Positions 1 through 64,000 of a stretch of DNA of 64,000 nucleotides are shown here, piece by piece. The stretch covers positions 1 to 64,000 of IMG/VR virus record IMGVR_UViG_3300032238_000599. One strand, written 5' to 3'. Source of the DNA: a virus. Numbering within the stretch: position 1 is the first letter of the stretch; each line of letters begins with the position of its first letter. The position numbers and the translations under genes are program-made. The notes under the pieces were generated by a model. That model saw nothing but the letters and a program-made list of their open reading frames with translations, ran no database searches and was not told the origin of the DNA.

Positions 1-431
1 AATGGATCCTCTTTGAAAAATGTATGCGTGGTGATACCAGTGATAATGTCTTCTCGGCGTATCCAGGTGTGCGTACTAAAGGTTCTAAAAACAAAGTGGG
101 TCTTACTGAAGCGTTCGAAGATCGTAAAAGCCGCGGATTTTCGTGGAACAATCTCATGCTTCAGAGATGGGTTGACCATAACGGACAAGAACATCGTGTC
201 TTAGATGATTACGAACGTAACAGAGTTCTTATCGATCTAGCACATCAACCCGATAACATTAAAGCTCTTATTAAAGAAACTATTAACGCAGGTGCTGTAC
301 CTAAAGACGTTAGTCAGGTTGGAATTAAATTATTAAAGTTTTGTAATCTTTATGATTTAACTAAAATTGCAGACAGCGTACAACTATATGCAGAACCATT
401 TCAAGCAAAGTACCCAGGAGAATCAACATGA
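1..431 (+). CDS. rnh: RNase H / 5'-3' exonuclease, C-terminal part (5' end outside window)
   Basis: The frame is open from base 3, before the first ATG at 24, so this is the tail of a longer gene cut by the window edge. About 142 residues remain. They begin with a CMRGDTSDN segment, the metal-binding aspartate region of FEN/T4 RNase H-type nucleases, and continue with YERNRVLIDL and PDNIKALI, which match the corresponding region of T4 RNase H from memory. In T4 this enzyme removes RNA primers and adjoining DNA from lagging-strand fragments. The stop overlaps the next start (ATGA at 428-431), suggesting translational coupling. Confidence 0.8.
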   Translation, partial: WILFEKCMRGDTSDNVFSAYPGVRTKGSKNKVGLTEAFEDRKSRGFSWNNLMLQRWVDHNGQEHRVLDDYERNRVLIDLAHQPDNIKALIKETINAGAVPKDVSQVGIKLLKFCNLYDLTKIADSVQLYAEPFQAKYPGEST

Positions 432-904
432 CAGACTTACACGCAAAACCCGTTATTGACGGTAAATTTTGGATCATCGAACAAAACGGAGTTAAAGTCG
501 GACTTCTACATAAAAAAGAAAATAACAAATTTATGTTAAGTTCAACTGAAGGTGAGAAAACATTTAACAAGAAAGATGATCTTGTTAAACAGTTTGGAAA
601 AGATTTTTTCTTACCTAAAGTTAAAACAACTACCAATGCTGTTGAAGAAGATCACGAATGCCACGGTTATCCAACTAGTTCAAAACCATATAATGCTATG
701 TATGATGTTCGACGTAAGCTACCATTGTTTACTAAATCAGGTGCTAGTAAGAGTTTATACTGTGCAGGGTACTATGTAATTAAATTTGACAAAGGCTGGG
801 TTAAATCATTCTGCCCCAAATTGATTACTATTGAACGCTATCCTTACAAAGGTCCATTTACTAGTGACATTGAAATGAAACAGGTATTAAGTAATGTCAA
901 ATAA
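428..904 (+). CDS. conserved phage protein of unknown function (158 aa)
   Basis: I do not recognise a function. The start is fixed by a 4-nt ATGA overlap with the upstream RNase H stop, and the 3' end overlaps the next gene by 11 nt, so it lies in a tight replication-side operon. The protein is soluble, lysine-rich, and has no signal peptide or membrane segment. The first half (WIIEQNGVKVGLL, then KFMLSSTEGEKTF) reads like a small beta-sheet domain. The second half holds C(77), H(79) and two further cysteines (CAGYY, SFCPK), which could bind metal, but the spacing is not a standard zinc finger. It may be a T4-like core hypothetical linked to replication; this rests on position only. Confidence 0.7.
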   Translation: MTDLHAKPVIDGKFWIIEQNGVKVGLLHKKENNKFMLSSTEGEKTFNKKDDLVKQFGKDFFLPKVKTTTNAVEEDHECHGYPTSSKPYNAMYDVRRKLPLFTKSGASKSLYCAGYYVIKFDKGWVKSFCPKLITIERYPYKGPFTSDIEMKQVLSNVK

Positions 905-1142
905 TACTATTAATACCATTCCTATTCAGTCATTTATACAACAAGTAAAATCGGCTGAAATGAGTCAACAACGTGAAATTCGGTTGGATATAAAAACAGC
1001 TAAAGTACTAGCCTTAACATTAGGCGAAGTTACCACTAAGCTAGCACAAGACTATGACGAATTGTTTAGTAAACTGCGTCAAAGTTCGGATAATCAAGTC
1101 ATTAATGTAACAATGGATGGTGGTGGTTTCGCTGACAAATAG
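894..1142 (+). CDS. small conserved T4-like phage protein (82 aa)
   Basis: Unknown function. The 82 residues contain an amphipathic helical centre (IKTAKVLALTLGEVTTKL) followed by an acidic helix and a glycine-rich tail (DGGGFADK). The reading frame overlaps the preceding gene by 11 nt. Similar short proteins with an ALTLGEV-type segment occur in marine T4-like genomes as far as I recall, but no role is known to me. No membrane segment or cysteine pair is visible. Confidence 0.65.
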   Translation: MSNNTINTIPIQSFIQQVKSAEMSQQREIRLDIKTAKVLALTLGEVTTKLAQDYDELFSKLRQSSDNQVINVTMDGGGFADK

Positions 1143-1151
1143 GATAAATAT
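1143..1151 (+). promoter_or_regulatory. candidate late promoter (GATAAATAT)
   Basis: An ATAAATAT element lies 27 bases upstream of the ATG at 1178, in the 35-bp gap after the preceding stop. It matches the element found upstream of many structural genes in this window and the T4 late-promoter -10 type. It suggests that 1178-1854 is also transcribed late. Confidence 0.45.
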
Positions 1152-1177
1152 ATGCGTATATTACTTGGATACGCATT

Positions 1178-1462
1178 ATGTCGAGACCGAAACCAAAAGT
1201 ACTGTTAGAGTACGTTAATAAGAAAAATTATAAAAGTGAACAGATCCTAGAGTCGGAAGCCATCTGGGCTGTTTTCTATAAGGGTAAACCTTTTAATTTA
1301 AAAAGTTCTAATAATCTTACCAGTTACCCTGGTCCTAAATATAAAAAAGTTTCTTTTAGTAATCCAGGACATGCAATTAATTTAGCTAAAAAGCTAAACC
1401 TTACCTTTGGTTGTCAAGACTTCACTGTAGTCGAGTTAACTGAAGGTCGAATAATAAAATGA
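1178..1462 (+). CDS. small basic conserved protein (94 aa)
   Basis: Function not recognised. It is a basic, single-domain protein of 94 residues with no membrane segment or signal peptide. A central KGKPFNLKSSNN stretch is followed by a C-terminal HAINLAKKLN helix and a short VVEL strand. It overlaps the next gene by 4 nt (ATGA at 1459-1462). The gap before it carries a candidate late promoter, so it may belong to a small late unit with the following gene. Its basic charge could mean nucleic-acid contact, but nothing specific supports this. Confidence 0.6.
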   Translation: MSRPKPKVLLEYVNKKNYKSEQILESEAIWAVFYKGKPFNLKSSNNLTSYPGPKYKKVSFSNPGHAINLAKKLNLTFGCQDFTVVELTEGRIIK

Positions 1463-1854
1463 TTGATCAAGAAACCTACACTAAAATATTTTTAAAAGAG
1501 TGGGGCAAGACAACTGATCAGGCCAATATTAAAATGTACACACGTACATGGTGGCAAAATACAAGAACTAAAGATGGCGGTGGATTACGCTTAACTGATA
1601 AGGGTTATGAATTTTTAGTTGGTACTTTAGAGTTACGAGAGTACGAAATTCCATTTACCGATCCGATTGATCTAAGTCCACAGACAATTATCTTTTTGGA
1701 CAGATTTATCGATTGCCCGTACTATCTTACTAACATGAGTATCACGGTATTTTCGGAAAAAAAACATTTTGAGCTTTACATGTTCTCAGATGATATCCGA
1801 AAATTTGGTATTGTAAAAGCTATTAACAAGCTCAAAAAATCCGAAGAAGAATAG
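1459..1854 (+). CDS. conserved phage protein of unknown function (131 aa)
   Basis: Unknown. The 131 residues include an aromatic N-terminal part (TRTWWQNTRTK) and a mid-section LTDKGYEFL resembling the edge of a winged-helix fold, followed by SPQTIIFLDRF and a charged C-terminal helix (INKLKKSEEE). The start overlaps the upstream stop by 4 nt. The stop codon lies inside a TAGCCAA-A-TTGGCTA palindrome. A DNA-binding or regulatory role is conceivable from the winged-helix-like patch but is not established. Confidence 0.6.
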   Translation: MIDQETYTKIFLKEWGKTTDQANIKMYTRTWWQNTRTKDGGGLRLTDKGYEFLVGTLELREYEIPFTDPIDLSPQTIIFLDRFIDCPYYLTNMSITVFSEKKHFELYMFSDDIRKFGIVKAINKLKKSEEE

Positions 1855-1866
1855 CCAAATTGGCTA
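1852..1866. promoter_or_regulatory. 15-bp palindrome overlapping a stop codon, just upstream of a promoter
   Basis: TAGCCAA and TTGGCTA are perfect 7-base arms around one central A. The left arm includes the TAG stop of the upstream gene, and the right arm ends 8 bases before the -35 box at 1875. There is no T-run, so it is not a classical intrinsic terminator. An operator is possible. Confidence 0.35.
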
Positions 1867-1874
1867 AAATTGTG

Positions 1875-1903
1875 TTGACACTAACTAGGTTAGGCACTAT
1901 AAT
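1875..1903 (+). promoter_or_regulatory. consensus sigma70 promoter for the MoxR-like ATPase gene
   Basis: TTGACA (1875-1880), a 17-nt spacer and TATAAT (1898-1903) form a perfect bacterial consensus promoter, 55 bases before the ATG at 1958. A 7-bp inverted repeat (ACTAACT at 1880-1886, AGTTAGT at 1916-1922) brackets the -10 box and predicted start site. It should be readable by unmodified host RNA polymerase, so early or constitutive expression is inferred. Confidence 0.85.
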
Positions 1904-1957
1904 AACTACATAGACAGTTAGTTCTTAACATATTTTTTTTCAACAACAGGAGTTTTT

Positions 1958-3049
1958 ATGGCAGAGATTGTTAGCCGCACAGTTGGTCCTAAGGGTGCAA
2001 TGAAGGGTATTCGTAAATCATTTAGCGCCAAACGTCCAATCTTTTTGTGGGGTCCTCCCGGTATTGGTAAAAGCGACATTGTACACCAAATCGGTGAATC
2101 GATCGAAGCTCACGTAATTGACGTTCGTTTAAGTCTTTGGGAACCTACAGATATTAAAGGTATTCCGTATTTTGATTCAAACTCAAGCACAATGCGTTGG
2201 GCTCCGCCTATTGAATTGCCTAGTCCAGAGCTTGCGGCTAAGCATAAAAAGATTGTTCTGTTCTTGGATGAAATGAACAGTGCCGCTCCTAGCGTACAGG
2301 CCGCGGCTTATCAGCTTATTCTTAACCGCAAAGTTGGTACTTATCACTTACCCGACAATGTGCTCATTGTTGCCGCTGGTAACCGCGAAACTGACAAGGG
2401 CGTTACTTATCGTATGCCTGCTCCGTTGGCTAACCGCTTCCTGCACTTAGAAATGCGTGTAGACTTTGATGACTGGTCAATGTGGGCCACTGACAATCGT
2501 ATTCACAAAGACGTTGTTGGTTTCTTGACTTTCTCTAAGAAAGATCTGTACGATTTCGATCCAAAATCTGCATCACGTGCATTTGCTACTCCTCGTTCTT
2601 GGACTTTTGTTAGTCAATTGCTTGAAGATGACGATACAGATAACGAAACTTTGGCAGACTTAATCTGCGGTACTGTTGGCGAAGGTCTTGCTGTTAAGTT
2701 TATGGCACACCGTAAAGTATCAGGAAAAATGCCTAATCCAACTGATATCCTTAAAGGTAAGGTTAAGAAAATGGAGTCAAAAGAGATTTCAGCAATGTAC
2801 TCTTTAACTGTATCATTGTGCTATGAGCTCAAAGATGCCGCTGACAAAAATGCCAAAGATTGGAATGATCAAGTTAACTACTTCTTCCAATTTATGATGG
2901 ATAATTTTGAAACAGAATTAGTTGTCATGGGCACTAAACTTGCATTAACACAATACAAGTTGCCATTAGATCCAGATGAGATTAAATGCTTTGACGACTT
3001 CCATGCTAAGTTTGGCAAGTATATTGCACAGGCTACTGAGAAGAATTGA
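1958..3049 (+). CDS. MoxR-type AAA+ ATPase
   Basis: A 363-residue AAA+ ATPase. Walker A GPPGIGKS is at residues 32-39, Walker B LFLDEMN at 101-107, the sensor-1 region AAGNR at 139-143, and an ANRF segment near 157 probably holds the arginine finger. MoxR ATPases act as chaperones that insert metals into, or remodel, partners carrying a von Willebrand factor A domain, and the next gene encodes such a partner. The gene has its own consensus sigma70 promoter and an ACAGGAG ribosome-binding site about 7 bases before the ATG. Similar pairs occur in aquatic T4-like phages as far as I recall, with no known phage role. No membrane segment is seen. Confidence 0.9.
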   Translation: MAEIVSRTVGPKGAMKGIRKSFSAKRPIFLWGPPGIGKSDIVHQIGESIEAHVIDVRLSLWEPTDIKGIPYFDSNSSTMRWAPPIELPSPELAAKHKKIVLFLDEMNSAAPSVQAAAYQLILNRKVGTYHLPDNVLIVAAGNRETDKGVTYRMPAPLANRFLHLEMRVDFDDWSMWATDNRIHKDVVGFLTFSKKDLYDFDPKSASRAFATPRSWTFVSQLLEDDDTDNETLADLICGTVGEGLAVKFMAHRKVSGKMPNPTDILKGKVKKMESKEISAMYSLTVSLCYELKDAADKNAKDWNDQVNYFFQFMMDNFETELVVMGTKLALTQYKLPLDPDEIKCFDDFHAKFGKYIAQATEKN

Positions 3050-3065
3050 TCTTCAAACAAGTCGA

Positions 3066-3094
3066 TTGACACCTCCTTTGGGAGGTGTTATAAT
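3066..3094 (+). promoter_or_regulatory. consensus sigma70 promoter whose spacer is a perfect inverted repeat
   Basis: TTGACA (3066-3071), a 17-nt spacer and TATAAT (3089-3094) match the consensus exactly. The spacer is almost wholly occupied by ACACCTCC-TTTG-GGAGGTGT (3069-3088), an 8-bp perfect inverted repeat with a 4-nt loop that also covers the end of the -35 box. The ATG at 3124 follows a TTAGGAG ribosome-binding site. The repeat may be an operator, a terminator for the upstream gene, or both. Confidence 0.85.
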
Positions 3095-3123
3095 ATATAC
3101 ATATAGCAAATTTAGGAGCAAAA

Positions 3124-4320
3124 ATGGCACATAGTTTAGACCCAATTGTAGACAAGATTATTGTAGCTCGTGTTGGCTTGTTACTACGTCACCCGTTCTT
3201 TGGTAACATGGCTACACGTCTTAAAATTGAAGACGGCACTGATTGGTTACCTACTGCGGCAACAGACGGTCGTACACTTTACTACAATCGAGATTTCTTT
3301 GCAGACTTAACTCCTAAACAAGTTGAGTTTGTTGTAGCACACGAAATCTTACACAATGTATTTGATCACCTTAGTCGTGTTGAAGGACGTAAAAAGAATA
3401 TTTGGAATGCCGCGGCTGATTATGCTGTTAACGGCCAATTGATTAGAGACCGTATCGGTGAGCAACCTCCTAAAATTAAAATTTTCCATGATACTAAACA
3501 TTATGGTAAAAGTGCTGAACAAATTTATGACGAAATTTATAACGACTTAGATGAGCAAGAACTTGCCGCATTAGGACAGTTACTTGACGAGCATGTTGAC
3601 TGGGGAGATCAAGATGGAAACGGTAAACCTGGACAACCTCAATACTCAAAAGAAGAGCTTAAAAAGATTCGAGACGAAGTTCGTGATGCAGTAATGCAAG
3701 CGGCCAGTGCCGCAGGTGCAGGAAATGTTCCAGGTAACATTCAACGCATGATTAAAGAACTTACTGAGCCTAAGATGAACTGGCGTGAAATTCTGCGCCA
3801 GCAAATCCAAAGCACAATTAAAAACGACTTTAGCTTTATGCGTCCAAGCCGTAAAGGCTGGCATACTGGTGCTATTTTACCAGGAACTAATTATGAAGAG
3901 ACTATTGACATCTGTGTAAGCATTGACATGTCTGGTTCTATCGGAGACGAACAAGCTAAAGACTTCTTGAGTGAAATTAAAGGCATTATGCAAGAGTATA
4001 AGGACTTTAAAATTAAACTGTGGTGCTTTGATACTAGCGTATACAACGAAGCCGATTACGATGGCTACACTATGGACGAGTTCGATGACTACGAGCCTAT
4101 GGGCGGTGGTGGTACCGAATTCGATGTTAACTGGGACTACATGAAAGAGCATGATATCCAACCTAAAAAGTTTATCATGTTCACAGACGGCTATCCATAT
4201 GGCTCTTGGGGTGACGAGAATTACTGCGATACAGTATTCATCATTCACGGTAACAATAAGATTGTTCCTCCATGGGGCAGTTATGGATACTATGAGCAAA
4301 ACGGTACGACTTCAAACTGA
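3124..4320 (+). CDS. VWA-domain protein with N-terminal HExxH metallopeptidase-like domain
   Basis: A 398-residue protein with two parts. The N-terminal part holds HEILH at residues 73-77, the zinc-binding motif of the metallopeptidase-like domain often fused to VWA domains (DUF2201-type), followed by NAAADYAVN. The C-terminal part is a von Willebrand A domain with the MIDAS motif DMSGS at 268-272, a later GGGGTEF threonine and FTDG aspartate. It is the expected client of the upstream MoxR ATPase; in cellular systems such pairs remodel or metallate target proteins. It has its own consensus promoter. The 3' end overlaps the next reading frame by 29 nt. Whether the HExxH site is active cannot be told from sequence. 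Confidence 0.85.
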   Translation: MAHSLDPIVDKIIVARVGLLLRHPFFGNMATRLKIEDGTDWLPTAATDGRTLYYNRDFFADLTPKQVEFVVAHEILHNVFDHLSRVEGRKKNIWNAAADYAVNGQLIRDRIGEQPPKIKIFHDTKHYGKSAEQIYDEIYNDLDEQELAALGQLLDEHVDWGDQDGNGKPGQPQYSKEELKKIRDEVRDAVMQAASAAGAGNVPGNIQRMIKELTEPKMNWREILRQQIQSTIKNDFSFMRPSRKGWHTGAILPGTNYEETIDICVSIDMSGSIGDEQAKDFLSEIKGIMQEYKDFKIKLWCFDTSVYNEADYDGYTMDEFDDYEPMGGGGTEFDVNWDYMKEHDIQPKKFIMFTDGYPYGSWGDENYCDTVFIIHGNNKIVPPWGSYGYYEQNGTTSN

Positions 4321-4846
4321 TGCATTCAGTGCCGGTCAGATTGAAAGTAAAATCTGGGCGGCTGAAGAATTAGAAAAAATAGCGGCCCATATTCATATTC
4401 TTAGGATTACAATCTTAGGAGGATGGTATGGGCTTCTTCATTTTATTCTCAAGTCTCGTGGGCGTCAAATGATCGAGTGGTGTCGAAGTTACGATCTTGA
4501 TGCGAGTGCGTGTGCCGGTGCTAATGCAATTAATAACACTTGGGAAATTCAAGACTGGAAGTTTAGAGCAACTCCAGCAGATGCTAATACATTAAAATAT
4601 GATGATGGTACTAATTGTATCATCAACACCTCAACAGAACATTTTAACAGTCAAGATTGGTTTAGCAATATACCCGAAGGAATGTTATGTGTTCTTCAAG
4701 GTAATGATTTAGATATCGAAGATCATATAAATCGCCCTAGTAACTTAGAGCATTTTAAAAAAATGTATCCGTTGCAAGTTTTATTATTTGCAGGCGAGAA
4801 AAAATTTGATAATTACACACGATATATGATAATAGGTCACAAATAA
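4292..4846 (+). CDS. class I SAM methyltransferase-like protein
   Basis: The frame is open from 4151, but the supported start is ATG 4292 (MSKTVRLQTDAF), inside the end of the VWA gene. The 184 residues resemble a conserved marine T4-phage protein: a GGWYGLLHFIL segment at the usual motif I position, RSYDLDASA ending strand 2 with acidic residues, an INTSTEHF motif resembling motif IV, and FDNYTRYMIIG at the end. These suggest a Rossmann-fold SAM-dependent methyltransferase. The substrate is unknown. Motif I is not a classical GxGxG, so binding of SAM is inferred rather than shown. The stop directly abuts the next ATG. Confidence 0.55.
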   Translation: MSKTVRLQTDAFSAGQIESKIWAAEELEKIAAHIHILRITILGGWYGLLHFILKSRGRQMIEWCRSYDLDASACAGANAINNTWEIQDWKFRATPADANTLKYDDGTNCIINTSTEHFNSQDWFSNIPEGMLCVLQGNDLDIEDHINRPSNLEHFKKMYPLQVLLFAGEKKFDNYTRYMIIGHK

Positions 4847-5128
4847 ATGGCAATAAAAAACGGAAAACCTAACCCTTTAAATTATTTTGATCTTAGGAGA
4901 GTTGACTTTCCTGCAACACAATTTCATTATACAACTGTGTCAAAATATTCACCTATGATAGTTAAACAGTTAAATTCTTGGATTTATGCAAATTTAAATA
5001 GTAGATATTACATAGGGCAAGATATAGAAATAGATAACCATACTAATTCAATAGTATACATAACTAAAATTGGATTTGAGCAAGAGAAAGAATTAAGCTT
5101 CTTCAAAATTGCAGGTCCACAAATTTAA
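4847..5128 (+). CDS. small protein of unknown function (93 aa)
   Basis: Not recognised. It starts at the base after the upstream TAA, without a clear ribosome-binding site, so translation probably depends on coupling. The 93 residues are mixed, with a tyrosine-rich middle (NLNSRYYIGQDIEID) and a C-terminal FFKIAGP strand. No membrane segment, signal peptide or cysteine is visible. It could be a partner of the methyltransferase-like protein, by position only. Confidence 0.55.
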   Translation: MAIKNGKPNPLNYFDLRRVDFPATQFHYTTVSKYSPMIVKQLNSWIYANLNSRYYIGQDIEIDNHTNSIVYITKIGFEQEKELSFFKIAGPQI

Positions 5129-5170
5129 ACTAGATAATTATATGTGTACTTTATGTACAAAGGAGAAATT

Positions 5171-5401
5171 ATGACTGAACAAGTAGAAAAACAAGAACAA
5201 CCAGCACAAGACAAAAACGACACTGAATTAAATATCAGTGATCTTAATGCTATGAAATTAATCATAGATGTTGCTAGTTCTCGTGGTGCGTTTAAGCCAA
5301 ACGAAATGGTGTTAGTTGGACAAACATATTCTAAACTAACTGCATTCTTAGATGCTGTGGCTAAACAATCACAACAGCAACAACCACCAACAGGAGCTTA
5401 A
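5171..5401 (+). CDS. small conserved phage protein (76 aa)
   Basis: An upstream in-frame ATG at 5144 exists, but the ATG at 5171 is preceded by AAAGGAG at good spacing, giving a 76-residue product that begins MTEQVEKQEQ. A polar, glutamine-rich N-terminus leads to a helical core (LNAMKLIIDVASSRGAF, then LVGQTYSKLTAFLDAV) and a glutamine/proline tail. This type of short protein with a KLxAFLDAV helix recurs in marine T4-like phages as far as I recall; no function is known to me. It lies 1 base before the next gene. Confidence 0.65.
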   Translation: MTEQVEKQEQPAQDKNDTELNISDLNAMKLIIDVASSRGAFKPNEMVLVGQTYSKLTAFLDAVAKQSQQQQPPTGA

Positions 5402-5402
5402 T

Positions 5403-6014
5403 ATGGCTGACTTAAAACACGTAGGTCGTGTAAAGGCAAACGGACGTAAATGTCTTATTGCATATCGTACACTACCCGGCGATGCGTATCATTGCTTAAT
5501 TGTACCAACAGAAAATCTTCGAGATGATCAGCACGATTCTATTATTAATCTAGTTAATAGTCCTGCTGGACAAGATGCAAACGAATTTGCAGAAGTGTTA
5601 GCACGTACTAATTTTCCAGACGGAAGCATTATGTTAGCTAAACTTCACGTTGAAGGCAGATTTATTAAAATGCCAACAGATCAAATTGAAGTAACTCCAA
5701 ACCCTCAATTTACACTATCTTTAGCAGAACTTAATAGTATTATTGCAGAGCAACGCGGTGTTAGCGTTTCGGACCTTGCTATTATGCCGGGCGACAATGA
5801 CGATAAACTAAAAGACGGTGCTGTTGAAGTTCAAGAAGTACTTAAAGAAGTTAAAGATCTTAGCCCGCCACAGGGTCTCGAAGGATTAACATCTGAAGAA
5901 CGTGCAAGTCGACTACGCAGTGAAGCTGATCGTCTATACAAAGAAGCCGCAAAGTTACGCAAAGAAGCAGAAGATCTTGCTCCTACTAAGAAAAAGGTCA
6001 AAGAAGAGGCGTGA
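5403..6014 (+). CDS. conserved phage protein with charged C-terminal coiled coil (203 aa)
   Basis: The start is taken at ATG 5403, preceded by AGGAG; the open frame reaches back to 5352 but that segment overlaps the previous gene and is low-complexity. The N-terminal about 110 residues look like a compact beta-rich domain (RKCLIAYRTLPGD, then HCLIVPTENL). The C-terminal about 60 residues form a charged helix (ASRLRSEADRLYKEAAKL). No enzyme motif is seen. The stop overlaps the GTG start of the next gene (GTGA), implying coupling. Function unknown; similar proteins occur in cyanophage genomes as I recall. Confidence 0.65.
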   Translation: MADLKHVGRVKANGRKCLIAYRTLPGDAYHCLIVPTENLRDDQHDSIINLVNSPAGQDANEFAEVLARTNFPDGSIMLAKLHVEGRFIKMPTDQIEVTPNPQFTLSLAELNSIIAEQRGVSVSDLAIMPGDNDDKLKDGAVEVQEVLKEVKDLSPPQGLEGLTSEERASRLRSEADRLYKEAAKLRKEAEDLAPTKKKVKEEA

Positions 6015-6331
6015 CGAAACATGGGAAGTCTCTTCCCAAAGAAGTTATTGATCATTGGCCTGAAGTATTTAGTGAGATAAAACTCAACGTAGTACCTCTC
6101 AGGTATTTACATGCTATAATAGTAACTTTTAAAGACGGAAAAATTTGGGAAATTAAAATGAACGAACAGGGCCAAAAGCCCGACTGGGATGAACTTGAAA
6201 AGAACATCCAAGAAATGTTTCGTACTTACGAAGAATCTATTGAAAATATAGATTTTCGTCTTGATACCGAAAAGGTTAAAAAAGATGTTATTAAAGCGTC
6301 TCAAAAATTTTTAAAAAAGAAAAAACTATGA
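6011..6331 (+). CDS. small conserved phage protein, GTG start (106 aa)
   Basis: The GTG at 6011 overlaps the upstream TGA by four bases, and the 3' end overlaps thyX by four bases (ATGA), so it lies in a coupled run. The 106 residues contain a compact alpha/beta N-terminal part (LRYLHAIIVTFKDGKIWEI) and a basic C-terminal helix ending KKKKL. No known motif is visible. It is probably cytoplasmic, with a role in the DNA-metabolism neighbourhood suggested only by its place before thyX. Confidence 0.65.
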   Translation: MTKHGKSLPKEVIDHWPEVFSEIKLNVVPLRYLHAIIVTFKDGKIWEIKMNEQGQKPDWDELEKNIQEMFRTYEESIENIDFRLDTEKVKKDVIKASQKFLKKKKL

Positions 6332-7008
6332 ATGTCAAACTTCTTTCTTATTCACAACCAACTACTGAGTTTGCAGACTTGGGAATTGCAGATGCACAAG
6401 AACTAATTGCCTATTGTGCTAGAGTATCTAATCCAAGTAATCAATTTAATACCGAAACTTCAGAAAAACTTATCAAATATCTTGTTAAGCATAAGCACTG
6501 GAGTCCTCTTGAAATGGTTTCAGCATGTATTGAGATTACAACTACTAGAGACATTGCTAGACAAATACTTAGACACAGAAGTTTCTCCTTCCAAGAGTTT
6601 AGTCAACGTTATGCTGATCCAACAAAAGATCTTAATTTTGTCCTTAGAGATGCTAGACGACAAGATCTTAAAAACAGACAAAATAGTGTAGTATTAGATT
6701 TAGAAACCGATGCAGATCGATTTTTAGCATCGCAATGGGAAAACATTCAAAAGGGTGTAATTACTAAGGCAAGAGAGGCATACGAATGGGCCATTGCCAA
6801 CGGCATTGCTAAGGAGCAGGCTCGTGCAGTATTACCAGAAGGATTAATTGAAAGTCGTTTATATATGAACGGCACATTACGTTCATGGATTCACTTTATT
6901 GAATTACGTAGTGCTAATGGCACACAACTAGAGCATCAAGAAGTTGCTATTGCATGTGCTCGAGTTATTGCTGAGATATTCCCGATGACTTTAGACTTTG
7001 TTGAGTAA
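6328..7008 (+). CDS. thyX: flavin-dependent thymidylate synthase ThyX
   Basis: A 226-residue ThyX. The diagnostic signature RHRSFSFQEFSQRY corresponds to RHRxxSxNExSxRY, with Q in place of the usual N, followed later by LPEGLIESRLYMNGTLRSWIHFIELR, the conserved C-terminal half that contributes to nucleotide binding. ThyX makes dTMP from dUMP using methylene-tetrahydrofolate, FAD and NADPH, supplying thymidine for an AT-rich phage genome. It is typical of marine T4-like phages. The start overlaps the preceding stop by 4 nt. Its 3' end overlaps by 44 nt the end of the convergent gene on the - strand. Confidence 0.95.
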   Translation: MNVKLLSYSQPTTEFADLGIADAQELIAYCARVSNPSNQFNTETSEKLIKYLVKHKHWSPLEMVSACIEITTTRDIARQILRHRSFSFQEFSQRYADPTKDLNFVLRDARRQDLKNRQNSVVLDLETDADRFLASQWENIQKGVITKAREAYEWAIANGIAKEQARAVLPEGLIESRLYMNGTLRSWIHFIELRSANGTQLEHQEVAIACARVIAEIFPMTLDFVE

Positions 7009-8044
7009 ACTGCTCTTTTAACCAATCCCAATTATTGATTAGTTTTAATTTAGCAGGATTGCCTTTGTATTTCTCACCAAACTCTTTACCGGCGTTTGCA
7101 CCAGAAATAATGTATTCCCCGTACTTAGTATCTTTACCAATTGTTAGCCAAGTAACTAGTCTGTGATCAGTTTCTTCTTGTACTTGGCGATCAATTACAG
7201 CACTTGCTAATTTAGCACATTCCCTAAACGCGGCACGCCATGCACTAAATGGTCCGGTGGCAAAGTTATTATAATTGCTAACTTTTTCCATTATCTTAAT
7301 GTTAGCTCCTAGGCTAGTCGTGACGTCAACACTATTAGGGTCGGCATCTAATATCAAATGCCTTGGAAGCAGTTTGACTCCACCGTTGCCATATACTAAA
7401 TTGTTTACTTTATTCTTGCTGGGCCAAATATGTACTACATCAAAATCCCAACTAGGTACTTCGTAATCGAAATTAAAATCTTCCATAATTTCTGCATCAG
7501 CATCGACTACCCAGAAAAAATCTGTACTGCTGTCTAGTGCGGCTTGTAAGTGTGCATTAAAAATTCCTTTAACGTCTTTAACTCTACGTGCATAAGGATA
7601 TTTTTTTAACAATTCTTGGTAATTTTTTTCTGCTGTTTTTTCTTTGTAGCTTAAGAAAAATACATCATATATCTTTTTATAAAATAACCCAAAGTCTACA
7701 TCAAGTTTAACTTCATTAAAAAAGTTTTTTTCAAATTGATCATCTGTAAATACATGATTTTTTGGAATTAAGAATAAATTGTCGTAGCCAATTAGTTGAT
7801 GATGAACATAATTTACATCCCACTCAGGAACTGTAAATTTAAAAATGTTGTTGCTTATACCTATCTCTGCTGGTAAGAACCAAAACATAGAGGTATTAAT
7901 CTTTTTTAAAAGACGCTTAGTGTAAATTAAGTAGTTAAATGTTTCACCAACTTGTATAAAATGTGCAGTAGGATAAGTTTTCTTTAACCAATCTAATTTA
8001 TACTGAGGGAAATTTTTCTTGTAGTAAAAACCAATATCGTACAT
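6965..8044 (-). CDS. glycosyltransferase-like protein made of two repeated halves
   Basis: A 359-residue protein. Residues about 125-359 match the neighbour at 8044-8964: VFFLSYKEKTAEKNY, a VVDADAEI segment that could be the DXD metal/nucleotide-sugar motif, YGNGGVKLLPRH and PFSAWRAAFRE. The N-terminal half repeats the same plan in degenerate form: YDIGFYYKKNF, FWFLPAEIGI where the DXD should be, and VPEWDVNYVH matching VPSWDFDVVH. One half therefore looks catalytic and the other structural. It is the last gene of the leftward tail operon and abuts its paralogue with a 1-nt overlap. The likely role is sugar transfer to a virion or host surface component; the acceptor is unknown. The 3' end overlaps thyX. 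Confidence 0.6.
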   Translation of the reverse strand: MYDIGFYYKKNFPQYKLDWLKKTYPTAHFIQVGETFNYLIYTKRLLKKINTSMFWFLPAEIGISNNIFKFTVPEWDVNYVHHQLIGYDNLFLIPKNHVFTDDQFEKNFFNEVKLDVDFGLFYKKIYDVFFLSYKEKTAEKNYQELLKKYPYARRVKDVKGIFNAHLQAALDSSTDFFWVVDADAEIMEDFNFDYEVPSWDFDVVHIWPSKNKVNNLVYGNGGVKLLPRHLILDADPNSVDVTTSLGANIKIMEKVSNYNNFATGPFSAWRAAFRECAKLASAVIDRQVQEETDHRLVTWLTIGKDTKYGEYIISGANAGKEFGEKYKGNPAKLKLINNWDWLKEQFTQQSLKSSGISQQ

Positions 8045-8964
8045 TATTCTTTATCTATAATTTTAGAATTAAATCTAGTTTTATCAATGTGTACCATTTT
8101 AAAAAACTGACTAGCATTTTTATCAAGTACGCTAACTGGCAACTGTAATTGATCGTGTAAATCGGTACCTAGCTTTTCTGCTAGTGCCAATGCTTCTTCT
8201 TCAGTCTTAGGAGTATTATTTTCCCAAATTGTTTGTAAATGATCAAAATCACGAACGTTTACATAATCCCATGTAGTATCAAGATTAGTCATGTGACAGC
8301 CTTGTCTTGCGCCAAGTATTGCCCATATTCCATTTTTTACATCTGTTCCTACATTCATCCAGATTAATAATCTATTAAAATTTTTCCAATGTATTGAATT
8401 TTTAAAATTAGTAGGTGCAACTCTTACTCCGCGATCTAAACTCATCTTAACACCTTCGCGGAATCCTGCTCTCCATGCTTGGAACGGAGTAGCATTATTA
8501 TGAACATCGCTGAAACATCCGTTCATTTGAATGTATTCTGCATCCCAACAAAAATCTACCTGTGCGTTTGGATCATCAGCGGGTGCGTTTTCATGTGTTT
8601 TCATGTTAAGAACATATTCTTTTGGCCATAACTTTAAGCCGCCATTGCCATACATTAGTCCGTTGATAATGTTGTTACCTGCCCAACTAATAACACATTT
8701 GCTTAAATCTTTGTTCGATTCAAAATCTAATTCTTGATTAAAAAAATCTTCTCGTACAATGTTGTCAGCATCTACTGTGATGAATCTGTCAGTTTCACTT
8801 AGTCGAGCACAGGCTTTGTGTGCGCTGTCACTACCTTTTACACCATGTACACGTTTTGCCCAAGGTGCTTTATTACATAAGTCAGCATAATTTTTTTCTG
8901 CGTTTGGCTCATCATAACTTAGATAGATAATATCAAAATCAATTACTCTGAATTTCTGACTCAT
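8044..8964 (-). CDS. glycosyltransferase-like protein, paralogue of its downstream neighbour
   Basis: A 306-residue protein of the same family as 6965-8044. It has IIYLSYDEPNAEKNY near the N-terminus, a FITVDADNIV segment with a DXD-like motif near residue 77, YGNGGLKLWPKEY, and FQAWRAGFREGVKM. This pattern suggests a GT-A fold. The C-terminal about 100 residues (LLIWMNVGTDVKNGIW, ILGARQGCHM) resemble the paralogue's LVTWLTIGKDTKYGEY segment. The donor and acceptor sugars cannot be predicted. The gene overlaps its upstream neighbour by 26 nt. Confidence 0.6.
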   Translation of the reverse strand: MSQKFRVIDFDIIYLSYDEPNAEKNYADLCNKAPWAKRVHGVKGSDSAHKACARLSETDRFITVDADNIVREDFFNQELDFESNKDLSKCVISWAGNNIINGLMYGNGGLKLWPKEYVLNMKTHENAPADDPNAQVDFCWDAEYIQMNGCFSDVHNNATPFQAWRAGFREGVKMSLDRGVRVAPTNFKNSIHWKNFNRLLIWMNVGTDVKNGIWAILGARQGCHMTNLDTTWDYVNVRDFDHLQTIWENNTPKTEEEALALAEKLGTDLHDQLQLPVSVLDKNASQFFKMVHIDKTRFNSKIIDKE

Positions 8965-9586
8965 AAACTGTCCTTAAACTGTATTTTTTAAAAAATTGTA
9001 TGCTAGATAAATGTATTTTAGATGGCAAACTTTCAACGTCAAGTTGATGATCAATTGCAACTGAACCTTTTTCTACTAGCTCTTTTAAATCAACTGACAT
9101 TGTTCTGTATAAAAAGTTTTTATTTAATGATGAAGTTATAAAGAGTCCAATTCTATAATTAACTAAACGATATTGTTCTCTTGCGCCGTCATCTAAATTT
9201 AATTCAATAGTCCATCGACGATCTATTAAATTGTTTTTTATTTGTAGTATTGCATCGTCATGTTCTTTAACTTCAAGAATATTAACTAAAATAGTTGAGC
9301 TGATTCCGTAATCTAAAAATTTAGGAACAATCTCAAATTTATTTTGACTGGTAATTACAATTTTATAATTGTAAAATGTTTCTTTTGCTGTAAGAAATTT
9401 TTCAACTTCGTCATAGTTTACTTCAAAATAAGTGTTATATCTTGGATCTGGTTCGTTAGTAATTGATACAATATTTTTACTATCAAAATCAAAATATACA
9501 CGATAAGCATTTACACCGACTGATGGCAATGCATACTTTGCCATAATCTCCGGTGTCATATCGTTGATAATATAGTTAGTTGTCAT
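8939..9586 (-). CDS. unknown protein within the glycosyltransferase cluster (215 aa)
   Basis: No family recognised. The 215 residues are rich in Asn, Ile, Tyr and Asp and look globular, mostly beta, with no membrane segment. Notable parts are YRVYFDFDSKNIVSIT near the start and RLVNYRIGLFITSS near residue 150. It overlaps both neighbours (26 nt downstream, 11 nt upstream), so it is surely co-translated with the sugar-transfer genes. It may be an accessory or structural protein. Confidence 0.6.
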   Translation of the reverse strand: MTTNYIINDMTPEIMAKYALPSVGVNAYRVYFDFDSKNIVSITNEPDPRYNTYFEVNYDEVEKFLTAKETFYNYKIVITSQNKFEIVPKFLDYGISSTILVNILEVKEHDDAILQIKNNLIDRRWTIELNLDDGAREQYRLVNYRIGLFITSSLNKNFLYRTMSVDLKELVEKGSVAIDHQLDVESLPSKIHLSSIQFFKKYSLRTVYESEIQSN

Positions 9587-10409
9587 ACTTGTCTTCTAAA
9601 AACTTAATAACCTGTTCAGTTAAGAATTTATCTTCTGTGTAATGAAAAATGCCAGTCTGTTTAAATTGATTAATGTACAATTCTAAATCATCAGTGACAT
9701 AATAGTTAGATGTATCAACCCAACTAGAAGGAGCGGGTGACCAACCTTGTGCATTTGGTTTCATATGCACAAATGTAAAATCTATATTATCATTAGTTAC
9801 CCGACTTTCTAGGTCCAATAGTAACACAGAAATTGCCGCACTTACGTCCATGCTTACCCAGTTTTGATAAGAAAGAGGCGTAAATTTTCCATAGCAGGCT
9901 TGCCAATTATGTACTACAAACTCTAACATTTTATAAAAATTAAACGCTGTAGGAGTTTTCTTAAAGTAGTGCAATGCAAAGTATACACTTGGCAAGTTGT
10001 TTTCTATAAAAGTTTTTCGATTAGCTACATCGTTAATTTTTCTGCCTTTATAATCAATTACATTATTAGCAAAAAATAAATCGTATTCTTTTAATCTATC
10101 CCAAGTACCTGAAATATCTTTAAAAAATATCATGTCACTATCTAGTACAATAGTTTCATCATAGGGACTAGCGTGAATTAACTTCCAACGATTTTCAACT
10201 TTCCATTCGCTATCTGTAGATTCATCATTCCATGGAATTTCAATGATATTATCAAATACTAATTTGTATTTGTCTGGTACTACATCATTTGTTATAATGC
10301 TAACTGAATTATGTATTGATTGGCTTAATTTAATAGATAATGCTAAAGCATAAGCCTGTCTTACATATTCAGAACCTTGTGCAAAAATTAAAAATCCTTT
10401 ACTGCTCAT
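9576..10409 (-). CDS. GT8-like glycosyltransferase
   Basis: A 277-residue protein resembling family 8-type nucleotide-sugar transferases. It begins GFLIFAQGSEYVRQAYALA, the first beta-alpha unit of a GT-A fold, then SVSIITND, and carries ETIVLDSDMIFF with a DXD motif near residue 103. ALHYFKK and the later HMKP segment match expected positions after the DXD. It is paralogous to 10399-11241 and overlaps it by 11 nt. It may glycosylate fibre proteins encoded upstream in the same transcript, or a host surface molecule. No signal peptide or membrane segment is visible. Confidence 0.65.
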   Translation of the reverse strand: MSSKGFLIFAQGSEYVRQAYALALSIKLSQSIHNSVSIITNDVVPDKYKLVFDNIIEIPWNDESTDSEWKVENRWKLIHASPYDETIVLDSDMIFFKDISGTWDRLKEYDLFFANNVIDYKGRKINDVANRKTFIENNLPSVYFALHYFKKTPTAFNFYKMLEFVVHNWQACYGKFTPLSYQNWVSMDVSAAISVLLLDLESRVTNDNIDFTFVHMKPNAQGWSPAPSSWVDTSNYYVTDDLELYINQFKQTGIFHYTEDKFLTEQVIKFLEDKYDN

Positions 10410-11241
10410 CGATGCACCTTGATAAACTATATTTGTTCATTATGTGAACATCTAAATTGCGGACTTTCATTGCTGTATATTCTCCGTTGTATGATTGTTT
10501 TTCTAGCAAGAATGTTAATTCTGTATCGTTGCTGTTCAATAACAAATCTCTATCTAAAGTATAGTAGAGTTTTCCAGGTATCGGAGCAATAAAATCGGCA
10601 TCTAAACTGTTATTCATAATATGTATAGCCATGCTAAAAGCAAAATCATTTCTAAACATTGTGCTATCAATAGAATACAGCAGTCTGTAGTAATACCAGT
10701 TTTCTCTAATATGTTGTATAATCTTAAAAAATGCGCTAGTTTCTTCAGTCTTTTTAAAGTAAAAAACTGTAGCCCAATAAAATGGGATTGAATACTGATT
10801 TAGATACTTAAAGGCGCTAATATCTCGCCAATGTGCTAGATCATATGCATCTCGATATAACATTAAATCATGAGGACTCCCCCAAACTTTATTAATGTGA
10901 TCCGAAGACACAATATAATCTGCATCAATAACTAAAGTTTCGTCGTATGGCGTTAATTCAAAGCAATCACTTCTTGAAAAGTTTTTCCATAATAATACTT
11001 TAGAACTAATAGATCCATCATAAAATCTTTTGTTCTGGATCTTTTTAGTTTCGGTATCGATAACATGATCAAAAACTTTTGCTTTTTTGCCGTGTGTTTT
11101 AAACAAGTAATCTTTGTTATCCGTAACAAGACTTACTGGCACGTTGAGAAATTTTTGGACTCTCTCTGCTGTGAATATTGCTAACTTTGTATAATCAACG
11201 TCAGCATTATTTTGAGCGAAAATTAACACACCTCGCGTCAT
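10399..11241 (-). CDS. GT8-like glycosyltransferase (paralogue)
   Basis: A 280-residue protein starting GVLIFAQNNADVDYTKLAIF, clearly related to the product of 9576-10409. ETLVIDADYIV near residue 104 contains the DXD-type motif. A WATVFYFKK segment follows at the same place as ALHYFKK in the paralogue, and VHIMNKYS lies near the C-terminus. The pair probably arose by tandem duplication. The start overlaps the stop of the upstream 116-residue gene by 4 nt. Reaction type is inferred from fold; substrates are unknown. Confidence 0.65.
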   Translation of the reverse strand: MTRGVLIFAQNNADVDYTKLAIFTAERVQKFLNVPVSLVTDNKDYLFKTHGKKAKVFDHVIDTETKKIQNKRFYDGSISSKVLLWKNFSRSDCFELTPYDETLVIDADYIVSSDHINKVWGSPHDLMLYRDAYDLAHWRDISAFKYLNQYSIPFYWATVFYFKKTEETSAFFKIIQHIRENWYYYRLLYSIDSTMFRNDFAFSMAIHIMNNSLDADFIAPIPGKLYYTLDRDLLLNSNDTELTFLLEKQSYNGEYTAMKVRNLDVHIMNKYSLSRCIDEQ

Positions 11242-11588
11242 AAGTTAATTAAATCCTCAGCTTTACGTTTTGATTTAATCGCAGTATAAGTTGAGTGGTA
11301 TTCACTTGTTGCGCTATAGTATTGTGCTAAAATTTCTTTTTGGAATACTGTTAAATCGTCAATGCTCACCGGAACATCATTGTCATCAATTAACACAATA
11401 TTTTGTGTGTAATTAAGATCAATCATAGATTTTACAAATGCAATTAATTCTCTAGTAATAACAAAACTAGAACCTTTAACATAGTAAATTGAGTTTTGAC
11501 GAAATTCTTCAAGGGCCGCTCGACGTTGATTTGTGAGCGTGGCCATAAAATTAGCTGTCTGGAATGCTTTCTCTAACCGTTCATCCAT
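11238..11588 (-). CDS. small protein after the fibre genes, before the glycosyltransferases (116 aa)
   Basis: Unknown function. The 116 residues look largely helical (LEKAFQTANFMATLTNQRR at the start, VFQKEILAQYYSATSEYHS later) with a charged, lysine-rich end. Its position immediately after tail-fibre genes would suit a fibre-assembly chaperone, by analogy with small helpers such as T4 gp57A/gp38, but no similarity is evident. A GAGGAG ribosome-binding site precedes the ATG, and a TAAATATG late-promoter-like element lies at 11612-11619. Confidence 0.6.
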   Translation of the reverse strand: MDERLEKAFQTANFMATLTNQRRAALEEFRQNSIYYVKGSSFVITRELIAFVKSMIDLNYTQNIVLIDDNDVPVSIDDLTVFQKEILAQYYSATSEYHSTYTAIKSKRKAEDLINL

Positions 11589-11611
11589 GTGAACTCCTCA
11601 AGTAATATACA

Positions 11612-11619
11612 CATATTTA
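11612..11619 (-). promoter_or_regulatory. candidate late promoter (TAAATATG) for the glycosyltransferase cluster
   Basis: Reading leftwards, TAAATATG lies 24 bases before the ATG at 11588 in a 70-bp gap. It is a weaker version of the ATAAATA element found elsewhere. It could give the five downstream genes their own late transcription. Confidence 0.35.
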
Positions 11620-11658
11620 ACTGTGCAACTACCTGAGGGAAATATTTTTTATTTGAGA

Positions 11659-12570
11659 TTACAAGCCAGTTTGGCTTGCTGATGGACTTGCTACACTCAC
11701 ATTTGAACCAGATGGGCGGAACATTTGTAGCGAGCAACTTAGCGTACCGTATACGTTTTCGTCAACTTTAAAATCATATCCGTCTGCAATTTGATCGTCA
11801 CCTACGTCTAAGTCTTTATAGTAAACAGTAAAAATAACTTGACTTGCAGTACCGTTTGTTTTTGCATAAATTTCATACAAGTTTTCTGAGTACGAACCAC
11901 TTGGTGCAGTTTTCTGGAAGATTAATTGATCAGTAGTAGTTAAACTATAGAAGCCAATATTGTATGCACTTCCAAGATTTGATGTTGTAGTAGTAGTATA
12001 GTTCATAGTTACAACACCAGACTGGCTTAACATAGTAGTCCATGTAGAATCTTTTGAACTACTTACTGTTCCAGATCTACTTGAGGTAATTTGAAAATTG
12101 CCGCCTGCATTAAAAAAGTAACGGGCATGATTAGCATCTGAGAAACTAACTGTAATTTGATTTGAAAGAATGCCGTTCCATGGTCCTACGCTGTCACCGT
12201 TTCTCGATGATGCTATTAGTTCTGATGTAGACCCTTGTGAACCAGCTACTGTTAGTTTATTTGCAATTACAACATCGGAAAAATTGTTATATTCTACTTC
12301 AATTGAATTTGAAGCTACAGTTTCGCCGGCGTTAATTACAGTTAAATTACCGGATTCATCAGCACCAGTTTGGTGTTGACGAGCTCTTAACAAATCATTT
12401 CTTAGTGCAGTCCATTGACTTGCTCTAATAGGATCATTTACAGACACTTGGGCACTTGAAATAGTTTGTCCGTAGCCGCTAGTGCCTGAACCTACTCCTA
12501 ATATGCCATTGATTTTACTCTGAATACCATTGTAATCAGATGCTAAAATTAACGTACCTTGACCTGCCAT
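11659..12570 (-). CDS. virion structural / fibre-associated protein (303 aa)
   Basis: A 303-residue, Ser/Thr/Asn-rich, low-lysine protein typical of phage beta-structured virion parts. The N-terminus (GTLILASDYNGIQSKINGIL, then WTALRNDLLRARQHQTG) resembles a recurrent structural protein of cyanophages as I recall it. The C-terminal two thirds is beta-rich with many TTTTTS-like runs, ending SVASPSASQTGL. It sits between the fibre paralogues and the glycosyltransferases, so Ser/Thr-rich surface patches would be plausible glycosylation targets (inference). Confidence 0.65.
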   Translation of the reverse strand: MAGQGTLILASDYNGIQSKINGILGVGSGTSGYGQTISSAQVSVNDPIRASQWTALRNDLLRARQHQTGADESGNLTVINAGETVASNSIEVEYNNFSDVVIANKLTVAGSQGSTSELIASSRNGDSVGPWNGILSNQITVSFSDANHARYFFNAGGNFQITSSRSGTVSSSKDSTWTTMLSQSGVVTMNYTTTTTSNLGSAYNIGFYSLTTTDQLIFQKTAPSGSYSENLYEIYAKTNGTASQVIFTVYYKDLDVGDDQIADGYDFKVDENVYGTLSCSLQMFRPSGSNVSVASPSASQTGL

Positions 12571-12579
12571 AATAAATCC

Positions 12580-14148
12580 TTATAGAATAACTGCTTCGAC
12601 TAACTTAACACTTGTATCATCACTACTTTCTAAAGCAATAGCAAATACATCATTAGCATGTGGAACTGCGGCAACTGCTGTACCATCATTGGCCGCAACT
12701 AATCGTTGTCCTTTACGAACTGCTCCAACTACTTTTACTGGAACTCGACCTTTTAGGGCAATGTAAGTTCCACCTTCTAACTCGCTATTCATCATGTAAG
12801 CAGGCTTACCTGACACAGCACCTAGTGCTCTATCACCATATTTTGAAGCTGTTACTTCTTTTTCACCACCTACACTAACAACTGTACCAATTTCATAGTC
12901 AGCATCAGCTAGATATTTTTCTGCCAAGTCAGCATAGAATGATTGACTTGCAATACCTCGGAAGTGGTTAGCATATAAATCGCCAGTACCATCACGAACA
13001 GCAACAGTATTAATTGCAGATGTTACATCACCAAGTCGGTAATCAGCACCATCAAACAAAGTAGTTGCTTTAGTAGCAATACCATTAAAGCTAGTTGCAT
13101 ATACTGTAGCCCACTTAGCACTAGAAGAACCAAGATTGTTTACATTATTAGATGTTGCACCCGAACCTGTACCTCCAGGTAATACATCTTGTCCGCTAAT
13201 AGTTAATGGATACTTTGTTCCTGAGTTTTGTGTTCTAAATTCAATTGTACTACCAACGAAGTTTTCAACAATGGGTCTAGTTCCAGCTAAAATAGAAACT
13301 TTAAGCTGTGGAACATCTCCCATTTGCCAACCAACATCCTTAAATGTAATTAGCTCGTTGAACGTTCCGATTTGATCTTTTCTGACAAAATTATCTGATG
13401 GAATAATACTACCTTGAACTAGCAAAGCATCAGCTGTACTAGCAGTTCCCCAGAATTTAGTATCGTTATTTGTGTTATTTTTTACATAGGTACGTGAAAC
13501 AGAGTTTACAGTGATTAGCTCTTCAGTAGTATAAGCATGTGTTATACCTTTCTTAATCTTGCTAAATCCAGTAATTGTGTTGCCTGCGCCTGCACCAAGT
13601 GTAAATGCATCGGTAGAAATTACAAATGCCGTTGCACCATTAACTTTAGCTTCAATAATTGCATGGGTAGAAGGGGGAGCACCGTCATCAACAACAGTAC
13701 GGCTATACATTTCTGTTTGATTTTGTCCAGCGGCTTGCGGTCCAACAAGCACAAAGTCAGCAAGTGTTTGATCCCAAGCAAATAACTGTTTTGTAGTTGT
13801 ATTAAACCAAAAATCGCCAGTAGTTAAACCAGTAGGGGGATGGTCAACATCGGATACCTCAGCACCGCCAGTAGTGCGCCACTTACCTGTTAGAGAATCA
13901 CCATCGAAGAATTTTAACTTTTTAGTGCCGCTATCGAACCAAATTTGTCCGCTTAATGGCTTATTAGGCTGGGTAGTTCCAGCAAAATTTTCTAAAAGAT
14001 AGATAAAATTTTCGTTTTGAATTTCACCGTAACCGGCGTAGTTTTTACCAATAATTTTTAGACTGGTGCTTTGATCAATTGTTCCGTCAGCAACGACTAC
14101 CCCGTTACCTATCGGTGATCCATCATATCTAGTTATGCTATAAGGCAT
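12580..14148 (-). CDS. tail fibre paralogue 3 with pyocin/peptidase G2-like C-terminus
   Basis: A 522-residue fibre. Residues 1-140 carry the anchor module shared with the next two genes: LKIIGKNYAGYGEIQNENF, YLLENFA, GQIWFDSG and a second GDFWFNTTTKQLF copy. The middle has NNLGSSSAKWATVYATSF, a repeat motif of fibre shafts. The C-terminus (LAEKYLADADYEIGTVV, then GALGAVSGKPAYMMNSE-like sequence) resembles the end domain of many phage fibres, related to peptidase G2/intramolecular chaperone types. Such a domain may be autocleaved after trimerisation, which is not provable here. It is preceded by an exact TATAAATA late promoter. Confidence 0.75.
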   Translation of the reverse strand: MPYSITRYDGSPIGNGVVVADGTIDQSTSLKIIGKNYAGYGEIQNENFIYLLENFAGTTQPNKPLSGQIWFDSGTKKLKFFDGDSLTGKWRTTGGAEVSDVDHPPTGLTTGDFWFNTTTKQLFAWDQTLADFVLVGPQAAGQNQTEMYSRTVVDDGAPPSTHAIIEAKVNGATAFVISTDAFTLGAGAGNTITGFSKIKKGITHAYTTEELITVNSVSRTYVKNNTNNDTKFWGTASTADALLVQGSIIPSDNFVRKDQIGTFNELITFKDVGWQMGDVPQLKVSILAGTRPIVENFVGSTIEFRTQNSGTKYPLTISGQDVLPGGTGSGATSNNVNNLGSSSAKWATVYATSFNGIATKATTLFDGADYRLGDVTSAINTVAVRDGTGDLYANHFRGIASQSFYADLAEKYLADADYEIGTVVSVGGEKEVTASKYGDRALGAVSGKPAYMMNSELEGGTYIALKGRVPVKVVGAVRKGQRLVAANDGTAVAAVPHANDVFAIALESSDDTSVKLVEAVIL

Positions 14149-14170
14149 TCGTATAACCCCTTGTTCTTAA

Positions 14171-14178
14171 TATTTATA
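14171..14178 (-). promoter_or_regulatory. late promoter (TATAAATA) for fibre gene 12580-14148
   Basis: The reverse strand reads TATAAATA, identical to the T4 late -10 consensus, 22 bases before the ATG at 14148 in a 33-bp gap. It would let the last fibre gene be transcribed separately from the long baseplate/fibre transcript. Confidence 0.65.
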
Positions 14179-14181
14179 CTT

Positions 14182-16278
14182 TTATACGCTACTTGGCTGC
14201 GGGTACCCATTTTGTAACTGCCATACTCCCGAAGTAAGTATGTATACCCGTAGTGTTCTAGTTACTTTTACAGCACCATTTCCGGCATTAATTGGTGTAC
14301 CTGCGGCAATATTTTGTACTACAGACACGTTACTACCGTTCACAAAGCTAGTTGTATTCTTATCAACTTGTACTTGAGAGAAGCTAATATTTGGTGTTCC
14401 AGTATCTGACACAGTTAGCGTAATAGCACTATAAGTTACCACTGTAAATTCACCGTGTACACGACAAACAGTTCCGTCAAAATAATCACCAGCTGGATAA
14501 GTTTCTTGGACAAGCGAAACAATTTGTGGTTCAGTTAGTTGTCCACCAGTGCTATTATTAAGGCTAACAATTAATGCTAGTGGTCTAGTTTTAAGATTAT
14601 TTTCAAAGTAAGTCTTATTAACAGCATCTGTGCCTGCGCTAGGAGCGGCTAGATTAGAAATACGTCTATTGTTGATACTAACGGTGCTAGCGCCCGGTGG
14701 AGATAGTACAATATCACCGCTAGCTGAACTAATTGTTCCTGCATTAATACTTAAATCGCCAGCAGTTAAAGATGTTAATGCGCCCACAGTTGCTAACGAA
14801 GGAGCACTTGTAACTAATGGAATAGAAGTAGCTGTTAGTACATCCTGTCCATTAATTTTGTATGTTCTTCCTGAATCAATACTAATGCTTTCACTAGACG
14901 CCCAGTGTGTACTACCGCTGTTAATTGAGTAGTGCCAGGCAAAAGTTTTATCTGTTGTACCTTTAACTGTAAATCCGGCGCCATCTGCAGACACATCAGT
15001 TGGGCTAGCTGTGCTTGCTAGTTCAATATTTTTGTCATCTAGCTTAACTATTACAGAATTAATGTTTGTAGTAGTACCAAATACTGTTAAGTCGCCTTGA
15101 ACAATAGCAGATCCGTTAACTTCTAAAGTTGCCGATGGAGTATCTGTAAGAATACCTACTCGAGGATCTATAGATTTAGTAACAATACCTGCTACCGTTT
15201 GTCCGCCTGTTGCTGTAGAAGCATATGTAACTGTAGTTATTGTTGAATCAGTAACAGCATAAACACCGTTATAAGCATTGGGCTCAACCCCAAGTACAGT
15301 AATAGTGTCTCCAATATTAAAAGGCGGAACAAATTGTTGAGGGAAAGTAAGAGTTGCATACAATCCAGTACCGCTAGCACCAGTAGTGCTCAGTGTAAAT
15401 GTTCCAGGATTATAAATTGATACGCCTTTTAAACCAGCGTCTGTTTTAACTTTAAATTTAAATGATTGATCTGTGTTGTTAGCACGTATTTCAAAATTGT
15501 TTATATCAACCCTAACTTCATTGTTTTGTCCAGGACCAAGTATTAAAGGTCTTCCACTTTCAATTGTTAGTTCGCCTGAAATAGTATTATCAACATCAAC
15601 GTTAACAAAACTATCAGTAGTTTTTAAATTACCTTCGGCATCTTTTAAATAGGTAGCTACTTCAACTGGTGCATTAAATATTAATCCTGTTGTACTTCCA
15701 ATATTAAAACCTGCTTGAATGTCACCTGAGAATTGATTTGATGGTAGTTGATTAGGTAATGGCGTAAATGAATCTTTACTAAAAATACCTATAATTAATC
15801 CGCCAACATATAAAATAGCAACAACGTGTGATTTGTTTAAGACATCAATTAGTGTTGTGATGTTAAATCCAGAAGTTCCTTGAGTTTCAGTGTATTGCCT
15901 ACTTGCTTCAACCCAAACTCCTGCATTTCTAAAAAATAATAAATTTCGGCTTGTATCAACCCACAAATCTCCGTCGACTGCGCTAGTCGGTGCTGTACTT
16001 TGAACTAACGTGCCGCCGCTAACTTTAAACCCGTTGCCATCATAAACTTTTAAGCGTCCGTCGGAAGTGTCAAACCATAGCTGTCCAGTAATTGGATAGT
16101 TTGGTTGGCTTGCACTAGCAAAGTTTTCTAATAAATGAACAAAGTTTTCATTAAATGCTTCACCGTATGCTGAAGAATTTTTACCAATTAGTGTTAAATC
16201 AGTTGCCGATTGGTCCAATGTGCCGTCAACAACTTCAGTTAAAACACTACCGTCTGTTTTGTTTATAATATAGCTCAT
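14182..16278 (-). CDS. tail fibre paralogue 2
   Basis: A 698-residue fibre with the shared anchor module in residues 1-130 (LTLIGKNSSAYGEAFNENF, HLLENFA, GQLWFDTSDGRLKVYDG, then GDLWVDTSRNLLF). The central shaft includes a segment NGSAIVQGDLTVFGTTTNI, similar in design to the start of the structural protein at 60450. The C-terminus is a different beta-rich domain (LALIVSLNNSTGGQL, RVHGEFTVVTYSAITLTV) that may be the receptor-binding tip. The start overlaps the upstream fibre gene by 4 nt, so these two are translationally coupled. Confidence 0.75.
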   Translation of the reverse strand: MSYIINKTDGSVLTEVVDGTLDQSATDLTLIGKNSSAYGEAFNENFVHLLENFASASQPNYPITGQLWFDTSDGRLKVYDGNGFKVSGGTLVQSTAPTSAVDGDLWVDTSRNLLFFRNAGVWVEASRQYTETQGTSGFNITTLIDVLNKSHVVAILYVGGLIIGIFSKDSFTPLPNQLPSNQFSGDIQAGFNIGSTTGLIFNAPVEVATYLKDAEGNLKTTDSFVNVDVDNTISGELTIESGRPLILGPGQNNEVRVDINNFEIRANNTDQSFKFKVKTDAGLKGVSIYNPGTFTLSTTGASGTGLYATLTFPQQFVPPFNIGDTITVLGVEPNAYNGVYAVTDSTITTVTYASTATGGQTVAGIVTKSIDPRVGILTDTPSATLEVNGSAIVQGDLTVFGTTTNINSVIVKLDDKNIELASTASPTDVSADGAGFTVKGTTDKTFAWHYSINSGSTHWASSESISIDSGRTYKINGQDVLTATSIPLVTSAPSLATVGALTSLTAGDLSINAGTISSASGDIVLSPPGASTVSINNRRISNLAAPSAGTDAVNKTYFENNLKTRPLALIVSLNNSTGGQLTEPQIVSLVQETYPAGDYFDGTVCRVHGEFTVVTYSAITLTVSDTGTPNISFSQVQVDKNTTSFVNGSNVSVVQNIAAGTPINAGNGAVKVTRTLRVYILTSGVWQLQNGYPQPSSV

Positions 16279-18461
16279 GCTGTTACACCAGTATAAATGA
16301 TATAGTTAATAGTTAAGTACGGATTCATAACATTAAATGGTGTTGCTAGCGTTGTTCCCAGTGGAACATCGACGCCACCGCTATCTGTTAGATACTGTCC
16401 TTGTCCAGGAGCCGTTGCTCCAAACCCGCTAATTGCATTTGAATCTGGAGGACTTCCTGTAACATTACGCAATGCATAATATTGATTTCCAACATTTCCA
16501 TTTACAGTTCCCTTTAATGTATGCTTGTGTTCCGGTAAGTTTGCTGTAGTTAAACTAGCACTCTCAGATCCGACACCTGTACCTAGAATATCTGCAGATG
16601 TATCTGTAACTCGGTTAGCACTTCCGCCGCCTGCATCAATACTAACTGGATTGTTGCCCCCGCCGCTTTGAGAACTGAACACAGTTAAATTATTATCCAT
16701 GTTATCTCTACCTAGCGGGAATCTTCCTCGCATATCTGGTAGAGCAAATGTAGCATATCCATCCAATAGTCCAACGTCTTTGTACAAATATCCTATTACT
16801 GCAAATAATCCCGGATAGTCAGCAATTCTAACTTCACTACCATCACACAATAGCCATCCATCTGGGGCAGTTGCACCACCAAATGGCATAAATGCCCCGA
16901 TTGGTACTGTGGCTATATTTTTAAAAATAGAAGCTTTAGTAGTTTGTAAAAGTCCAGCACCAGATCTAAAAATTAAAAATTTATCACTGTTGTTTGAATC
17001 ACCAACAAGTGTTTTCTGTGTAATAAACGATGGACTAATAACTGTGTTTAAAGTTACTGTACCAGTAGCCGAAGTACCATTAAACGGCAAAGGTGTAGTT
17101 GTTAATACGTCCCCGTCTATAGTAATATCAACAAAGTTTGTTAATTGATCAGCACTTCCGGCGGCAGTTCCAGATGCTAGGCTACCTGAAAAGTTTCCTG
17201 AAAAGTTTCCAACAAAATTGTTAGCATAAATGTTATTAAATTTCTGTGTAGCACTACCAATATTATATTTTCCGGTGGCGGCTAGTATTGGAAGAATAAT
17301 CGGTGTTCCGTAGTCAATGCCTGTTTGTATGCCAGTAGTATCTTTATTAAGAATTATTTGTCCGCCAATTGTAGCATCGGTTCCAACTAATAATTGTTTT
17401 GTTATTGCCGCACCACCCTTGGCTACTAGACTTGCAGAGTTAAAGTTAATAACATCATCTGTTCCAGTAATTTTTAAACTGTCATCAGTTGCAATAGATC
17501 CGCCCACGTCAAGAGCCGCAGTCAATGCGCCTTGTTTGTTAATACCAACATTAGTTGTACTATCTACACGAAGTACTGTAGTAACGTTACCTTGATTGTT
17601 AACTCTTAAATCAATACTGGCTCCTGATACTTTGTTATAAAGTATAGCTTTGTTGCCGTCTGTAGAAACTGTAAAGTTTAAGTCGCCGCCAATGTTTAAT
17701 CCCGAATCACTTCTAACGTTAATTCCATAAGTTGTAGTACTAACTTGGTCGCTTCTTAAGAAGTTACTAGCGGCAATAGCAGTACCGTTAATAACTAACG
17801 ACTTTGCTTTTTCGCTTGTACCCCAAAATTGGTTATTAGTGATTTCTGAACTTAGGTTCATTCCTGGATTGATGGCATAGTCTCTGCCAGCTTGAAGTGT
17901 AAAACCTGGAATAGTTCCTTTAGGAGTAAATGCAGTACCAGATATAATTGCTACTCGATTACCGTCTGCATAAAATGTAATAACGTTATTTGTAGTATCT
18001 GTTAAGTCGACGATTGTTTCAAACTGTGGACCAGTCTTTGAACCAGTACTAAAAGTAGGACCTACTAAAACCCAACTTGAGCCAGTGTACAAGTATACTT
18101 GCTGTCCAGCTGTATCAACATACAAGTCGCCTTTGATAGCAGGTGTTGATAATGTAGGAGGCCCAGATTGTTTTTTAACACCACCGGTAGGTGCCCATCT
18201 TGAGCTGTCCCACACATAAAGTTGGTTGTTTCCAGCACTATTGTTAAACCATAATTGTCCTTGAACAGGATTCAATGGTGCTGTTGGTGCGGCAAAATTT
18301 TCTAGTAAATGTAAAAAATTTTCTGCAATTACTGTAGCATAGCCTGGATAATTTTTACCAACAAACGTTACACTGGTAGAAGTGTCAAGCGTTTGATCTT
18401 CTACTGTAATATCTGGTTTTGATTGATTATTAAGTTCAGTATGTTTAACTGTATATGCCAT
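16275..18461 (-). CDS. tail fibre paralogue 1 with phage tail collar domain
   Basis: A 728-residue fibre. It starts with the shared anchor (VTFVGKNYPGYATVIAENF, HLLENFA, GQLWFNNSAG, GDLYVDTAGQQVY). The shaft contains YNIGSATQKFNNIYANNF. From about residue 520 it has a tail-collar domain (GAFMPFGGATAPDGWLLCDG, then FALPDMRGRFPLGRDNM), the domain found in T4 short tail fibre gp12 and many receptor-binding fibres. The C-terminus contains HKHTLKG, a metal-binding-like HxH motif known from gp12-type tips, and ends MNPYLTINYIIYTGV. It is the best candidate for a receptor-binding short fibre. The gene lies 1 base after its upstream neighbour's stop. Confidence 0.85.
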   Translation of the reverse strand: MAYTVKHTELNNQSKPDITVEDQTLDTSTSVTFVGKNYPGYATVIAENFLHLLENFAAPTAPLNPVQGQLWFNNSAGNNQLYVWDSSRWAPTGGVKKQSGPPTLSTPAIKGDLYVDTAGQQVYLYTGSSWVLVGPTFSTGSKTGPQFETIVDLTDTTNNVITFYADGNRVAIISGTAFTPKGTIPGFTLQAGRDYAINPGMNLSSEITNNQFWGTSEKAKSLVINGTAIAASNFLRSDQVSTTTYGINVRSDSGLNIGGDLNFTVSTDGNKAILYNKVSGASIDLRVNNQGNVTTVLRVDSTTNVGINKQGALTAALDVGGSIATDDSLKITGTDDVINFNSASLVAKGGAAITKQLLVGTDATIGGQIILNKDTTGIQTGIDYGTPIILPILAATGKYNIGSATQKFNNIYANNFVGNFSGNFSGSLASGTAAGSADQLTNFVDITIDGDVLTTTPLPFNGTSATGTVTLNTVISPSFITQKTLVGDSNNSDKFLIFRSGAGLLQTTKASIFKNIATVPIGAFMPFGGATAPDGWLLCDGSEVRIADYPGLFAVIGYLYKDVGLLDGYATFALPDMRGRFPLGRDNMDNNLTVFSSQSGGGNNPVSIDAGGGSANRVTDTSADILGTGVGSESASLTTANLPEHKHTLKGTVNGNVGNQYYALRNVTGSPPDSNAISGFGATAPGQGQYLTDSGGVDVPLGTTLATPFNVMNPYLTINYIIYTGVTA

Positions 18462-18462
18462 C

Positions 18463-19071
18463 TTATACTCCAGCTAAACCAGTAAGTGTTTGAATACGAA
18501 CAGTATAATCGATTTGGATTAAACGGTTCAATGATTTTTGCACAGGATGAAACACCACGTGTGTTAATAACAAACTATTTCCTGTTTTGCTATAACTCTT
18601 AAGTCCAAGTTCGTCAAACACATAAGAATCTTGATTGTCGTTTGAGTTATCAAACGCTTGTTGCCCTGCAGGCTCACCATAGTCTAACAAACAAGTAATA
18701 AACACATCAGTGTAGTTTGTACCAGTAACGTGTCGAGTTTCGATATAATTTCTAGTAGGGTCAGAGTTTACACTACTTTGATCATCAACTACTTTACTGT
18801 ATGTTTCATTATATAAACTAGCATTAGATCCTGTACTGTTGGGAGAGAGATATGTAATAATTCCAGTAGGATCTACAGTTGTGCCACCGTTGCCGAAGGC
18901 CATTTCGTATATGAATCCTTGCCCGCTATCTGCAATACTCTGCGCTAGGGCAATACTCATGTTTTCGTAGTGAATTGCGTTGCGTTTATTAATGGCAACT
19001 TCGCCTGTTTCAGGATACCATATCTTAATATGCCCTTCTACATGAACTCCGGAAAAATCTTTACTCTGCAT
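18463..19071 (-). CDS. conserved virion structural protein (202 aa)
   Basis: A 202-residue protein starting MQSKDFSGVHVEGHIKIWY, followed by INKRNAIHYENMSIALAQS and EMAFGNGGTTVDPTG. I associate this pattern with a conserved baseplate/fibre-region structural protein of T4-like cyanophages, with unknown exact place in the virion. It looks beta-rich with no membrane segment. It sits between the repeat-bearing protein at 19124 and the collar-domain fibre, so a connector role is plausible. The start follows AAAGAGAG and a TAAATATA late-type element. Confidence 0.65.
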   Translation of the reverse strand: MQSKDFSGVHVEGHIKIWYPETGEVAINKRNAIHYENMSIALAQSIADSGQGFIYEMAFGNGGTTVDPTGIITYLSPNSTGSNASLYNETYSKVVDDQSSVNSDPTRNYIETRHVTGTNYTDVFITCLLDYGEPAGQQAFDNSNDNQDSYVFDELGLKSYSKTGNSLLLTHVVFHPVQKSLNRLIQIDYTVRIQTLTGLAGV

Positions 19072-19090
19072 TTTAATCTCTCTTTATTTG

Positions 19091-19098
19091 TATATTTA
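19091..19098 (-). promoter_or_regulatory. candidate late promoter (TAAATATA) for the fibre genes
   Basis: The reverse strand reads TAAATATA 19 bases before the ATG at 19071, in the 52-bp gap between the repeat-bearing protein and the fibre series. The short distance is similar to other late elements here. It would drive 18463-14182. Confidence 0.4.
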
Positions 19099-19123
19099 CC
19101 TAAATAATTATCTGCTAGTTTTA

Positions 19124-20404
19124 TTAGACTGCTACTGTTCCAATAATAAAACTGCCGTGTGTTCGTTTAGTAAAAAATCCGTCCCATTTATAAACGGCAC
19201 AGCCAGCGTTTGGATCCTGTGTAAAATTGTCATTGTTGTAAGTAGTAGTCATCGGAATGTCAATATATGATCCATCAACTGCTGATAGGCTATTATTTGA
19301 ATAGGTCATATTAATTCTGTTTTCGCCGCGGGCTTCGATAAGCGTTCCGCTACATTTAACAATATAAGTACCTGCTCCGGTTTTTTGGCAAAGTATTGTT
19401 ATTGTACCAGAGTACACATTATATGGCGTTCCGCTAAAAGATCCGCTGCCAGCGTCTGATAGAATATCAATAGTCAAATTTAACTTTACTGTTGAAATTA
19501 AAGATGGAACAAATCTAAACCAGTAGTTTACTGCTACATCACTTCTCCACAAATAAGAAACATTTTGACCCCAAGCTCTAAATGTATGGTTGCCAAGTTC
19601 TTGCACCTCAGATGCAGCCACTCCCCAATTAGCTAGATCTGTTGCTTGACTAGATGTACTATAACTCTTTGTAACTATACCGCGCCATTTGCTAGACTTT
19701 CTAACTTGTAGTTCGCCAAATGAACTGTTCCAAATTAAAGCTCCGTCCGGTTCAGCTGTTAAGTAAGTATCTCTTGTTGTAGTAGTATAATCTGCAAGCC
19801 TTAAATCTCTTGTCAAAGCTACTGCTGTTGAGTTTCCAACACCTGTAGGAACAATACTAATAATGTTAGTCCAGAGAGTTGTTGAACTTCCATCTGTAGT
19901 TAATAGTCTACCAAAATTACCAGTCTGTGAAGGGAAAGCATCTACTCTGCTCCAACTTAAAGTTGTACCGTTAGTAGTTAAAAATTTTCCTGAATTTCCA
20001 GTTTTAGGGGGAAGTGCCTCACGCTCAGCAATTGGTTCCCAACTAGCTGTCACGCCATTAGTTTTTAACCACTTTCCAGATTTTCCTGATTGGTTAGGTA
20101 GTCCTGATGGAAAGTTAACTGCGCCCCAGGAAACTGTTGTTCCGTTGGTAGTTAAAAACTTGCCGCTATTACCTGTTTGAGTAGGCAAAGTTGACTGCAT
20201 AGCACTTAGCACACCGTCCTCTGTTATTTCTAAATTATTACCTACTTTTATTCCGCCGAGTGTTGATTCAGTAGCAGGCGCCACTACTGCTGTTCTTAAA
20301 TTAGCTACTGTAATTAGATTTGTATCAGTGTCAGTAACTAGCACTAGTGCATCAGCATCAGCTGGACTAGTTACCGGTGTTAAATCTTTAAGTCTTTTTG
20401 ACAT
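19124..20404 (-). CDS. fibre-like structural protein with four short tandem repeats
   Basis: A 426-residue protein. It begins MSKRLKDLTPVTSPADADAL, a common start for phage fibre/appendage proteins, then LGGIKVGNNLEITEDG. Residues about 72-175 hold four repeats of a QTGNSGKFLTTNGT-SW unit (variants QSGKSGKWLKTNGV, KTGNSGKFLTTNGT, QTGNFGRLLTTDGS), each about 27 residues apart. The C-terminal half is an aromatic, beta-rich domain (HTFRAWGQNVSYLWRSDVAV). The gene directly abuts the giant protein gene with no space between stop and start. Function is probably a fibre or baseplate decoration. Confidence 0.7.
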   Translation of the reverse strand: MSKRLKDLTPVTSPADADALVLVTDTDTNLITVANLRTAVVAPATESTLGGIKVGNNLEITEDGVLSAMQSTLPTQTGNSGKFLTTNGTTVSWGAVNFPSGLPNQSGKSGKWLKTNGVTASWEPIAEREALPPKTGNSGKFLTTNGTTLSWSRVDAFPSQTGNFGRLLTTDGSSTTLWTNIISIVPTGVGNSTAVALTRDLRLADYTTTTRDTYLTAEPDGALIWNSSFGELQVRKSSKWRGIVTKSYSTSSQATDLANWGVAASEVQELGNHTFRAWGQNVSYLWRSDVAVNYWFRFVPSLISTVKLNLTIDILSDAGSGSFSGTPYNVYSGTITILCQKTGAGTYIVKCSGTLIEARGENRINMTYSNNSLSAVDGSYIDIPMTTTYNNDNFTQDPNAGCAVYKWDGFFTKRTHGSFIIGTVAV

Positions 20405-23400
20405 TTAAATCTCCAAAATGTTACCATCATTGTCAGTTAATGGATCGCCGTTGATGTCTGAAATTACATCTATTAAGTCTAAGTCGGCTGTAATAAACTT
20501 AGCAATAGTATTATTAGAATATGTTAAAGAAGTGCCAGCATCTTCCCACAATGTGCCTTTCTTTTGAACTACTGTGAATCGTGTTCCTTCAGCAAGATTG
20601 TGAGTTAATCTAATTCCTTTAACTGGGCTAATAGCGGTTCCTCTTACAGAAAAATCAGATTCTAGCGTTATATCACCTTCAGGACTCTCGTAATGTATAT
20701 TTACATTATGTGCTTTGTATGGCTTCTTCTTTAAGTGGATATTTCCAACAAAGAATTTCCATTTATTTGAATCAGTCTCAAACGCTTCGGAACTTGTGTG
20801 TGCCGTTAGACATCTAAAAGTGTAACTTCCCACGTTAACAATATCGTTAACAGAATAAGATACATTTGAAGACCAGTCACCTAATATTTCGTAGCCACCT
20901 ACAAATACATCAATGTCATTTGACTGTCCGTAATTTACAGGAATAGTGTCTCTATACCAGCTAGTACCGATTGATGTTTCATCTAGTATTGGTGAAATTT
21001 CTTTTAATGTATAAGTTAATACGGCGGGATCTGTAACTGTGATTACATCTGATAAAGTTCTATCTTGATATGGCACCGTTTCACTTGCTCCGATATCCTG
21101 TACGATAGTTCCGACTGGATAACTATTCTTTACTCCAGTTCCTAGTGTGCCGCGACGTAGCTGGCTTAACACATTTCCAACTTTAGTAAAGTACTCAATG
21201 CGTTCACCGTTAACATAAATGATACCTGGCAAATTGTTAAATTTGTTTGGAGGATTTAAAACTCTATCGTCACGGATAATAATTTCAGTATCATTCCATT
21301 TTAACTCTTGCAGTAACACAGTTCTTCTTTCTCGACTTAAACGCTTGTAATGTGTTCGATTTAACATGTCTTTAAAGATCATAAATTCAAACTCTTTACG
21401 AACAACGTTACTTCCAAAAGTCATAACTGTAAACTTATCACCCACAAGTGGTAAATCTGTTAAAAATACAGATTCTAAATCAGGATTTAATTTATAATCT
21501 ACAGACTGTTGTAGCATACGTCCATTCTTAACGATCCATACTCTTGAATCATCAATTACTGGTCTATCTAATTTAATGCGCTTACCGAAAATACTTAGAT
21601 AGTTGTAATAGTAAACAGATTCTGGAGTAACACTTACATCCGCGGTTACTGTAATATTTGTGCGTTGAATATCAAGATACTCATGCTTGTAGTAACTTAT
21701 TACTGTAATTCTACGACCAGCTGGTTGAGCAGATCCAAAAATAATTGTGTTTCCAGAACACACGTATGTGTTTTCAGAGTTCACTGAAATTGTTAATGTC
21801 TTTCCTTCATACTTGTTAAAGATTTTTGCTTTAATCTTAACTGTAATTCCTGATAAATCTAAACTATAATCAATTCCCGGATCTAGCACAACGCCGTCAA
21901 CGATAACCACAACATTAACTGCGTCGATGCTATAAGGCAAATATCGTGTAGGAGGAATAGTATATTCTAATATTTTCTTACCGGCTAAATCTTTTTCAAT
22001 TGTAAAATATGTTCCGCTTGGGCCAGTGAATACTGAATTATTTTCATTTGTATAAACAATAACGTTAGCTTCTAGAGGAATAGTTGTTCCAACAGGATTA
22101 TTTAGAGTATATGTTGTTCCGCCATCTGCAAAGAATGTTTCTGTTTTCATTACACTAAACGACTGTTCTGCAGAATTAAAAATAGCATAGTTAATTAATG
22201 CATTTAAAGGAATAACACCTGCAAATCTAATTCCTACTAAATTTGCGACATCGTAAGTACTATCTGTTTTAAATATTTCATACGGTGGTACAACACCGTC
22301 GACATATACAATAGCATTGATTCCTTCGTCATTCCAACTAGCGCCGGTAATATATTCGTTAGTTTCACCATTGGCAACAAAATAATCAATTTCAACTAGC
22401 CCAATTCCTGAGAATCCAAAATCAATAACAGAAATCATTGCTCCTACCGGTGGCATAGTTAATAATGTAACTGATTGTTGTGCATAATCAACTGTAAAAT
22501 CTACATCTATAACTAAAGGTCGTTCTAAATTAGAAAATAGTACTGCAACTGCTTGAGGTCCATTTGGAACTTGTCCTAACGGGAATGTATCTGTCTCACC
22601 ATCATACACATAATTGTGATAGATAATATTTGCAGATCCGTCATTTGGTCTAGTCTTAACTTTAATTGCCAATGCATCTACTATTTGCCCAGGCACAACT
22701 TCTTCCGGACCGTGACTAGTATTAGCTGTTACTAAGCCGTCACCGTCAATGATGATGTCATCGGCAGCTAGTCCAGTAGCTGATTGGTATGCTAGATCGC
22801 CGCCAGTTATTGCAGTATCGTAGTCAGTTTCACTAGGTTTAATACTACCATCACTTGTTGATTTTCTAAAGATGAATTCGTCGCCAACAGTAATTGTATG
22901 ACTTACTGGAATGTTGATAGTTTTATTTGTACCATCTCCAACAAATGTCTGCATTATCACTAATGGTTTTTCAGGAATCTTAATTCCATTATATTCTAAT
23001 GCGTCAAGCCTAATAGGAGCAGTTGAACCAATTTTATGATAAACGTTAATTTGTTCTCCAGCTTCTGGAGTGTAAGGTAACGTAAATGTATGTGTAGTGT
23101 TGTTTGCTGATATTAAAACAATATAATCTTCAAACGTAGGATCTTGGCTATCCCAACCATCGCTGAACCATGGCAGGCTACCCCAGCCTCTAGGAACTTC
23201 AAATCCTAGTCCTGTAATCTGTACGCCACCATAGTCAACGCCAGTCATTAACTGTCTTACATCCTTTCCTAACTCGCCAGAGTCTGGATTATAATAAAAA
23301 TTAACACGATCAGCCGCTGATAGATAGTTAAAGTCTTTAATATAAGAAATTTTAACTACTGAACCAGCTACTGGCGGACTAGTAAACGATAGAGAGCCGT

Positions 23401-26400
23401 AGTAACTAGTATAACCTCTTGTTACAGATTTTTTGCTAGATAAAGAATATGTTCCATCTAATGCATCAATGCCATTTACAGTTATTGATGCATCTCCTCT
23501 ATTAAGTTTAGGACTCCATTTCAAATTAAATGATAGTTGACTTCCGCTAGCAGTAAATGTTTCAGTTTCTTGTAGATTTGTAATAAAATAATTTCCAGAA
23601 ACTCGATCAAATTTAATTTTTAATAAGTTAGAACGTACTAAGCCGTTACCAATAATTGCTACAGCTCTTGCACTATTTCCGTCAACATCTAGGCCGCCGT
23701 CAAATGTAATTGTTGGAGCTTTAAAATAGCCAGTTCCTCGATTTAAAATATCAATTCTATTAACTCGCCCGTTGGCAATAAATGCTGTTGCAGACGCTCC
23801 ACTGCCACTATTATTTTCAAATTTTATTAGTGGGGCAGACAAATATCCGGTGCCGCCGTCAACAATTTCTATACTAGTTATAGTATAGCCAGCATTATCA
23901 TACCAGTGCTTCCAAGGATATTCTAATACCACTGGAACATTACTTTCAATTGCGCCAGAGGATGCAGTTGTATAAATCTCATCAAGTTTTCCATCAATAT
24001 AGGCTGGCTGTAAATCAAAGTCAGTTACTACTGATTGAGTATTATCTAACGCAGTATAAGAGCTTACAAATTCTCTAATTTTTGTTCTATACGGTTTTAC
24101 TTCATTAACATAAGATTCAAAATCTGCAAGATTATCATTGTTATAAGTAACTTTTTCTTTTAAAGGTCCAACATTGTGTTGAGCTCTAACAAAACTAGTT
24201 TTAAATGCCCAATCAATAAATGTTTGTTCGCTAAAAGCGTAACGAATCATAGCAAAGAAGGCGTCTAAGTAATCTTGTTTTAGATTGTCTATTAACAGTT
24301 TATTTTTAATTGTTGTAAGAATAATTCTTAATTCACTAGACGCAGTATTGTCAAAGTTGTCGCCGTCGTATAAAGGACCGTCATATCCTAAATTAGTATT
24401 AGAAAATTTGTATAATTTATCTGATAGCTGTATTGTTCCGTTCTGGCGTCCTACAATTTTGTAACTTTGTGTATAATCAATTGAAGAACTATCTGCATAT
24501 TTTTCTAATAGCAGCCATCCTCCAGTACCGACGTTATTAACTTTAACAATTTGTCCAACTGTTGCCAAAACTGTTGGCAATAGATATGTTGCATCAACTA
24601 CATAATCAACTGGATCAAATTGTGTATATCCAGTTGAGTACCAATCAATATATTCCCAATAATTTCTAACGTCATAGCTTTGGCTGCGAATTCTAAACCA
24701 ATCTTCACTAGATGAATCGTAGGCGTAGATGCTCCAGTTGCCGTTTGCGCCACTGTCGTTTTTAACTAAGACTGTTAATCTTCTAATTGTTACTTGAGTG
24801 TATGTAACTCCGATACTGTTTATTCGATCATCATATCCCTCGCCTGGATTTTCAATGTTAACATCAACTACTTGTCCTCGTGTTCCAAGTATTGTTTTAA
24901 TTTTTGCATTAATACCAGACGGGCCGGTAACATCAAGATACGGTGCGTTCACATATCCAAGTCCGGCATCTATAATTTTAACTTCAATAATTCTGCCGTC
25001 AACGACTACAGGCACAAATATTGCTTGTCTAAATGTACTAGTACCAACGAATCTTAGTTCTGCATCAGTATCAATTACAGTATCATACAACCCTGTAATA
25101 GTACTTGGAGGTGCTTCGTATTGATTTAAATCACTGATATCTCTATCTTCTACAATCGTATTAGATTTCAATACTTTGTTAATTCTTTCAAGATACTGTT
25201 TCAACGCTTCGTATCTATTCATAAACATGCTTTGACGAGGACGGTCTTCAACACCGTATCTAATTTTTGCAGGTAAGTCTAAATCAGGAACTAGTCTGTC
25301 AGCTTGGTCTTTTCCGCAGAAACTATCAATTAGTTTATTTTCAATTCTAGCTGGTAATGAACTATTAGTATCATTACTAATAAGTTTCCATTGACTATGA
25401 CTATTAATATCATACTGATCAATAGTCCAGTATTCAACTACAAGGTGAACATCTGTATGCGCTAGGTTTGGTTTAACATTAACCAAACTAATACTATTGT
25501 TGCTGGTAAAAGCAACATATTGACATCCTTGTCCTTTTGGATCAGTAATTAATTTTGAAACATTGTTAGCACTTATATTTCTATTAGGTACATTAGGTGT
25601 TGTAGTTTTGTTTTTAACCCAGAAGTAGTAAATGTTTTTAAATGTCTTAGCTACATTATCATATCTCTTCTTAACACAATATGCAGAATCTCCGTAAAGA
25701 CTCTTGCCGCTAATATTAGCAACTAAACCGGCAGTGGTGTCTGCCTGTGCATCCCACTGACTAGGTTTAAGTGTTGTTTCAACCCATTCGTACACATCAA
25801 TGCTTGCTGTCGGATACAATGTATTCCAGTTAGTATTTCGATAGACAACATCTCCGTTATATGCATCAATAAATTTAGCAGTACGTAGATCCCACCATAG
25901 CATACCAACTTGACGATCATTCCAAGACATGCCATCGTCGACATTAACTGTATCTAATGTTGTAACTCCAGATGTATAAATTGCTGGGTCGTAGTATGTT
26001 TTGTATCGAATTTCTTGATCTGCAATACCAATTAAGTTTCCTTGGATTGGATCGACAATGTCTAGATATGTTACAATCTCATTTGAAACTTTGTTATATA
26101 AAAATACTTTTTTAATTTTTGCTAGATCAATCTTAGGTAACTCTTCTCTATAAGGTGTCCAAGAATAAGTGTTTGCATACTTTTGATAATCGTAAACTAC
26201 CCCAGTTAAATAGTTTCCACTAGTTTCTTCAGGAGCAGATACCAAGACATGATTATTAGCAACTGCAAACCCAGCGCCCCATATTGCACTTGATGCGTCT
26301 GTTGTCCCAATGCTTTCAGAATAGACCCAATTAATATTATAGCGATCGTAAACATCAACACGTCCAGAATCTGTTGTTGGTTGGAACGTCACCGGATCAA

Positions 26401-29400
26401 CGCTGTCTCCATTAGCACTATAAATTACTAATGTTTTATAGTCATTCATGAATGAAATTTTTGATCCAAACAATTCTTGATCTTCTACATTTCTACTGTA
26501 AATTTCTTGTAAAGATGAATATGATCCGCTATCTTGTAATTCCCAGATAACTACTTTACCTTCGTTGCTACTAGATAAATTTGGTCTATCATAGTAACTA
26601 CTACCAGTAGCAATATATGTTCCGTTGTCAGATGCTGTTAACGCACCTCCAAGATATTCGTTGGTTTGTGTTCCGTTGATAGTTGTTGTCCAAGTATAGG
26701 CATTGATTGTTAGTGTATAAACAAATGCTTTTCCTTGTCCCGAATTAGCGAACGGTGCCGATACTACTAACGTAGAAGCATCTTTAGATGTTGTAACAAC
26801 AAGCCCAAAGAATTTATTTGAACCCGGGACGTATGTAGAATCTTCTGAGCCATCAAATGTGTCTACAAATGTCCAAGCACCTGATGTATAATTTAACTGT
26901 TTAACATAACCTGTTCCGTTAGCAGTTCTTGCGCCAACAAACAAGGTGTTATTTCCTGCAAATTTAATTGATGTACCAAATTTATCGTTTGCGCCAGGCG
27001 TATTGCTAGGTATATGTGCTTCAGCATTGTATTGCCCGTTAGCGTCAGCTTTATACAGAGACACCATACCTTGATTTGTGGTGCCACTTCCTGCAACACT
27101 AGAGGCATTAGGAGTTGCTATAGCAATCCAAGTTTTATCATCACTGATTTCAACTGCTGATCCAAACTCTCCTAGGGTAACAGTTGCTTCATTACCATTT
27201 AATGTGATAATTTGTTTTTGTATCCAAGAAGCTTTTATACCTTGTTTAATATAGACAATGACTTCACTACGTCCATTTGTAACTGTAGCAACTTTAGCAT
27301 CTCTGCTAACTGCCAACGCTAGTCCTAATTCAAGTCCGTTGACTTTTACAGTATTATTAAATGTGCTTTGTGCATAAACTGTGTTATGTTGATAGACTGT
27401 CCATTTATTACTGCCGTTATTGTCAACCCAGATTAATTCATTTTGTTGTAGTCTTGATGGAATATTTGAACTAATGTTATCAATACTACTAGAACGTTGT
27501 ACTGTAAATCGTAAAGGAAAAATATTTGCGGCCAAATTTGTGTCTGGATCAGGATATGTAATATCTGGGGTATCTAGCACAATAGTTTGAGCACTAGCAG
27601 AAAGTACTTTGAAGAATCCAGCCGCCCCAATAAACGGTAAAGGGTTAACTGTTGGGTTTAGATTATACGCGGCAATATTTGCAGGAGTATTTGTAAGTGC
27701 AAAATATCGGTCGGGAAGGTTGTTTGTTGGGTTAAGCCCGTGAACCGAAGATGTAGTTAATGTAACTTGTTTTAGTGTACTGTTAAAAGAAATAGCAGTA
27801 ACAGTCCAAGATGGTTTTGTCATTCTATAGACATTCCACGACCTCTTTTCAAATGCACACCAAATATAACTTCCTTCTGCAAAGTCAAGAATATTAGTAA
27901 AATTTAAAACTTGATCTAAAGTATCTATGCTTGCAGATACATCTTCAACTCTCACATAACCAGGAGTTCTTAGATAAGAAGTAAAGTCGCTCTTTAATGG
28001 CCAAGGAGCATTGTTATAGTTTAACGGTTTTATATAAACATCATTCGGTGTTTGTCGGATGACAAAATCAACCGCAGTTGGGTCAGGTTGGTTAACCAAT
28101 AGAATTGGTTGAGGATTAAGTTTAAATAGACTCTCATCTAGAGTAAACTCAATTTCATCATATGATTTATTACTACCGTATTGCCCAACACGCAATGCCC
28201 ATTCTTCAAAAAACTTAATGCTTTCTTGATTATCAGCACTTAGTACATCAAACAATTTGTTTAATACGTTTTGTGTACCTTTTTCAATGATCATACCTTG
28301 ATAAAATTTGTATTCTGAAATATCATCTTTAATAATATTTTCAAGGTACTGTCTCTTTTGATAACCGATTAAATGCTGAGCCATCTTTTGTTGCCCGACA
28401 TCAAAGTTATCGCTGTCAAGGCTATAAAAATCTTCAAACTGCTCGGCTTTGTATGTCCAGTTAGGTAGCATCTGGCTCTTTGGTTTTTCTTTTAGTCGTA
28501 TCCAGTTTTCAGGATCGAACTCTTCAGTGCCAGGTAAAAACTTACTAGCACTATAATAAAATTCTTTATGTTTAACTGCATCACCTAAGTTATAATCAGT
28601 CCAAGGTTCCCAGTTTTTAACAGCACCCTCGTCATAGATGAATCCTGGAATGTCAAACCCGCCGAACCAGTCAGTGCTAATGTAAGCAGAAATTTTGATT
28701 TTTTCTTGACGGTATCCAGTTGTTTGTTCGTATATTGTATCGTTAAACAACGTACTATTATCTATTAATAATACATGTTCTTTTTGTACTAGATAAAAAG
28801 TAGCACCGTATATTCCAAAAACATTATTTGGAGTATACTGTACAACATTTCCATCTCTATAACTGTTTAAAAACTCTGGTTCTAATTTTTGACCGTCGGG
28901 TCTAAAAAATTCATATCCATTAAATTGATCTCGAATATCTTCAACTACATTATAACCTAAATCAATGATTAACGAACTTGCGGCAGGACTTAGTGCAATA
29001 ACACTAGAACCCACCGATGATAGTTCTTCAATTATTGAATAATTGTCTAAGTTAAAAGTAATTCCGGAGTCTCCTGATCTCGAAACTCTATAAATTTGAC
29101 CTTCATACCTAATTAAATTTCCAACTTCGTATTTTGTGTTTTCAGACCAGTCAACCCATTTTTCTTGGCCGGTACTCCAATTCTGTGTAGTCCAGAATAA
29201 GAATTCCTTTGAAGCTGTTACCCAGTTAGTGATTACATTTAAGTTATTATTAAAGTCATCAAAAATAAATCCTTGGTCCTGTAGATACTCGCCGTATCCT
29301 AATAAGAAATCAACAACCTCTTGAACTGTTCTAAAAATAGTTCTATAAGGAATAGTAATAATTTCTTCTTTATCCCAACCAGTTCTAATTTGTGCTTCTG

Positions 29401-32400
29401 TTCCGCCTACCATAGGTAAGCTAGGCAACTTTTGGAAATAATCAGTGTTGAACGAAGTTCTAGAAACGTGGCTTACTACAACACGATAAAAAATATTATT
29501 ACTTCTAACAATTTTTCCAGCAATATATTGCTTTTCAGCAGTCCAGTCACTAAATGCTTCGCTGATACCACCGATGTTAATAGTATACCCAACTTTGTTC
29601 CATGGATAATAATTGAAATAAGGGGCACTTGGACTGTAACCGTTAACTTCAAAACCTAATGGCGTTTTTGCAACTAGCACTCCACTGTATGTAAGTTTAC
29701 GAGTTGGACTACTTGTATTAAACACAATAGAATAATTTTCTTGTGGAACAAATACTCCTCCAACTGCTGTAGGATTTTTACTGTCTAAAAGTAAATTAAA
29801 TTTTTCTTTTTCTGTAAAGCCGGCAATACGATATGACAATTGTACAGACAAATTATCTAGATCGTATCTATATTGTTTTAGAGACTTTAAGTTGTCGCTT
29901 TGAATATAGTCAACTAGATAGTTTACTAGTCCAACAGTTTGAACTCTTGTAGTATCAGAATAAATGTTAGGCGTAACAACATCTGCTAATCGTGTTCTTA
30001 CTCCGGTATCTTTATAAACAATTTGTCCAGATAGATCTCGATATACTCTTGCACGATCATATAATCTTGAAACTAATTCTGCTGGGTGTGAAAGTATAAC
30101 CGAAGCTAGCACTCCAAAAGGATAGTAACTGCTTCGACGCCATGCAGACTCAACTGGTGCAACATCTCCGAACAAATAATCTTGTTGGATTGTTGTAGTG
30201 ATTAATCCTTGAGCAGTATTTGACTCTATTGGATTTGCTATTTCACCGTTTTCAGTTACAGGTATGCAGTTTAACAAATATGGTCTTGCAAATTTAGGAT
30301 TACGAACTACTGCCTTTCCTGGCTCTCTTATCACGCCTTCGCTAAGATCTTGCCACATTACAAGGTTGTTAGAAGTATACGGCGCAAGACCGTAGACATC
30401 TTGCCACCAGCTTGGTTCTATATAGTAACCTAACATTTCCCAAGGGCATAGATGAGGGCGATCTGTGTCGTATAACCAACGATATATACCTCTCCAATAT
30501 CCAGGAACTTCTCTACCGTCCGGTGCTGTGTGCCCTCTGTAGTTGTAAGTAATTGGATTGGTTGCGTCAAACTTTAAAGGTTTAGTAAAATCTTTATCAA
30601 TTAATTTTGACCATTGATAGAAATTATTTGAAAGAATTTTTGTAAATTCACTAAGAGAATAATCATTATCAACATTATAACGAGGCACATAATCAAGAAT
30701 ATCAAAAAGTGCGGTGTCGTATTTTACTTTGATATTATTAAAAATTCGCTTTTCTAATTCTAAAAGTAAATCATCTCTGTAATCGTTATATGCTACAACA
30801 ATGCTACCATCGTGTCCTTGTATTACATATGTTGGATTTACAAAAGAAGTATCAAGATACTTCATCGGTTTAAATCTTGGCCATAGTCCTAGTTTTGTAG
30901 GAGTCGATGGAACAAAACTTCCGTCTGTTGTTTCGTACTCAACAATTTTAATTACGTCATCGTTGGCTAATTCACTGTAAGTAATTGTAACAAAACCATC
31001 ACCGTGGAATTCATAATCTACTCCATGAACTAATTGTACATCGTTTACATAAACTAATACAGCATTTGGTCCTACTGTGTCTAATGTAAAATTGCTAGAA
31101 AGCGGATATTGTTTAATCCTGTAGTCAACAACTGTGATTGTAGTAATTTTGGCGGCTCCGTAAGGAACCATGTCACTGAAATAATAAGGAAATGTTGTTG
31201 GTTTATTTTTATTAATGTCTTCTAAAATTAAATCAACAAATCTTACAGGGTCAACATCAATACCCAATGATTCTGCAGAAATCATAAACTCTCGTTTAAA
31301 TTTTCCATAGTCATCTCGAGATTCTTGAATAGCCTTAATAACGTTACTGTTCTTAGAAGTAATATGATACATGGCCATAGGCAATGCACCACTATGTTGA
31401 ACAAATTTTGTACCGTACTGATTGATTGGACCAATATCTCTTAAGTTTGTAGGACCCGGAAAGGTCCCTTTAAATGTTGTTAGGTTATCAATAATACTAT
31501 CAACATGATCAATAACTTCGCCTAGTGTAAATTGATTAATATCTGCGTTTAACGGATTATTCTGTAGGTTAATTGGGATTTCGTAATAGCCGTTTGAATT
31601 TTTAGGCTGTGCTGAAAAGGCACGCATAGTTAAAACATCATCTAATGTGATGTCTGTATTAAGCACAATTCTTTTATATCTAGGAGAATCAATAATTGTC
31701 CAATGATCTTTAGATAATCGTTTTCCGTTGATATAAATTCTTAGTTCTAGATCATCTAAGTTAGTCTTGTCATCAAATACATCAAGGTCAAAGTTGTTAA
31801 TTTTTCCAGAGTTTCTATAAACTCTAACAATTGGTTGGTAATGAGAAACGTTGCTAATTTCCCAACCGTTGACATAATGAACATTACTTAACCCGTTTGA
31901 TTTAACTAGACTTCCTACATTAGTTGTTATTGTCTTAACATCGAGCAATGTTTTGTAAATGAAAGTATCTGTTAACAAGTTAAAATCAAAAACAATATCA
32001 CCTACGTTATTAATATTTTTATGTTTAAGAGCAAAGCCTAATTCACTATCTGCTGTTCCGGTGCCAATTGCATATGAAAATAATTTTGTACCGATGAATG
32101 TTGAACCGTCGTATATTGTTTTGTCGCCAAAACTATAACGGTTAGTATCAACTACATCAAACAATGGTGTTTGATTAAGGGAAGTTTTTGTCTGAGAAAC
32201 TACCCAAGTAGTTCCGTTATACCAGTACATTAATCCTTGATTATTATTTCCGTACTTAACTAATGCTGTCTGATAAAGGACCGGAGAACTTTCTTCAACT
32301 AATCGAATTTGTCTACGACGAGCTTCGCCGGGCGGTACAACTTCAATAAATTCAACTCGGTAAATTTTATTTTTTACAAGAATATCAGTGTCGGCTAAAA

Positions 32401-33835
32401 ATAATACACGCTGTCCTTGAGACAACTGCACACCGTCTACATTATAACCTAGCTGGCCTTCGATTGTACTAAACACATCTGCTGTAAATGTATCAATTAC
32501 ATCTACATCAAGTATAGCCTCAAGTCCAGAATTAAATAATTTTAAGCCAGCTTCAAATTCAATAATAGGACGAATAGCTCGAGCTAGTTGATCTAAACTA
32601 GCGATTTTGCCATTATAAGCCGCACTAGTTTCAATTACATCTTTGTGAAACCAGCGATTATATCTTGCCCATGGATTTCTATCCTTGCTTGCTCTGTTAA
32701 TTACAATATAATCTTTCTTGTTTGAGTATGACGTGGCAATATCAAAAGGATAGTAGTCAAACGTTGTATCATCGAACGGAACTACAACACTATCAGAATA
32801 ATTAGAAATAATTTCTAAGTCACGTTCTGCAACTAATTGAATTTTATCGCCAACACCTTCTACATAAAATAAATCTGTAGCATATTTTTCAGGTGTAACT
32901 ATTCCTCTAAATTTTAATTTCATACCATTGCTTAACTGTGTTCCGTTAGGCAATGTATAAGTTTTCTTACCTATAACATCTCTTTCAACATCAATTTCTG
33001 TATTTTCAGTAATGTTATAAATTTTAATAACGCCGCCAACGTTAGCATCATTTTCACTAACATAAAATAATACATTAGGCGCATTGTTTGGAATCTTAAT
33101 TGTGATTGTGCCGTCTTCTACCGCAGAAATAGTACTATCACCCCAATCATATCTGTCTGAGGTTCCGGCTGTTTTAGCAGTTTTAAAACTAAACGGTTCG
33201 CCTTGACTCTTAATAACAAAGTTATAAGTTTGTCCTCTAAATAGTTTTAATATGGGATTTCTAGTAAGGCCGTTTGGAGTAAACACATACTCTTTGCTTC
33301 CGCCCTCGTCTTCAACATTAACAGTATATGTACTTTCAATGGTACGTTGTTGTCCAACTATATCGATAACATCAGGACCGTAAGGCAACCAGTAGTATTG
33401 TTGGAAGTTAACAAACTTGTCCCAATCAATGTGCGGATTCCAAGAATAAAATTCTTGGCGATTTAAACGTTCGTGATTAGAAACATTGCCGCCAAACACA
33501 TCTAGTTGATTAATATAATCAATATAGTCTTTATAATATTCAACGTTACCTAACGAATCTTTAACTGTTAGACTTGGTTCTAACTGATAATTTTGTCTAT
33601 CGCCGTCAACCGATTTAACAAAAATATTTGATCCGGTTGAAGATTTTGCGTTTTGACGTCCGATATATCCGTTAACTTTTTTAACCGTTCCGGGTTGTAC
33701 TAATTGATCTAATGTAGCATTAGTAAATTTTTTGTTACTGTCTGTTCTATAGAACCGAGGTAACAACGAAGAAGTTTTAATAGTCTTCTTGCTACCTCTT
33801 GAAGGAACCGGATATTCGTTTTGATTCTTTGCCAT
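20405..33835 (-). CDS. giant baseplate/tail structural protein (4476 aa)
   Basis: A single uninterrupted frame of 13.4 kb, following gp6 with a 3-base gap. In T4 the genes after gp6 are gp7, gp8 and gp10; this position suggests a giant wedge or appendage protein, but I see no clear match to those. Visible parts: an aromatic N-terminal region (SWNPHIDWDKFVNFQQYYW), carbohydrate-binding-like aromatic modules near residues 1430, 1560, 1745 and 4320 (for example YEVGNLIRYEGQIYRV), a seven-repeat FG-GAP-like propeller at about 2160-2560, tandem GxGY-AP repeats near 2940 and 3320-3380, and beta-rich modules toward the C-terminus. No membrane segment is seen. It may span or decorate the baseplate and bind cell-surface glycans (inference). 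Confidence 0.8.
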   Translation of the reverse strand: MAKNQNEYPVPSRGSKKTIKTSSLLPRFYRTDSNKKFTNATLDQLVQPGTVKKVNGYIGRQNAKSSTGSNIFVKSVDGDRQNYQLEPSLTVKDSLGNVEYYKDYIDYINQLDVFGGNVSNHERLNRQEFYSWNPHIDWDKFVNFQQYYWLPYGPDVIDIVGQQRTIESTYTVNVEDEGGSKEYVFTPNGLTRNPILKLFRGQTYNFVIKSQGEPFSFKTAKTAGTSDRYDWGDSTISAVEDGTITIKIPNNAPNVLFYVSENDANVGGVIKIYNITENTEIDVERDVIGKKTYTLPNGTQLSNGMKLKFRGIVTPEKYATDLFYVEGVGDKIQLVAERDLEIISNYSDSVVVPFDDTTFDYYPFDIATSYSNKKDYIVINRASKDRNPWARYNRWFHKDVIETSAAYNGKIASLDQLARAIRPIIEFEAGLKLFNSGLEAILDVDVIDTFTADVFSTIEGQLGYNVDGVQLSQGQRVLFLADTDILVKNKIYRVEFIEVVPPGEARRRQIRLVEESSPVLYQTALVKYGNNNQGLMYWYNGTTWVVSQTKTSLNQTPLFDVVDTNRYSFGDKTIYDGSTFIGTKLFSYAIGTGTADSELGFALKHKNINNVGDIVFDFNLLTDTFIYKTLLDVKTITTNVGSLVKSNGLSNVHYVNGWEISNVSHYQPIVRVYRNSGKINNFDLDVFDDKTNLDDLELRIYINGKRLSKDHWTIIDSPRYKRIVLNTDITLDDVLTMRAFSAQPKNSNGYYEIPINLQNNPLNADINQFTLGEVIDHVDSIIDNLTTFKGTFPGPTNLRDIGPINQYGTKFVQHSGALPMAMYHITSKNSNVIKAIQESRDDYGKFKREFMISAESLGIDVDPVRFVDLILEDINKNKPTTFPYYFSDMVPYGAAKITTITVVDYRIKQYPLSSNFTLDTVGPNAVLVYVNDVQLVHGVDYEFHGDGFVTITYSELANDDVIKIVEYETTDGSFVPSTPTKLGLWPRFKPMKYLDTSFVNPTYVIQGHDGSIVVAYNDYRDDLLLELEKRIFNNIKVKYDTALFDILDYVPRYNVDNDYSLSEFTKILSNNFYQWSKLIDKDFTKPLKFDATNPITYNYRGHTAPDGREVPGYWRGIYRWLYDTDRPHLCPWEMLGYYIEPSWWQDVYGLAPYTSNNLVMWQDLSEGVIREPGKAVVRNPKFARPYLLNCIPVTENGEIANPIESNTAQGLITTTIQQDYLFGDVAPVESAWRRSSYYPFGVLASVILSHPAELVSRLYDRARVYRDLSGQIVYKDTGVRTRLADVVTPNIYSDTTRVQTVGLVNYLVDYIQSDNLKSLKQYRYDLDNLSVQLSYRIAGFTEKEKFNLLLDSKNPTAVGGVFVPQENYSIVFNTSSPTRKLTYSGVLVAKTPLGFEVNGYSPSAPYFNYYPWNKVGYTINIGGISEAFSDWTAEKQYIAGKIVRSNNIFYRVVVSHVSRTSFNTDYFQKLPSLPMVGGTEAQIRTGWDKEEIITIPYRTIFRTVQEVVDFLLGYGEYLQDQGFIFDDFNNNLNVITNWVTASKEFLFWTTQNWSTGQEKWVDWSENTKYEVGNLIRYEGQIYRVSRSGDSGITFNLDNYSIIEELSSVGSSVIALSPAASSLIIDLGYNVVEDIRDQFNGYEFFRPDGQKLEPEFLNSYRDGNVVQYTPNNVFGIYGATFYLVQKEHVLLIDNSTLFNDTIYEQTTGYRQEKIKISAYISTDWFGGFDIPGFIYDEGAVKNWEPWTDYNLGDAVKHKEFYYSASKFLPGTEEFDPENWIRLKEKPKSQMLPNWTYKAEQFEDFYSLDSDNFDVGQQKMAQHLIGYQKRQYLENIIKDDISEYKFYQGMIIEKGTQNVLNKLFDVLSADNQESIKFFEEWALRVGQYGSNKSYDEIEFTLDESLFKLNPQPILLVNQPDPTAVDFVIRQTPNDVYIKPLNYNNAPWPLKSDFTSYLRTPGYVRVEDVSASIDTLDQVLNFTNILDFAEGSYIWCAFEKRSWNVYRMTKPSWTVTAISFNSTLKQVTLTTSSVHGLNPTNNLPDRYFALTNTPANIAAYNLNPTVNPLPFIGAAGFFKVLSASAQTIVLDTPDITYPDPDTNLAANIFPLRFTVQRSSSIDNISSNIPSRLQQNELIWVDNNGSNKWTVYQHNTVYAQSTFNNTVKVNGLELGLALAVSRDAKVATVTNGRSEVIVYIKQGIKASWIQKQIITLNGNEATVTLGEFGSAVEISDDKTWIAIATPNASSVAGSGTTNQGMVSLYKADANGQYNAEAHIPSNTPGANDKFGTSIKFAGNNTLFVGARTANGTGYVKQLNYTSGAWTFVDTFDGSEDSTYVPGSNKFFGLVVTTSKDASTLVVSAPFANSGQGKAFVYTLTINAYTWTTTINGTQTNEYLGGALTASDNGTYIATGSSYYDRPNLSSSNEGKVVIWELQDSGSYSSLQEIYSRNVEDQELFGSKISFMNDYKTLVIYSANGDSVDPVTFQPTTDSGRVDVYDRYNINWVYSESIGTTDASSAIWGAGFAVANNHVLVSAPEETSGNYLTGVVYDYQKYANTYSWTPYREELPKIDLAKIKKVFLYNKVSNEIVTYLDIVDPIQGNLIGIADQEIRYKTYYDPAIYTSGVTTLDTVNVDDGMSWNDRQVGMLWWDLRTAKFIDAYNGDVVYRNTNWNTLYPTASIDVYEWVETTLKPSQWDAQADTTAGLVANISGKSLYGDSAYCVKKRYDNVAKTFKNIYYFWVKNKTTTPNVPNRNISANNVSKLITDPKGQGCQYVAFTSNNSISLVNVKPNLAHTDVHLVVEYWTIDQYDINSHSQWKLISNDTNSSLPARIENKLIDSFCGKDQADRLVPDLDLPAKIRYGVEDRPRQSMFMNRYEALKQYLERINKVLKSNTIVEDRDISDLNQYEAPPSTITGLYDTVIDTDAELRFVGTSTFRQAIFVPVVVDGRIIEVKIIDAGLGYVNAPYLDVTGPSGINAKIKTILGTRGQVVDVNIENPGEGYDDRINSIGVTYTQVTIRRLTVLVKNDSGANGNWSIYAYDSSSEDWFRIRSQSYDVRNYWEYIDWYSTGYTQFDPVDYVVDATYLLPTVLATVGQIVKVNNVGTGGWLLLEKYADSSSIDYTQSYKIVGRQNGTIQLSDKLYKFSNTNLGYDGPLYDGDNFDNTASSELRIILTTIKNKLLIDNLKQDYLDAFFAMIRYAFSEQTFIDWAFKTSFVRAQHNVGPLKEKVTYNNDNLADFESYVNEVKPYRTKIREFVSSYTALDNTQSVVTDFDLQPAYIDGKLDEIYTTASSGAIESNVPVVLEYPWKHWYDNAGYTITSIEIVDGGTGYLSAPLIKFENNSGSGASATAFIANGRVNRIDILNRGTGYFKAPTITFDGGLDVDGNSARAVAIIGNGLVRSNLLKIKFDRVSGNYFITNLQETETFTASGSQLSFNLKWSPKLNRGDASITVNGIDALDGTYSLSSKKSVTRGYTSYYGSLSFTSPPVAGSVVKISYIKDFNYLSAADRVNFYYNPDSGELGKDVRQLMTGVDYGGVQITGLGFEVPRGWGSLPWFSDGWDSQDPTFEDYIVLISANNTTHTFTLPYTPEAGEQINVYHKIGSTAPIRLDALEYNGIKIPEKPLVIMQTFVGDGTNKTINIPVSHTITVGDEFIFRKSTSDGSIKPSETDYDTAITGGDLAYQSATGLAADDIIIDGDGLVTANTSHGPEEVVPGQIVDALAIKVKTRPNDGSANIIYHNYVYDGETDTFPLGQVPNGPQAVAVLFSNLERPLVIDVDFTVDYAQQSVTLLTMPPVGAMISVIDFGFSGIGLVEIDYFVANGETNEYITGASWNDEGINAIVYVDGVVPPYEIFKTDSTYDVANLVGIRFAGVIPLNALINYAIFNSAEQSFSVMKTETFFADGGTTYTLNNPVGTTIPLEANVIVYTNENNSVFTGPSGTYFTIEKDLAGKKILEYTIPPTRYLPYSIDAVNVVVIVDGVVLDPGIDYSLDLSGITVKIKAKIFNKYEGKTLTISVNSENTYVCSGNTIIFGSAQPAGRRITVISYYKHEYLDIQRTNITVTADVSVTPESVYYYNYLSIFGKRIKLDRPVIDDSRVWIVKNGRMLQQSVDYKLNPDLESVFLTDLPLVGDKFTVMTFGSNVVRKEFEFMIFKDMLNRTHYKRLSRERRTVLLQELKWNDTEIIIRDDRVLNPPNKFNNLPGIIYVNGERIEYFTKVGNVLSQLRRGTLGTGVKNSYPVGTIVQDIGASETVPYQDRTLSDVITVTDPAVLTYTLKEISPILDETSIGTSWYRDTIPVNYGQSNDIDVFVGGYEILGDWSSNVSYSVNDIVNVGSYTFRCLTAHTSSEAFETDSNKWKFFVGNIHLKKKPYKAHNVNIHYESPEGDITLESDFSVRGTAISPVKGIRLTHNLAEGTRFTVVQKKGTLWEDAGTSLTYSNNTIAKFITADLDLIDVISDINGDPLTDNDGNILEI

Positions 33836-33838
33836 TTA

Positions 33839-36800
33839 TTACCCGCCTGATGCACTAGTGATTGTTTGTTGTGCTGTAGCTGTTGATGATGTTACAGCGA
33901 TGCCCGTTGTTTTAATACTACTTGCTGTTATGCCTGTAATAATTTCTATGTCGTCTACAGTAGCTCCGCTAATAAACAACTGATCGGCTTCTGCTTTAAT
34001 TTCATAGAAACTACCAAATCCTAAACTACCTGATCGTGGAACTATTACGAAATTAGTAATTGTAGGTGCAAGATTGTTCATAACATAAGTTGCTAGTTCT
34101 GAGAAATAGAAAGTATCTCCAAAGTCCCAATTTTCTAAAGCAAAAAATTCATTAATTGCAATTAGAACATTTGTTTTAATTTCATTATCACTTACTACTT
34201 GTGCAGAGTTTTTAACTACTTTAAATATAGCCTGGACATCTGCATTTGATTTGGTACCAAATAGTACTCGGTACTTTACTGGGTGATAGATAATTTCATC
34301 ACTAATTGATTTAATTAAATTTAAACTCGGGCTAAGTGAACTGTATAATTGATCTGAACTAGGTGCCAATGGTTCATAAGTTCTGCTACCATCTAGCCAT
34401 TGTCTAAATTGTACATCATAATTTCTAGTCAATACAAAAATGTCAATGATATTACTAATTGTTGGATCAATCCTAGTCTCATAGTCAGCACTATGCACAT
34501 ATTGGAATTTGATATTTCCACGCCCAGAAAAAACTTTATAATCTAAACTAGGCACTAACTTACTTTGTAATAAGTTTAGTCGTTTAACAACGTTAGTTTT
34601 TACAAAATAAAAATATTGCCCGTCAGTATGATTAATTAACGGATACGCATTATTTTCCGCATAAAATATTTTAACTTTGTTGTTTATATTACTAACATAT
34701 CTATAATCTTCTTGTCCTTTTTCAACAAGGTATTTTTCTAAGATAACAAATTTTGTTTGCAGTACTGCGGCTTCTGTTTCATTAACATCCGGCGGGGCAA
34801 CTAGATTAAAAAACAAATCTGGATTGTCTACAATGCCGTCATCGTTTTCATCAGAGAATGTAATTTCAATCTTTTTAGTATCTTTATATCCATCTAATCC
34901 TATAAACTCTTTCGATATTTCCCAATTCAAATCATAGGTAAAAGGTACGGTATCATCTGGTTGAGTGTTGATGTTTAAAATTCGAATTTGATCTTTAACA
35001 ATTAGGTTAGTTCTACTATCGTAGATTTTATTTGTTTCATCAAAATAAAAACGAACTTTTGCGTCACTTTCAAACACATATCTTAATAAACGAGATGTAA
35101 CAGTATAGTATTCATTATCTGTAGTAAACAGTATTAGCCAGCTTGAATCTAACTGCTGATTTGTGTTATCACCTTGTTTACCTAGACTAAAATTACTCTT
35201 AGAGTCAAGATTTGTTTCAAAAACTATTACCCAACTCTTCTGATCAATATCATAACGTAAGCCAAAAGGCTTGTTAGAAAAGATTAAATTGATCATTGTA
35301 GAAATAGTACTAGTATCTAAAGTAGTTCTCCACTTTGGAATTATCCTATTAAGAATAGCACCGTCAGGAACGATAGAACTTAATACCACTGGACCAAGGC
35401 CTGTTAATAATGTTCCTACTCCGCCGGCGCGGCCGTCGCCTGTTACTCCGACTACAGTAGCCCATAATTCAGTAGAAGTGTTAAGTCCTTGAACAGTTGT
35501 TAGCTCATTATTCTTGTCTCTTTGAAAATATTGAGGAAGACCACCTGGAGTGTCAGGAGCGGTAAATTTAATCAAACTTCCAAGATCGACATACTTTAAA
35601 GTAGTAAGTGCATAGGTAGAAACTGGCAATATTGCGCCGTCATTTGTTGATCGAAAATACCCAGTGCCTTCATTTGTATCACTAGTTACAAATCCCCATG
35701 CTACTTCTGCTTCAGTATAAGATATTAAATTAAAGTTAGCATAATAGTAATTTCTTAGAGCAGGTTCTTTTAGAGTATCAATAATTTTATTGTATATAAT
35801 ACCTTCAATGTCAGTTCTAGTTACGTAAGTAAATCTATAACTGTCATTGTATTCTTCTCGATAAATCACGCCATCGTCAGCAAATATATTTGTTGAGCTA
35901 TACTTTCCTGTAGGATCAACTAGATCAAAATATCGACTAATTCCGCTTGCTGAACGATTCATTGCTTTAACTTTAGCAACATCTTGGCTAACGCCTAGCG
36001 GACTAATATTATAATCTTCGCCTGTAATCATACGGTTTTGTGTATAATAAGTTTGAGGCGCATTAGTCTTGATACTGTCGTTTGTTTCACTAACACTCGA
36101 ATTAGTTACAGATGTTTGTAAACTTAAAGTTAAAGTCAATACTTCTTGTTGTCCTACATTTGAAATGTACGGAACATCAATGCTTATACTTTTAATGTCT
36201 TTAGCATTAATTGTATAAGATAGTGCATTGCTAGTTCTATAGTAAGTACGGAATGTGCCTAGTGGAAGGCTCCCAAACGTTCCATCACTAAATGTTAAAC
36301 TAACTCGATCGCCTGCACGAGTTACAACACCATAAATGTTTTTAATATTTTTCTTTAGACTATTATAGATAATGTTGTTGCCTTCAAAGCTAGGAACTTT
36401 TGCCCATAGTTCTGATTCAACACCGTTTTGATTTAATCTGTATAACCATACATCTGAGTCGTTAACGTTTACTGCGTCAATGTCAACGCTTTCGTTATTG
36501 CTAGGCTGAGTAATTGTAAACGTGCCTTGATTTAATGTTCCTTGACGGAAATGTAAAAAGAATCCTGAACTAGGACTTGCCGCGCCGCGGCCGTCATTTC
36601 GATACAAGAACGCAAGATGGTTACCAATTCTTGGGGGTTCTTCATAGATGAATGTTTCGTCTTTGAAAACCGTTGACACTATTTCAAATGTCATAGAACG
36701 TCCGTCGATTGCTTTACTAAAAGTATAAACCGGAACATCAGTATTAGTAGCTTGGAAACGATATTGTTCTGTTGGAATGCCGTTAATTACTGCTTTGTCA

Positions 36801-37321
36801 TCAGGATTACCAAACTGTCCTGTTGTAGGAAGAGATGCATTTATAACTTTAGTAAATTGATCATACCAGTTAGTATTTGCTGGATCATTCCATACAACGA
36901 CTTGTCCAGATAAATTTCTACCATTACTATCTAAAACAGTTTGTGTGGTTTTTACACTGGTAAATTTTAATAATCCGTTGGCAGCAACATTACGTTTTGC
37001 ATTGTAACTTAGCATACGTGCTAGACGTAAGACCGACTCTCGGCGTTCTGCTAGTTCTAAAAAGTTTTCACGAGCATTTAAATCAACACGGAAAGCAATA
37101 CTCTGTCCAAGGAAAGCAATAAGATCAATTAGAGCAAGATATTCACTAGATTCAATATAATCATTGTAATCTTCTGGGTAATTTTGGCGGATGTAGGAAA
37201 TCATTGTCCTACGCAAGTTTTCAAAGTCGTAGCTTTGGAAGTCAGCATTGCGGAAAGATTGGTAAACTTTTTTCCAATCTTCTGCTACTAATAATCTATT
37301 TTGTCTATCTGTTGATGACAT
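33839..37321 (-). CDS. 6: baseplate wedge protein gp6
   Basis: A 1160-residue protein, nearly double T4 gp6 (660 residues). The N-terminus is typical: YQSFRNADFQSYDFENLR, RTMISYIRQNYPEDYNDY, then SSEYLALIDLIAFLGQSIAF and RENFLELAERRESVLRLA. A baseplate J-like central part follows (MITGEDYNISPLGVSQDVAK). gp6 forms the inner ring of the baseplate wedges with gp25 and gp53, and its rearrangement accompanies sheath contraction. The extra length lies in the C-terminal two thirds. A GATAAATAT late element is 18 bases before the ATG. Confidence 0.92.
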   Translation of the reverse strand: MSSTDRQNRLLVAEDWKKVYQSFRNADFQSYDFENLRRTMISYIRQNYPEDYNDYIESSEYLALIDLIAFLGQSIAFRVDLNARENFLELAERRESVLRLARMLSYNAKRNVAANGLLKFTSVKTTQTVLDSNGRNLSGQVVVWNDPANTNWYDQFTKVINASLPTTGQFGNPDDKAVINGIPTEQYRFQATNTDVPVYTFSKAIDGRSMTFEIVSTVFKDETFIYEEPPRIGNHLAFLYRNDGRGAASPSSGFFLHFRQGTLNQGTFTITQPSNNESVDIDAVNVNDSDVWLYRLNQNGVESELWAKVPSFEGNNIIYNSLKKNIKNIYGVVTRAGDRVSLTFSDGTFGSLPLGTFRTYYRTSNALSYTINAKDIKSISIDVPYISNVGQQEVLTLTLSLQTSVTNSSVSETNDSIKTNAPQTYYTQNRMITGEDYNISPLGVSQDVAKVKAMNRSASGISRYFDLVDPTGKYSSTNIFADDGVIYREEYNDSYRFTYVTRTDIEGIIYNKIIDTLKEPALRNYYYANFNLISYTEAEVAWGFVTSDTNEGTGYFRSTNDGAILPVSTYALTTLKYVDLGSLIKFTAPDTPGGLPQYFQRDKNNELTTVQGLNTSTELWATVVGVTGDGRAGGVGTLLTGLGPVVLSSIVPDGAILNRIIPKWRTTLDTSTISTMINLIFSNKPFGLRYDIDQKSWVIVFETNLDSKSNFSLGKQGDNTNQQLDSSWLILFTTDNEYYTVTSRLLRYVFESDAKVRFYFDETNKIYDSRTNLIVKDQIRILNINTQPDDTVPFTYDLNWEISKEFIGLDGYKDTKKIEITFSDENDDGIVDNPDLFFNLVAPPDVNETEAAVLQTKFVILEKYLVEKGQEDYRYVSNINNKVKIFYAENNAYPLINHTDGQYFYFVKTNVVKRLNLLQSKLVPSLDYKVFSGRGNIKFQYVHSADYETRIDPTISNIIDIFVLTRNYDVQFRQWLDGSRTYEPLAPSSDQLYSSLSPSLNLIKSISDEIIYHPVKYRVLFGTKSNADVQAIFKVVKNSAQVVSDNEIKTNVLIAINEFFALENWDFGDTFYFSELATYVMNNLAPTITNFVIVPRSGSLGFGSFYEIKAEADQLFISGATVDDIEIITGITASSIKTTGIAVTSSTATAQQTITSASGG

Positions 37322-37338
37322 ATTCTTTCCTATTTTAC

Positions 37339-37346
37339 ATATTTAT
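37339..37346 (-). promoter_or_regulatory. late promoter (ATAAATAT) for gp6 and the giant protein
   Basis: The reverse strand reads GATAAATAT in the 47-bp gap between gene 25 and gene 6, 18 bases before the gp6 ATG. It matches the late-promoter element seen throughout the structural genes. It would drive a transcript of at least 17 kb. Confidence 0.55.
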
Positions 37347-37368
37347 CGGATACTATTAACTGGGTAGT

Positions 37369-37815
37369 TTATCTTGTTAGTAGCCCGTTATCTTGATCAA
37401 ATTTTAATTGCATACTTTGACTAATGTTGTAGGGCAAATAAGTTAGTACACACTCTATTTGTATTCCTGATTCATAGCTAGTAATTGTAATTTGATCAGC
37501 TTTTATCCTAGGGTCGTAGTTGATAATCATTTCAACGTTTTTAGCAATTGCCTGTTTAAGATCTTCTGTTAATGGTTCAAACAACATATCCCAGATAATG
37601 GTTCCAAAATTAGGATTCATTAATCTTTCGCCTTGTCGTGTATGGAAATGATTTAACAAGTCTTGCTTAATCAATTCTAAATCAAATAAGCTAAAATTTT
37701 CTGTAGACGGATTGACCGTACTAAACCCTTTGTATGTTTTAGTTCCCGGAATATCGTTATTCCTACGTCCAGGAGTTAGTACGATTTTATCGTATAGATT
37801 AGAGTTTGTTGTCAT
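37369..37815 (-). CDS. 25: baseplate wedge protein gp25 (lysozyme-like fold)
   Basis: A 148-residue protein (T4 gp25 has 132). The diagnostic stretch ERLMNPNFGTIIWDMLFEPL is at about residues 78-97, preceded by DLLNHFHTRQGE. This is the conserved gp25/GPW family core found in all contractile injection systems. It joins wedge and sheath and initiates sheath polymerisation. It has no lytic activity despite the family name. The start overlaps the stop of the gene 5 homologue by 1 nt. Confidence 0.93.
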   Translation of the reverse strand: MTTNSNLYDKIVLTPGRRNNDIPGTKTYKGFSTVNPSTENFSLFDLELIKQDLLNHFHTRQGERLMNPNFGTIIWDMLFEPLTEDLKQAIAKNVEMIINYDPRIKADQITITSYESGIQIECVLTYLPYNISQSMQLKFDQDNGLLTR

Positions 37816-39179
37816 TATTCTTCCTCATTGCTTGGCGGTTTAATCTTTGCAAATGTGTCTGTTTCAGTTGAATACTTTTTAAATCTTGCAGGAGTTGCTT
37901 GAGCAGGAACAACTAATTTTGCTTCTGTCTTTGCAGGAGTAACTGCTGTTGGATCAAGATTTTCATGTCCTGCCCACGGTTCATGCTGAGGTATCCTAAC
38001 AGGTTTTGATGCTTTAGTTGCTACTGGACCGTTCATATCAATTCTTCCAGCAGTTTCTCTATGAGCTGTAGTACTATTAATATGGCTAACTGCTCCTGAT
38101 GTTATTTTTGTATCTCGCCCAGCACTTAAATTAATATCTCGAGCGGCTGTAAGATTAATGTCTCTATCGGCTGTAACATTTAAATCATTTTTAGTATGGA
38201 TACTAATACTGTCTTCTGCGAAGATATCAATCTTGCCGTTGCTAGTTAATTCAATCCAAGTAGTACCTTTAGCGTTGCCAATATAAATTAAATCTTCGCT
38301 GTTGTGCAATAAAATTTGATGCCCAGTACGTGTTCGTATACGGACTAATTCGTTATGAGGAATTGTTTTAATTCCATCAGTTTCTCCTTGCTCAACGGCC
38401 GCATATAATGGAGGGCCTTCGTCAGCTTTGGTTTTACGAAGAAACTTATCATCACCATCATCCATTACAAACGTTGTACCGCCAAGTCTGCTTACAAAAG
38501 CACCACTAATTCTAGAATCTTTTTTTCCTATATTACCTTTTGTAGCGCCATCTTGTTTGTCAACAGGTCCCGGAGTACTGATACCAAAAACCATACTAGG
38601 AGTTTCGCGACGAGCACTTGATGTAGTAATACCTCGAATGTCGTCTTCAATTAATCCTTGATCAGCTAGAACTTTTGCCAAAGGATGTTTTGGTTTTGTA
38701 ATTTTAGTTGGATCTGTTTCTGGCTTGTCAATTCTTTTATTGTATTCAGCAACAGGAACTCTTGGATAGTCACCGTCGACGTTATACAATGTTGCGGCAA
38801 CACCTGGCATACTAAAATTAATATTTTCATCTTGTACACAACCAATCCAATAACCTTTACGTGGATCTCCGTCAATAAAAATAACCATAACAGTTGACCC
38901 AACATCTGGCGGTATCATCCACATTCCGTAGGCTTTCTGCGTAGCATTATAATCGTCGGTGCCTTCATTTACATAGTCAACACTAGTTTGTCCAAAAAAT
39001 GGACTCATATATTTTACTTGATGTAACTGGCCATCGGCGGCTTCATCGTTCCCTACAGGTCTTAACAACTCAACCTCAAGTCCACCCATGTAGTTAGGAT
39101 CGAGGTGGCTGATAACTTTAGCCAAGTAAGGACCGGGCTTGGGATCTGGTTGTGATGTTGATCTGACTTCTACTGGCAT
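37815..39179 (-). CDS. 5: gp5-type central spike protein lacking the lysozyme domain
   Basis: A 454-residue spike. The N-terminal OB-fold is visible (KPGPYLAKVISHLDPNYMGG, MIPPDVGSTVMVIFIDGDP, then GYWIGCVQD). Toward the C-terminus there is a region of short repeats (SISIHTKNDLNVTADRDINL, TAARDINLSAGRD), the signature of the triple-stranded beta-helix needle in gp5/VgrG proteins. T4 gp5 has a lysozyme domain between these parts; here the middle (about residues 160-270) shows no lysozyme catalytic motif. Cell-wall digestion must come from elsewhere or not be needed. The protein pierces the outer membrane during contraction. Confidence 0.88.
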   Translation of the reverse strand: MPVEVRSTSQPDPKPGPYLAKVISHLDPNYMGGLEVELLRPVGNDEAADGQLHQVKYMSPFFGQTSVDYVNEGTDDYNATQKAYGMWMIPPDVGSTVMVIFIDGDPRKGYWIGCVQDENINFSMPGVAATLYNVDGDYPRVPVAEYNKRIDKPETDPTKITKPKHPLAKVLADQGLIEDDIRGITTSSARRETPSMVFGISTPGPVDKQDGATKGNIGKKDSRISGAFVSRLGGTTFVMDDGDDKFLRKTKADEGPPLYAAVEQGETDGIKTIPHNELVRIRTRTGHQILLHNSEDLIYIGNAKGTTWIELTSNGKIDIFAEDSISIHTKNDLNVTADRDINLTAARDINLSAGRDTKITSGAVSHINSTTAHRETAGRIDMNGPVATKASKPVRIPQHEPWAGHENLDPTAVTPAKTEAKLVVPAQATPARFKKYSTETDTFAKIKPPSNEEE

Positions 39180-39182
39180 ATT

Positions 39183-41528
39183 TTAACCGTACCAATCTAA
39201 TAAATCGTTATCAGGAACTGTTTCAGTACCTGGGAACTTAGTTCTAGCTTTTGCCGCAAGCTCTTTATTAAGCTCGGCAGCTTCCTGTAATCCTCTTCTT
39301 AGTAAATGAAGAGTTTGTGTAAATTTTCCACTTGAAAAATTTGTTGAGCAAGTTTGTACTTTATACAATCCTGAAAAATTTAATAAAAGTTTATCGGATG
39401 CAAAATCGTACATGCCTGCGCTTTGGTTAATATCAACTGGCGTTTTAAAATTAACAATAATATCAACTTCGCTCGATTGATAATCAATTGCTCCGTCATT
39501 GTTAATGTTGTCATACCCTGTTTCGTTCTTAGCTGTATAATTACCCATTCCGCTGTCGCCAAGATAATACGGATCACCCATGATCTTCATATCAACTTCA
39601 ATCATGTCTGCACCTTCACTTAACGCTTCGTGGAATTGTCGAGCTCGACGAGTAGCAGAATTTTCAGATCCACCTCCGCCAAGTTTATCTGTCGATGTTT
39701 GCAAACCAACTGGCAATGTCTTCGATCCAGTAGATCCAGTTACTACTGTTTTTTCACCGTCTAACGGAGGAAGTTCTGTGTCGGTTGCATCTTGGCTTCC
39801 TTGTTCTGCTTGCATTTTAATATCTTGCGAATTATTGCCGCCATCAGCCGCAAACTTTTGGAAGAAACTATTTTGAATAGTAATATCAAAGTCTAAAACG
39901 TCTAAATTCTTACCAGTATAAATGTAGTTATACTCTTTAATAGCCTGCTTCTTAAGTTCTTCAAACCCTGGAGCAGGCACGTTAGCTGGCATAAATTTTC
40001 CAGAATGTACTTTATATGGCACAACTCTATAGACAACAATTTTAGGTTTTTGTCCTGTTTTGGCTAAGTTAGAATCATCTGATATTTGATAAAATTGTGT
40101 TTCAATTCTCCACCAAGGTAAAAATCCTTTGTCGTCAATCATGTTACCTTTAAGAGCTTGTTGAGCATAGTTACTTTGTAAAATAACTTGATTAATACTG
40201 TTCATTACGTCAGTATCTTGTCTAAATTTAAACTCGCTCATTGCAGGGTCTTGTTGACTGTCAACTTCACCTCGAATATAAGTTCCACTAGTCTCATCAT
40301 AGGCTTTGTTTTCTTTTCCGTATGATGGATCACCTTTTCTTTCTAAATTAAATCCCATGCTTGATTGTCCAACTGCATTGCAAGCATCTGTATTTTGCAC
40401 TACATTAGTTCCTGCACTAGTTGTAACTTGTGTAACGCCTAACTTTTCAAAAAGAGTAGAAGATGCATTTGCTTTGCTAGTGTCGGCAGTAGCTGGTGTG
40501 CTATCTTCCGGAGTTGCATCTGAGCCTGAAGAATTTGGCGTGGCACTACTTGCAATTTCTTGCGGGAATAAAATTAAAATTTGATCCGCAGTAGCAAGAA
40601 CTTTGTCCTTAACTAATTTTGCTTGATAATCGTTTAAAACTTTTTGTAAACTTTTTTCACCCGTTTGTAAAACTTCTTGAACTGTCTTACCACTAATCGA
40701 AATATCAGTTTTGTTTTTAGTGTAGTTGTCGCTGAATGCACCATCATTCCAAATAATACATTGAACTTGATACGTTGCGCCTTTACCAGTAACTTTCATT
40801 ACTACTTCACGAAATTTAATTGGAAAATATTTTCTTAGCTGAGGTAAATCAACTGTTTCGTTTTGTTCAGTAAATCCTTTAAAATCAATTTGAAACAAAA
40901 ACGGGCATTCAACATAACTAGGTTGTCCTGCTTGGTCGGCGGCAATAGCAACTGACTCCATAAACAATCCCATACTGTATGGTTCTGTAACTGTAAAATT
41001 TAAACTTGTTGCACTACTATTACCTGTATTTTTATCAAATCCTACAATACTTTCAATATTAACGTTATCAATAAAAAAATCAAATTTTCCGTAATCTGTT
41101 TCAATTCGGTTGTCTGGACTACCGGCGGCGCTTTTTGCAATAATAAATTGTGGTATACCTGCTCTATAAGTAGAATCGGGATTGTTAATAGAATTGTCTG
41201 GCAACGCACTTAAAGTAAAAATATAAGTGTAACTAGAAAAAATATTTAAAATATTAGGATAAGGCGGAGCTGGAATATCTCCAGCTGCCTTAGCCAGCAT
41301 TGAAGGTGCTTTAAGTAATTTTGTAATATCAACATTAAATGCACCTAGTGGATCTCTAATTAAGTTACTAACTTGTCCAGCAACTTTGTTTGCCGCGCCA
41401 GCAATTTGTCCTGCTGTTTGAGTAACCGTAGCACTTAAATTACTTGCTAGTCCTGAATTTGTTAGTGTATTCTTTGCTGAGTTGACTGCATTAGTCGCCG
41501 CTGATTGTATAACATCAAAATTTGGCAT
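39183..41528 (-). CDS. probable baseplate hub protein (781 aa)
   Basis: A 781-residue protein between the gp5-type spike and gp53. The N-terminal 90 residues are Ala/Asn/Thr-rich and helical (SAATNAVNSAKNTLTNSGLA). The central part carries YIFTLSALPDNSI, FTVTEPYSMGLF and FKEVVMKVTGKGATYQVQC-type segments that look like tail-tube/hub beta domains. It also has an aromatic stretch (WWRIETQFYQISDD) and a C-terminal SGLYKVQTCSTNFSSGKF. Its location fits the hub subunit that docks the spike (T4 gp27 position), but sequence similarity to gp27 is not evident to me. The Ser/Thr/Pro-rich 330-360 region looks like a linker. Confidence 0.6.
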   Translation of the reverse strand: MPNFDVIQSAATNAVNSAKNTLTNSGLASNLSATVTQTAGQIAGAANKVAGQVSNLIRDPLGAFNVDITKLLKAPSMLAKAAGDIPAPPYPNILNIFSSYTYIFTLSALPDNSINNPDSTYRAGIPQFIIAKSAAGSPDNRIETDYGKFDFFIDNVNIESIVGFDKNTGNSSATSLNFTVTEPYSMGLFMESVAIAADQAGQPSYVECPFLFQIDFKGFTEQNETVDLPQLRKYFPIKFREVVMKVTGKGATYQVQCIIWNDGAFSDNYTKNKTDISISGKTVQEVLQTGEKSLQKVLNDYQAKLVKDKVLATADQILILFPQEIASSATPNSSGSDATPEDSTPATADTSKANASSTLFEKLGVTQVTTSAGTNVVQNTDACNAVGQSSMGFNLERKGDPSYGKENKAYDETSGTYIRGEVDSQQDPAMSEFKFRQDTDVMNSINQVILQSNYAQQALKGNMIDDKGFLPWWRIETQFYQISDDSNLAKTGQKPKIVVYRVVPYKVHSGKFMPANVPAPGFEELKKQAIKEYNYIYTGKNLDVLDFDITIQNSFFQKFAADGGNNSQDIKMQAEQGSQDATDTELPPLDGEKTVVTGSTGSKTLPVGLQTSTDKLGGGGSENSATRRARQFHEALSEGADMIEVDMKIMGDPYYLGDSGMGNYTAKNETGYDNINNDGAIDYQSSEVDIIVNFKTPVDINQSAGMYDFASDKLLLNFSGLYKVQTCSTNFSSGKFTQTLHLLRRGLQEAAELNKELAAKARTKFPGTETVPDNDLLDWYG

Positions 41529-41529
41529 A

Positions 41530-41829
41530 TTATAGTCCTAAAATAGTTTTTAAACTATTTCCTTTAGGTATGTATATTTGAGTTCCAGGAATAAAATCAA
41601 GGATAGGATCTTGAATAGCATCAAGATTGCGTTGAACAAACACCCACCACAGTGCCGAATCTCCATACAAGTCATGCGCTAGTAGATCTGGACGATGTGT
41701 ATATTGCGGTTCAATTGTATACAAGAAATCATCTTCTTCGGCACTAACTGGTCGAATTTTTAAAATGCCTAGATAATTATCTTGTACTTGAGTGGCGAAC
41801 CAAGGACTTTTAGGAGAATATTTTGCCAT
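41530..41829 (-). CDS. 53: baseplate wedge protein gp53
   Basis: A 99-residue protein matching the conserved core of gp53: residues YTIEPQYTHRPDLLAHDLYG near 36-55, ALWWVFVQRNLDAIQDPI following, then a LysM-like end (IPGTQIYIP). T4 gp53 is longer (196 residues), so this is a minimal version as in many marine relatives. gp53 clamps neighbouring wedges together in the inner baseplate. It overlaps the upstream gene by 1 nt and precedes the hub protein gene by 1 base. Confidence 0.88.
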   Translation of the reverse strand: MAKYSPKSPWFATQVQDNYLGILKIRPVSAEEDDFLYTIEPQYTHRPDLLAHDLYGDSALWWVFVQRNLDAIQDPILDFIPGTQIYIPKGNSLKTILGL

Positions 41830-42851
41830 TAGATATATCCTGCACCAGAACTTGTCAATGTATCGCCATTGACAAATTTTTGTAAATTAAATGTACGCAC
41901 ACTTTCTCTGCTGTAGGCAACTTGAAGTGTAACGCTGAAAGTACTTTTTGTAGGAACGTGTGTTGTTCCACTAGCTGAGGTGCCGCCTAACCCGCTAATA
42001 AAATTACTAACGCTTGCGGCTGCTCCTGCTACTCCTGCAACTGAATTTGCTAAATTTGATATAGCTGGTATTCCCCCAGTTAGTCCTGCAATAAGGCCTG
42101 CTTGGTTAGCAATTCCTCCTAAGCCCGACGACCTTGATCCTGCCATTGGACTAGTAGCAATATAATCAGAATTTGCATCAAGCTGTACACTAAAGTTTGA
42201 AATTACTACAGGAACATTTTTAAAAACAAAGTCTCCGTATCCATTAAGTGCTAGAATAACAGGAGGATTGCCTGCTGGACTACTGTCGCCAGTAAACATT
42301 TTTGTGGCACTTCTTAAAAAGTGAACTGCCGCAATCCAGTACGCACCTTGTACGCTATCCTCAACTATAAAAGGTGCAGAAATTGTTATTGAATCTGGTT
42401 GACTATTTTGATATGCTTGGAACGGATAGTTATTGTGTACCGGACTTATTGCTTCATACTTAGCACTTCCTGATATATTAATAGTGGGTGTGTAGGGAAA
42501 CACAAGTCCGCCAGCAGCCTTTAACGGTGCAAACACCGAACTTGAATCAAATATGGTTCCGCCTGGTACACTTAATCGAACACGCCAATCGTTGTTAGCA
42601 TCGGCGCCGCCAAATATTGCAGACGCAGAAATTACCTTTCCAACAATGTTTCCACCAGCTGGTAAATTAATGCTTCGCAATTTACTGAGTAGATTAGTTG
42701 GGTTGGCTAAATTACTAAGTGCCGAACTTAATTGCATTCCTGCGCTACTTAAACTGCCTAGTTGCCCAAAGGCAGCTACGGCATTTGAACCCACCGATTG
42801 CGCCGCGTTTGCGACTGTGTTTATACCTGCGCCTAAGTCAAATCCTGCCAT
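41829..42851 (-). CDS. tail-tube-fold baseplate protein (gp48/gp54-like)
   Basis: A 340-residue protein at the head of the leftward operon. The N-terminus is Ala/Asn-rich (TVANAAQSVGSNAVAAF). The core has DWRVRLSVPGG, GGLVFPYTPTINISGSAKY, HNNYPFQAYQNSQPDSITIS and YWIAAVHFLRSATKMF, a pattern I associate with tube-initiator/tube-cap proteins gp48 or gp54 of T4-like phages. It ends with a beta segment (FSVTLQVAYSRESVRTFNL). These proteins sit on the hub and nucleate the tail tube. Which of gp48 or gp54 it corresponds to is not decidable here. Confidence 0.6.
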   Translation of the reverse strand: MAGFDLGAGINTVANAAQSVGSNAVAAFGQLGSLSSAGMQLSSALSNLANPTNLLSKLRSINLPAGGNIVGKVISASAIFGGADANNDWRVRLSVPGGTIFDSSSVFAPLKAAGGLVFPYTPTINISGSAKYEAISPVHNNYPFQAYQNSQPDSITISAPFIVEDSVQGAYWIAAVHFLRSATKMFTGDSSPAGNPPVILALNGYGDFVFKNVPVVISNFSVQLDANSDYIATSPMAGSRSSGLGGIANQAGLIAGLTGGIPAISNLANSVAGVAGAAASVSNFISGLGGTSASGTTHVPTKSTFSVTLQVAYSRESVRTFNLQKFVNGDTLTSSGAGYI

Positions 42852-42870
42852 TTTGAGTATCTCCTATACT

Positions 42871-42878
42871 CTATTTAT
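42871..42878 (-). promoter_or_regulatory. late promoter (ATAAATAG) for the baseplate operon
   Basis: The reverse strand reads AATAAATAG 19 bases before the ATG at 42851. It directly abuts the -35 box of the rightward sigma70 promoter for gp55 (42879), so both elements share one 79-bp intergenic region. Confidence 0.6.
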
Positions 42879-42907
42879 TTGACAAAATTATCTGCGTAGT
42901 TTATAAT
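42879..42907 (+). promoter_or_regulatory. consensus sigma70 promoter for gp55-gp47-gp46
   Basis: TTGACA (42879-42884), a 17-nt spacer and TATAAT (42902-42907) match the bacterial consensus exactly, 23 bases before the ATG at 42931, with GAGGAAAG as ribosome-binding site. It should make the late sigma factor available before late transcription starts. Confidence 0.88.
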
Positions 42908-42930
42908 AGCACATCAGGATCCGAGGAAAG

Positions 42931-43755
42931 ATGACTAAAGTAAATTACTTAAACAACAAAGACATATTAGAAGAAATCCACCGTTCGAAGAATACCTATT
43001 CGAGCTATACAAAACCAGAATATAGTAGCTACGATCTTATTCTGCCTAATTTGGATAAAATTAATATTCGCACTATAGCAGAAGCTAAACGTGCTAAAGC
43101 CAAACGACAAAGCCAAGCTGAGTACGAAAGGCGCAAAAAAGAGGGTGAAAAAGTCAAACAAGCAGACTGCGAAGTTGACTATAAAAAGATTAAAAAAGAA
43201 GATCTAGTATTCCGTATAATGACGTTTGATCATATACCGACAAACAGCACACGAAAGAAAAATCCTAAAACAGTTGCTGACGGACGAGACAAAGTTAATT
43301 TTCCTCCATATCAGCACTGGAAGTTTGATGAGAATGATCAATTAATCTGTGTTGGAAAGAGTCACTGGAAAGGTCCGGTGGACACTGGCAAGTTCAACAA
43401 AGATCATGGGCAAATTACAAACACCTTAGCTCGTATGTACATTAAACTCTGCGAACGATATGCTACTCGCGGAAACGTTCGCGGCTACACATATAACGAC
43501 GAAATGAAAGGGCAGGCTATTTTACAGCTTACACAAATTGGTTTACAGTTTGATGAAAGTAAATCAAACAATCCGTTTGCCTATTATACTGCGGCTGTTA
43601 CTAACAGTTTCGTTAGAGTTATTAATATTGAAAAACGTAATCAAAACATTCGAGATGACATTTTAGAAATCAACGGCATGAATCCTTCTTACACTAGAAC
43701 AGGGGAAGGTGAATATGCTAATGCTATGAAACGCCACAACGAGGATCATGAATGA
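42931..43755 (+). CDS. 55: late-transcription sigma factor gp55
   Basis: A 274-residue homologue of T4 gp55 (185 residues). Matching parts are the N-terminal YLNNKDILEEI and the sigma region-2-like block YTYNDEMKGQAILQLTQIGL followed by QFDESKSNNPFAYYTAA and NSFVRVINIEKRNQ. gp55 directs RNA polymerase to late promoters of TATAAATA type, which occur throughout this window. Two differences from T4 are visible: an insertion of about 100 residues between the N-terminal helix and region 2 (containing DHIPTNS, NFPPYQHWKF and GKSHWKGPVDTG), and no evident hydrophobic clamp-binding motif at the C-terminus, which ends AMKRHNEDHE. The stop overlaps the gp47 start by 4 nt. Confidence 0.88.
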   Translation: MTKVNYLNNKDILEEIHRSKNTYSSYTKPEYSSYDLILPNLDKINIRTIAEAKRAKAKRQSQAEYERRKKEGEKVKQADCEVDYKKIKKEDLVFRIMTFDHIPTNSTRKKNPKTVADGRDKVNFPPYQHWKFDENDQLICVGKSHWKGPVDTGKFNKDHGQITNTLARMYIKLCERYATRGNVRGYTYNDEMKGQAILQLTQIGLQFDESKSNNPFAYYTAAVTNSFVRVINIEKRNQNIRDDILEINGMNPSYTRTGEGEYANAMKRHNEDHE

Positions 43756-44762
43756 GCTTATTTAAAAAAGCCGCATTATTTACAGACATACACTTTGGTT
43801 TAAAGTCTAACAGCCATACACATAATCAAGACTGTGAGGATTTTGTAGACTGGTATATTGCAAAAGCCAAGGAGGAAGGCTGTGACACTGGAATTTTTAT
43901 GGGTGATTGGCATCACAATCGGAACAGTCTTAACATCACTACTATGGACTATAGCCTTAGGGCCTTGGAAAAACTGGGTCAGGCGTTCAATCAATTTTAC
44001 TTTTTCCCTGGTAATCATGATCTATATTACAAGGACAAGCGGGATATCCATTCAGTCGAGTTCGGTAAGTACATACCTGGAATTACTGTGGTACATGAAC
44101 CTATTACCATTGGCGATGTTACATTATGCCCTTGGCTCGTCGGCGACGAATGGAAGGCAATAGGTAAAAAGAAAGCCAAATATATCTTTGGGCATTTTGA
44201 ACTTCCGCATTTTTACATGAATGCAATGGTACAAATGCCAGACCATGGGGAAATACAACTAGATGCATTTAACGGTTATGAGATGGGCTTTAGCGGGCAC
44301 TTCCATAAGCGTCAAAGCAAAGGTAATATGCACTATATCGGCAATGCATTTCCACACAACTATGCAGATGCTTGGGATGATGACCGAGGAATGTGTATAT
44401 TAGAGTGGGGTGGCACGCCAACTTATCACAGTTGGCCTGAACAACCTACATTCCGTACAGTAAAACTAAGTCAGCTTATCGACGAAGCTGATACTCTGAT
44501 TAAACCTAAACAACACTTGCGTGTTAGCTTAGACATTGATATTAGTTACGAAGAGGCAAGTTTTATTAAAGAAAAGTTTATGTCGGATTATGAGATTAGA
44601 GAACTTACTTTAATCACTGAAAAGAAAGACGTTGAAATTAATACAGACATCAATATTCAAGCCTTTGAAAGTGTTGATCAGATTGTGTCCAATCAGATTG
44701 TAAGTATTCAAAGCGATACGTATAATACAAATACTTTACTGGCAATTTATAACAGCCTATGA
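43752..44762 (+). CDS. 47: recombination endonuclease subunit gp47 (Mre11/SbcD-like)
   Basis: A 336-residue calcineurin-like phosphoesterase. The metal-binding motifs are in order: FTDIHFG near residue 10, MGDWHHNR near 50, PGNHDLYY near 89, FGHFELPH near 140 and FSGHFHKR near 177. It forms with gp46 the phage SbcCD/Mre11-Rad50-type nuclease, which resects DNA ends for recombination-dependent replication and degrades host DNA. It is translationally coupled to gp55 (ATGA overlap) and to gp46 (ATGA overlap). Length matches T4 gp47 (339). Confidence 0.95.
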   Translation: MSLFKKAALFTDIHFGLKSNSHTHNQDCEDFVDWYIAKAKEEGCDTGIFMGDWHHNRNSLNITTMDYSLRALEKLGQAFNQFYFFPGNHDLYYKDKRDIHSVEFGKYIPGITVVHEPITIGDVTLCPWLVGDEWKAIGKKKAKYIFGHFELPHFYMNAMVQMPDHGEIQLDAFNGYEMGFSGHFHKRQSKGNMHYIGNAFPHNYADAWDDDRGMCILEWGGTPTYHSWPEQPTFRTVKLSQLIDEADTLIKPKQHLRVSLDIDISYEEASFIKEKFMSDYEIRELTLITEKKDVEINTDINIQAFESVDQIVSNQIVSIQSDTYNTNTLLAIYNSL

Positions 44763-46540
44763 TAAAAATTAAAGATTTAACTGTAAAAAACTTTATGAGT
44801 GTGGGCAATCAAACCCAGGCTGTAGATTTTTGCAAAGAACAACTTACACTAGTTCTAGGAGAAAACTTAGATCAAGGTGGAGATGATAGTGGTTCACGTA
44901 ACGGCACAGGTAAAACAACAATTGTCAATGCATTAAGTTATGCACTTTACGGGCAAGCACTAACAAACATTAAAAAAGATAATTTAATCAACAAGATTAA
45001 CAATAAGAATATGTTGGTTACACTACATTTTGAAAAAGATGGGGTAGATTATCGAATCGAGCGTGGACGTAAGCCTAACATTCTTAAGTTTTATATTAAC
45101 GATCAAGAACAAGACGCCGAAGAAAGTGATGATGCACAAGGCGACATGCGTGAAACACAAAAGGATTTAGATGATATCCTAGGTATGAGTCACGATATGT
45201 TTAAGCATATTCTAGCACTTAATACCTATACTGAGCCTTTCTTAAGTATGCGTAGCGGTGATCAACGTGCTATTATTGAACAGTTGCTAGGTATTACTAT
45301 TCTTAGCGAAAAAGCAGAAGCACTTAAAGAATTAGTTCGGTTAACTAAAGAACAAATAACACAAGAAAGTGCTAACATTGAAGCGTCACGTAAGTCTAAC
45401 GAAAAAATACAAGAAAGTATTCTAGCATTAGAGCGTAGACAAACTATGTGGTTAGCAAAGAAAGAAGAAGACTTAACTAAGTTACTAAATCAATGGAACG
45501 AATTACAAAAAATCGACATTGAAGTTGAAATTCAATCTTGGAAGGATTTATCTGCGTACAATCAAAAGAAAAAAGATATTGGTGATATTACTTCAGCTAT
45601 CGCAAGATCCGAGACTGATCTAAATCGAGAACAATCTAATGTTAAGAAGCTAAACAAAGAACTAGCTTCATTAGCAGAACACAAATGTCATAGCTGTGGA
45701 CAAGAACTACATGATACTAAACATGAAGAACTGGTAAAAACTAAAACTGATAGTTTAGTAGAATCTGAAGAAACCATTAAAGAATATGAAGATCGTATTG
45801 TACAACTTCAAGAAGCAATTACAGAGCTAGGTGAATTAGGTCCTCAACCTAGTGTAGTCTATGCAAAAGAAGAAGATGCTATTCATCATCGTAGTACATT
45901 GTCTAGTTTAGAAAAACAAATAGCTTCTAAACAAGAAGAAACAGATCCATATCAAGAACAAATTGACGATATTAAACAAACTGCCTTACAAGAAATTGTT
46001 TGGGACAAAGTTAATGAACTTAACAGTTTAAAAGATCATCAAGAATTCCTACTTAAACTTTTAACTAGCAAAGATAGTTTTATCCGTAAGAAGATTATTG
46101 ATCAAAACTTAGCATACTTAAACAATCGTTTAACTTATTATCTTGATAAGATGGGTTTGCCGCACACTGTCAGTTTCTTAAACGACTTAAACGTAGAAAT
46201 TACACAACTAGGGCAAGACTTAGACTTTGATAACTTGTCACGCGGTGAACGCAACAGACTTATCTTAGGGTTGTCATGGGCATTCCGTGATGTGTGGGAA
46301 AGTTTATATCAAAACATTAACTTGTTATTCATTGATGAGTTAATTGACAACGGACTAGATGCCAACGGTGTTGAAAACGCACTAGCAGTTCTTAAGAAGA
46401 TGGGCAGAGAACGTAATAAAAACGTTTATCTAATTAGTCACAAGGATGAATTAATTGGGCGTGTTAACAATGTACTTAAAGTTATTAAAGAAAATGGCTT
46501 TACATCATACGCGAACGATTTAGAAATAGAAGATGAATGA
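44759..46540 (+). CDS. 46: recombination endonuclease subunit gp46 (Rad50/SbcC-like)
   Basis: A 593-residue SMC-like ATPase (T4 gp46 has 560). Walker A lies in GSRNGTGKTT (residues 45-54), long coiled coils follow, a zinc hook CHSC is at residues 310-313, then a second coiled coil and the C-terminal head with signature LSRGERNRLILGL and Walker B LLFIDELIDNGLD. It powers and regulates the gp47 nuclease. The last 8 bases overlap the next gene. No damage to any key motif is seen. Confidence 0.95.
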   Translation: MIKIKDLTVKNFMSVGNQTQAVDFCKEQLTLVLGENLDQGGDDSGSRNGTGKTTIVNALSYALYGQALTNIKKDNLINKINNKNMLVTLHFEKDGVDYRIERGRKPNILKFYINDQEQDAEESDDAQGDMRETQKDLDDILGMSHDMFKHILALNTYTEPFLSMRSGDQRAIIEQLLGITILSEKAEALKELVRLTKEQITQESANIEASRKSNEKIQESILALERRQTMWLAKKEEDLTKLLNQWNELQKIDIEVEIQSWKDLSAYNQKKKDIGDITSAIARSETDLNREQSNVKKLNKELASLAEHKCHSCGQELHDTKHEELVKTKTDSLVESEETIKEYEDRIVQLQEAITELGELGPQPSVVYAKEEDAIHHRSTLSSLEKQIASKQEETDPYQEQIDDIKQTALQEIVWDKVNELNSLKDHQEFLLKLLTSKDSFIRKKIIDQNLAYLNNRLTYYLDKMGLPHTVSFLNDLNVEITQLGQDLDFDNLSRGERNRLILGLSWAFRDVWESLYQNINLLFIDELIDNGLDANGVENALAVLKKMGRERNKNVYLISHKDELIGRVNNVLKVIKENGFTSYANDLEIEDE

Positions 46541-46778
46541 TTCACATGACGAATTACTAAAGGCTTTCAGGCAATACTTTGAAGCTAACCAACGGTGGAT
46601 TAATGACCAAACACGAGTTGCGGGCATGGATATGCGGTGGTGGCTTTCAGAAATTAGGCGAATATGCACAAGGCGACGGGCAGAGGTACAGGAATGGCGC
46701 CACGAAGTGGACAGCGCAAAGCGCGAACGGAAAAAGCGCCAAAAAGAGGAGGCCAGTAAAGGCAAAGATAATACATAG
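46533..46778 (+). CDS. small basic helical protein following gp46 (81 aa)
   Basis: An 81-residue, very Arg/Lys/Trp-rich protein (RWWLSEIRRICTRRRAEVQE, then a KRERKKRQKEE tail) that overlaps the end of gp46. It looks like one long helical hairpin and could bind nucleic acid or the coiled coil of gp46. I recall a similar small protein in marine T4-like genomes next to gp46, without known function. An antisense frame of about equal length exists but lacks family features. Confidence 0.6.
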   Translation: MNDSHDELLKAFRQYFEANQRWINDQTRVAGMDMRWWLSEIRRICTRRRAEVQEWRHEVDSAKRERKKRQKEEASKGKDNT

Positions 46779-46781
46779 TTG

Positions 46782-47219
46782 ATGTCATGGTATTATCAAA
46801 ACTCAATAATCGAAACTCTACCCGAAGAATGTATAGGCTTCGTTTATTGTATCACTAATAACATCACTGGTCGCAAGTATATAGGCAAGAAATTAGCAAA
46901 ATTCTCTAAGACAACTTATAAAACAGTAAAACTCAAAAACGGCAACAAGAAGAAAAAACGGATTCGATCTAAAATCGATTCTGATTGGCGTGAATACTAT
47001 GGCAGCAACGACCAACTAAACAAAGACGTAGAACAACTAGGCGCAGAAAACTTTCACAGAGAGATACTTTATTACTGCACATCAAAGGCTGAATGTAGTT
47101 ATATCGAGGCTCGAGAACAATTCTCAAGGCGAGTATTAGAATCAGACGACTACTACAACGGACAAATCGCTGTTCGTGTACACGGCTCACATATTAAAGG
47201 CAAACAATTAAACGGTTAA
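46782..47219 (+). CDS. GIY-YIG endonuclease-like protein
   Basis: A 145-residue protein. The GIY-YIG core is at the N-terminus: GFVYCITNNITGRKYIGKK, with FVY in place of GIY and an intact YIG, followed by a basic insertion (KLKNGNKKKKRIRSKIDSDW) and the catalytic-arginine/glutamate region around WREYYGSND to AREQFSRRVL. Family members include T4 Seg homing endonucleases. The ATG at 46782 is preferred over the in-frame TTG at 46779. A 460-bp non-coding region with strong RNA structure follows directly. Homing or an RNA/DNA cutting role tied to that element is possible; a domesticated nuclease is an alternative. Confidence 0.8.
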   Translation: MSWYYQNSIIETLPEECIGFVYCITNNITGRKYIGKKLAKFSKTTYKTVKLKNGNKKKKRIRSKIDSDWREYYGSNDQLNKDVEQLGAENFHREILYYCTSKAECSYIEAREQFSRRVLESDDYYNGQIAVRVHGSHIKGKQLNG

Positions 47220-47220
47220 G

Positions 47221-47545
47221 GCAAGCGTCAGCTAATATCAGACGCCCTATACCTGGATCTTGGATCGCAGGGATGGAAAACTCTCGCCGTTAAGAGTGCT
47301 CAACCACTACCCGAAAGGATGAGGATCGCTTGTAAGCCCTGCGATTTGGTTGTTTGAAAAGGAAAGTATAGGCAAAAGGAAGGGAGAAAAACCCTACGTA
47401 TACGCTAGTGATAGCAGATTTGCGTATACCGCCGTTGTAAGAAGACGGAGCTCGTGGTACAGGACAACCGCCACTGTAATGCTCTACTGCTGTGTGACAT
47501 TGTGCAACTCAGATAATGTTTATTTTTAGCCCGGAAACGGGCTAA
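47221..47545 (+). ncRNA. putative structured RNA element, about 325 nt, with a possible pseudoknot
   Basis: No coding frame covers this stretch. Perfect helices in order: GCGTC 47225-47229 with GACGC 47241-47245; CCTATAC 47246-47252 with GTATAGG 47366-47372; nested inside it ATCGCAGGG 47264-47272 with CCCTGCGAT 47337-47345; CTCT/AGAG within (47281/47293); CAACCA 47301-47306 with TGGTTG 47347-47352, which crosses the 9-bp helix as a pseudoknot; AGGG/CCCT (47381/47392); GTATACGC 47398-47405 with GCGTATAC 47422-47429; GAGC and GTGG (47448, 47454) with CCAC and GCTC (47471, 47481); ACATT/AATGT (47497/47515); and TTAGCCCG-GAAA-CGGGCTAA 47526-47545. The GAAA loop favours the + strand. It does not match RNA families I know. 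Orientation, exact ends and function are inferred. Confidence 0.6.
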
Positions 47546-47574
47546 GTGTGACTGAACAATCTAGATAATATCTT

Positions 47575-47649
47575 AAGTGCTTCGCACTTCATTATAACTA
47601 GTAAAATGCGTTGAGCTTTAGCGAAAACGCAAGTGAGCTTCAGCTCACT
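47575..47649 (+). other. cluster of three hairpins between the RNA element and the next gene
   Basis: AAGTGC-TTC-GCACTT (47575-47589), GCGTT/AACGC (47608-47612 with 47626-47630) and AGTGAGCT-TC-AGCTCACT (47632-47649) follow each other in 75 bases. None has a T-run behind it, so they are not textbook terminators. They may protect RNA 3' ends or form the leader of the next gene. The 47546-47574 gap shows nothing else. Confidence 0.5.
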
Positions 47650-47653
47650 ATTA

Positions 47654-47661
47654 ATAAATAA
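47654..47661 (+). promoter_or_regulatory. candidate late promoter (ATAAATAA)
   Basis: AATAAATAA lies 19 bases before the ATG at 47681, directly after the hairpin cluster. It is a one-base variant of the late element and would give the membrane protein gene late expression, as expected for a capsid component. Confidence 0.45.
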
Positions 47662-47680
47662 ACTATATTGAGCTTGAACG

Positions 47681-48685
47681 ATGAAAATTTCTGAATTATT
47701 AATTGAAAAAGAAACACCTGTTAAGGGAAAGACTGACTCAGGTAATCCTGCTGGTGCGGCTGTAATAGCAGGTGGTGCTGTTGCTGGCGGAGCAATGGCC
47801 TTAAGTAAAGAATCAATTGGTAAATTTATTAAGACTAGCCAACGTCGTTGGAAAGTTAAAAACAAGATGACCGAGCGCAAAGTCGCTCGTATGATGGAAA
47901 AGTGGGGAACAGGTACTGTATGGTTGTTCCGTATTCTAGGAATGACCACAGTTGTATACCAATGCTACAGTGATCTTGCTAATCTAGAAGAAGATTACGA
48001 ACGTGGTGATGAAGAATTCTTAAAGACTCAGGCTGCTTATGAAGCTTGCCGTGAGTATGTATTCGGTGTAGCCATTGCTCAATTTGCTGTACAGACAGTA
48101 CATTGGGTAGCAGGTGGACGTATTGCTATGTGGATCTTCCGTGTGATACGTTGGGTTACAGCTGGTGCTACTGCTGGATTTACTGCTGGAGCTTCCGTTG
48201 CGGCTCTAATTGCCACAGAAGCTATGTTTGTATGGTTTGAAACTTGGATCGGTAGTGAAGAAGGTAAGCGTTGGATCTCTGAAACATTCTTAGGTGGTAT
48301 CTTACGTAACTTTGGTAAGATTCCTGATGGTGCTATCAGCAAACTAACTGATCACTATAGTAAAGCTAACACTAAAAAAGATGCTAATGCCGAGAAAACT
48401 GGCAAGCCAACAGCAAAAGATGACAGTAGAGATCCAGATAAAAACGATCGTTATGTTGACGGTGTGCTAGTAACTAATCCAGACGGATCAATTATTCCAG
48501 GTATTGAATCTAATGTTCGTGTTAAAAACGCTATTACACAAGCGGCAAAAGATGGCAAACCTAATCCATTAACTGCAATACGTGACGAGCTAAAAGCAGA
48601 CCCTGCTAAGACTCAACAAACCGCTCCTAGTCAAGGAGCACCAAAGAGTGCAGATGACTTGAGTTCTTTCAAGTACAGTCTTTAA
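47681..48685 (+). CDS. membrane protein with possible capsid-targeting leader (334 aa)
   Basis: The N-terminus MKISELLIEKE resembles capsid targeting sequences of T4 internal proteins (MKTYQEFIAE type), and LIE fits the gp21 cleavage rule (I/L)-x-E. Residues about 20-40 are Ala/Gly-rich. Several hydrophobic stretches follow (TVWLFRILGMTTVVYQCY; YVFGVAIAQFAVQTVHWVAG; AGASVAALIATEAMFVW) with Arg/Trp-rich borders, so at least three membrane-spanning segments are likely. The C-terminal 110 residues are polar and disordered-looking. One reading is a protein packaged in the head and released into the host membrane; another is an ordinary late membrane protein. It converges with the next gene, and their stop codons share bases at 48683-48684. 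Confidence 0.55.
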   Translation: MKISELLIEKETPVKGKTDSGNPAGAAVIAGGAVAGGAMALSKESIGKFIKTSQRRWKVKNKMTERKVARMMEKWGTGTVWLFRILGMTTVVYQCYSDLANLEEDYERGDEEFLKTQAAYEACREYVFGVAIAQFAVQTVHWVAGGRIAMWIFRVIRWVTAGATAGFTAGASVAALIATEAMFVWFETWIGSEEGKRWISETFLGGILRNFGKIPDGAISKLTDHYSKANTKKDANAEKTGKPTAKDDSRDPDKNDRYVDGVLVTNPDGSIIPGIESNVRVKNAITQAAKDGKPNPLTAIRDELKADPAKTQQTAPSQGAPKSADDLSSFKYSL

Positions 48686-48912
48686 AGTAAAGCAATTCCA
48701 GATTTTTTAGTTAGATCAATATTGTCTTTGACAATTTCGTTGATGATTGTTCGATCTTCTGCAGAGTAAGTATAGAATAATTCATGTGCTGTAACACCTC
48801 CACGCATGTACCAGCTTAGTCTGAAGAACTCATCTTTTAATTCTTTAACTTCTTTTTCTAAACGATCAAAAAAGTTTTGCATGTCAGAGTTCGACAAGCG
48901 CATTATTCTCAT
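48682..48912 (-). CDS. small conserved protein paired with gp26 (76 aa)
   Basis: A 76-residue helical, charged protein (FFDRLEKEVKELKDEFFRLS, then WYMRGGVTAHELFYTYSAED). It overlaps the gp26 stop by 4 nt and is therefore co-translated. I recall the same neighbour beside gp26 in marine T4-like phages, probably a helper of baseplate hub assembly such as T4 gp51 or gp28 by position, but no similarity is demonstrable. Its stop overlaps the convergent upstream gene's TAA. Confidence 0.6.
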   Translation of the reverse strand: MRIMRLSNSDMQNFFDRLEKEVKELKDEFFRLSWYMRGGVTAHELFYTYSAEDRTIINEIVKDNIDLTKKSGIALL

Positions 48913-49733
48913 ACGAAAAAATTTGATTGATCCAATGTAACAACAATGTCATCTTCGTGTTGACATTCTGTGCAGGTAACGTGTTGTTTTGGAATATCCC
49001 AAACAGATTTGTTTTCTTCTAGTTTAGATTTTACTTTAGCATACACAGAACGCTCGCAGTTGCGTAGCCATTCTTCAATAAACTGCTTTTCTGTAACTAC
49101 TGTGCCTGGCAAGTTTACACTTTCAATGCTGGTTAAAAACAGTTGTAACTGTATTTCGCTAAGTGTTTGATAGATTCCGTCAATGGCTTTTTGCTTTTCT
49201 TCGTCTGTGGCTAAGTCTTGTGTTTGATATAGCTGACGCTGTAGTTTAAAGTTTTCAACACTGAAATGTGTCATTTCTTCGTACTGTAAAGGACGAATCT
49301 TTAGGGTAACTTCATCATCGACTTCAACAGAATTAATGAATTTAATGCCATTAAAATAATCAAGTAGTGTGCCAAGACTAATAGTATATTCGTTTTCACT
49401 ACCACATTCTTTGCAGGTATGGGCAACACTTAGCTCAGGACCAAATGTAGCAGTACGAATTGCAATCATTAACGAGTCAACATCAATACTAGGAATAGTA
49501 CGTGCATTAGTAATAAATGGACAGCATGATTCAATTACTTTAGCAGTAGCTTCCCCGTTAAACAAGGCATCGGGAGTTTTATAAATGATCTCGTCCATAC
49601 CACTCATGGCAAAGATAGGTACATTATTGTAGTCGCCTTTTAGATTTCCGGGCTCGTAGAAAAGCCCTTTGCTGGGCAGGCTAATGTAGATTTTAGGCTG
49701 TCTAAAATACTTTTGTAATGGATTTGGTGTCAT
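48909..49733 (-). CDS. 26: baseplate hub assembly protein gp26 with zinc-ribbon motif
   Basis: The start is placed at 49733 (MTPNPLQKYFRQPKIYISLP), not at the longer in-frame ATG 49766, which falls beside the late promoter. The 274 residues match marine T4-like gp26: LPSKGLFYEPG, MSGMDEIIYKTPDALFNG, and IAIRTATFGPEL. Two CxxC pairs (HTCKECGSEN near residue 126 and TCTECQHEDD near 260) suggest a zinc ribbon. In T4 gp26 is involved in hub assembly. It is separated from the main baseplate operon and transcribed with the small gene after it. Confidence 0.8.
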   Translation of the reverse strand: MTPNPLQKYFRQPKIYISLPSKGLFYEPGNLKGDYNNVPIFAMSGMDEIIYKTPDALFNGEATAKVIESCCPFITNARTIPSIDVDSLMIAIRTATFGPELSVAHTCKECGSENEYTISLGTLLDYFNGIKFINSVEVDDEVTLKIRPLQYEEMTHFSVENFKLQRQLYQTQDLATDEEKQKAIDGIYQTLSEIQLQLFLTSIESVNLPGTVVTEKQFIEEWLRNCERSVYAKVKSKLEENKSVWDIPKQHVTCTECQHEDDIVVTLDQSNFFV

Positions 49734-49743
49734 TTTTAGTCTC

Positions 49744-49752
49744 GATAAATAT
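49744..49752 (+). promoter_or_regulatory. late promoter (GATAAATAT) for the tape-measure-like gene
   Basis: GATAAATAT lies 48 bases before the ATG at 49800. It faces the leftward element at 49767-49774, so both promoters fire toward each other and their 5' RNA ends probably overlap or nearly meet. The ribosome-binding site before 49800 is weak (AGGTGAAAA). Confidence 0.55.
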
Positions 49753-49766
49753 CTTACGTATATCAA

Positions 49767-49774
49767 TATTTATA
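49767..49774 (-). promoter_or_regulatory. late promoter (TATAAATA) for gp26
   Basis: The reverse strand reads TATAAATA exactly, 33 bases before the gp26 ATG at 49733. This supports the shorter gp26 start because the longer one would lie at the promoter itself. Confidence 0.65.
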
Positions 49775-49799
49775 TACGCAGATTTTAGGTGAAAAATTA

Positions 49800-52310
49800 A
49801 TGGCTGATTTTGATTATGATAAACTGTCGGAAGCGATAAAACGCGGTTCAGGCGGCGCAGGCGGCAATACTGTCAGTGCCGGTTATGCTGACTTATTTAA
49901 AAAGCTAGGAACCGATGTTAATCCTTTAAGTCTAGCACTTAAAGGTGCTGGTGAAGCCGCAGGAAAAGTCAAAGATGCCTATGATAAAGTTAGCCCAGTT
50001 GTACAAGAAAACTTAGATACATGGCGTAAGCTGAGTACTACAGGTGCGGCATTCAGCAACGATGTTGTAGGAATGAGCGTCGCAGCCGCAAGTACTCGAA
50101 TGAGTTTGTCTGAATTCGCTGATACTGTTGGTAAAAATGCCGCACAGTTAAGCGGCCTGGGCGGAAACGTTACTAGAGGTGCAGAAGCATTCTCTAGATT
50201 AAGTAAAGAAATGTTTGACAGTGGTGCCACTGACCAACTCAAACAAATGGGTTACACTACAAAAGAAATTAACGATGTTCTAGCTTTACAAGTTGGTTTC
50301 CAAGGTGCTACCCTAGCAAATAGTAAAGCCGCACAACAACAAGCACAACAGTCAGCCATTGAACTTGCCACCGAAATGGACGAGTTAGCCAAGCTAACTG
50401 GTAAGTCTCGTAAAGAACAAGAAGACTCAATGAAGAAAGCTGCCGCAGACATGCAGGCAGAAGCTAAACTTCGCTTGATGACCATGGGCAAGAGTGAAGA
50501 AGAAGCCGCGCAGATACGTGCAGAATACTTAAAAAATTATAACGAAGCTGAAGCTCGCGGTCAAGGACAAATGTTTAAAGAAGTCTTTGCTACTGGTACA
50601 GTTCAAAGTAAAGAAGCTTCGATGCAAGTTGCTTTACAAGGTAAATCAGCTGCCGCAACAGTAGCACAAGCTAGTGCAATATCAAAAGGAAATCTTGACG
50701 CGGCTCGACGCCACAATGAAGATGCTACTAGAGAAATGGGCAGGTTGAATAACAATACTGCTTACTTGTCTGTGGCCATGATGGGAACTGGTGAAGCATC
50801 AAAGAGTGTACAAAAAAGTATGCTTGATACTAGGACTGCATACAACAACGAAAAAGCTATTCGAGACGAATTATTAAAAGATGAAAAGAATAGAAATTTA
50901 AGTAAAGACGATTTAGAAAAGAAAGTACAAGCTACACTTAAAGAACGTGCAGGGCAAGCTCAAGCTGGTAAAAATGAAAAAGGTGAAGATGTTAGTGGAG
51001 CAACTCGAGCAGTTGTTCAACTAGGTAATCGTGTTGGAGATGTTAATAGTGCATTAATGAACGGATTAGTTACTCCATTAAACAAAACTGTTGGGCCTGC
51101 AATAGGAGAGTTTGCAGATAAACGATTAAAAGCTCAGACAAATGTAGTTGATCCAAAAACTGGCAAAGCTGAAAGAAGATCCTTTGCTAAAGATATTGAA
51201 CTCGAAGCCGAAGCAGGATTTAAAGCAGGGTTTGAAGGTAAGAAGCCAAGCGACACGTTACCTCCTGATTCAAGTAATCGACAGGGTTGGCGAGCAAATA
51301 TGGGAGCTCAAGGTGGAAAGTCAACACTTGGCGGCGCCGCAAACTCAATTGGTGAAGCATTAGGCTCAATTACAGCAAAAACTTTAAACATCACAGGCGA
51401 AGTTACTGGACTAAAAGCACACGCAGAAGGCGGCTACATCGGTAAACCTGAGATAGCACTTATCGGTGAGGCAGGTCCTGAGTTTGTATTAAACCAACCT
51501 CAAATGAAATCTTTAATTGAAGGTGTTGGGGATATAGGTAAACAATCAGGTGCTGGACTAATGCAAATGGGCAAAGACGTAACTGATTCTGGAAAATCAT
51601 CTAGCGTTAGCCTTTCTCAAATAAGCAAAGACATTAGTACAACATTTAGCGCCGTTGCTGGTGGCGGAGCCGGTGGTGGTGGAATGGATAAAGCGCAGGC
51701 AAAAATTGACGAAGCAATTCGATTAAAAGAACAAGCGCAAGAAAAGTTAAACAAATTATGGAATGAAGCAAGTGATGACGAACTAAATGAAAAACATGAA
51801 CAACTTGCTGAAGAATTAAAAGCCGCTAAAGAAAACTTAACTAAAGTAATTGACGAATCAATGTCAGACCTAGTTGGTAGCTTTGATGATTTTGGAGATG
51901 TATTTGAAGACAGTCCAATAGCAGACGCTGTTGAATCAGCTAGCCCAAAAGCAAATCCATTGGCTGGATTGGATACTAGCGGTATTGTGTTAGGACCAAA
52001 CGGTATGCCTATGCCCGGCAGCATCAAAGCCAAAGCCGCAACACTTGCCGCTGAACCAGCAAAGAACGAAACTGCCGCTGCCGCTGCCACAGCCGCTGAA
52101 GAAGAAAAGAAAAAGAAAGAAGCCGCTCAAAAGAAAGAAGAAAAGCCAGCTGGCTCTACTAAAGACGCTACTCTATCTGACGTAGTCAACAAGCTAGATT
52201 CGTTAAATAAGACTATGAACCGTCTACTGTCAACTAGCGAAGATTTGGGTAACAAGCAAGTTAAAGCTACTAAACAAGTTGCCGCAGCCGGTAACACTTT
52301 TGCTAGGTAA
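49800..52310 (+). CDS. tape-measure-like tail protein (836 aa)
   Basis: An 836-residue, Ala/Lys/Glu-rich, mostly helical protein. Diagnostic is AEGGYIGKPEIALIGEAGPE near residue 545, a motif common at the C-terminal part of tail tape measure proteins (usually GYIxxPTLAxIGEAGPE). Long helical stretches include residues 60-350 and 640-690 (EQAQEKLNKLWNEASDDELN). Such proteins set tail length at about 0.15 nm per residue, which would suggest roughly 125 nm here if the whole chain were extended. T4 uses gp29 for this; similarity to gp29 is not obvious. The final segment holds Ala/Lys/Glu low-complexity sequence. It lies 2 bases before the portal gene. Confidence 0.7.
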   Translation: MADFDYDKLSEAIKRGSGGAGGNTVSAGYADLFKKLGTDVNPLSLALKGAGEAAGKVKDAYDKVSPVVQENLDTWRKLSTTGAAFSNDVVGMSVAAASTRMSLSEFADTVGKNAAQLSGLGGNVTRGAEAFSRLSKEMFDSGATDQLKQMGYTTKEINDVLALQVGFQGATLANSKAAQQQAQQSAIELATEMDELAKLTGKSRKEQEDSMKKAAADMQAEAKLRLMTMGKSEEEAAQIRAEYLKNYNEAEARGQGQMFKEVFATGTVQSKEASMQVALQGKSAAATVAQASAISKGNLDAARRHNEDATREMGRLNNNTAYLSVAMMGTGEASKSVQKSMLDTRTAYNNEKAIRDELLKDEKNRNLSKDDLEKKVQATLKERAGQAQAGKNEKGEDVSGATRAVVQLGNRVGDVNSALMNGLVTPLNKTVGPAIGEFADKRLKAQTNVVDPKTGKAERRSFAKDIELEAEAGFKAGFEGKKPSDTLPPDSSNRQGWRANMGAQGGKSTLGGAANSIGEALGSITAKTLNITGEVTGLKAHAEGGYIGKPEIALIGEAGPEFVLNQPQMKSLIEGVGDIGKQSGAGLMQMGKDVTDSGKSSSVSLSQISKDISTTFSAVAGGGAGGGGMDKAQAKIDEAIRLKEQAQEKLNKLWNEASDDELNEKHEQLAEELKAAKENLTKVIDESMSDLVGSFDDFGDVFEDSPIADAVESASPKANPLAGLDTSGIVLGPNGMPMPGSIKAKAATLAAEPAKNETAAAAATAAEEEKKKKEAAQKKEEKPAGSTKDATLSDVVNKLDSLNKTMNRLLSTSEDLGNKQVKATKQVAAAGNTFAR

Positions 52311-52312
52311 TT

Positions 52313-54040
52313 ATGAGCTGGAAAAAATATTTTACACCGGTGCCAACTGGTCAACAATCTGCTACAGTAAGTCCGCTGTCTAATGCTAGCCGCGCAGGTC
52401 CAGCTAGAACAAACTACAGTTCGTACCTACCAGATATCTATACAGGCAGTCCAAATCGTGTTGAACGTTATATGCAATACGACACAATGGACGGAGATCC
52501 CGAAGTTAATGCCGCGCTAGATATTCTTGCAGAATTTTGCACACAACTAAACAAAGAAAACGGAGTTCCATTTGCAGTAAAATGGAAATCACAAGCTACT
52601 AACTCTGAAATTAAAATTCTAGGCGAGTACTTACAGCAGTGGACAAAGTTACAAAATTTTGAAACACGTATCTTCCGTATTATTAGAAACACTTTTAAAT
52701 ACGGTGACGGGTTTTTTATTCGAGATCCTGAGACACAAAAATGGTTTTACATTGATCCAGGTAAAATAGTTAAGATTATTGTTAACGAAAGTGAAGGTAA
52801 AAAACCTGAACAATACGTTATTAGAGACATTAATCCTAATTTTATGAATTTAGTTGTAACACAGATTACACCTAACACGACACAGACTAATAATCGAGGA
52901 ACTAGTTATGTAGCAGGCGGTGGCCTTGCACGTGGTATGACTGGAGCATATCCTACAGAATCTGGTTCAAGATTTAGCCAAGGCTTAAACGAAATGGCAA
53001 TTGATGCTAACCACGTAATCCATTTATCGTTAAGCGAAGGATTAGATAATAACTATCCTTTTGGTAATTCTCTGCTTGAAAACGTTTTTAAAGTTTACAA
53101 GCAAAAGGAACTATTAGAAGATGCAATCATTATATACCGTATTCAACGAGCGCCCGAACGCCGTATTTTCTATATCGACGTGGGCAATATGCCAAGCCAC
53201 CTCGCTATGGGCTTTGTGGAAAGAGTTAAAAACGAAATTCACCAACGCAGAATCCCAAGTCAAAACGGTGGCGGAACCAACGTCATTGATAGTGCTTACA
53301 ACCCGCTATCGATTAATGAGGACTACTTCTTCCCACAAACAGCAGAAGGTAGAGGTTCAAAGGTTGAAACACTTCCAGGTGGCACAAACTTAGGTGAAAT
53401 TGACGACTTAAAGTATTTTACAAATAAGTTGTTCCGTGGTTTAAGAATTCCAAGTAGCTATCTGCCAACAGGTGCAGATGATAGTCAAGCGCAGTATAAC
53501 GACGGGCGTGTTGGCACAGCATATATTCAAGAACTACGCTTTAACAAGTACTGCGAGCGTTTACAAAGTTTAATTTCTACAGTGTTTGATCAAGAATTTA
53601 AGATGTATTTGTACAGTAGAGGCGTTAACATTGATGCGGCCCTATTTGATCTTAAGTTTAATCCACCTATGAACTTTGCAAGTAGTCGACAAGCGGCTAT
53701 GGATACTGAAAGAATCAACACATTTAATACTGTTCAAGCAATACCTTACATTAGTAAACGCTTTGCTCTTAAACGTTATTTGGGTCTTACAGAAGAAGAA
53801 ATTGCAGAAAACGAACGCTTATGGGCACAAGAAAAAGGCGAAAACGTTCCTGAACATACAGATAGTGCAGGTGAATTACGCTCAGTTGGTTTAAGTATGG
53901 CTGGCATTCAAGCCGATGTGCAAGCCAGTGATGCAGAAGATGCACCAGAAGGAATGGAAACACCAGAAGGACAAGAAGGTGCTCCACCAGCCGCTCCAGC
54001 AGGTGCTCCGGTTACACCAGCAAGTCCACCTGCCGCATAA
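52313..54040 (+). CDS. 20: portal vertex protein gp20
   Basis: A 575-residue portal (T4 gp20 has 524). The conserved core is clear: YMQYDTMDGDPEVNAALDIL, FRIIRNTFKYGDGFFIRDPE, SLSEGLDNNYPFGNSLLENV, FKVYKQKELLEDAIIIYR, APERRIFYIDVGNMP and LKYFTNKLFRGLRIPSSYLP. The dodecamer forms the DNA entry channel and nucleates the prohead. The Pro/Ala-rich C-terminal tail (APPAAPAGAPVTPASPPAA) is an extension. The stop codon TAA is part of the ATAAATAC late promoter of the next gene. Confidence 0.97.
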   Translation: MSWKKYFTPVPTGQQSATVSPLSNASRAGPARTNYSSYLPDIYTGSPNRVERYMQYDTMDGDPEVNAALDILAEFCTQLNKENGVPFAVKWKSQATNSEIKILGEYLQQWTKLQNFETRIFRIIRNTFKYGDGFFIRDPETQKWFYIDPGKIVKIIVNESEGKKPEQYVIRDINPNFMNLVVTQITPNTTQTNNRGTSYVAGGGLARGMTGAYPTESGSRFSQGLNEMAIDANHVIHLSLSEGLDNNYPFGNSLLENVFKVYKQKELLEDAIIIYRIQRAPERRIFYIDVGNMPSHLAMGFVERVKNEIHQRRIPSQNGGGTNVIDSAYNPLSINEDYFFPQTAEGRGSKVETLPGGTNLGEIDDLKYFTNKLFRGLRIPSSYLPTGADDSQAQYNDGRVGTAYIQELRFNKYCERLQSLISTVFDQEFKMYLYSRGVNIDAALFDLKFNPPMNFASSRQAAMDTERINTFNTVQAIPYISKRFALKRYLGLTEEEIAENERLWAQEKGENVPEHTDSAGELRSVGLSMAGIQADVQASDAEDAPEGMETPEGQEGAPPAAPAGAPVTPASPPAA

Positions 54041-54044
54041 ATAC
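54037..54044 (+). promoter_or_regulatory. late promoter (ATAAATAC) overlapping the gp20 stop
   Basis: CATAAATAC begins inside the last gp20 codon and includes its TAA stop. The next ATG is at 54051, only 6 bases after the element, so a transcript from here would start inside or after that ATG; it more likely serves the genes further on, or the match is partly coincidental. Confidence 0.4.
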
Positions 54045-54050
54045 ACTACT

Positions 54051-54293
54051 ATGATCTTAAGAGAACTGTTTTATATTGATCCAGAAACTAAAAACATTGC
54101 TACAGATTTGAGATATAATCCGGGCAATGATCGTTCTATGTTTCGTAAACACGATACACGTAGAACACGCCTTACCTTAGGACAGATCAACGAATTAAGA
54201 AAAAGCAGTGAAGCTCACATTCTTGAACAAGAAGATGAGTTATCTTTTATTAACACTATGTACGGAGCAGAGCCTGCGGCGCCTCCGGCATAA
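54051..54293 (+). CDS. small prohead core protein (gp67-position)
   Basis: The frame is open upstream, but ATG 54051 gives an 80-residue product starting MILRELFYIDPETKN, a start I recall in marine T4-like phages between gp20 and gp21. The product is charged with an Arg-rich middle (RKHDTRRTRLTLGQINELRK) and an Ala/Pro tail. T4 has the small core protein gp67 (80 residues) at this place; length and position fit, but T4 gp67 is much more acidic. The N-terminal helix may act as a core-targeting sequence. The stop is embedded in an ATAAATAT element. Confidence 0.6.
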   Translation: MILRELFYIDPETKNIATDLRYNPGNDRSMFRKHDTRRTRLTLGQINELRKSSEAHILEQEDELSFINTMYGAEPAAPPA

Positions 54294-54297
54294 ATAT
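54290..54297 (+). promoter_or_regulatory. late promoter (ATAAATAT) overlapping the upstream stop
   Basis: CATAAATAT includes the TAA stop of the 80-residue gene. The next ATG is 54400, leaving a 100-base leader that holds an AAAAAAC-GGTC-GTTTTTT inverted repeat (54308-54325), a TTACAT-TTAT-ATGTAA palindrome (54345-54360) and a second, weaker TAAATATA element (54358-54365). Confidence 0.55.
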
Positions 54298-54357
54298 CAC
54301 ACGCGGCAAAAAACGGTCGTTTTTTCGCCATTTCACGCTTAATATTACATTTATATG

Positions 54358-54365
54358 TAAATATA
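54358..54365 (+). promoter_or_regulatory. secondary late-promoter-like element (TAAATATA)
   Basis: GTAAATATA lies 34 bases before ATG 54400. It deviates from the ATAAATA core by one base at the first position. It could be the main start for the acidic core protein and gp21-gp23, or a chance match in AT-rich sequence. Confidence 0.3.
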
Positions 54366-54399
54366 ATTGACAGCCTTGCACAATTCACAGGAGACAAAC

Positions 54400-55266
54400 A
54401 TGACTGATCGCAACAAATTCGAGCAGATGCTTGAATATCTAATTAACGAAGATAAAGAAAAAGCCAAAGAAGTTTTTCACGATATCGTGGTAGCAAAATC
54501 ACGTGAAATCTATGAAAGCCTTCTAGCTGAGGACTTTGAGGATTCTGAGCTAGGAGAAGCCAGCGACGACGAAGAGGACATGGAAGAATCCATGGAAGAC
54601 GACGAAGTTGAAGAAGGTTTTGGTATGGAACTAGAAGCCGGACACGAAGAAGACGAAATGGGCGGTGACCCAACAGACGACCTAATGGGCGATGTTGAAA
54701 TGGGTGACGGCGAAGACGAATTCGGTGGTGATGAAGAAGGCGAAGAAGGTATTGAAGATCGTGTAATGGATCTAGAAGACGCACTAGACGAACTAAAAGC
54801 AGAATTTGAACAGCTAATGGCTGGCGAAGAAGGCGAAGAGCACATGGGCGGTGACGACATGGGCGGAGAAGAGCACGGTGAAGAAGAACACGAAGAAGAA
54901 AGCTACGGTTTTGAAGATATCGAAACAGAAAATTTTGAAGAAGGCCTAATGCGTGAATACGTAGAAAAAGTTGCCGCTCCATCACATGGCGACAACGGTG
55001 CTAATACAAAATCAATCGTAGCAGGTAAGAACGATATGGGCGGAACATCTGCTAATATCGCTAAGTCTTTCTCAACAGAGAAAGGCGGCACACAAGGCGG
55101 GTTATTAAACCCAACTACAAAACCACAAGACGGTGGAAACATCAATGTCCCAGGTGGTAAAGCTGGTAAAACAGCATTTAAAAAGCATGAACCAGGTCAT
55201 GGCGCCGAGAAAAAGGGCAAGGCCGAACAAGCTGATAACAAGAAAAGTATCGTAGGTTCAAAGTAA
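54400..55266 (+). CDS. highly acidic prohead core protein (gp68-position)
   Basis: ATG 54400 with CAGGAG upstream gives 288 residues. After a helical start (KFEQMLEYLINEDKEKAKEV) comes a long Asp/Glu/Gly/Met-rich region (about residues 45-170), very strongly acidic, then a polar linker and a basic C-terminal tail (KKHEPGHGAEKKGKAEQ). Position between gp20 and gp21 corresponds to T4 gp67/gp68, prohead scaffold components. The acidic tract may mimic DNA or repel it before packaging, and several (L/I)xE-type sites could be cut by gp21. Codon use is biased by the repeats. Confidence 0.7.
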   Translation: MTDRNKFEQMLEYLINEDKEKAKEVFHDIVVAKSREIYESLLAEDFEDSELGEASDDEEDMEESMEDDEVEEGFGMELEAGHEEDEMGGDPTDDLMGDVEMGDGEDEFGGDEEGEEGIEDRVMDLEDALDELKAEFEQLMAGEEGEEHMGGDDMGGEEHGEEEHEEESYGFEDIETENFEEGLMREYVEKVAAPSHGDNGANTKSIVAGKNDMGGTSANIAKSFSTEKGGTQGGLLNPTTKPQDGGNINVPGGKAGKTAFKKHEPGHGAEKKGKAEQADNKKSIVGSK

Positions 55267-55267
55267 G

Positions 55268-55900
55268 ATGAACTATCTTCGCGAACATTTGAGTTTCGAC
55301 CAAGCTGGAATTACCATCTCTGAATCGGAAGAGAGAGATGGTAAGAAGAGTTTGTACATGAATGGTATTTGCATTCAAGGCGGTATACGCAATGCAAACC
55401 AGCGTGTATATCCTGTACAGGAAATTGGGAAGGCTGTCAAAACCCTCAATGATCAGATTCAGGGTGGTTACTCAGTTTTAGGCGAAGTTGATCATCCAGA
55501 TGACCTAAGAATTAACCTGGATCGTGTGTCACATATGATAACGAATATGTGGATGGACGGTCCTAATGGTTACGGAAAAATGAAAATTCTACCAACTCCA
55601 ATGGGACAACTAGTTAAGTCTATGTTGGAAAGCGGAGTTAAGTTAGGAGTTTCAAGTCGTGGATCAGGAAACGTCCGTGAAGACGGAAGTGGAGAGGTAA
55701 GCGATTTTGAGATTATCACAGTTGATGTGGTAGCTCAGCCCAGTGCGCCTGGGGCATATCCTACAGCAATTTATGAACACCTGATGAACAGTCGTGGTGG
55801 CTATAATGCTCTACGCATAGCGAAGGAAGTTCAGGGTGATCCACAAGCGCAACGTTACATTAAAGAGAGCTTATTATCCGTAATAAGCAAGCTCCAATAA
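55268..55900 (+). CDS. 21: prohead protease gp21
   Basis: A 210-residue serine protease of the gp21 family (T4: 212). The catalytic region is visible: His76 in GEVDHP and Ser129/Ser130 in GVSSRGSG, with SDFEIITVDVVAQPSAPGAY following. It matures the prohead by cutting scaffold and shell proteins after (I/L)-x-E. It lies between the acidic core protein and scaffold gp22, the T4 order. One base separates it from the upstream stop. Confidence 0.95.
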   Translation: MNYLREHLSFDQAGITISESEERDGKKSLYMNGICIQGGIRNANQRVYPVQEIGKAVKTLNDQIQGGYSVLGEVDHPDDLRINLDRVSHMITNMWMDGPNGYGKMKILPTPMGQLVKSMLESGVKLGVSSRGSGNVREDGSGEVSDFEIITVDVVAQPSAPGAYPTAIYEHLMNSRGGYNALRIAKEVQGDPQAQRYIKESLLSVISKLQ

Positions 55901-55914
55901 CAAGGAGAATCACA

Positions 55915-57009
55915 ATGTTGGACGCATTAAAACCGTTATTAGAAAACAATGTGATTTCTGAGGAGATCAAAGTAGCTATTGAGTCAGCTTGGCAAGCGAA
56001 GATCGATGAGAATCGCCAACAAGTTACTCAACAACTACGTGAAGAATTTGCTCAACGTTACGAACACGATAAGCAAGTGATGGCAGAAGCTGTTGATCGC
56101 ATGATCACAGACCATCTATCAGTTGAAATCGCAGAATTTGAAGAAGATCGTAAACAACTAGCACAAGCTAAAGCCAAGTATGCAGTAAAAATGCACGAGG
56201 CTGGCGACGTAATGAAGCAATTTGTTACACGCCAATTAGCTAATGAAGTTCGTGAATTACACGAAGATCAGAAACAAATGGCTGACAAGTTCGGTAAACT
56301 TGAAGAATTCGTAGTTGAGGCTCTAGCTCAAGAAATTACTGAGTTCTACAAGGACAAAGCAGACTTAGCAGAAGCTAAAGTTCGTTTAGTTCGTGAAGGA
56401 CGTGAAGCACTAGCAAGTATGAAAGAAAAATTTGTACAACGTGCCGCTAAGATGGTCGAAGCAACAGTTGAACAAACTCTATCAAAAGAGATTGGACAGC
56501 TACGCGAAGATATCGAGACTGCTCGTCGTAATGACTTCGGTCGCAAGTTATTCGAAGCATTTGCTAATGAATATCAAACAAGTTATCTATCAGAGAAATC
56601 TGAAACTGCAAAATTGCTCAAGGTTATAAACTTGAAAGATCTAGAAATTGCCGAAGCGCAACACGCTGTCGTCGAGGCAAAGAAGATCGCAGAAAGCAAA
56701 CAAGCAGAAGCTCGTCAGCTTGCTGAAAGCATCGAGCGCCAGAAAATTATGAATGAATTGTTAGCTCCTTTGGCTAAAGACCAAAAGGCTATCATGACAG
56801 AATTGTTGGAAAGTGTACAGACTGGCAAACTACAAAATAGTTTTGACAAGTACCTACCCGCAGTAATCGAAGGCAAAACACCGCAGAAGAAACAGGCATT
56901 AGTAGAGGCTAAAGAAGTTACAGGCAATAAAACACAAACTAACAGCGTAAGTAGTAGCGAGATGGATAACATCATTGATATCCGCAAACTCGCTGGATTA
57001 AAAATTTAA
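55915..57009 (+). CDS. 22: prohead core scaffold protein gp22
   Basis: A 364-residue, almost entirely helical, Glu/Lys/Ala-rich protein (T4 gp22: 269). The N-terminus (LKPLLENNVISEEIKVAIES) and C-terminus (NIIDIRKLAGLK) match gp22 ends. Coiled coils cover about residues 30-260. It forms the internal scaffold of the prohead and is destroyed by gp21; many LxE/IxE sites are present. A CAAGGAG site lies before the ATG. Confidence 0.93.
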   Translation: MLDALKPLLENNVISEEIKVAIESAWQAKIDENRQQVTQQLREEFAQRYEHDKQVMAEAVDRMITDHLSVEIAEFEEDRKQLAQAKAKYAVKMHEAGDVMKQFVTRQLANEVRELHEDQKQMADKFGKLEEFVVEALAQEITEFYKDKADLAEAKVRLVREGREALASMKEKFVQRAAKMVEATVEQTLSKEIGQLREDIETARRNDFGRKLFEAFANEYQTSYLSEKSETAKLLKVINLKDLEIAEAQHAVVEAKKIAESKQAEARQLAESIERQKIMNELLAPLAKDQKAIMTELLESVQTGKLQNSFDKYLPAVIEGKTPQKKQALVEAKEVTGNKTQTNSVSSSEMDNIIDIRKLAGLKI

Positions 57010-57020
57010 GGAGATTTTAA

Positions 57021-58184
57021 ATGTCAGAACTACTACACGGTCGCTGGACAGAAACTAAAGAAGCCCTATTAGAAGGCTTACAAGGCACAAAAAAATCAGT
57101 AATGGGTGTCGCTCTAGAAAATACTCGTAAGTATCTTTTAGAAAGCCCAACTGCAGGTGCTACTTCTGCCGGCAACGTTGCAACATTAAATCGCGTGATT
57201 CTTCCAGTAATCCGTCGCGTTATGCCAACCGTTATTGCTAACGAGTTAGTTGGTGTACAACCAATGACTGGACCTGTGGGTCAAATCCACACACTACGTG
57301 TTCGTTATGCAGATAACGGTGACAACGTGGTAGCAGGTGAAGAGGCATTAAGCCCATTCAAGATTGCTGAGGCTTATTCTGGTAATAACAACCAGAGCAA
57401 TCCAAAGGCTGCTTCAACAGCAACTCTTGAAGGCGCCGCTGGTAAGCGTATGTCTATTCAAATCTTGAAACAAACAGTTGAAGCTAAAACTCGTAAATTG
57501 TCTGCTCGTTGGACATTTGAGGCTGCTCAAGACGCACAAGCCCAACAAGGTATTGACGTTGAAGCAGAAGTTATGGCTGCTCTTGCTCAAGAAATTACTG
57601 CTGAAATCGACCAAGAAATTCTAAATAGTCTAAGCGTTCTAGCTGGTTCAGCTGTTGAAACTTATGACCAGACTCAAGTTTCTGGTACAGCAACATTCGT
57701 TGGTGACGAACACGCCGCTTTAGCTGTTCAGATCAATCGCGTAAGCAACTTGATCGCTCAGCGTACACGTCGTGGTGCTGGTAACTGGTGTGTGGTTTCT
57801 CCATACACATTAACAGTTCTACAAAGTGCTACAACTTCTGCGTTCGCAAGAACAACAGAAGGTACATTTGAAGCTCCTACAAACACTAAGTTTGTTGGTA
57901 CATTGAATGGCGCGATGAAAGTATATGTTAACACATATGCAAACGACAGCACACCAGTGTTGATCGGTTATAAGGGTGCATCAGAGAGCGATGCGGCAGC
58001 ATTCTATTGCCCATACATTCCTCTAATGAGCTCTGGTGTTGTGTTAGATCCATCAACATTTGAACCAGTCGTATCATTCATGACACGTTATGGTTATGTT
58101 GAACTAAGCAACACAGCTTCTTCTCTAGGTAATGCGGCTGACTACCTAGGTAAAGTTAACGTACAAGGCGTAAGCTTCAAGTAA
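57021..58184 (+). CDS. 23: major capsid protein gp23
   Basis: A 387-residue major capsid protein with HK97 fold, shorter than T4 gp23 (521). Family blocks: NVATLNRVILPVIRRVMPTV, IANELVGVQPMTGPVGQIH, TRKLSARWTFEAAQDAQ, AEVMAALAQEITAEIDQEIL and CPYIPLMSSGVVLDPSTFEP, ending SFMTRYGYVELSNTA. It starts after AAGGAG. It is followed by a strong intrinsic terminator, so the head cassette transcript ends here. Confidence 0.97.
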   Translation: MSELLHGRWTETKEALLEGLQGTKKSVMGVALENTRKYLLESPTAGATSAGNVATLNRVILPVIRRVMPTVIANELVGVQPMTGPVGQIHTLRVRYADNGDNVVAGEEALSPFKIAEAYSGNNNQSNPKAASTATLEGAAGKRMSIQILKQTVEAKTRKLSARWTFEAAQDAQAQQGIDVEAEVMAALAQEITAEIDQEILNSLSVLAGSAVETYDQTQVSGTATFVGDEHAALAVQINRVSNLIAQRTRRGAGNWCVVSPYTLTVLQSATTSAFARTTEGTFEAPTNTKFVGTLNGAMKVYVNTYANDSTPVLIGYKGASESDAAAFYCPYIPLMSSGVVLDPSTFEPVVSFMTRYGYVELSNTASSLGNAADYLGKVNVQGVSFK

Positions 58185-58214
58185 TTAACTTTAGAGGTTG
58201 TTTTAAACCACAGC

Positions 58215-58239
58215 AAAGGGCTCTTCGGAGCCCTTTTTT
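58215..58239 (+). terminator. intrinsic terminator after gp23
   Basis: AAAGGGCTC-TTCG-GAGCCCTTT followed by further T residues: a 9-bp stem with a UUCG tetraloop and a T-run. It lies 30 bases after the gp23 stop and is the clearest terminator in the window. Confidence 0.9.
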
Positions 58240-58247
58240 ATTCTCAG

Positions 58248-58256
58248 CTAAATACA
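58248..58256 (+). promoter_or_regulatory. candidate late promoter (CTAAATACA) after the terminator
   Basis: CTAAATACA follows the terminator and precedes ATG 58342 by 85 bases, with a structured leader between. It deviates at one base from ATAAATAC. It would restart transcription for the capsid-adjacent genes. Confidence 0.45.
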
Positions 58257-58263
58257 TAGTACG

Positions 58264-58319
58264 ATCTACATGCCGTAGATTTTATGCGGAAATCCAACCG
58301 CGTATGGCCTAGAACGCCA
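58264..58319 (+). other. leader with three tandem hairpins
   Basis: ATCTAC-ATGCC-GTAGAT (58264-58280), GCGG/CCGC (58286-58289 with 58298-58301, extendable by two pairs) and TGGC/GCCA (58305-58308 with 58316-58319) lie in a row upstream of the AAGGAG at 58328. They would form the 5' untranslated part of the mRNA for 58342-59319. Confidence 0.55.
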
Positions 58320-58341
58320 ACTTTCTTAAGGAGAAAACAAA

Positions 58342-59319
58342 ATGGGACGTCCTTTAAACAAAAAATATTTTGGTAACCGAAACATCGGTACCAACGGCTA
58401 TGTAACAGACAATAGCCCAAACGCTAATACACCAGAAGGTGATGATAAGATTGGTGGTGAAGGTATTGAATCTTACACACTACCAGTACAACTAGGTAGT
58501 ATCGAAGTTGATAGTAATAGCGGTCAACCAACATTAACAATTCCAGCACCGCAGATACCAGGCGGTGTACAAGCTACAGCTACAGTAGTTTGGGAAGTTG
58601 CAAGCATTACCATTAAAAATACAAATGACTATGGTACAAGCTATGTTAATGGCGAAACTGTAACATTTACAGGTGCTACTGGTGTAACTGCTACTGTTGC
58701 AGTTGCCGCAGACGACATTGGAGTTATTACCCCAGTTCTCCGCGGATCATTTACTACAATTCCATCGAGCGAATCATATAATATCATTGGCGCTGTAGGT
58801 AACGACGCACAAGCAGAAATTACTTGGCGTGTTAAATCTATTACTAAATTACAAAGAGGTTCAGGTTATACTACAGCTCCAACACTATCGTGGGCCGCTG
58901 GATTAGCTGGCGCAATTTCTGGAACAAGTCCAGGAGCTCCAACTGCGGTATTAACTGTTGATACAGGTGCAGTTGGTTCATCTACTAATCAAGAAAACGC
59001 AATTATTATTCGTGCTAACACTACTGATGATGGCACAAAAGTTGGCGATATTACTAAACAAACTAACACACGTAGCTACAAAGTTAAAACAGCAGACGGC
59101 ACAGCAGTTTGTAAACTAGTTGCAGACTCAACTCCAGGTTTTCAAGAAGCATATATTGTTGCTACTTCTGCATCGGGTGCTACATATTATGTTACTAAGC
59201 TAACAGGCCACAAAGCAACACTAGTAACAAAAACTGGTGACGGAGCATTAAATGGTAAAGCCGCTCCATGGACATTTAACTCAACAGCTAACGGTCGAGT
59301 AATCATCGAAAACGCATAA
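58342..59319 (+). CDS. capsid-adjacent structural protein with MGRPL start (325 aa)
   Basis: A 325-residue Thr/Ala/Gly-rich beta protein. The N-terminus is MGRPLNKKYFGNRNIG, then internal repeats (VVWEVASITIKN; ITWRVKSITKLQRGSGY; TAPTLSW) of the GxGY-AP type also seen in the giant protein. The C-terminal 90 residues (RSYKVKTADGT, CKLVADSTPG, PWTFNSTANGRVIIENA) form a module that recurs at the N-terminus of the next protein. I recall such MGRPLNKKYFG proteins as virion proteins in aquatic T4-like phages; head decoration is plausible. No T4 hoc/soc similarity is visible. Confidence 0.65.
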   Translation: MGRPLNKKYFGNRNIGTNGYVTDNSPNANTPEGDDKIGGEGIESYTLPVQLGSIEVDSNSGQPTLTIPAPQIPGGVQATATVVWEVASITIKNTNDYGTSYVNGETVTFTGATGVTATVAVAADDIGVITPVLRGSFTTIPSSESYNIIGAVGNDAQAEITWRVKSITKLQRGSGYTTAPTLSWAAGLAGAISGTSPGAPTAVLTVDTGAVGSSTNQENAIIIRANTTDDGTKVGDITKQTNTRSYKVKTADGTAVCKLVADSTPGFQEAYIVATSASGATYYVTKLTGHKATLVTKTGDGALNGKAAPWTFNSTANGRVIIENA

Positions 59320-59328
59320 GGATAAATT

Positions 59329-60435
59329 ATGGGACGCCCACTAAGCAGGCAACAATTTTTTGGTGCCAATGAAAAAAACAATATTAAAGTACAATTCTTT
59401 AATGGTACTGCTAGTGTCCCAGGATTTATTGTAAAGCAAACAGGTTCTAAACGTTTTATCTGTCAAGATGCAGATGGAATTAGAAGAACTTGTTTGTTAG
59501 TTGATAAAAATTCTGCAGACCTAGGGTACAAAGAAATGACTATTACAGTCAAGTATGACAACGGTGATGTTGACCAAGTTACTAAGATTTCAAGACACGT
59601 AGTAACAGTAACTGGTACACGTCAACCTTGGACATTTGATCCAAGTAATACAGATGGTCGTGTACAAATTGAAGAAGCTGGTACCGATGATCAGTTAACT
59701 GATGCTACAGACTTGGAAGGTGATGGGTTTAGCACATTAGCAGACTATCCAACACCAGGATCAGGTGATTTAACATCAGTTGCTGATGCAATCGGTACTG
59801 TTACATTCCAAGCAGGATTTGAAACTAACGAGCCAGGCTTTAGCAAGACAAATTCACAAGTTGCTGGTTATGGCACAGGTCTACGTCGTCAGAAATATGA
59901 CGGCAACTTCTCGACAAGCGGCAACATGTCCAGCTATTCAAATTGGGACTTCACGTTCTTCTCAGGTCAGACTGTTCCACCTCTTGGCGAAATATTTGAC
60001 TCAACAATCAACTTTGGTGATCAAGAAGACTTACCTATCCCAGGCGGTAATCACTTTAGTTTGCAATGGGTTGGATATATCAAAGCCCCGGCGGCAGGTG
60101 ACTATAACTTCTATGCTAGTTCAGATGACCAAGTTGGACTGTGGATAGGCAGTGGAGCTCTTGATATCGCAGGAGGTACCGGCACTTCAGGAACCCAATT
60201 TATTTTAGGCAGTGCAGGACTAGCATTAGGTCCAGGTGCGCCTATTATTGGTGGTGAGAATTGGGGTAATTATACAGTCACTATGCAAGCAGACACTTGG
60301 TATCCAGTTGTAATTTGGTTCGGTGAGTTTGGTGGAAATTGCACATGCGAAATATTTGCTATAGAATCTGCCGGAGCTAAACTTGCAATGGGAGACTTTG
60401 CGTTCAAATATAATCCAGGCTCTATAGGTTTGTAA
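59329..60435 (+). CDS. structural protein with PA14/GLEYA-like domain (368 aa)
   Basis: Starts MGRPLSRQQFFGAN, parallel to its neighbour. Residues about 25-120 repeat the neighbour's C-terminal module (RFICQDADGIRRTCLLVD, PWTFDPSNTDGRVQIEEA). Residues about 190-365 look like a PA14/GLEYA carbohydrate-binding domain: FSLQWVGYIKAPAAGDYNFY, ASSDDQVGLWIGSGALDI, MQADTWYPVVIWFGEFGGN. Such domains bind glycans, often with calcium. The likely role is display on the virion and adsorption to cell-surface or extracellular polysaccharide (inference). A GGATAAATT stretch precedes the ATG; the gap is 9 bases. Confidence 0.65.
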   Translation: MGRPLSRQQFFGANEKNNIKVQFFNGTASVPGFIVKQTGSKRFICQDADGIRRTCLLVDKNSADLGYKEMTITVKYDNGDVDQVTKISRHVVTVTGTRQPWTFDPSNTDGRVQIEEAGTDDQLTDATDLEGDGFSTLADYPTPGSGDLTSVADAIGTVTFQAGFETNEPGFSKTNSQVAGYGTGLRRQKYDGNFSTSGNMSSYSNWDFTFFSGQTVPPLGEIFDSTINFGDQEDLPIPGGNHFSLQWVGYIKAPAAGDYNFYASSDDQVGLWIGSGALDIAGGTGTSGTQFILGSAGLALGPGAPIIGGENWGNYTVTMQADTWYPVVIWFGEFGGNCTCEIFAIESAGAKLAMGDFAFKYNPGSIGL

Positions 60436-60449
60436 AATAGGAACAGTAC

Positions 60450-61394
60450 ATGTCACAGAAGATAGTTAAAGTAAGTAACGGTGATTATACTCTTTCGGTG
60501 CAAACTGGAGGTAATATCACTTTGGATACAGGAGCCAGAGTTGGTCTAACAACTATTACTGGTAATTTAGATGTTCAAGGAACTGTTACTTACATTGAGT
60601 CTACAAATACTAGCATTAATGATAATATTATTCTATTAAATCAACAAGAAACAAACTCTTATGTTTCTTTACAATACTCTGGTATTGAAATTAGTAGAGG
60701 AACAAATAATACATACGGTAATGTTAGAATTGTATACGACGAAAAAACAAATATCAATGGTGACGGTACTATTGCATTAAAATATACAATTGGAGGAACA
60801 TACGTTCCTCTTGAAACAAACAAAATTACCAGCTACGGAGATTTAATTTTATTTCCGGGAACTACAACAGGCGTTGTTACAGTTGACGGAACAACAAATT
60901 ATGAATCTCGAGTGACTACTAACACTACGCTAACTAACAAAAAATATGTTGACGACTATGTAGCTGTTTATTTTGCCACACACTTTCCAAATCAAATTCA
61001 AGATTTGAACACTAGAGTAACAGTTCGAGATTTTGCCACTACAGGACTACCAAGTGAAATTGGTTTCGTTCTTGATAACACACAAAAAGCAAAAGTTAAC
61101 TCTTTTGGAATTACTGTAGATGGCACTATAAATTTAAACGGCAGTAGTTTATCTAATTTAGATCTTACTAGCAATTTAATTTTAGCATCGGAAAATGGAA
61201 CAATTGAAGTAGATGGAGTTTTGCAATTAGACGACACTACCGGACCTACAGCAGTTGCCGGTTCAACAAAGATATATACACTAAATTCAAGTTCTCCAGG
61301 ACCAGGAGACACTGGTATATACTTTACAAGCTACGGTAACTCGGACGAACTTATAGCTAGAAATAGAGCGTTGCTTTGGTCTATGTTATTTTAA
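60450..61394 (+). CDS. fibre-like structural protein (314 aa)
   Basis: A 314-residue beta-rich protein. It begins IVKVSNGDYTLSVQTGGNIT, then NLDVQGTVTYIESTNTSIND and IILLNQQETNS, the type of segment found in T4-like fibre/appendage proteins and similar in plan to a shaft segment in fibre 14182-16278. Middle and end contain repeated strand-turn patterns, finishing NRALLWSMLF. No membrane segment. It belongs with the following three genes to a structural set downstream of the capsid genes. Confidence 0.65.
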   Translation: MSQKIVKVSNGDYTLSVQTGGNITLDTGARVGLTTITGNLDVQGTVTYIESTNTSINDNIILLNQQETNSYVSLQYSGIEISRGTNNTYGNVRIVYDEKTNINGDGTIALKYTIGGTYVPLETNKITSYGDLILFPGTTTGVVTVDGTTNYESRVTTNTTLTNKKYVDDYVAVYFATHFPNQIQDLNTRVTVRDFATTGLPSEIGFVLDNTQKAKVNSFGITVDGTINLNGSSLSNLDLTSNLILASENGTIEVDGVLQLDDTTGPTAVAGSTKIYTLNSSSPGPGDTGIYFTSYGNSDELIARNRALLWSMLF

Positions 61395-61403
61395 GGAAAA
61401 ATT

Positions 61404-61733
61404 ATGTCAATTCGAAACGCATCAGTTGGAACTTCAATCGGACAAGTGTACGCAAGCACCAACCAGACTGCTATTACTACTTTAGTATTTTGCAATACTA
61501 GTGCTTACAATGCATCTAGTCCTACCGCAAACACTTCAAACTTAACAGTTTATGCTGTACCAAGCGGACAAGCCGCGGGTACTAGTAACATGGTAGTTAA
61601 TGCTCTACCAATTCCAGCAGGCGAAACATTTACATTTGACACTGAAAAAATGGTGTTAGATAACAATGATGCAATTTACGCAGTTGCTACAGTTGCAAAT
61701 ATTACTGCTACAATTTCTTACATGAGTGTATAA
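61404..61733 (+). CDS. small structural protein (109 aa)
   Basis: A 109-residue Ala/Thr/Asn-rich protein (SIRNASVGTSIGQVYASTNQ, ending ATISYMSV) with no charged helix, typical of small beta-sandwich virion proteins. An AAGGAAAAATT ribosome-binding site precedes it. The last base of the stop is the first base of the next ATG, so the two are coupled. Its place suggests a fibre or baseplate accessory. Confidence 0.65.
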   Translation: MSIRNASVGTSIGQVYASTNQTAITTLVFCNTSAYNASSPTANTSNLTVYAVPSGQAAGTSNMVVNALPIPAGETFTFDTEKMVLDNNDAIYAVATVANITATISYMSV

Positions 61734-62530
61734 TGAGATTTTTAAAACGAACCACCGTTAATCCAAGAGATCCTCGAGATGCAAGGATGTATGTCGATGT
61801 GACCAGCAACGTGGTTATGACTGGAAGAGCCAGTTTACAACTTCCAAAAGGTTCAACTAGCGATCGACCAGTTGCCGCTATTCCTACATCGTTAGGAGCA
61901 ACTCCCGGTGTTGCTGATATGAACGGAATGATTCGTTATAATACTACTACTGATGAGGTAGAAGTATATCAATCAGGGACTTGGAGAGCTCTACGTTTTA
62001 AAGAAGCTTCGGGTATTACACAACAACTTATCGGTACAGGTAATGGCGCTACTACATATTTTGGTGTATTAAATCCGGCTCCTCCGGCTACAGTTCAAAG
62101 CGGTTTTTCTTGGGGCGCACAAAATATTATTGTGTTAATTGAAAACGTAGTACAAATTAGTACAACTAATTATGATGTTGTACAAAATCCTACACCAACA
62201 CTAACAGCCACAGGTACTAATCTATCTGGCGCAACAACTATTAATGTTACTCCAACAAATAATGCGGCAACAAATTTTACTAACACACTACCAAACATTA
62301 AAGCTGGAGCAACTGTTACTGCTACAGTTTTAGGAAGTCCAGCATTTGCCGCAAATACAACAGTACAAACTGTTGGAACTAGTAGTTTTACAATTAACAA
62401 TGCTACGCTACAAGCAATTCCTCCAGGAACAACAATTACTATAACTTTACCTTCAGGGTATTACGTTAACTTTACATCACCGGCAACACTCAGCAAATCT
62501 ATTACAGTACTACACGGTTTTGACAAGTAA
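61733..62530 (+). CDS. fibre-like structural protein (265 aa)
   Basis: A 265-residue protein. The N-terminus is basic (RFLKRTTVNPRDPRDARMY), followed by VTSNVVMTGRASLQLPKGST and a LGATPGVADMNGMIRYNTTT segment of the kind used in phage fibre shafts (NGxxRYNTTTxxxExYxxGxW). The C-terminal part is Thr/Asn-rich beta sequence ending SKSITVLHGFDK. Probably an appendage subunit produced with its neighbours. Confidence 0.65.
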   Translation: MRFLKRTTVNPRDPRDARMYVDVTSNVVMTGRASLQLPKGSTSDRPVAAIPTSLGATPGVADMNGMIRYNTTTDEVEVYQSGTWRALRFKEASGITQQLIGTGNGATTYFGVLNPAPPATVQSGFSWGAQNIIVLIENVVQISTTNYDVVQNPTPTLTATGTNLSGATTINVTPTNNAATNFTNTLPNIKAGATVTATVLGSPAFAANTTVQTVGTSSFTINNATLQAIPPGTTITITLPSGYYVNFTSPATLSKSITVLHGFDK

Positions 62531-62540
62531 CTAGCTCTCC

Positions 62541-62548
62541 ATAAATAC
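62541..62548 (+). promoter_or_regulatory. late promoter (ATAAATAC) for the last structural gene
   Basis: CATAAATAC lies 17 bases before ATG 62566 in the 35-bp gap. It sits inside an imperfect inverted repeat (GCTCTCCATA with TATGGAGC, 62534-62560), so the element may also fold in RNA. Confidence 0.6.
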
Positions 62549-62565
62549 TATATATGGAGCGATAA

Positions 62566-64000
62566 ATGCCAGAAATAGGAAAAATCTCAGGACAACTACT
62601 AGCAGATGATCTTGCAAGAGACGGCTGGAACTTATCGTTCGACTCAGATTTATTATACCTAGATGTTCGTAACCGACGCATTGGTGCAAAGAACACTGGA
62701 CCTACTGAAGCTTTCTTAGTATCCGGCGACATTAAAACTACTGACTTGTTAGTAGACACAAGAGCAGATATAGCAGATACTGCTTGGTATAGTAATACTA
62801 TTCAAAATGCTACCGGTGGCCTTGTTTTAACAGCTACTGGACTGAATCCTATAGTGTATGCTACTGGATGGAGAACAGGTTCCGAGGCAAGTCCACAACT
62901 TGATGTTCGCTCAAATAATATTACAAACTTAGTATCCGGGCAAGATATTAATTTGTTGCCGACTGGTACAGGTAAAGTAATTGTTAATAGTAGTGTAGAT
63001 ATTTTTGGTAACTTACACGCCACGGGAAATATTACATTTACCGGTGATTCAATTACTATTGGTGACAATGATTCTGATAGCGTTGATTTTAAAGCTGACA
63101 TTGCTTCTAATATTAGGCCAGATGTAACTGAAACAAACAGTTTAGGTACAAGCAACAATCGCTGGTTAAATTTATACACAAAAAACATTACAGCACCGAC
63201 AATAAATGCTGGTCCTAATTTATATGAAGGAACTATTAATTTAGGATTACGTCAAGGTAAAAGTTGGTATGTCAGCGTAAATGGCAACGACACTAATGAC
63301 GGCAATCATCAAAGCGGACCGTTTTTAACAATCACTAGAGCACTATTAGCCGCACAAGCTAACGATACTATTTTTATATTTCCCGGAACTTATACTGAAG
63401 TTACTCCAATGACTATTCCATCCGGAGTAAGTGTTAAAGGATTAGATATACGAACTGTTATTATTCAACCTACTAGTGGCACAAGGAATAAAGATATATT
63501 TTTGTTAAATGGCGAAACTACAGTTGAAGACCTAACAATTCAAAATTTTGAATATGACAACGTGAACAATACTGGGTATGCATTTAAGTTTGCTAATAAT
63601 ATGACCGTGGTTAGTCGTAGCCCTTATATTAGAAATGTTACAATCTTAACGTATGGCAGTTCGGTAAGATTAGCAACAAACCTACCAGAAGATCCAAGAG
63701 GATACCTTGCAGGTGATGCAGGCCGTGCTGCCTACATTGACGGTTCAGTGGTTAACTCCGAAAGTAAAGAAGCTACTATGCTATTTCATTCTTTAACTTG
63801 TATTTGTCCCGGAACAGAAACTGTTGTAATGACTAACGGAGTAAGAGTAGAATGGTTAAATTCTTTTACTTACTTCGCTGAAAAAGGATTATATGCTACA
63901 CAAGGCACACTAGGTTTTGCTAGCCTTGGTGTTAAATTTGGAGCTGAATTAAGATCTATTAATAGTGCCAATGTCTACGGAGATTGGGCCGCATACGGCA
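62566..64000 (+). CDS. fibre/appendage protein with beta-helix region (3' end outside window)
   Basis: An open frame from ATG 62566 to the window end, at least 478 residues. The start MPEIGKISGQLLADDLARDG and LYLDVRNRRIGAKNTGP suggest an attachment domain. A shaft follows, including TNSLGTSNNRWLNLYTKNI, the same motif type as in the leftward fibres. From about residue 235 a parallel beta-helix of DUF1565-like type begins: SWYVSVNGNDTNDGNHQSG, FLTITRALLAAQANDTIFIF, PGTYTEVTP. Such helices occur in polysaccharide-binding or -degrading fibres. Catalytic residues cannot be judged because the gene is incomplete. Confidence 0.75.
   Translation, partial: MPEIGKISGQLLADDLARDGWNLSFDSDLLYLDVRNRRIGAKNTGPTEAFLVSGDIKTTDLLVDTRADIADTAWYSNTIQNATGGLVLTATGLNPIVYATGWRTGSEASPQLDVRSNNITNLVSGQDINLLPTGTGKVIVNSSVDIFGNLHATGNITFTGDSITIGDNDSDSVDFKADIASNIRPDVTETNSLGTSNNRWLNLYTKNITAPTINAGPNLYEGTINLGLRQGKSWYVSVNGNDTNDGNHQSGPFLTITRALLAAQANDTIFIFPGTYTEVTPMTIPSGVSVKGLDIRTVIIQPTSGTRNKDIFLLNGETTVEDLTIQNFEYDNVNNTGYAFKFANNMTVVSRSPYIRNVTILTYGSSVRLATNLPEDPRGYLAGDAGRAAYIDGSVVNSESKEATMLFHSLTCICPGTETVVMTNGVRVEWLNSFTYFAEKGLYATQGTLGFASLGVKFGAELRSINSANVYGDWAAYG

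What the first reader, a model, noticed from the sequence alone, without database searches (positions are those of the whole stretch)
47221..47545. Large structured RNA, possibly pseudoknotted, beside a GIY-YIG nuclease
In a genome with almost no spacing, this stretch has no gene but holds perfect helices of 7, 9, 8 and 8 bp, a GAAA-capped stem and a 6-bp pairing (47301-47306 with 47347-47352) that crosses the 9-bp helix. It does not fit tmRNA, RNase P, tRNA or the group I/II cores I can recall. It could be a ribozyme, a mobile RNA element linked to the nuclease, or a regulatory RNA.
Basis: partly seen in the sequence, partly recalled or inferred. Interest (0 to 1): 0.75.

Follow-up and report, generated by a model that had tools for sequence, protein, structure and literature searches.

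The report
Nuclease-linked phage RNA with matched repeats
Beside a small DNA-cutting enzyme gene in a freshwater phage lies a real, pseudoknotted RNA of about 440 bases, of which only the first third was known; near its 3' end it carries the same 7-letter word twice, and the two copies change together in hundreds of phages, a pattern seldom if ever described and not yet explained.

Summary
The first third (47220-47355) is the orphan Rfam family Polynucleobacter-1 (RF01718, 115 bits). Roughly 300 related viral loci show that the conserved RNA continues to about 47650 (~440 nt).

Three things are new. (1) Two same-sense words near the 3' end (X1 47511-47517, X2 47563-47569, about 50 nt apart, hairpin between) change in step: identical in 165/166 and 101/102 loci, at least 37 changes on a tree; they are not complementary, and no other column follows them. 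(2) The RNA is beside a small nuclease: a SegE-like GIY-YIG gene, or, in all 5 confirmed loci without it, a PDDEXK_15 endonuclease. (3) Relatives in Burkholderiales islands lie between DUF6641 and a roughly 200-aa tyrosine recombinase and keep the rule. In 59 of 162 loci the next gene runs the other way, so it is not simply a 5' leader.

Best reading: a stand-alone structured RNA, probably partner of the neighbouring nuclease, with two duplicated recognition modules. Partnership and role of X are inferred. Known orphan family; new architecture.

The parts
46779..47219 (+). SegE-like GIY-YIG nuclease, 146 aa, nuclease domain only, directly upstream of the RNA
   Evidence: PF19835 E=5e-33; adjacent upstream in 230 and within about 1.8 kb in 252 of 275 phage loci
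47218..47652 (+). complete structured RNA (extended Polynucleobacter-1), about 440 nt
   Evidence: alignments and covariation; ends inferred from conservation, not mapped
47220..47355 (+). part covered by Rfam RF01718 Polynucleobacter-1
   Evidence: 115 bits, E=3e-24, full model 1-141
47221..47245 (+). hairpin P1 (47225-29/47241-45) with 2-bp pseudoknot 47221-22/47231-32
   Evidence: P1 99% paired, compensatory changes in 5/5 pairs; P0 97.5%
47252..47271 (+). hairpin P2 (CCUG-GAUC/GAUC-CAGG), leads into conserved CAGGGAUGGAAA
   Evidence: helices 3-4, 92% paired
47280..47297 (+). hairpin P3
   Evidence: helix 5
   Evidence: 97.9% paired, z=28
47382..47395 (+). hairpin P7
   Evidence: 67.5% paired, weaker
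47398..47429 (+). long hairpin P8
   Evidence: compensatory changes in all 11 counted pairs
47411..47493 (+). pseudoknot A: loop of P8 (47411-17) with 47487-93
   Evidence: 99.3% paired, 6/7 pairs compensatory
47434..47468 (+). pseudoknot B: 47434-38 with 47464-68, crossing P9 and P10
   Evidence: 96% paired, z=24
47448..47484 (+). helix P9 (47448-51/47481-84) enclosing P10 (47454-57/47471-74)
   Evidence: 97.5% paired, top covariation z=34
47505..47520 (+). module 1 with word X1 (AGATAAT at 47511-47517) after ACTC
   Evidence: in step with X2
47527..47544 (+). hairpin P11 between X1 and X2
   Evidence: 84% paired
47557..47572 (+). module 2 with word X2 (AGATAAT at 47563-47569) after ATCT
   Evidence: same-letter covariation 47511-47563 z=25, 47515-47567 z=19, 47512-47564 z=14
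47577..47587 (+). hairpin P12
   Evidence: helix 18
47608..47630 (+). hairpin P13 with GAGC..AGCGAAA internal loop, kept also in bacterial copies
47632..47649 (+). last hairpin P14, likely 3' end or terminator
   Evidence: compensatory changes in 6 of 7 pairs but register slips; not scored as a + strand terminator

Best explanation
A stand-alone noncoding RNA of about 440 nt (extended Polynucleobacter-1) that most likely works as the RNA partner of the small DNA nuclease encoded next to it. A pseudoknotted body (P1-P10) holds two duplicated 3' modules, each a helix, a GUGAC-like turn, ACUC or AUCU and the same 7-nt word. The two modules would present two identical recognition or guide-like words to two copies of the same partner, which forces X1 and X2 to stay identical. 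Shown: the RNA, its extent, pseudoknots, in-step repeats, near-fixed nuclease neighbour and its replacement by an unrelated nuclease. Inferred: nuclease and RNA act together; X is read as a pair; the target (DNA, RNA or protein).
For: Structure and covariation. X1 = X2 in 165/166 and 101/102 loci found with patterns that did not ask for identity; 37 or more in-step changes, 13/13 and 7/7 independent pairs; the only non-identical hits seen in later scans were plainly coding-sequence chance hits. The in-step block excludes the constant CTC/TCT and G/A differences inside it, so it is selection, not copying. segE beside the RNA in 230/275 loci; 5/5 confirmed segE-less RNAs have PDDEXK_15 (PF24608) beside them and no segE locus does (Fisher 6e-11 ignoring kinship); two of the arrangements are unlike (same strand after gp46; divergent, beside a helicase gene). 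Bacterial copies adjoin a catalytic-domain-only tyrosine recombinase. Precedent: an orphan RNA motif downstream of nuclease genes, RAGATH-18, proved to be a guide RNA (PMC11061315).
Against: SegE-like genes in other T4-like phages (453 records) stand elsewhere without this RNA, so the enzyme does not always need it. 22 loci have one or two genes between. No SegE residue follows the X word. X is not enriched elsewhere within about 10 kb and has no near-exact second site in this genome, so no target is seen. The nuclease slot could belong with gp46/gp47. In bacteria DUF6641, of unknown function, is the constant neighbour.
Confidence: 0.4

Rival explanations
1. A trans-acting structured RNA (scaffold or RNA-only complex, as GOLLD or ROOL) used in phage development, unrelated to the nuclease; adjacency is clade synteny. 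X1 and X2 bind the same separate partner.
For: Synteny gp47-gp46-segE-RNA is kept across the clade; 22 loci have genes between; SegE relatives exist without RNA.
Against: Unrelated nucleases replace segE exactly beside the RNA, in more than one arrangement.
Confidence: 0.32
2. An RNA-processing or splicing element: X1 and X2 are matched cut or join sites, and the hairpin between them is removed or the ends are joined; identity keeps the product or splint recognition constant.
For: Two equal words about 50 nt apart around a hairpin; constant differences only outside the 7-nt core.
Against: No complementary guide in the RNA follows X; no Rfam ribozyme or intron match.
Confidence: 0.12
3. A DNA-level site: X is the overlap of a recombinase or a strand-annealing site, which must match between partners; the RNA signal is separate.
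For: 7-nt identical core is the usual overlap size of tyrosine recombinases; such an enzyme is downstream in about 20 bacterial copies.
Against: No Phage_integrase in this phage genome though the rule holds there; variable cargo in bacteria begins after the RNA, not at X.
Confidence: 0.07
4. A cis-regulatory element of the operon (3' UTR of segE or leader of the next gene), as tabulated in 2010.
For: Follows segE by a few bases; listed as probable cis-regulator in PMC2864571.
Against: Next gene on the opposite strand in 59 of 162 loci; bacterial copies start divergently from DUF6641 and are followed by unrelated cargo in either direction.
Confidence: 0.09

Closest known systems
Polynucleobacter-1 RNA (Rfam RF01718; PMC2864571)
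   Same: 47220-47355 matches the whole 141-position model at 115 bits; bacterial relatives match at 70-104 bits
   Different: The model covers only the 5' third of one subclass; the 3' domain, pseudoknots A and B, the X repeats, two further 5' subclasses and the nuclease link are not in it
RAGATH-18 / IS607 TnpB reRNA and other OMEGA RNAs (PMC11061315)
   Same: Structured RNA fixed directly downstream of a nuclease gene, once an orphan motif
   Different: The nucleases here are small GIY-YIG or PD-(D/E)XK domains, no RuvC or HNH; two equal words instead of one guide; no target known
GOLLD and ROOL RNAs (PMC12286853)
   Same: Large ornate RNAs of phages and bacteria without known function
   Different: No Rfam match to either; about half the size or less; two same-sense repeats
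Bridge RNA of IS110 elements (own knowledge)
   Same: Two loops that must agree with each other because they read DNA partners that share sequence
   Different: No DEDD recombinase; different fold; no DNA targets found
Type III toxin-antitoxin RNAs (own knowledge)
   Same: Pseudoknotted RNA with same-sense repeats beside a nuclease gene
   Different: Antitoxin repeats are complete tandem units upstream of an RNase toxin; here only a short module is doubled and the enzymes look like DNases

Membership tests
Polynucleobacter-1 (RF01718) | covariance-model score above the gathering cut-off of 37 bits over the full model | tested here: met
   115 bits, positions 1-141
Polynucleobacter-1 (RF01718) | the family model describes the whole RNA | tested here: not met
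   conserved, covarying structure continues about 295 nt past the model's 3' end
tmRNA, tRNA, RNase P, group I or II intron, known ribozymes | Rfam or ARAGORN match | tested here: not met
   class-2 and L137-type RNAs also without match
OMEGA / TnpB-type RNA-guided nuclease | adjacent RuvC or HNH effector (TnpB, IscB) | tested here: not met
   adjacent genes are PF19835 GIY-YIG or PF24608 PDDEXK_15
OMEGA / TnpB-type RNA-guided nuclease | guide segment with a matching DNA target | tested here: inconclusive
   no second near-exact site for X in this genome, no enrichment in flanks; a 7-nt word is too short to exclude targets
Retron / DRT reverse-transcriptase RNAs | reverse transcriptase in the element | tested here: not met
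   no RVT_1 in the phage record
Type III toxin-antitoxin | tandem pseudoknot repeats upstream of an RNase toxin | tested here: not met
   gene order and repeat anatomy differ; toxicity not tested
Tyrosine-recombinase site | cognate recombinase encoded in the same genome | tested here: not met
   no PF00589 in the phage record; present beside most bacterial copies
5' leader / riboswitch | same-strand gene directly downstream in all members | tested here: not met
   opposite strand in 59 of 162 loci

The most novel reading that the evidence does not exclude
A new RNA-directed nuclease system: a pseudoknotted phage RNA with two identical short guide words that programmes small, unrelated nuclease domains (GIY-YIG or PD-(D/E)XK) in phages and, in Burkholderiales islands, a minimal tyrosine recombinase.
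Probability: 0.13. Interest if true: 0.95.

Novelty: new variant of a known kind. Interest (0 to 1): 0.68.

Why it matters
An orphan RNA motif of 2010 turns out to be the 5' third of a much larger RNA that is near-universal in a group of T4-like freshwater phages, shared with bacterial islands, and tied to DNA-cutting enzymes. Two separated RNA words that must stay identical, not complementary, are seldom if ever described (own knowledge); they give a clean, testable handle (mismatch, then restore) on what the RNA does. Orphan RNAs beside nucleases have before proved to be guides.

Tried and rejected
A third strand inside the locus that pairs with X: no column follows X. SegE residues that follow X: none. 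X as a repeated regulatory or promoter motif: no enrichment in flanks, none elsewhere in the genome. Reverse transcriptase, tyrosine recombinase or DUF6641 in this phage: none found (the DUF6641 control did not ring anywhere, so that one is weak). Relatives in cultured phages or plasmids by blastn: none. A weak manA match (15 bits) vanished in a narrower search. DUF6641 fold: model of moderate confidence (pLDDT 74), no PDB match with E <= 0.001. A looser scan for bacterial-type repeats in viral contigs gave only chance hits. Ribosome bypassing was considered because in phages X reads NNA-URA (codon plus stop about 50 nt apart around a hairpin), but the bacterial words lack the stop and there is no conserved frame. 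SegE beside an RNA in Melnitz, phiN3, S-SRM01 and others: gene present, no comparable non-coding stretch annotated.

Full report
Observation. The window is part of a 144,986-base virus record with T4-like gene order: gp47 and gp46 homologues, a small ORF, a SegE-like GIY-YIG gene (46779-47219, PF19835), then about 460 bases without a gene, then a late-type gene. cmscan gives one match above gathering score there: RF01718 Polynucleobacter-1 at 47220-47355, 115 bits. The 2010 source lists this motif with unproven function, Burkholderiales and fresh water (PMC2864571). Nothing in Rfam reaches threshold in the rest.

Extent and structure. A pattern from the 5' part found 76 viral contigs. Aligned, conservation does not stop at the Rfam boundary but runs on for almost 300 nt. 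On 138 distinct loci (effective number 96) mutual information shows helices P1-P14 and two new pseudoknots, 47411-17/47487-93 and 47434-38/47464-68. A formal count on 40 loci: 91 pairs, 88.0% paired, covariation 0.392 against 0.150 in shuffles, 67 pairs with compensatory change, slid controls about 40%. P7, P12 and P14 are weaker.

The in-step repeats. Near the 3' end stand ACTC-NNATNAT and, after a hairpin, TGTGAC...ATCT-NNATNAT. Scans that left the N letters free found the same letters in both copies in 165 of 166 loci and 101 of 102: AGA, GGA, GGG, AGG, GCA, GAA, GAG, ACG. Position by position offsets +4 to +10 are in step, -2, -1, +12 and +13 partly, while +1 to +3 (CTC against TCT) and, in this class, +11 (G against A) differ constantly. 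Gene conversion would not respect such borders. Same-letter covariation scores (z 14 to 25) equal those of Watson-Crick pairs. On a tree built without these columns the word changed at least 37 times; 13 of 13 and 7 of 7 independent pairs agree. No third column follows, so the partner is outside the locus or the two words meet directly. Burkholderiales copies use other words (AGCGAAA, AACAAAA, ATCAAAA, AGAGAAA, GGAGAAA, GGCGAAA), identical in 20 of 23 loci; exceptions L408, L416, L421.

Neighbours. Of 275 phage loci, 252 have segE upstream, 230 adjacent and 22 about 0.75-1.8 kb away. The four RNAs that lack it with enough upstream sequence (L044, L317, L137, L372) all have a PDDEXK_15 endonuclease (PF24608, E 1e-22 to 1e-25) immediately beside the RNA; a further scan added a fifth (L431). 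No segE locus has it. In L044, L317 and L431 it stands between gp46 and the RNA; in L137 and L372 it is divergent and gp46 is not in the held sequence. SegE relatives in 453 other phage records stand without such an RNA in the six regions read. In the genus of G372, 20 of 186 genomes carry the RNA; DUF6641 is divergent upstream in every locus examined, and a ~200-aa tyrosine recombinase follows in about 20. Variable cargo, in either direction, lies between RNA and recombinase.

Not a leader. The first ORF downstream is on the opposite strand in 59 of 162 phage loci. With the bacterial arrangement this argues for a separate trans-acting RNA.

Mechanism. X1 and X2 lie in a duplicated module (helix, GUGAC-like turn, ACUC or AUCU, word). 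Identity of two separated words is expected if both are read by the same partner, or if a copy of one must anneal to the other. Reverse transcriptase and tyrosine recombinase, which would give the second, were not found in the phage. The exchange of one nuclease for an unrelated one beside the RNA is the best hint to the partner. I therefore favour an RNA that works with the neighbouring nuclease (0.4), next a trans-acting RNA independent of it (0.32). What X touches is unknown.

Limits. Most loci are metagenomic contigs; kinship inflates simple counts, hence the tree test. No blastn relative in cultured phages or plasmids. Ends of the RNA are inferred from conservation. The ~300 loci include near relatives.

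Noticed in passing
58264-58344 +: Second Rfam element in the window: freshwater-2 RNA (RF02980, 72 bits), ending at an ATG, so probably a leader.
   Followed up: no
L279, L280, L282, L424-L427 (Burkholderiales genomes): Integrative element of about 7.5 kb: DUF6641, this RNA, variable cargo in either direction, ~200-aa tyrosine recombinase, unknown ORFs, AAA ATPase, ~424-aa integrase; two copies 18-21 kb apart in G475 and G491.
   Followed up: partly
46779-47219 +: PHROG 447 and many GenBank records call this GIY-YIG family 'NAD synthetase', apparently a misannotation.
   Followed up: no
L169, L291, L306, L343: Two further subclasses of the RNA share the 3' domain and X repeats but have other 5' domains; L169 was searched with a lax threshold and has no Rfam match.
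   Followed up: partly
L137, L372: Phages without segE carry a strongly diverged copy beside a PDDEXK_15 gene and a DnaB-like helicase gene.
   Followed up: partly
47608-47630 +: Hairpin with UGAGC..AGCGAAA internal loop, resembling half of a hammerhead core, kept in phage and bacterial copies.
   Followed up: no
47563-47569 and homologues: In phages the X word always reads NNA followed by UAA or UGA; bacterial words do not, so it is probably not a codon and stop.
   Followed up: partly
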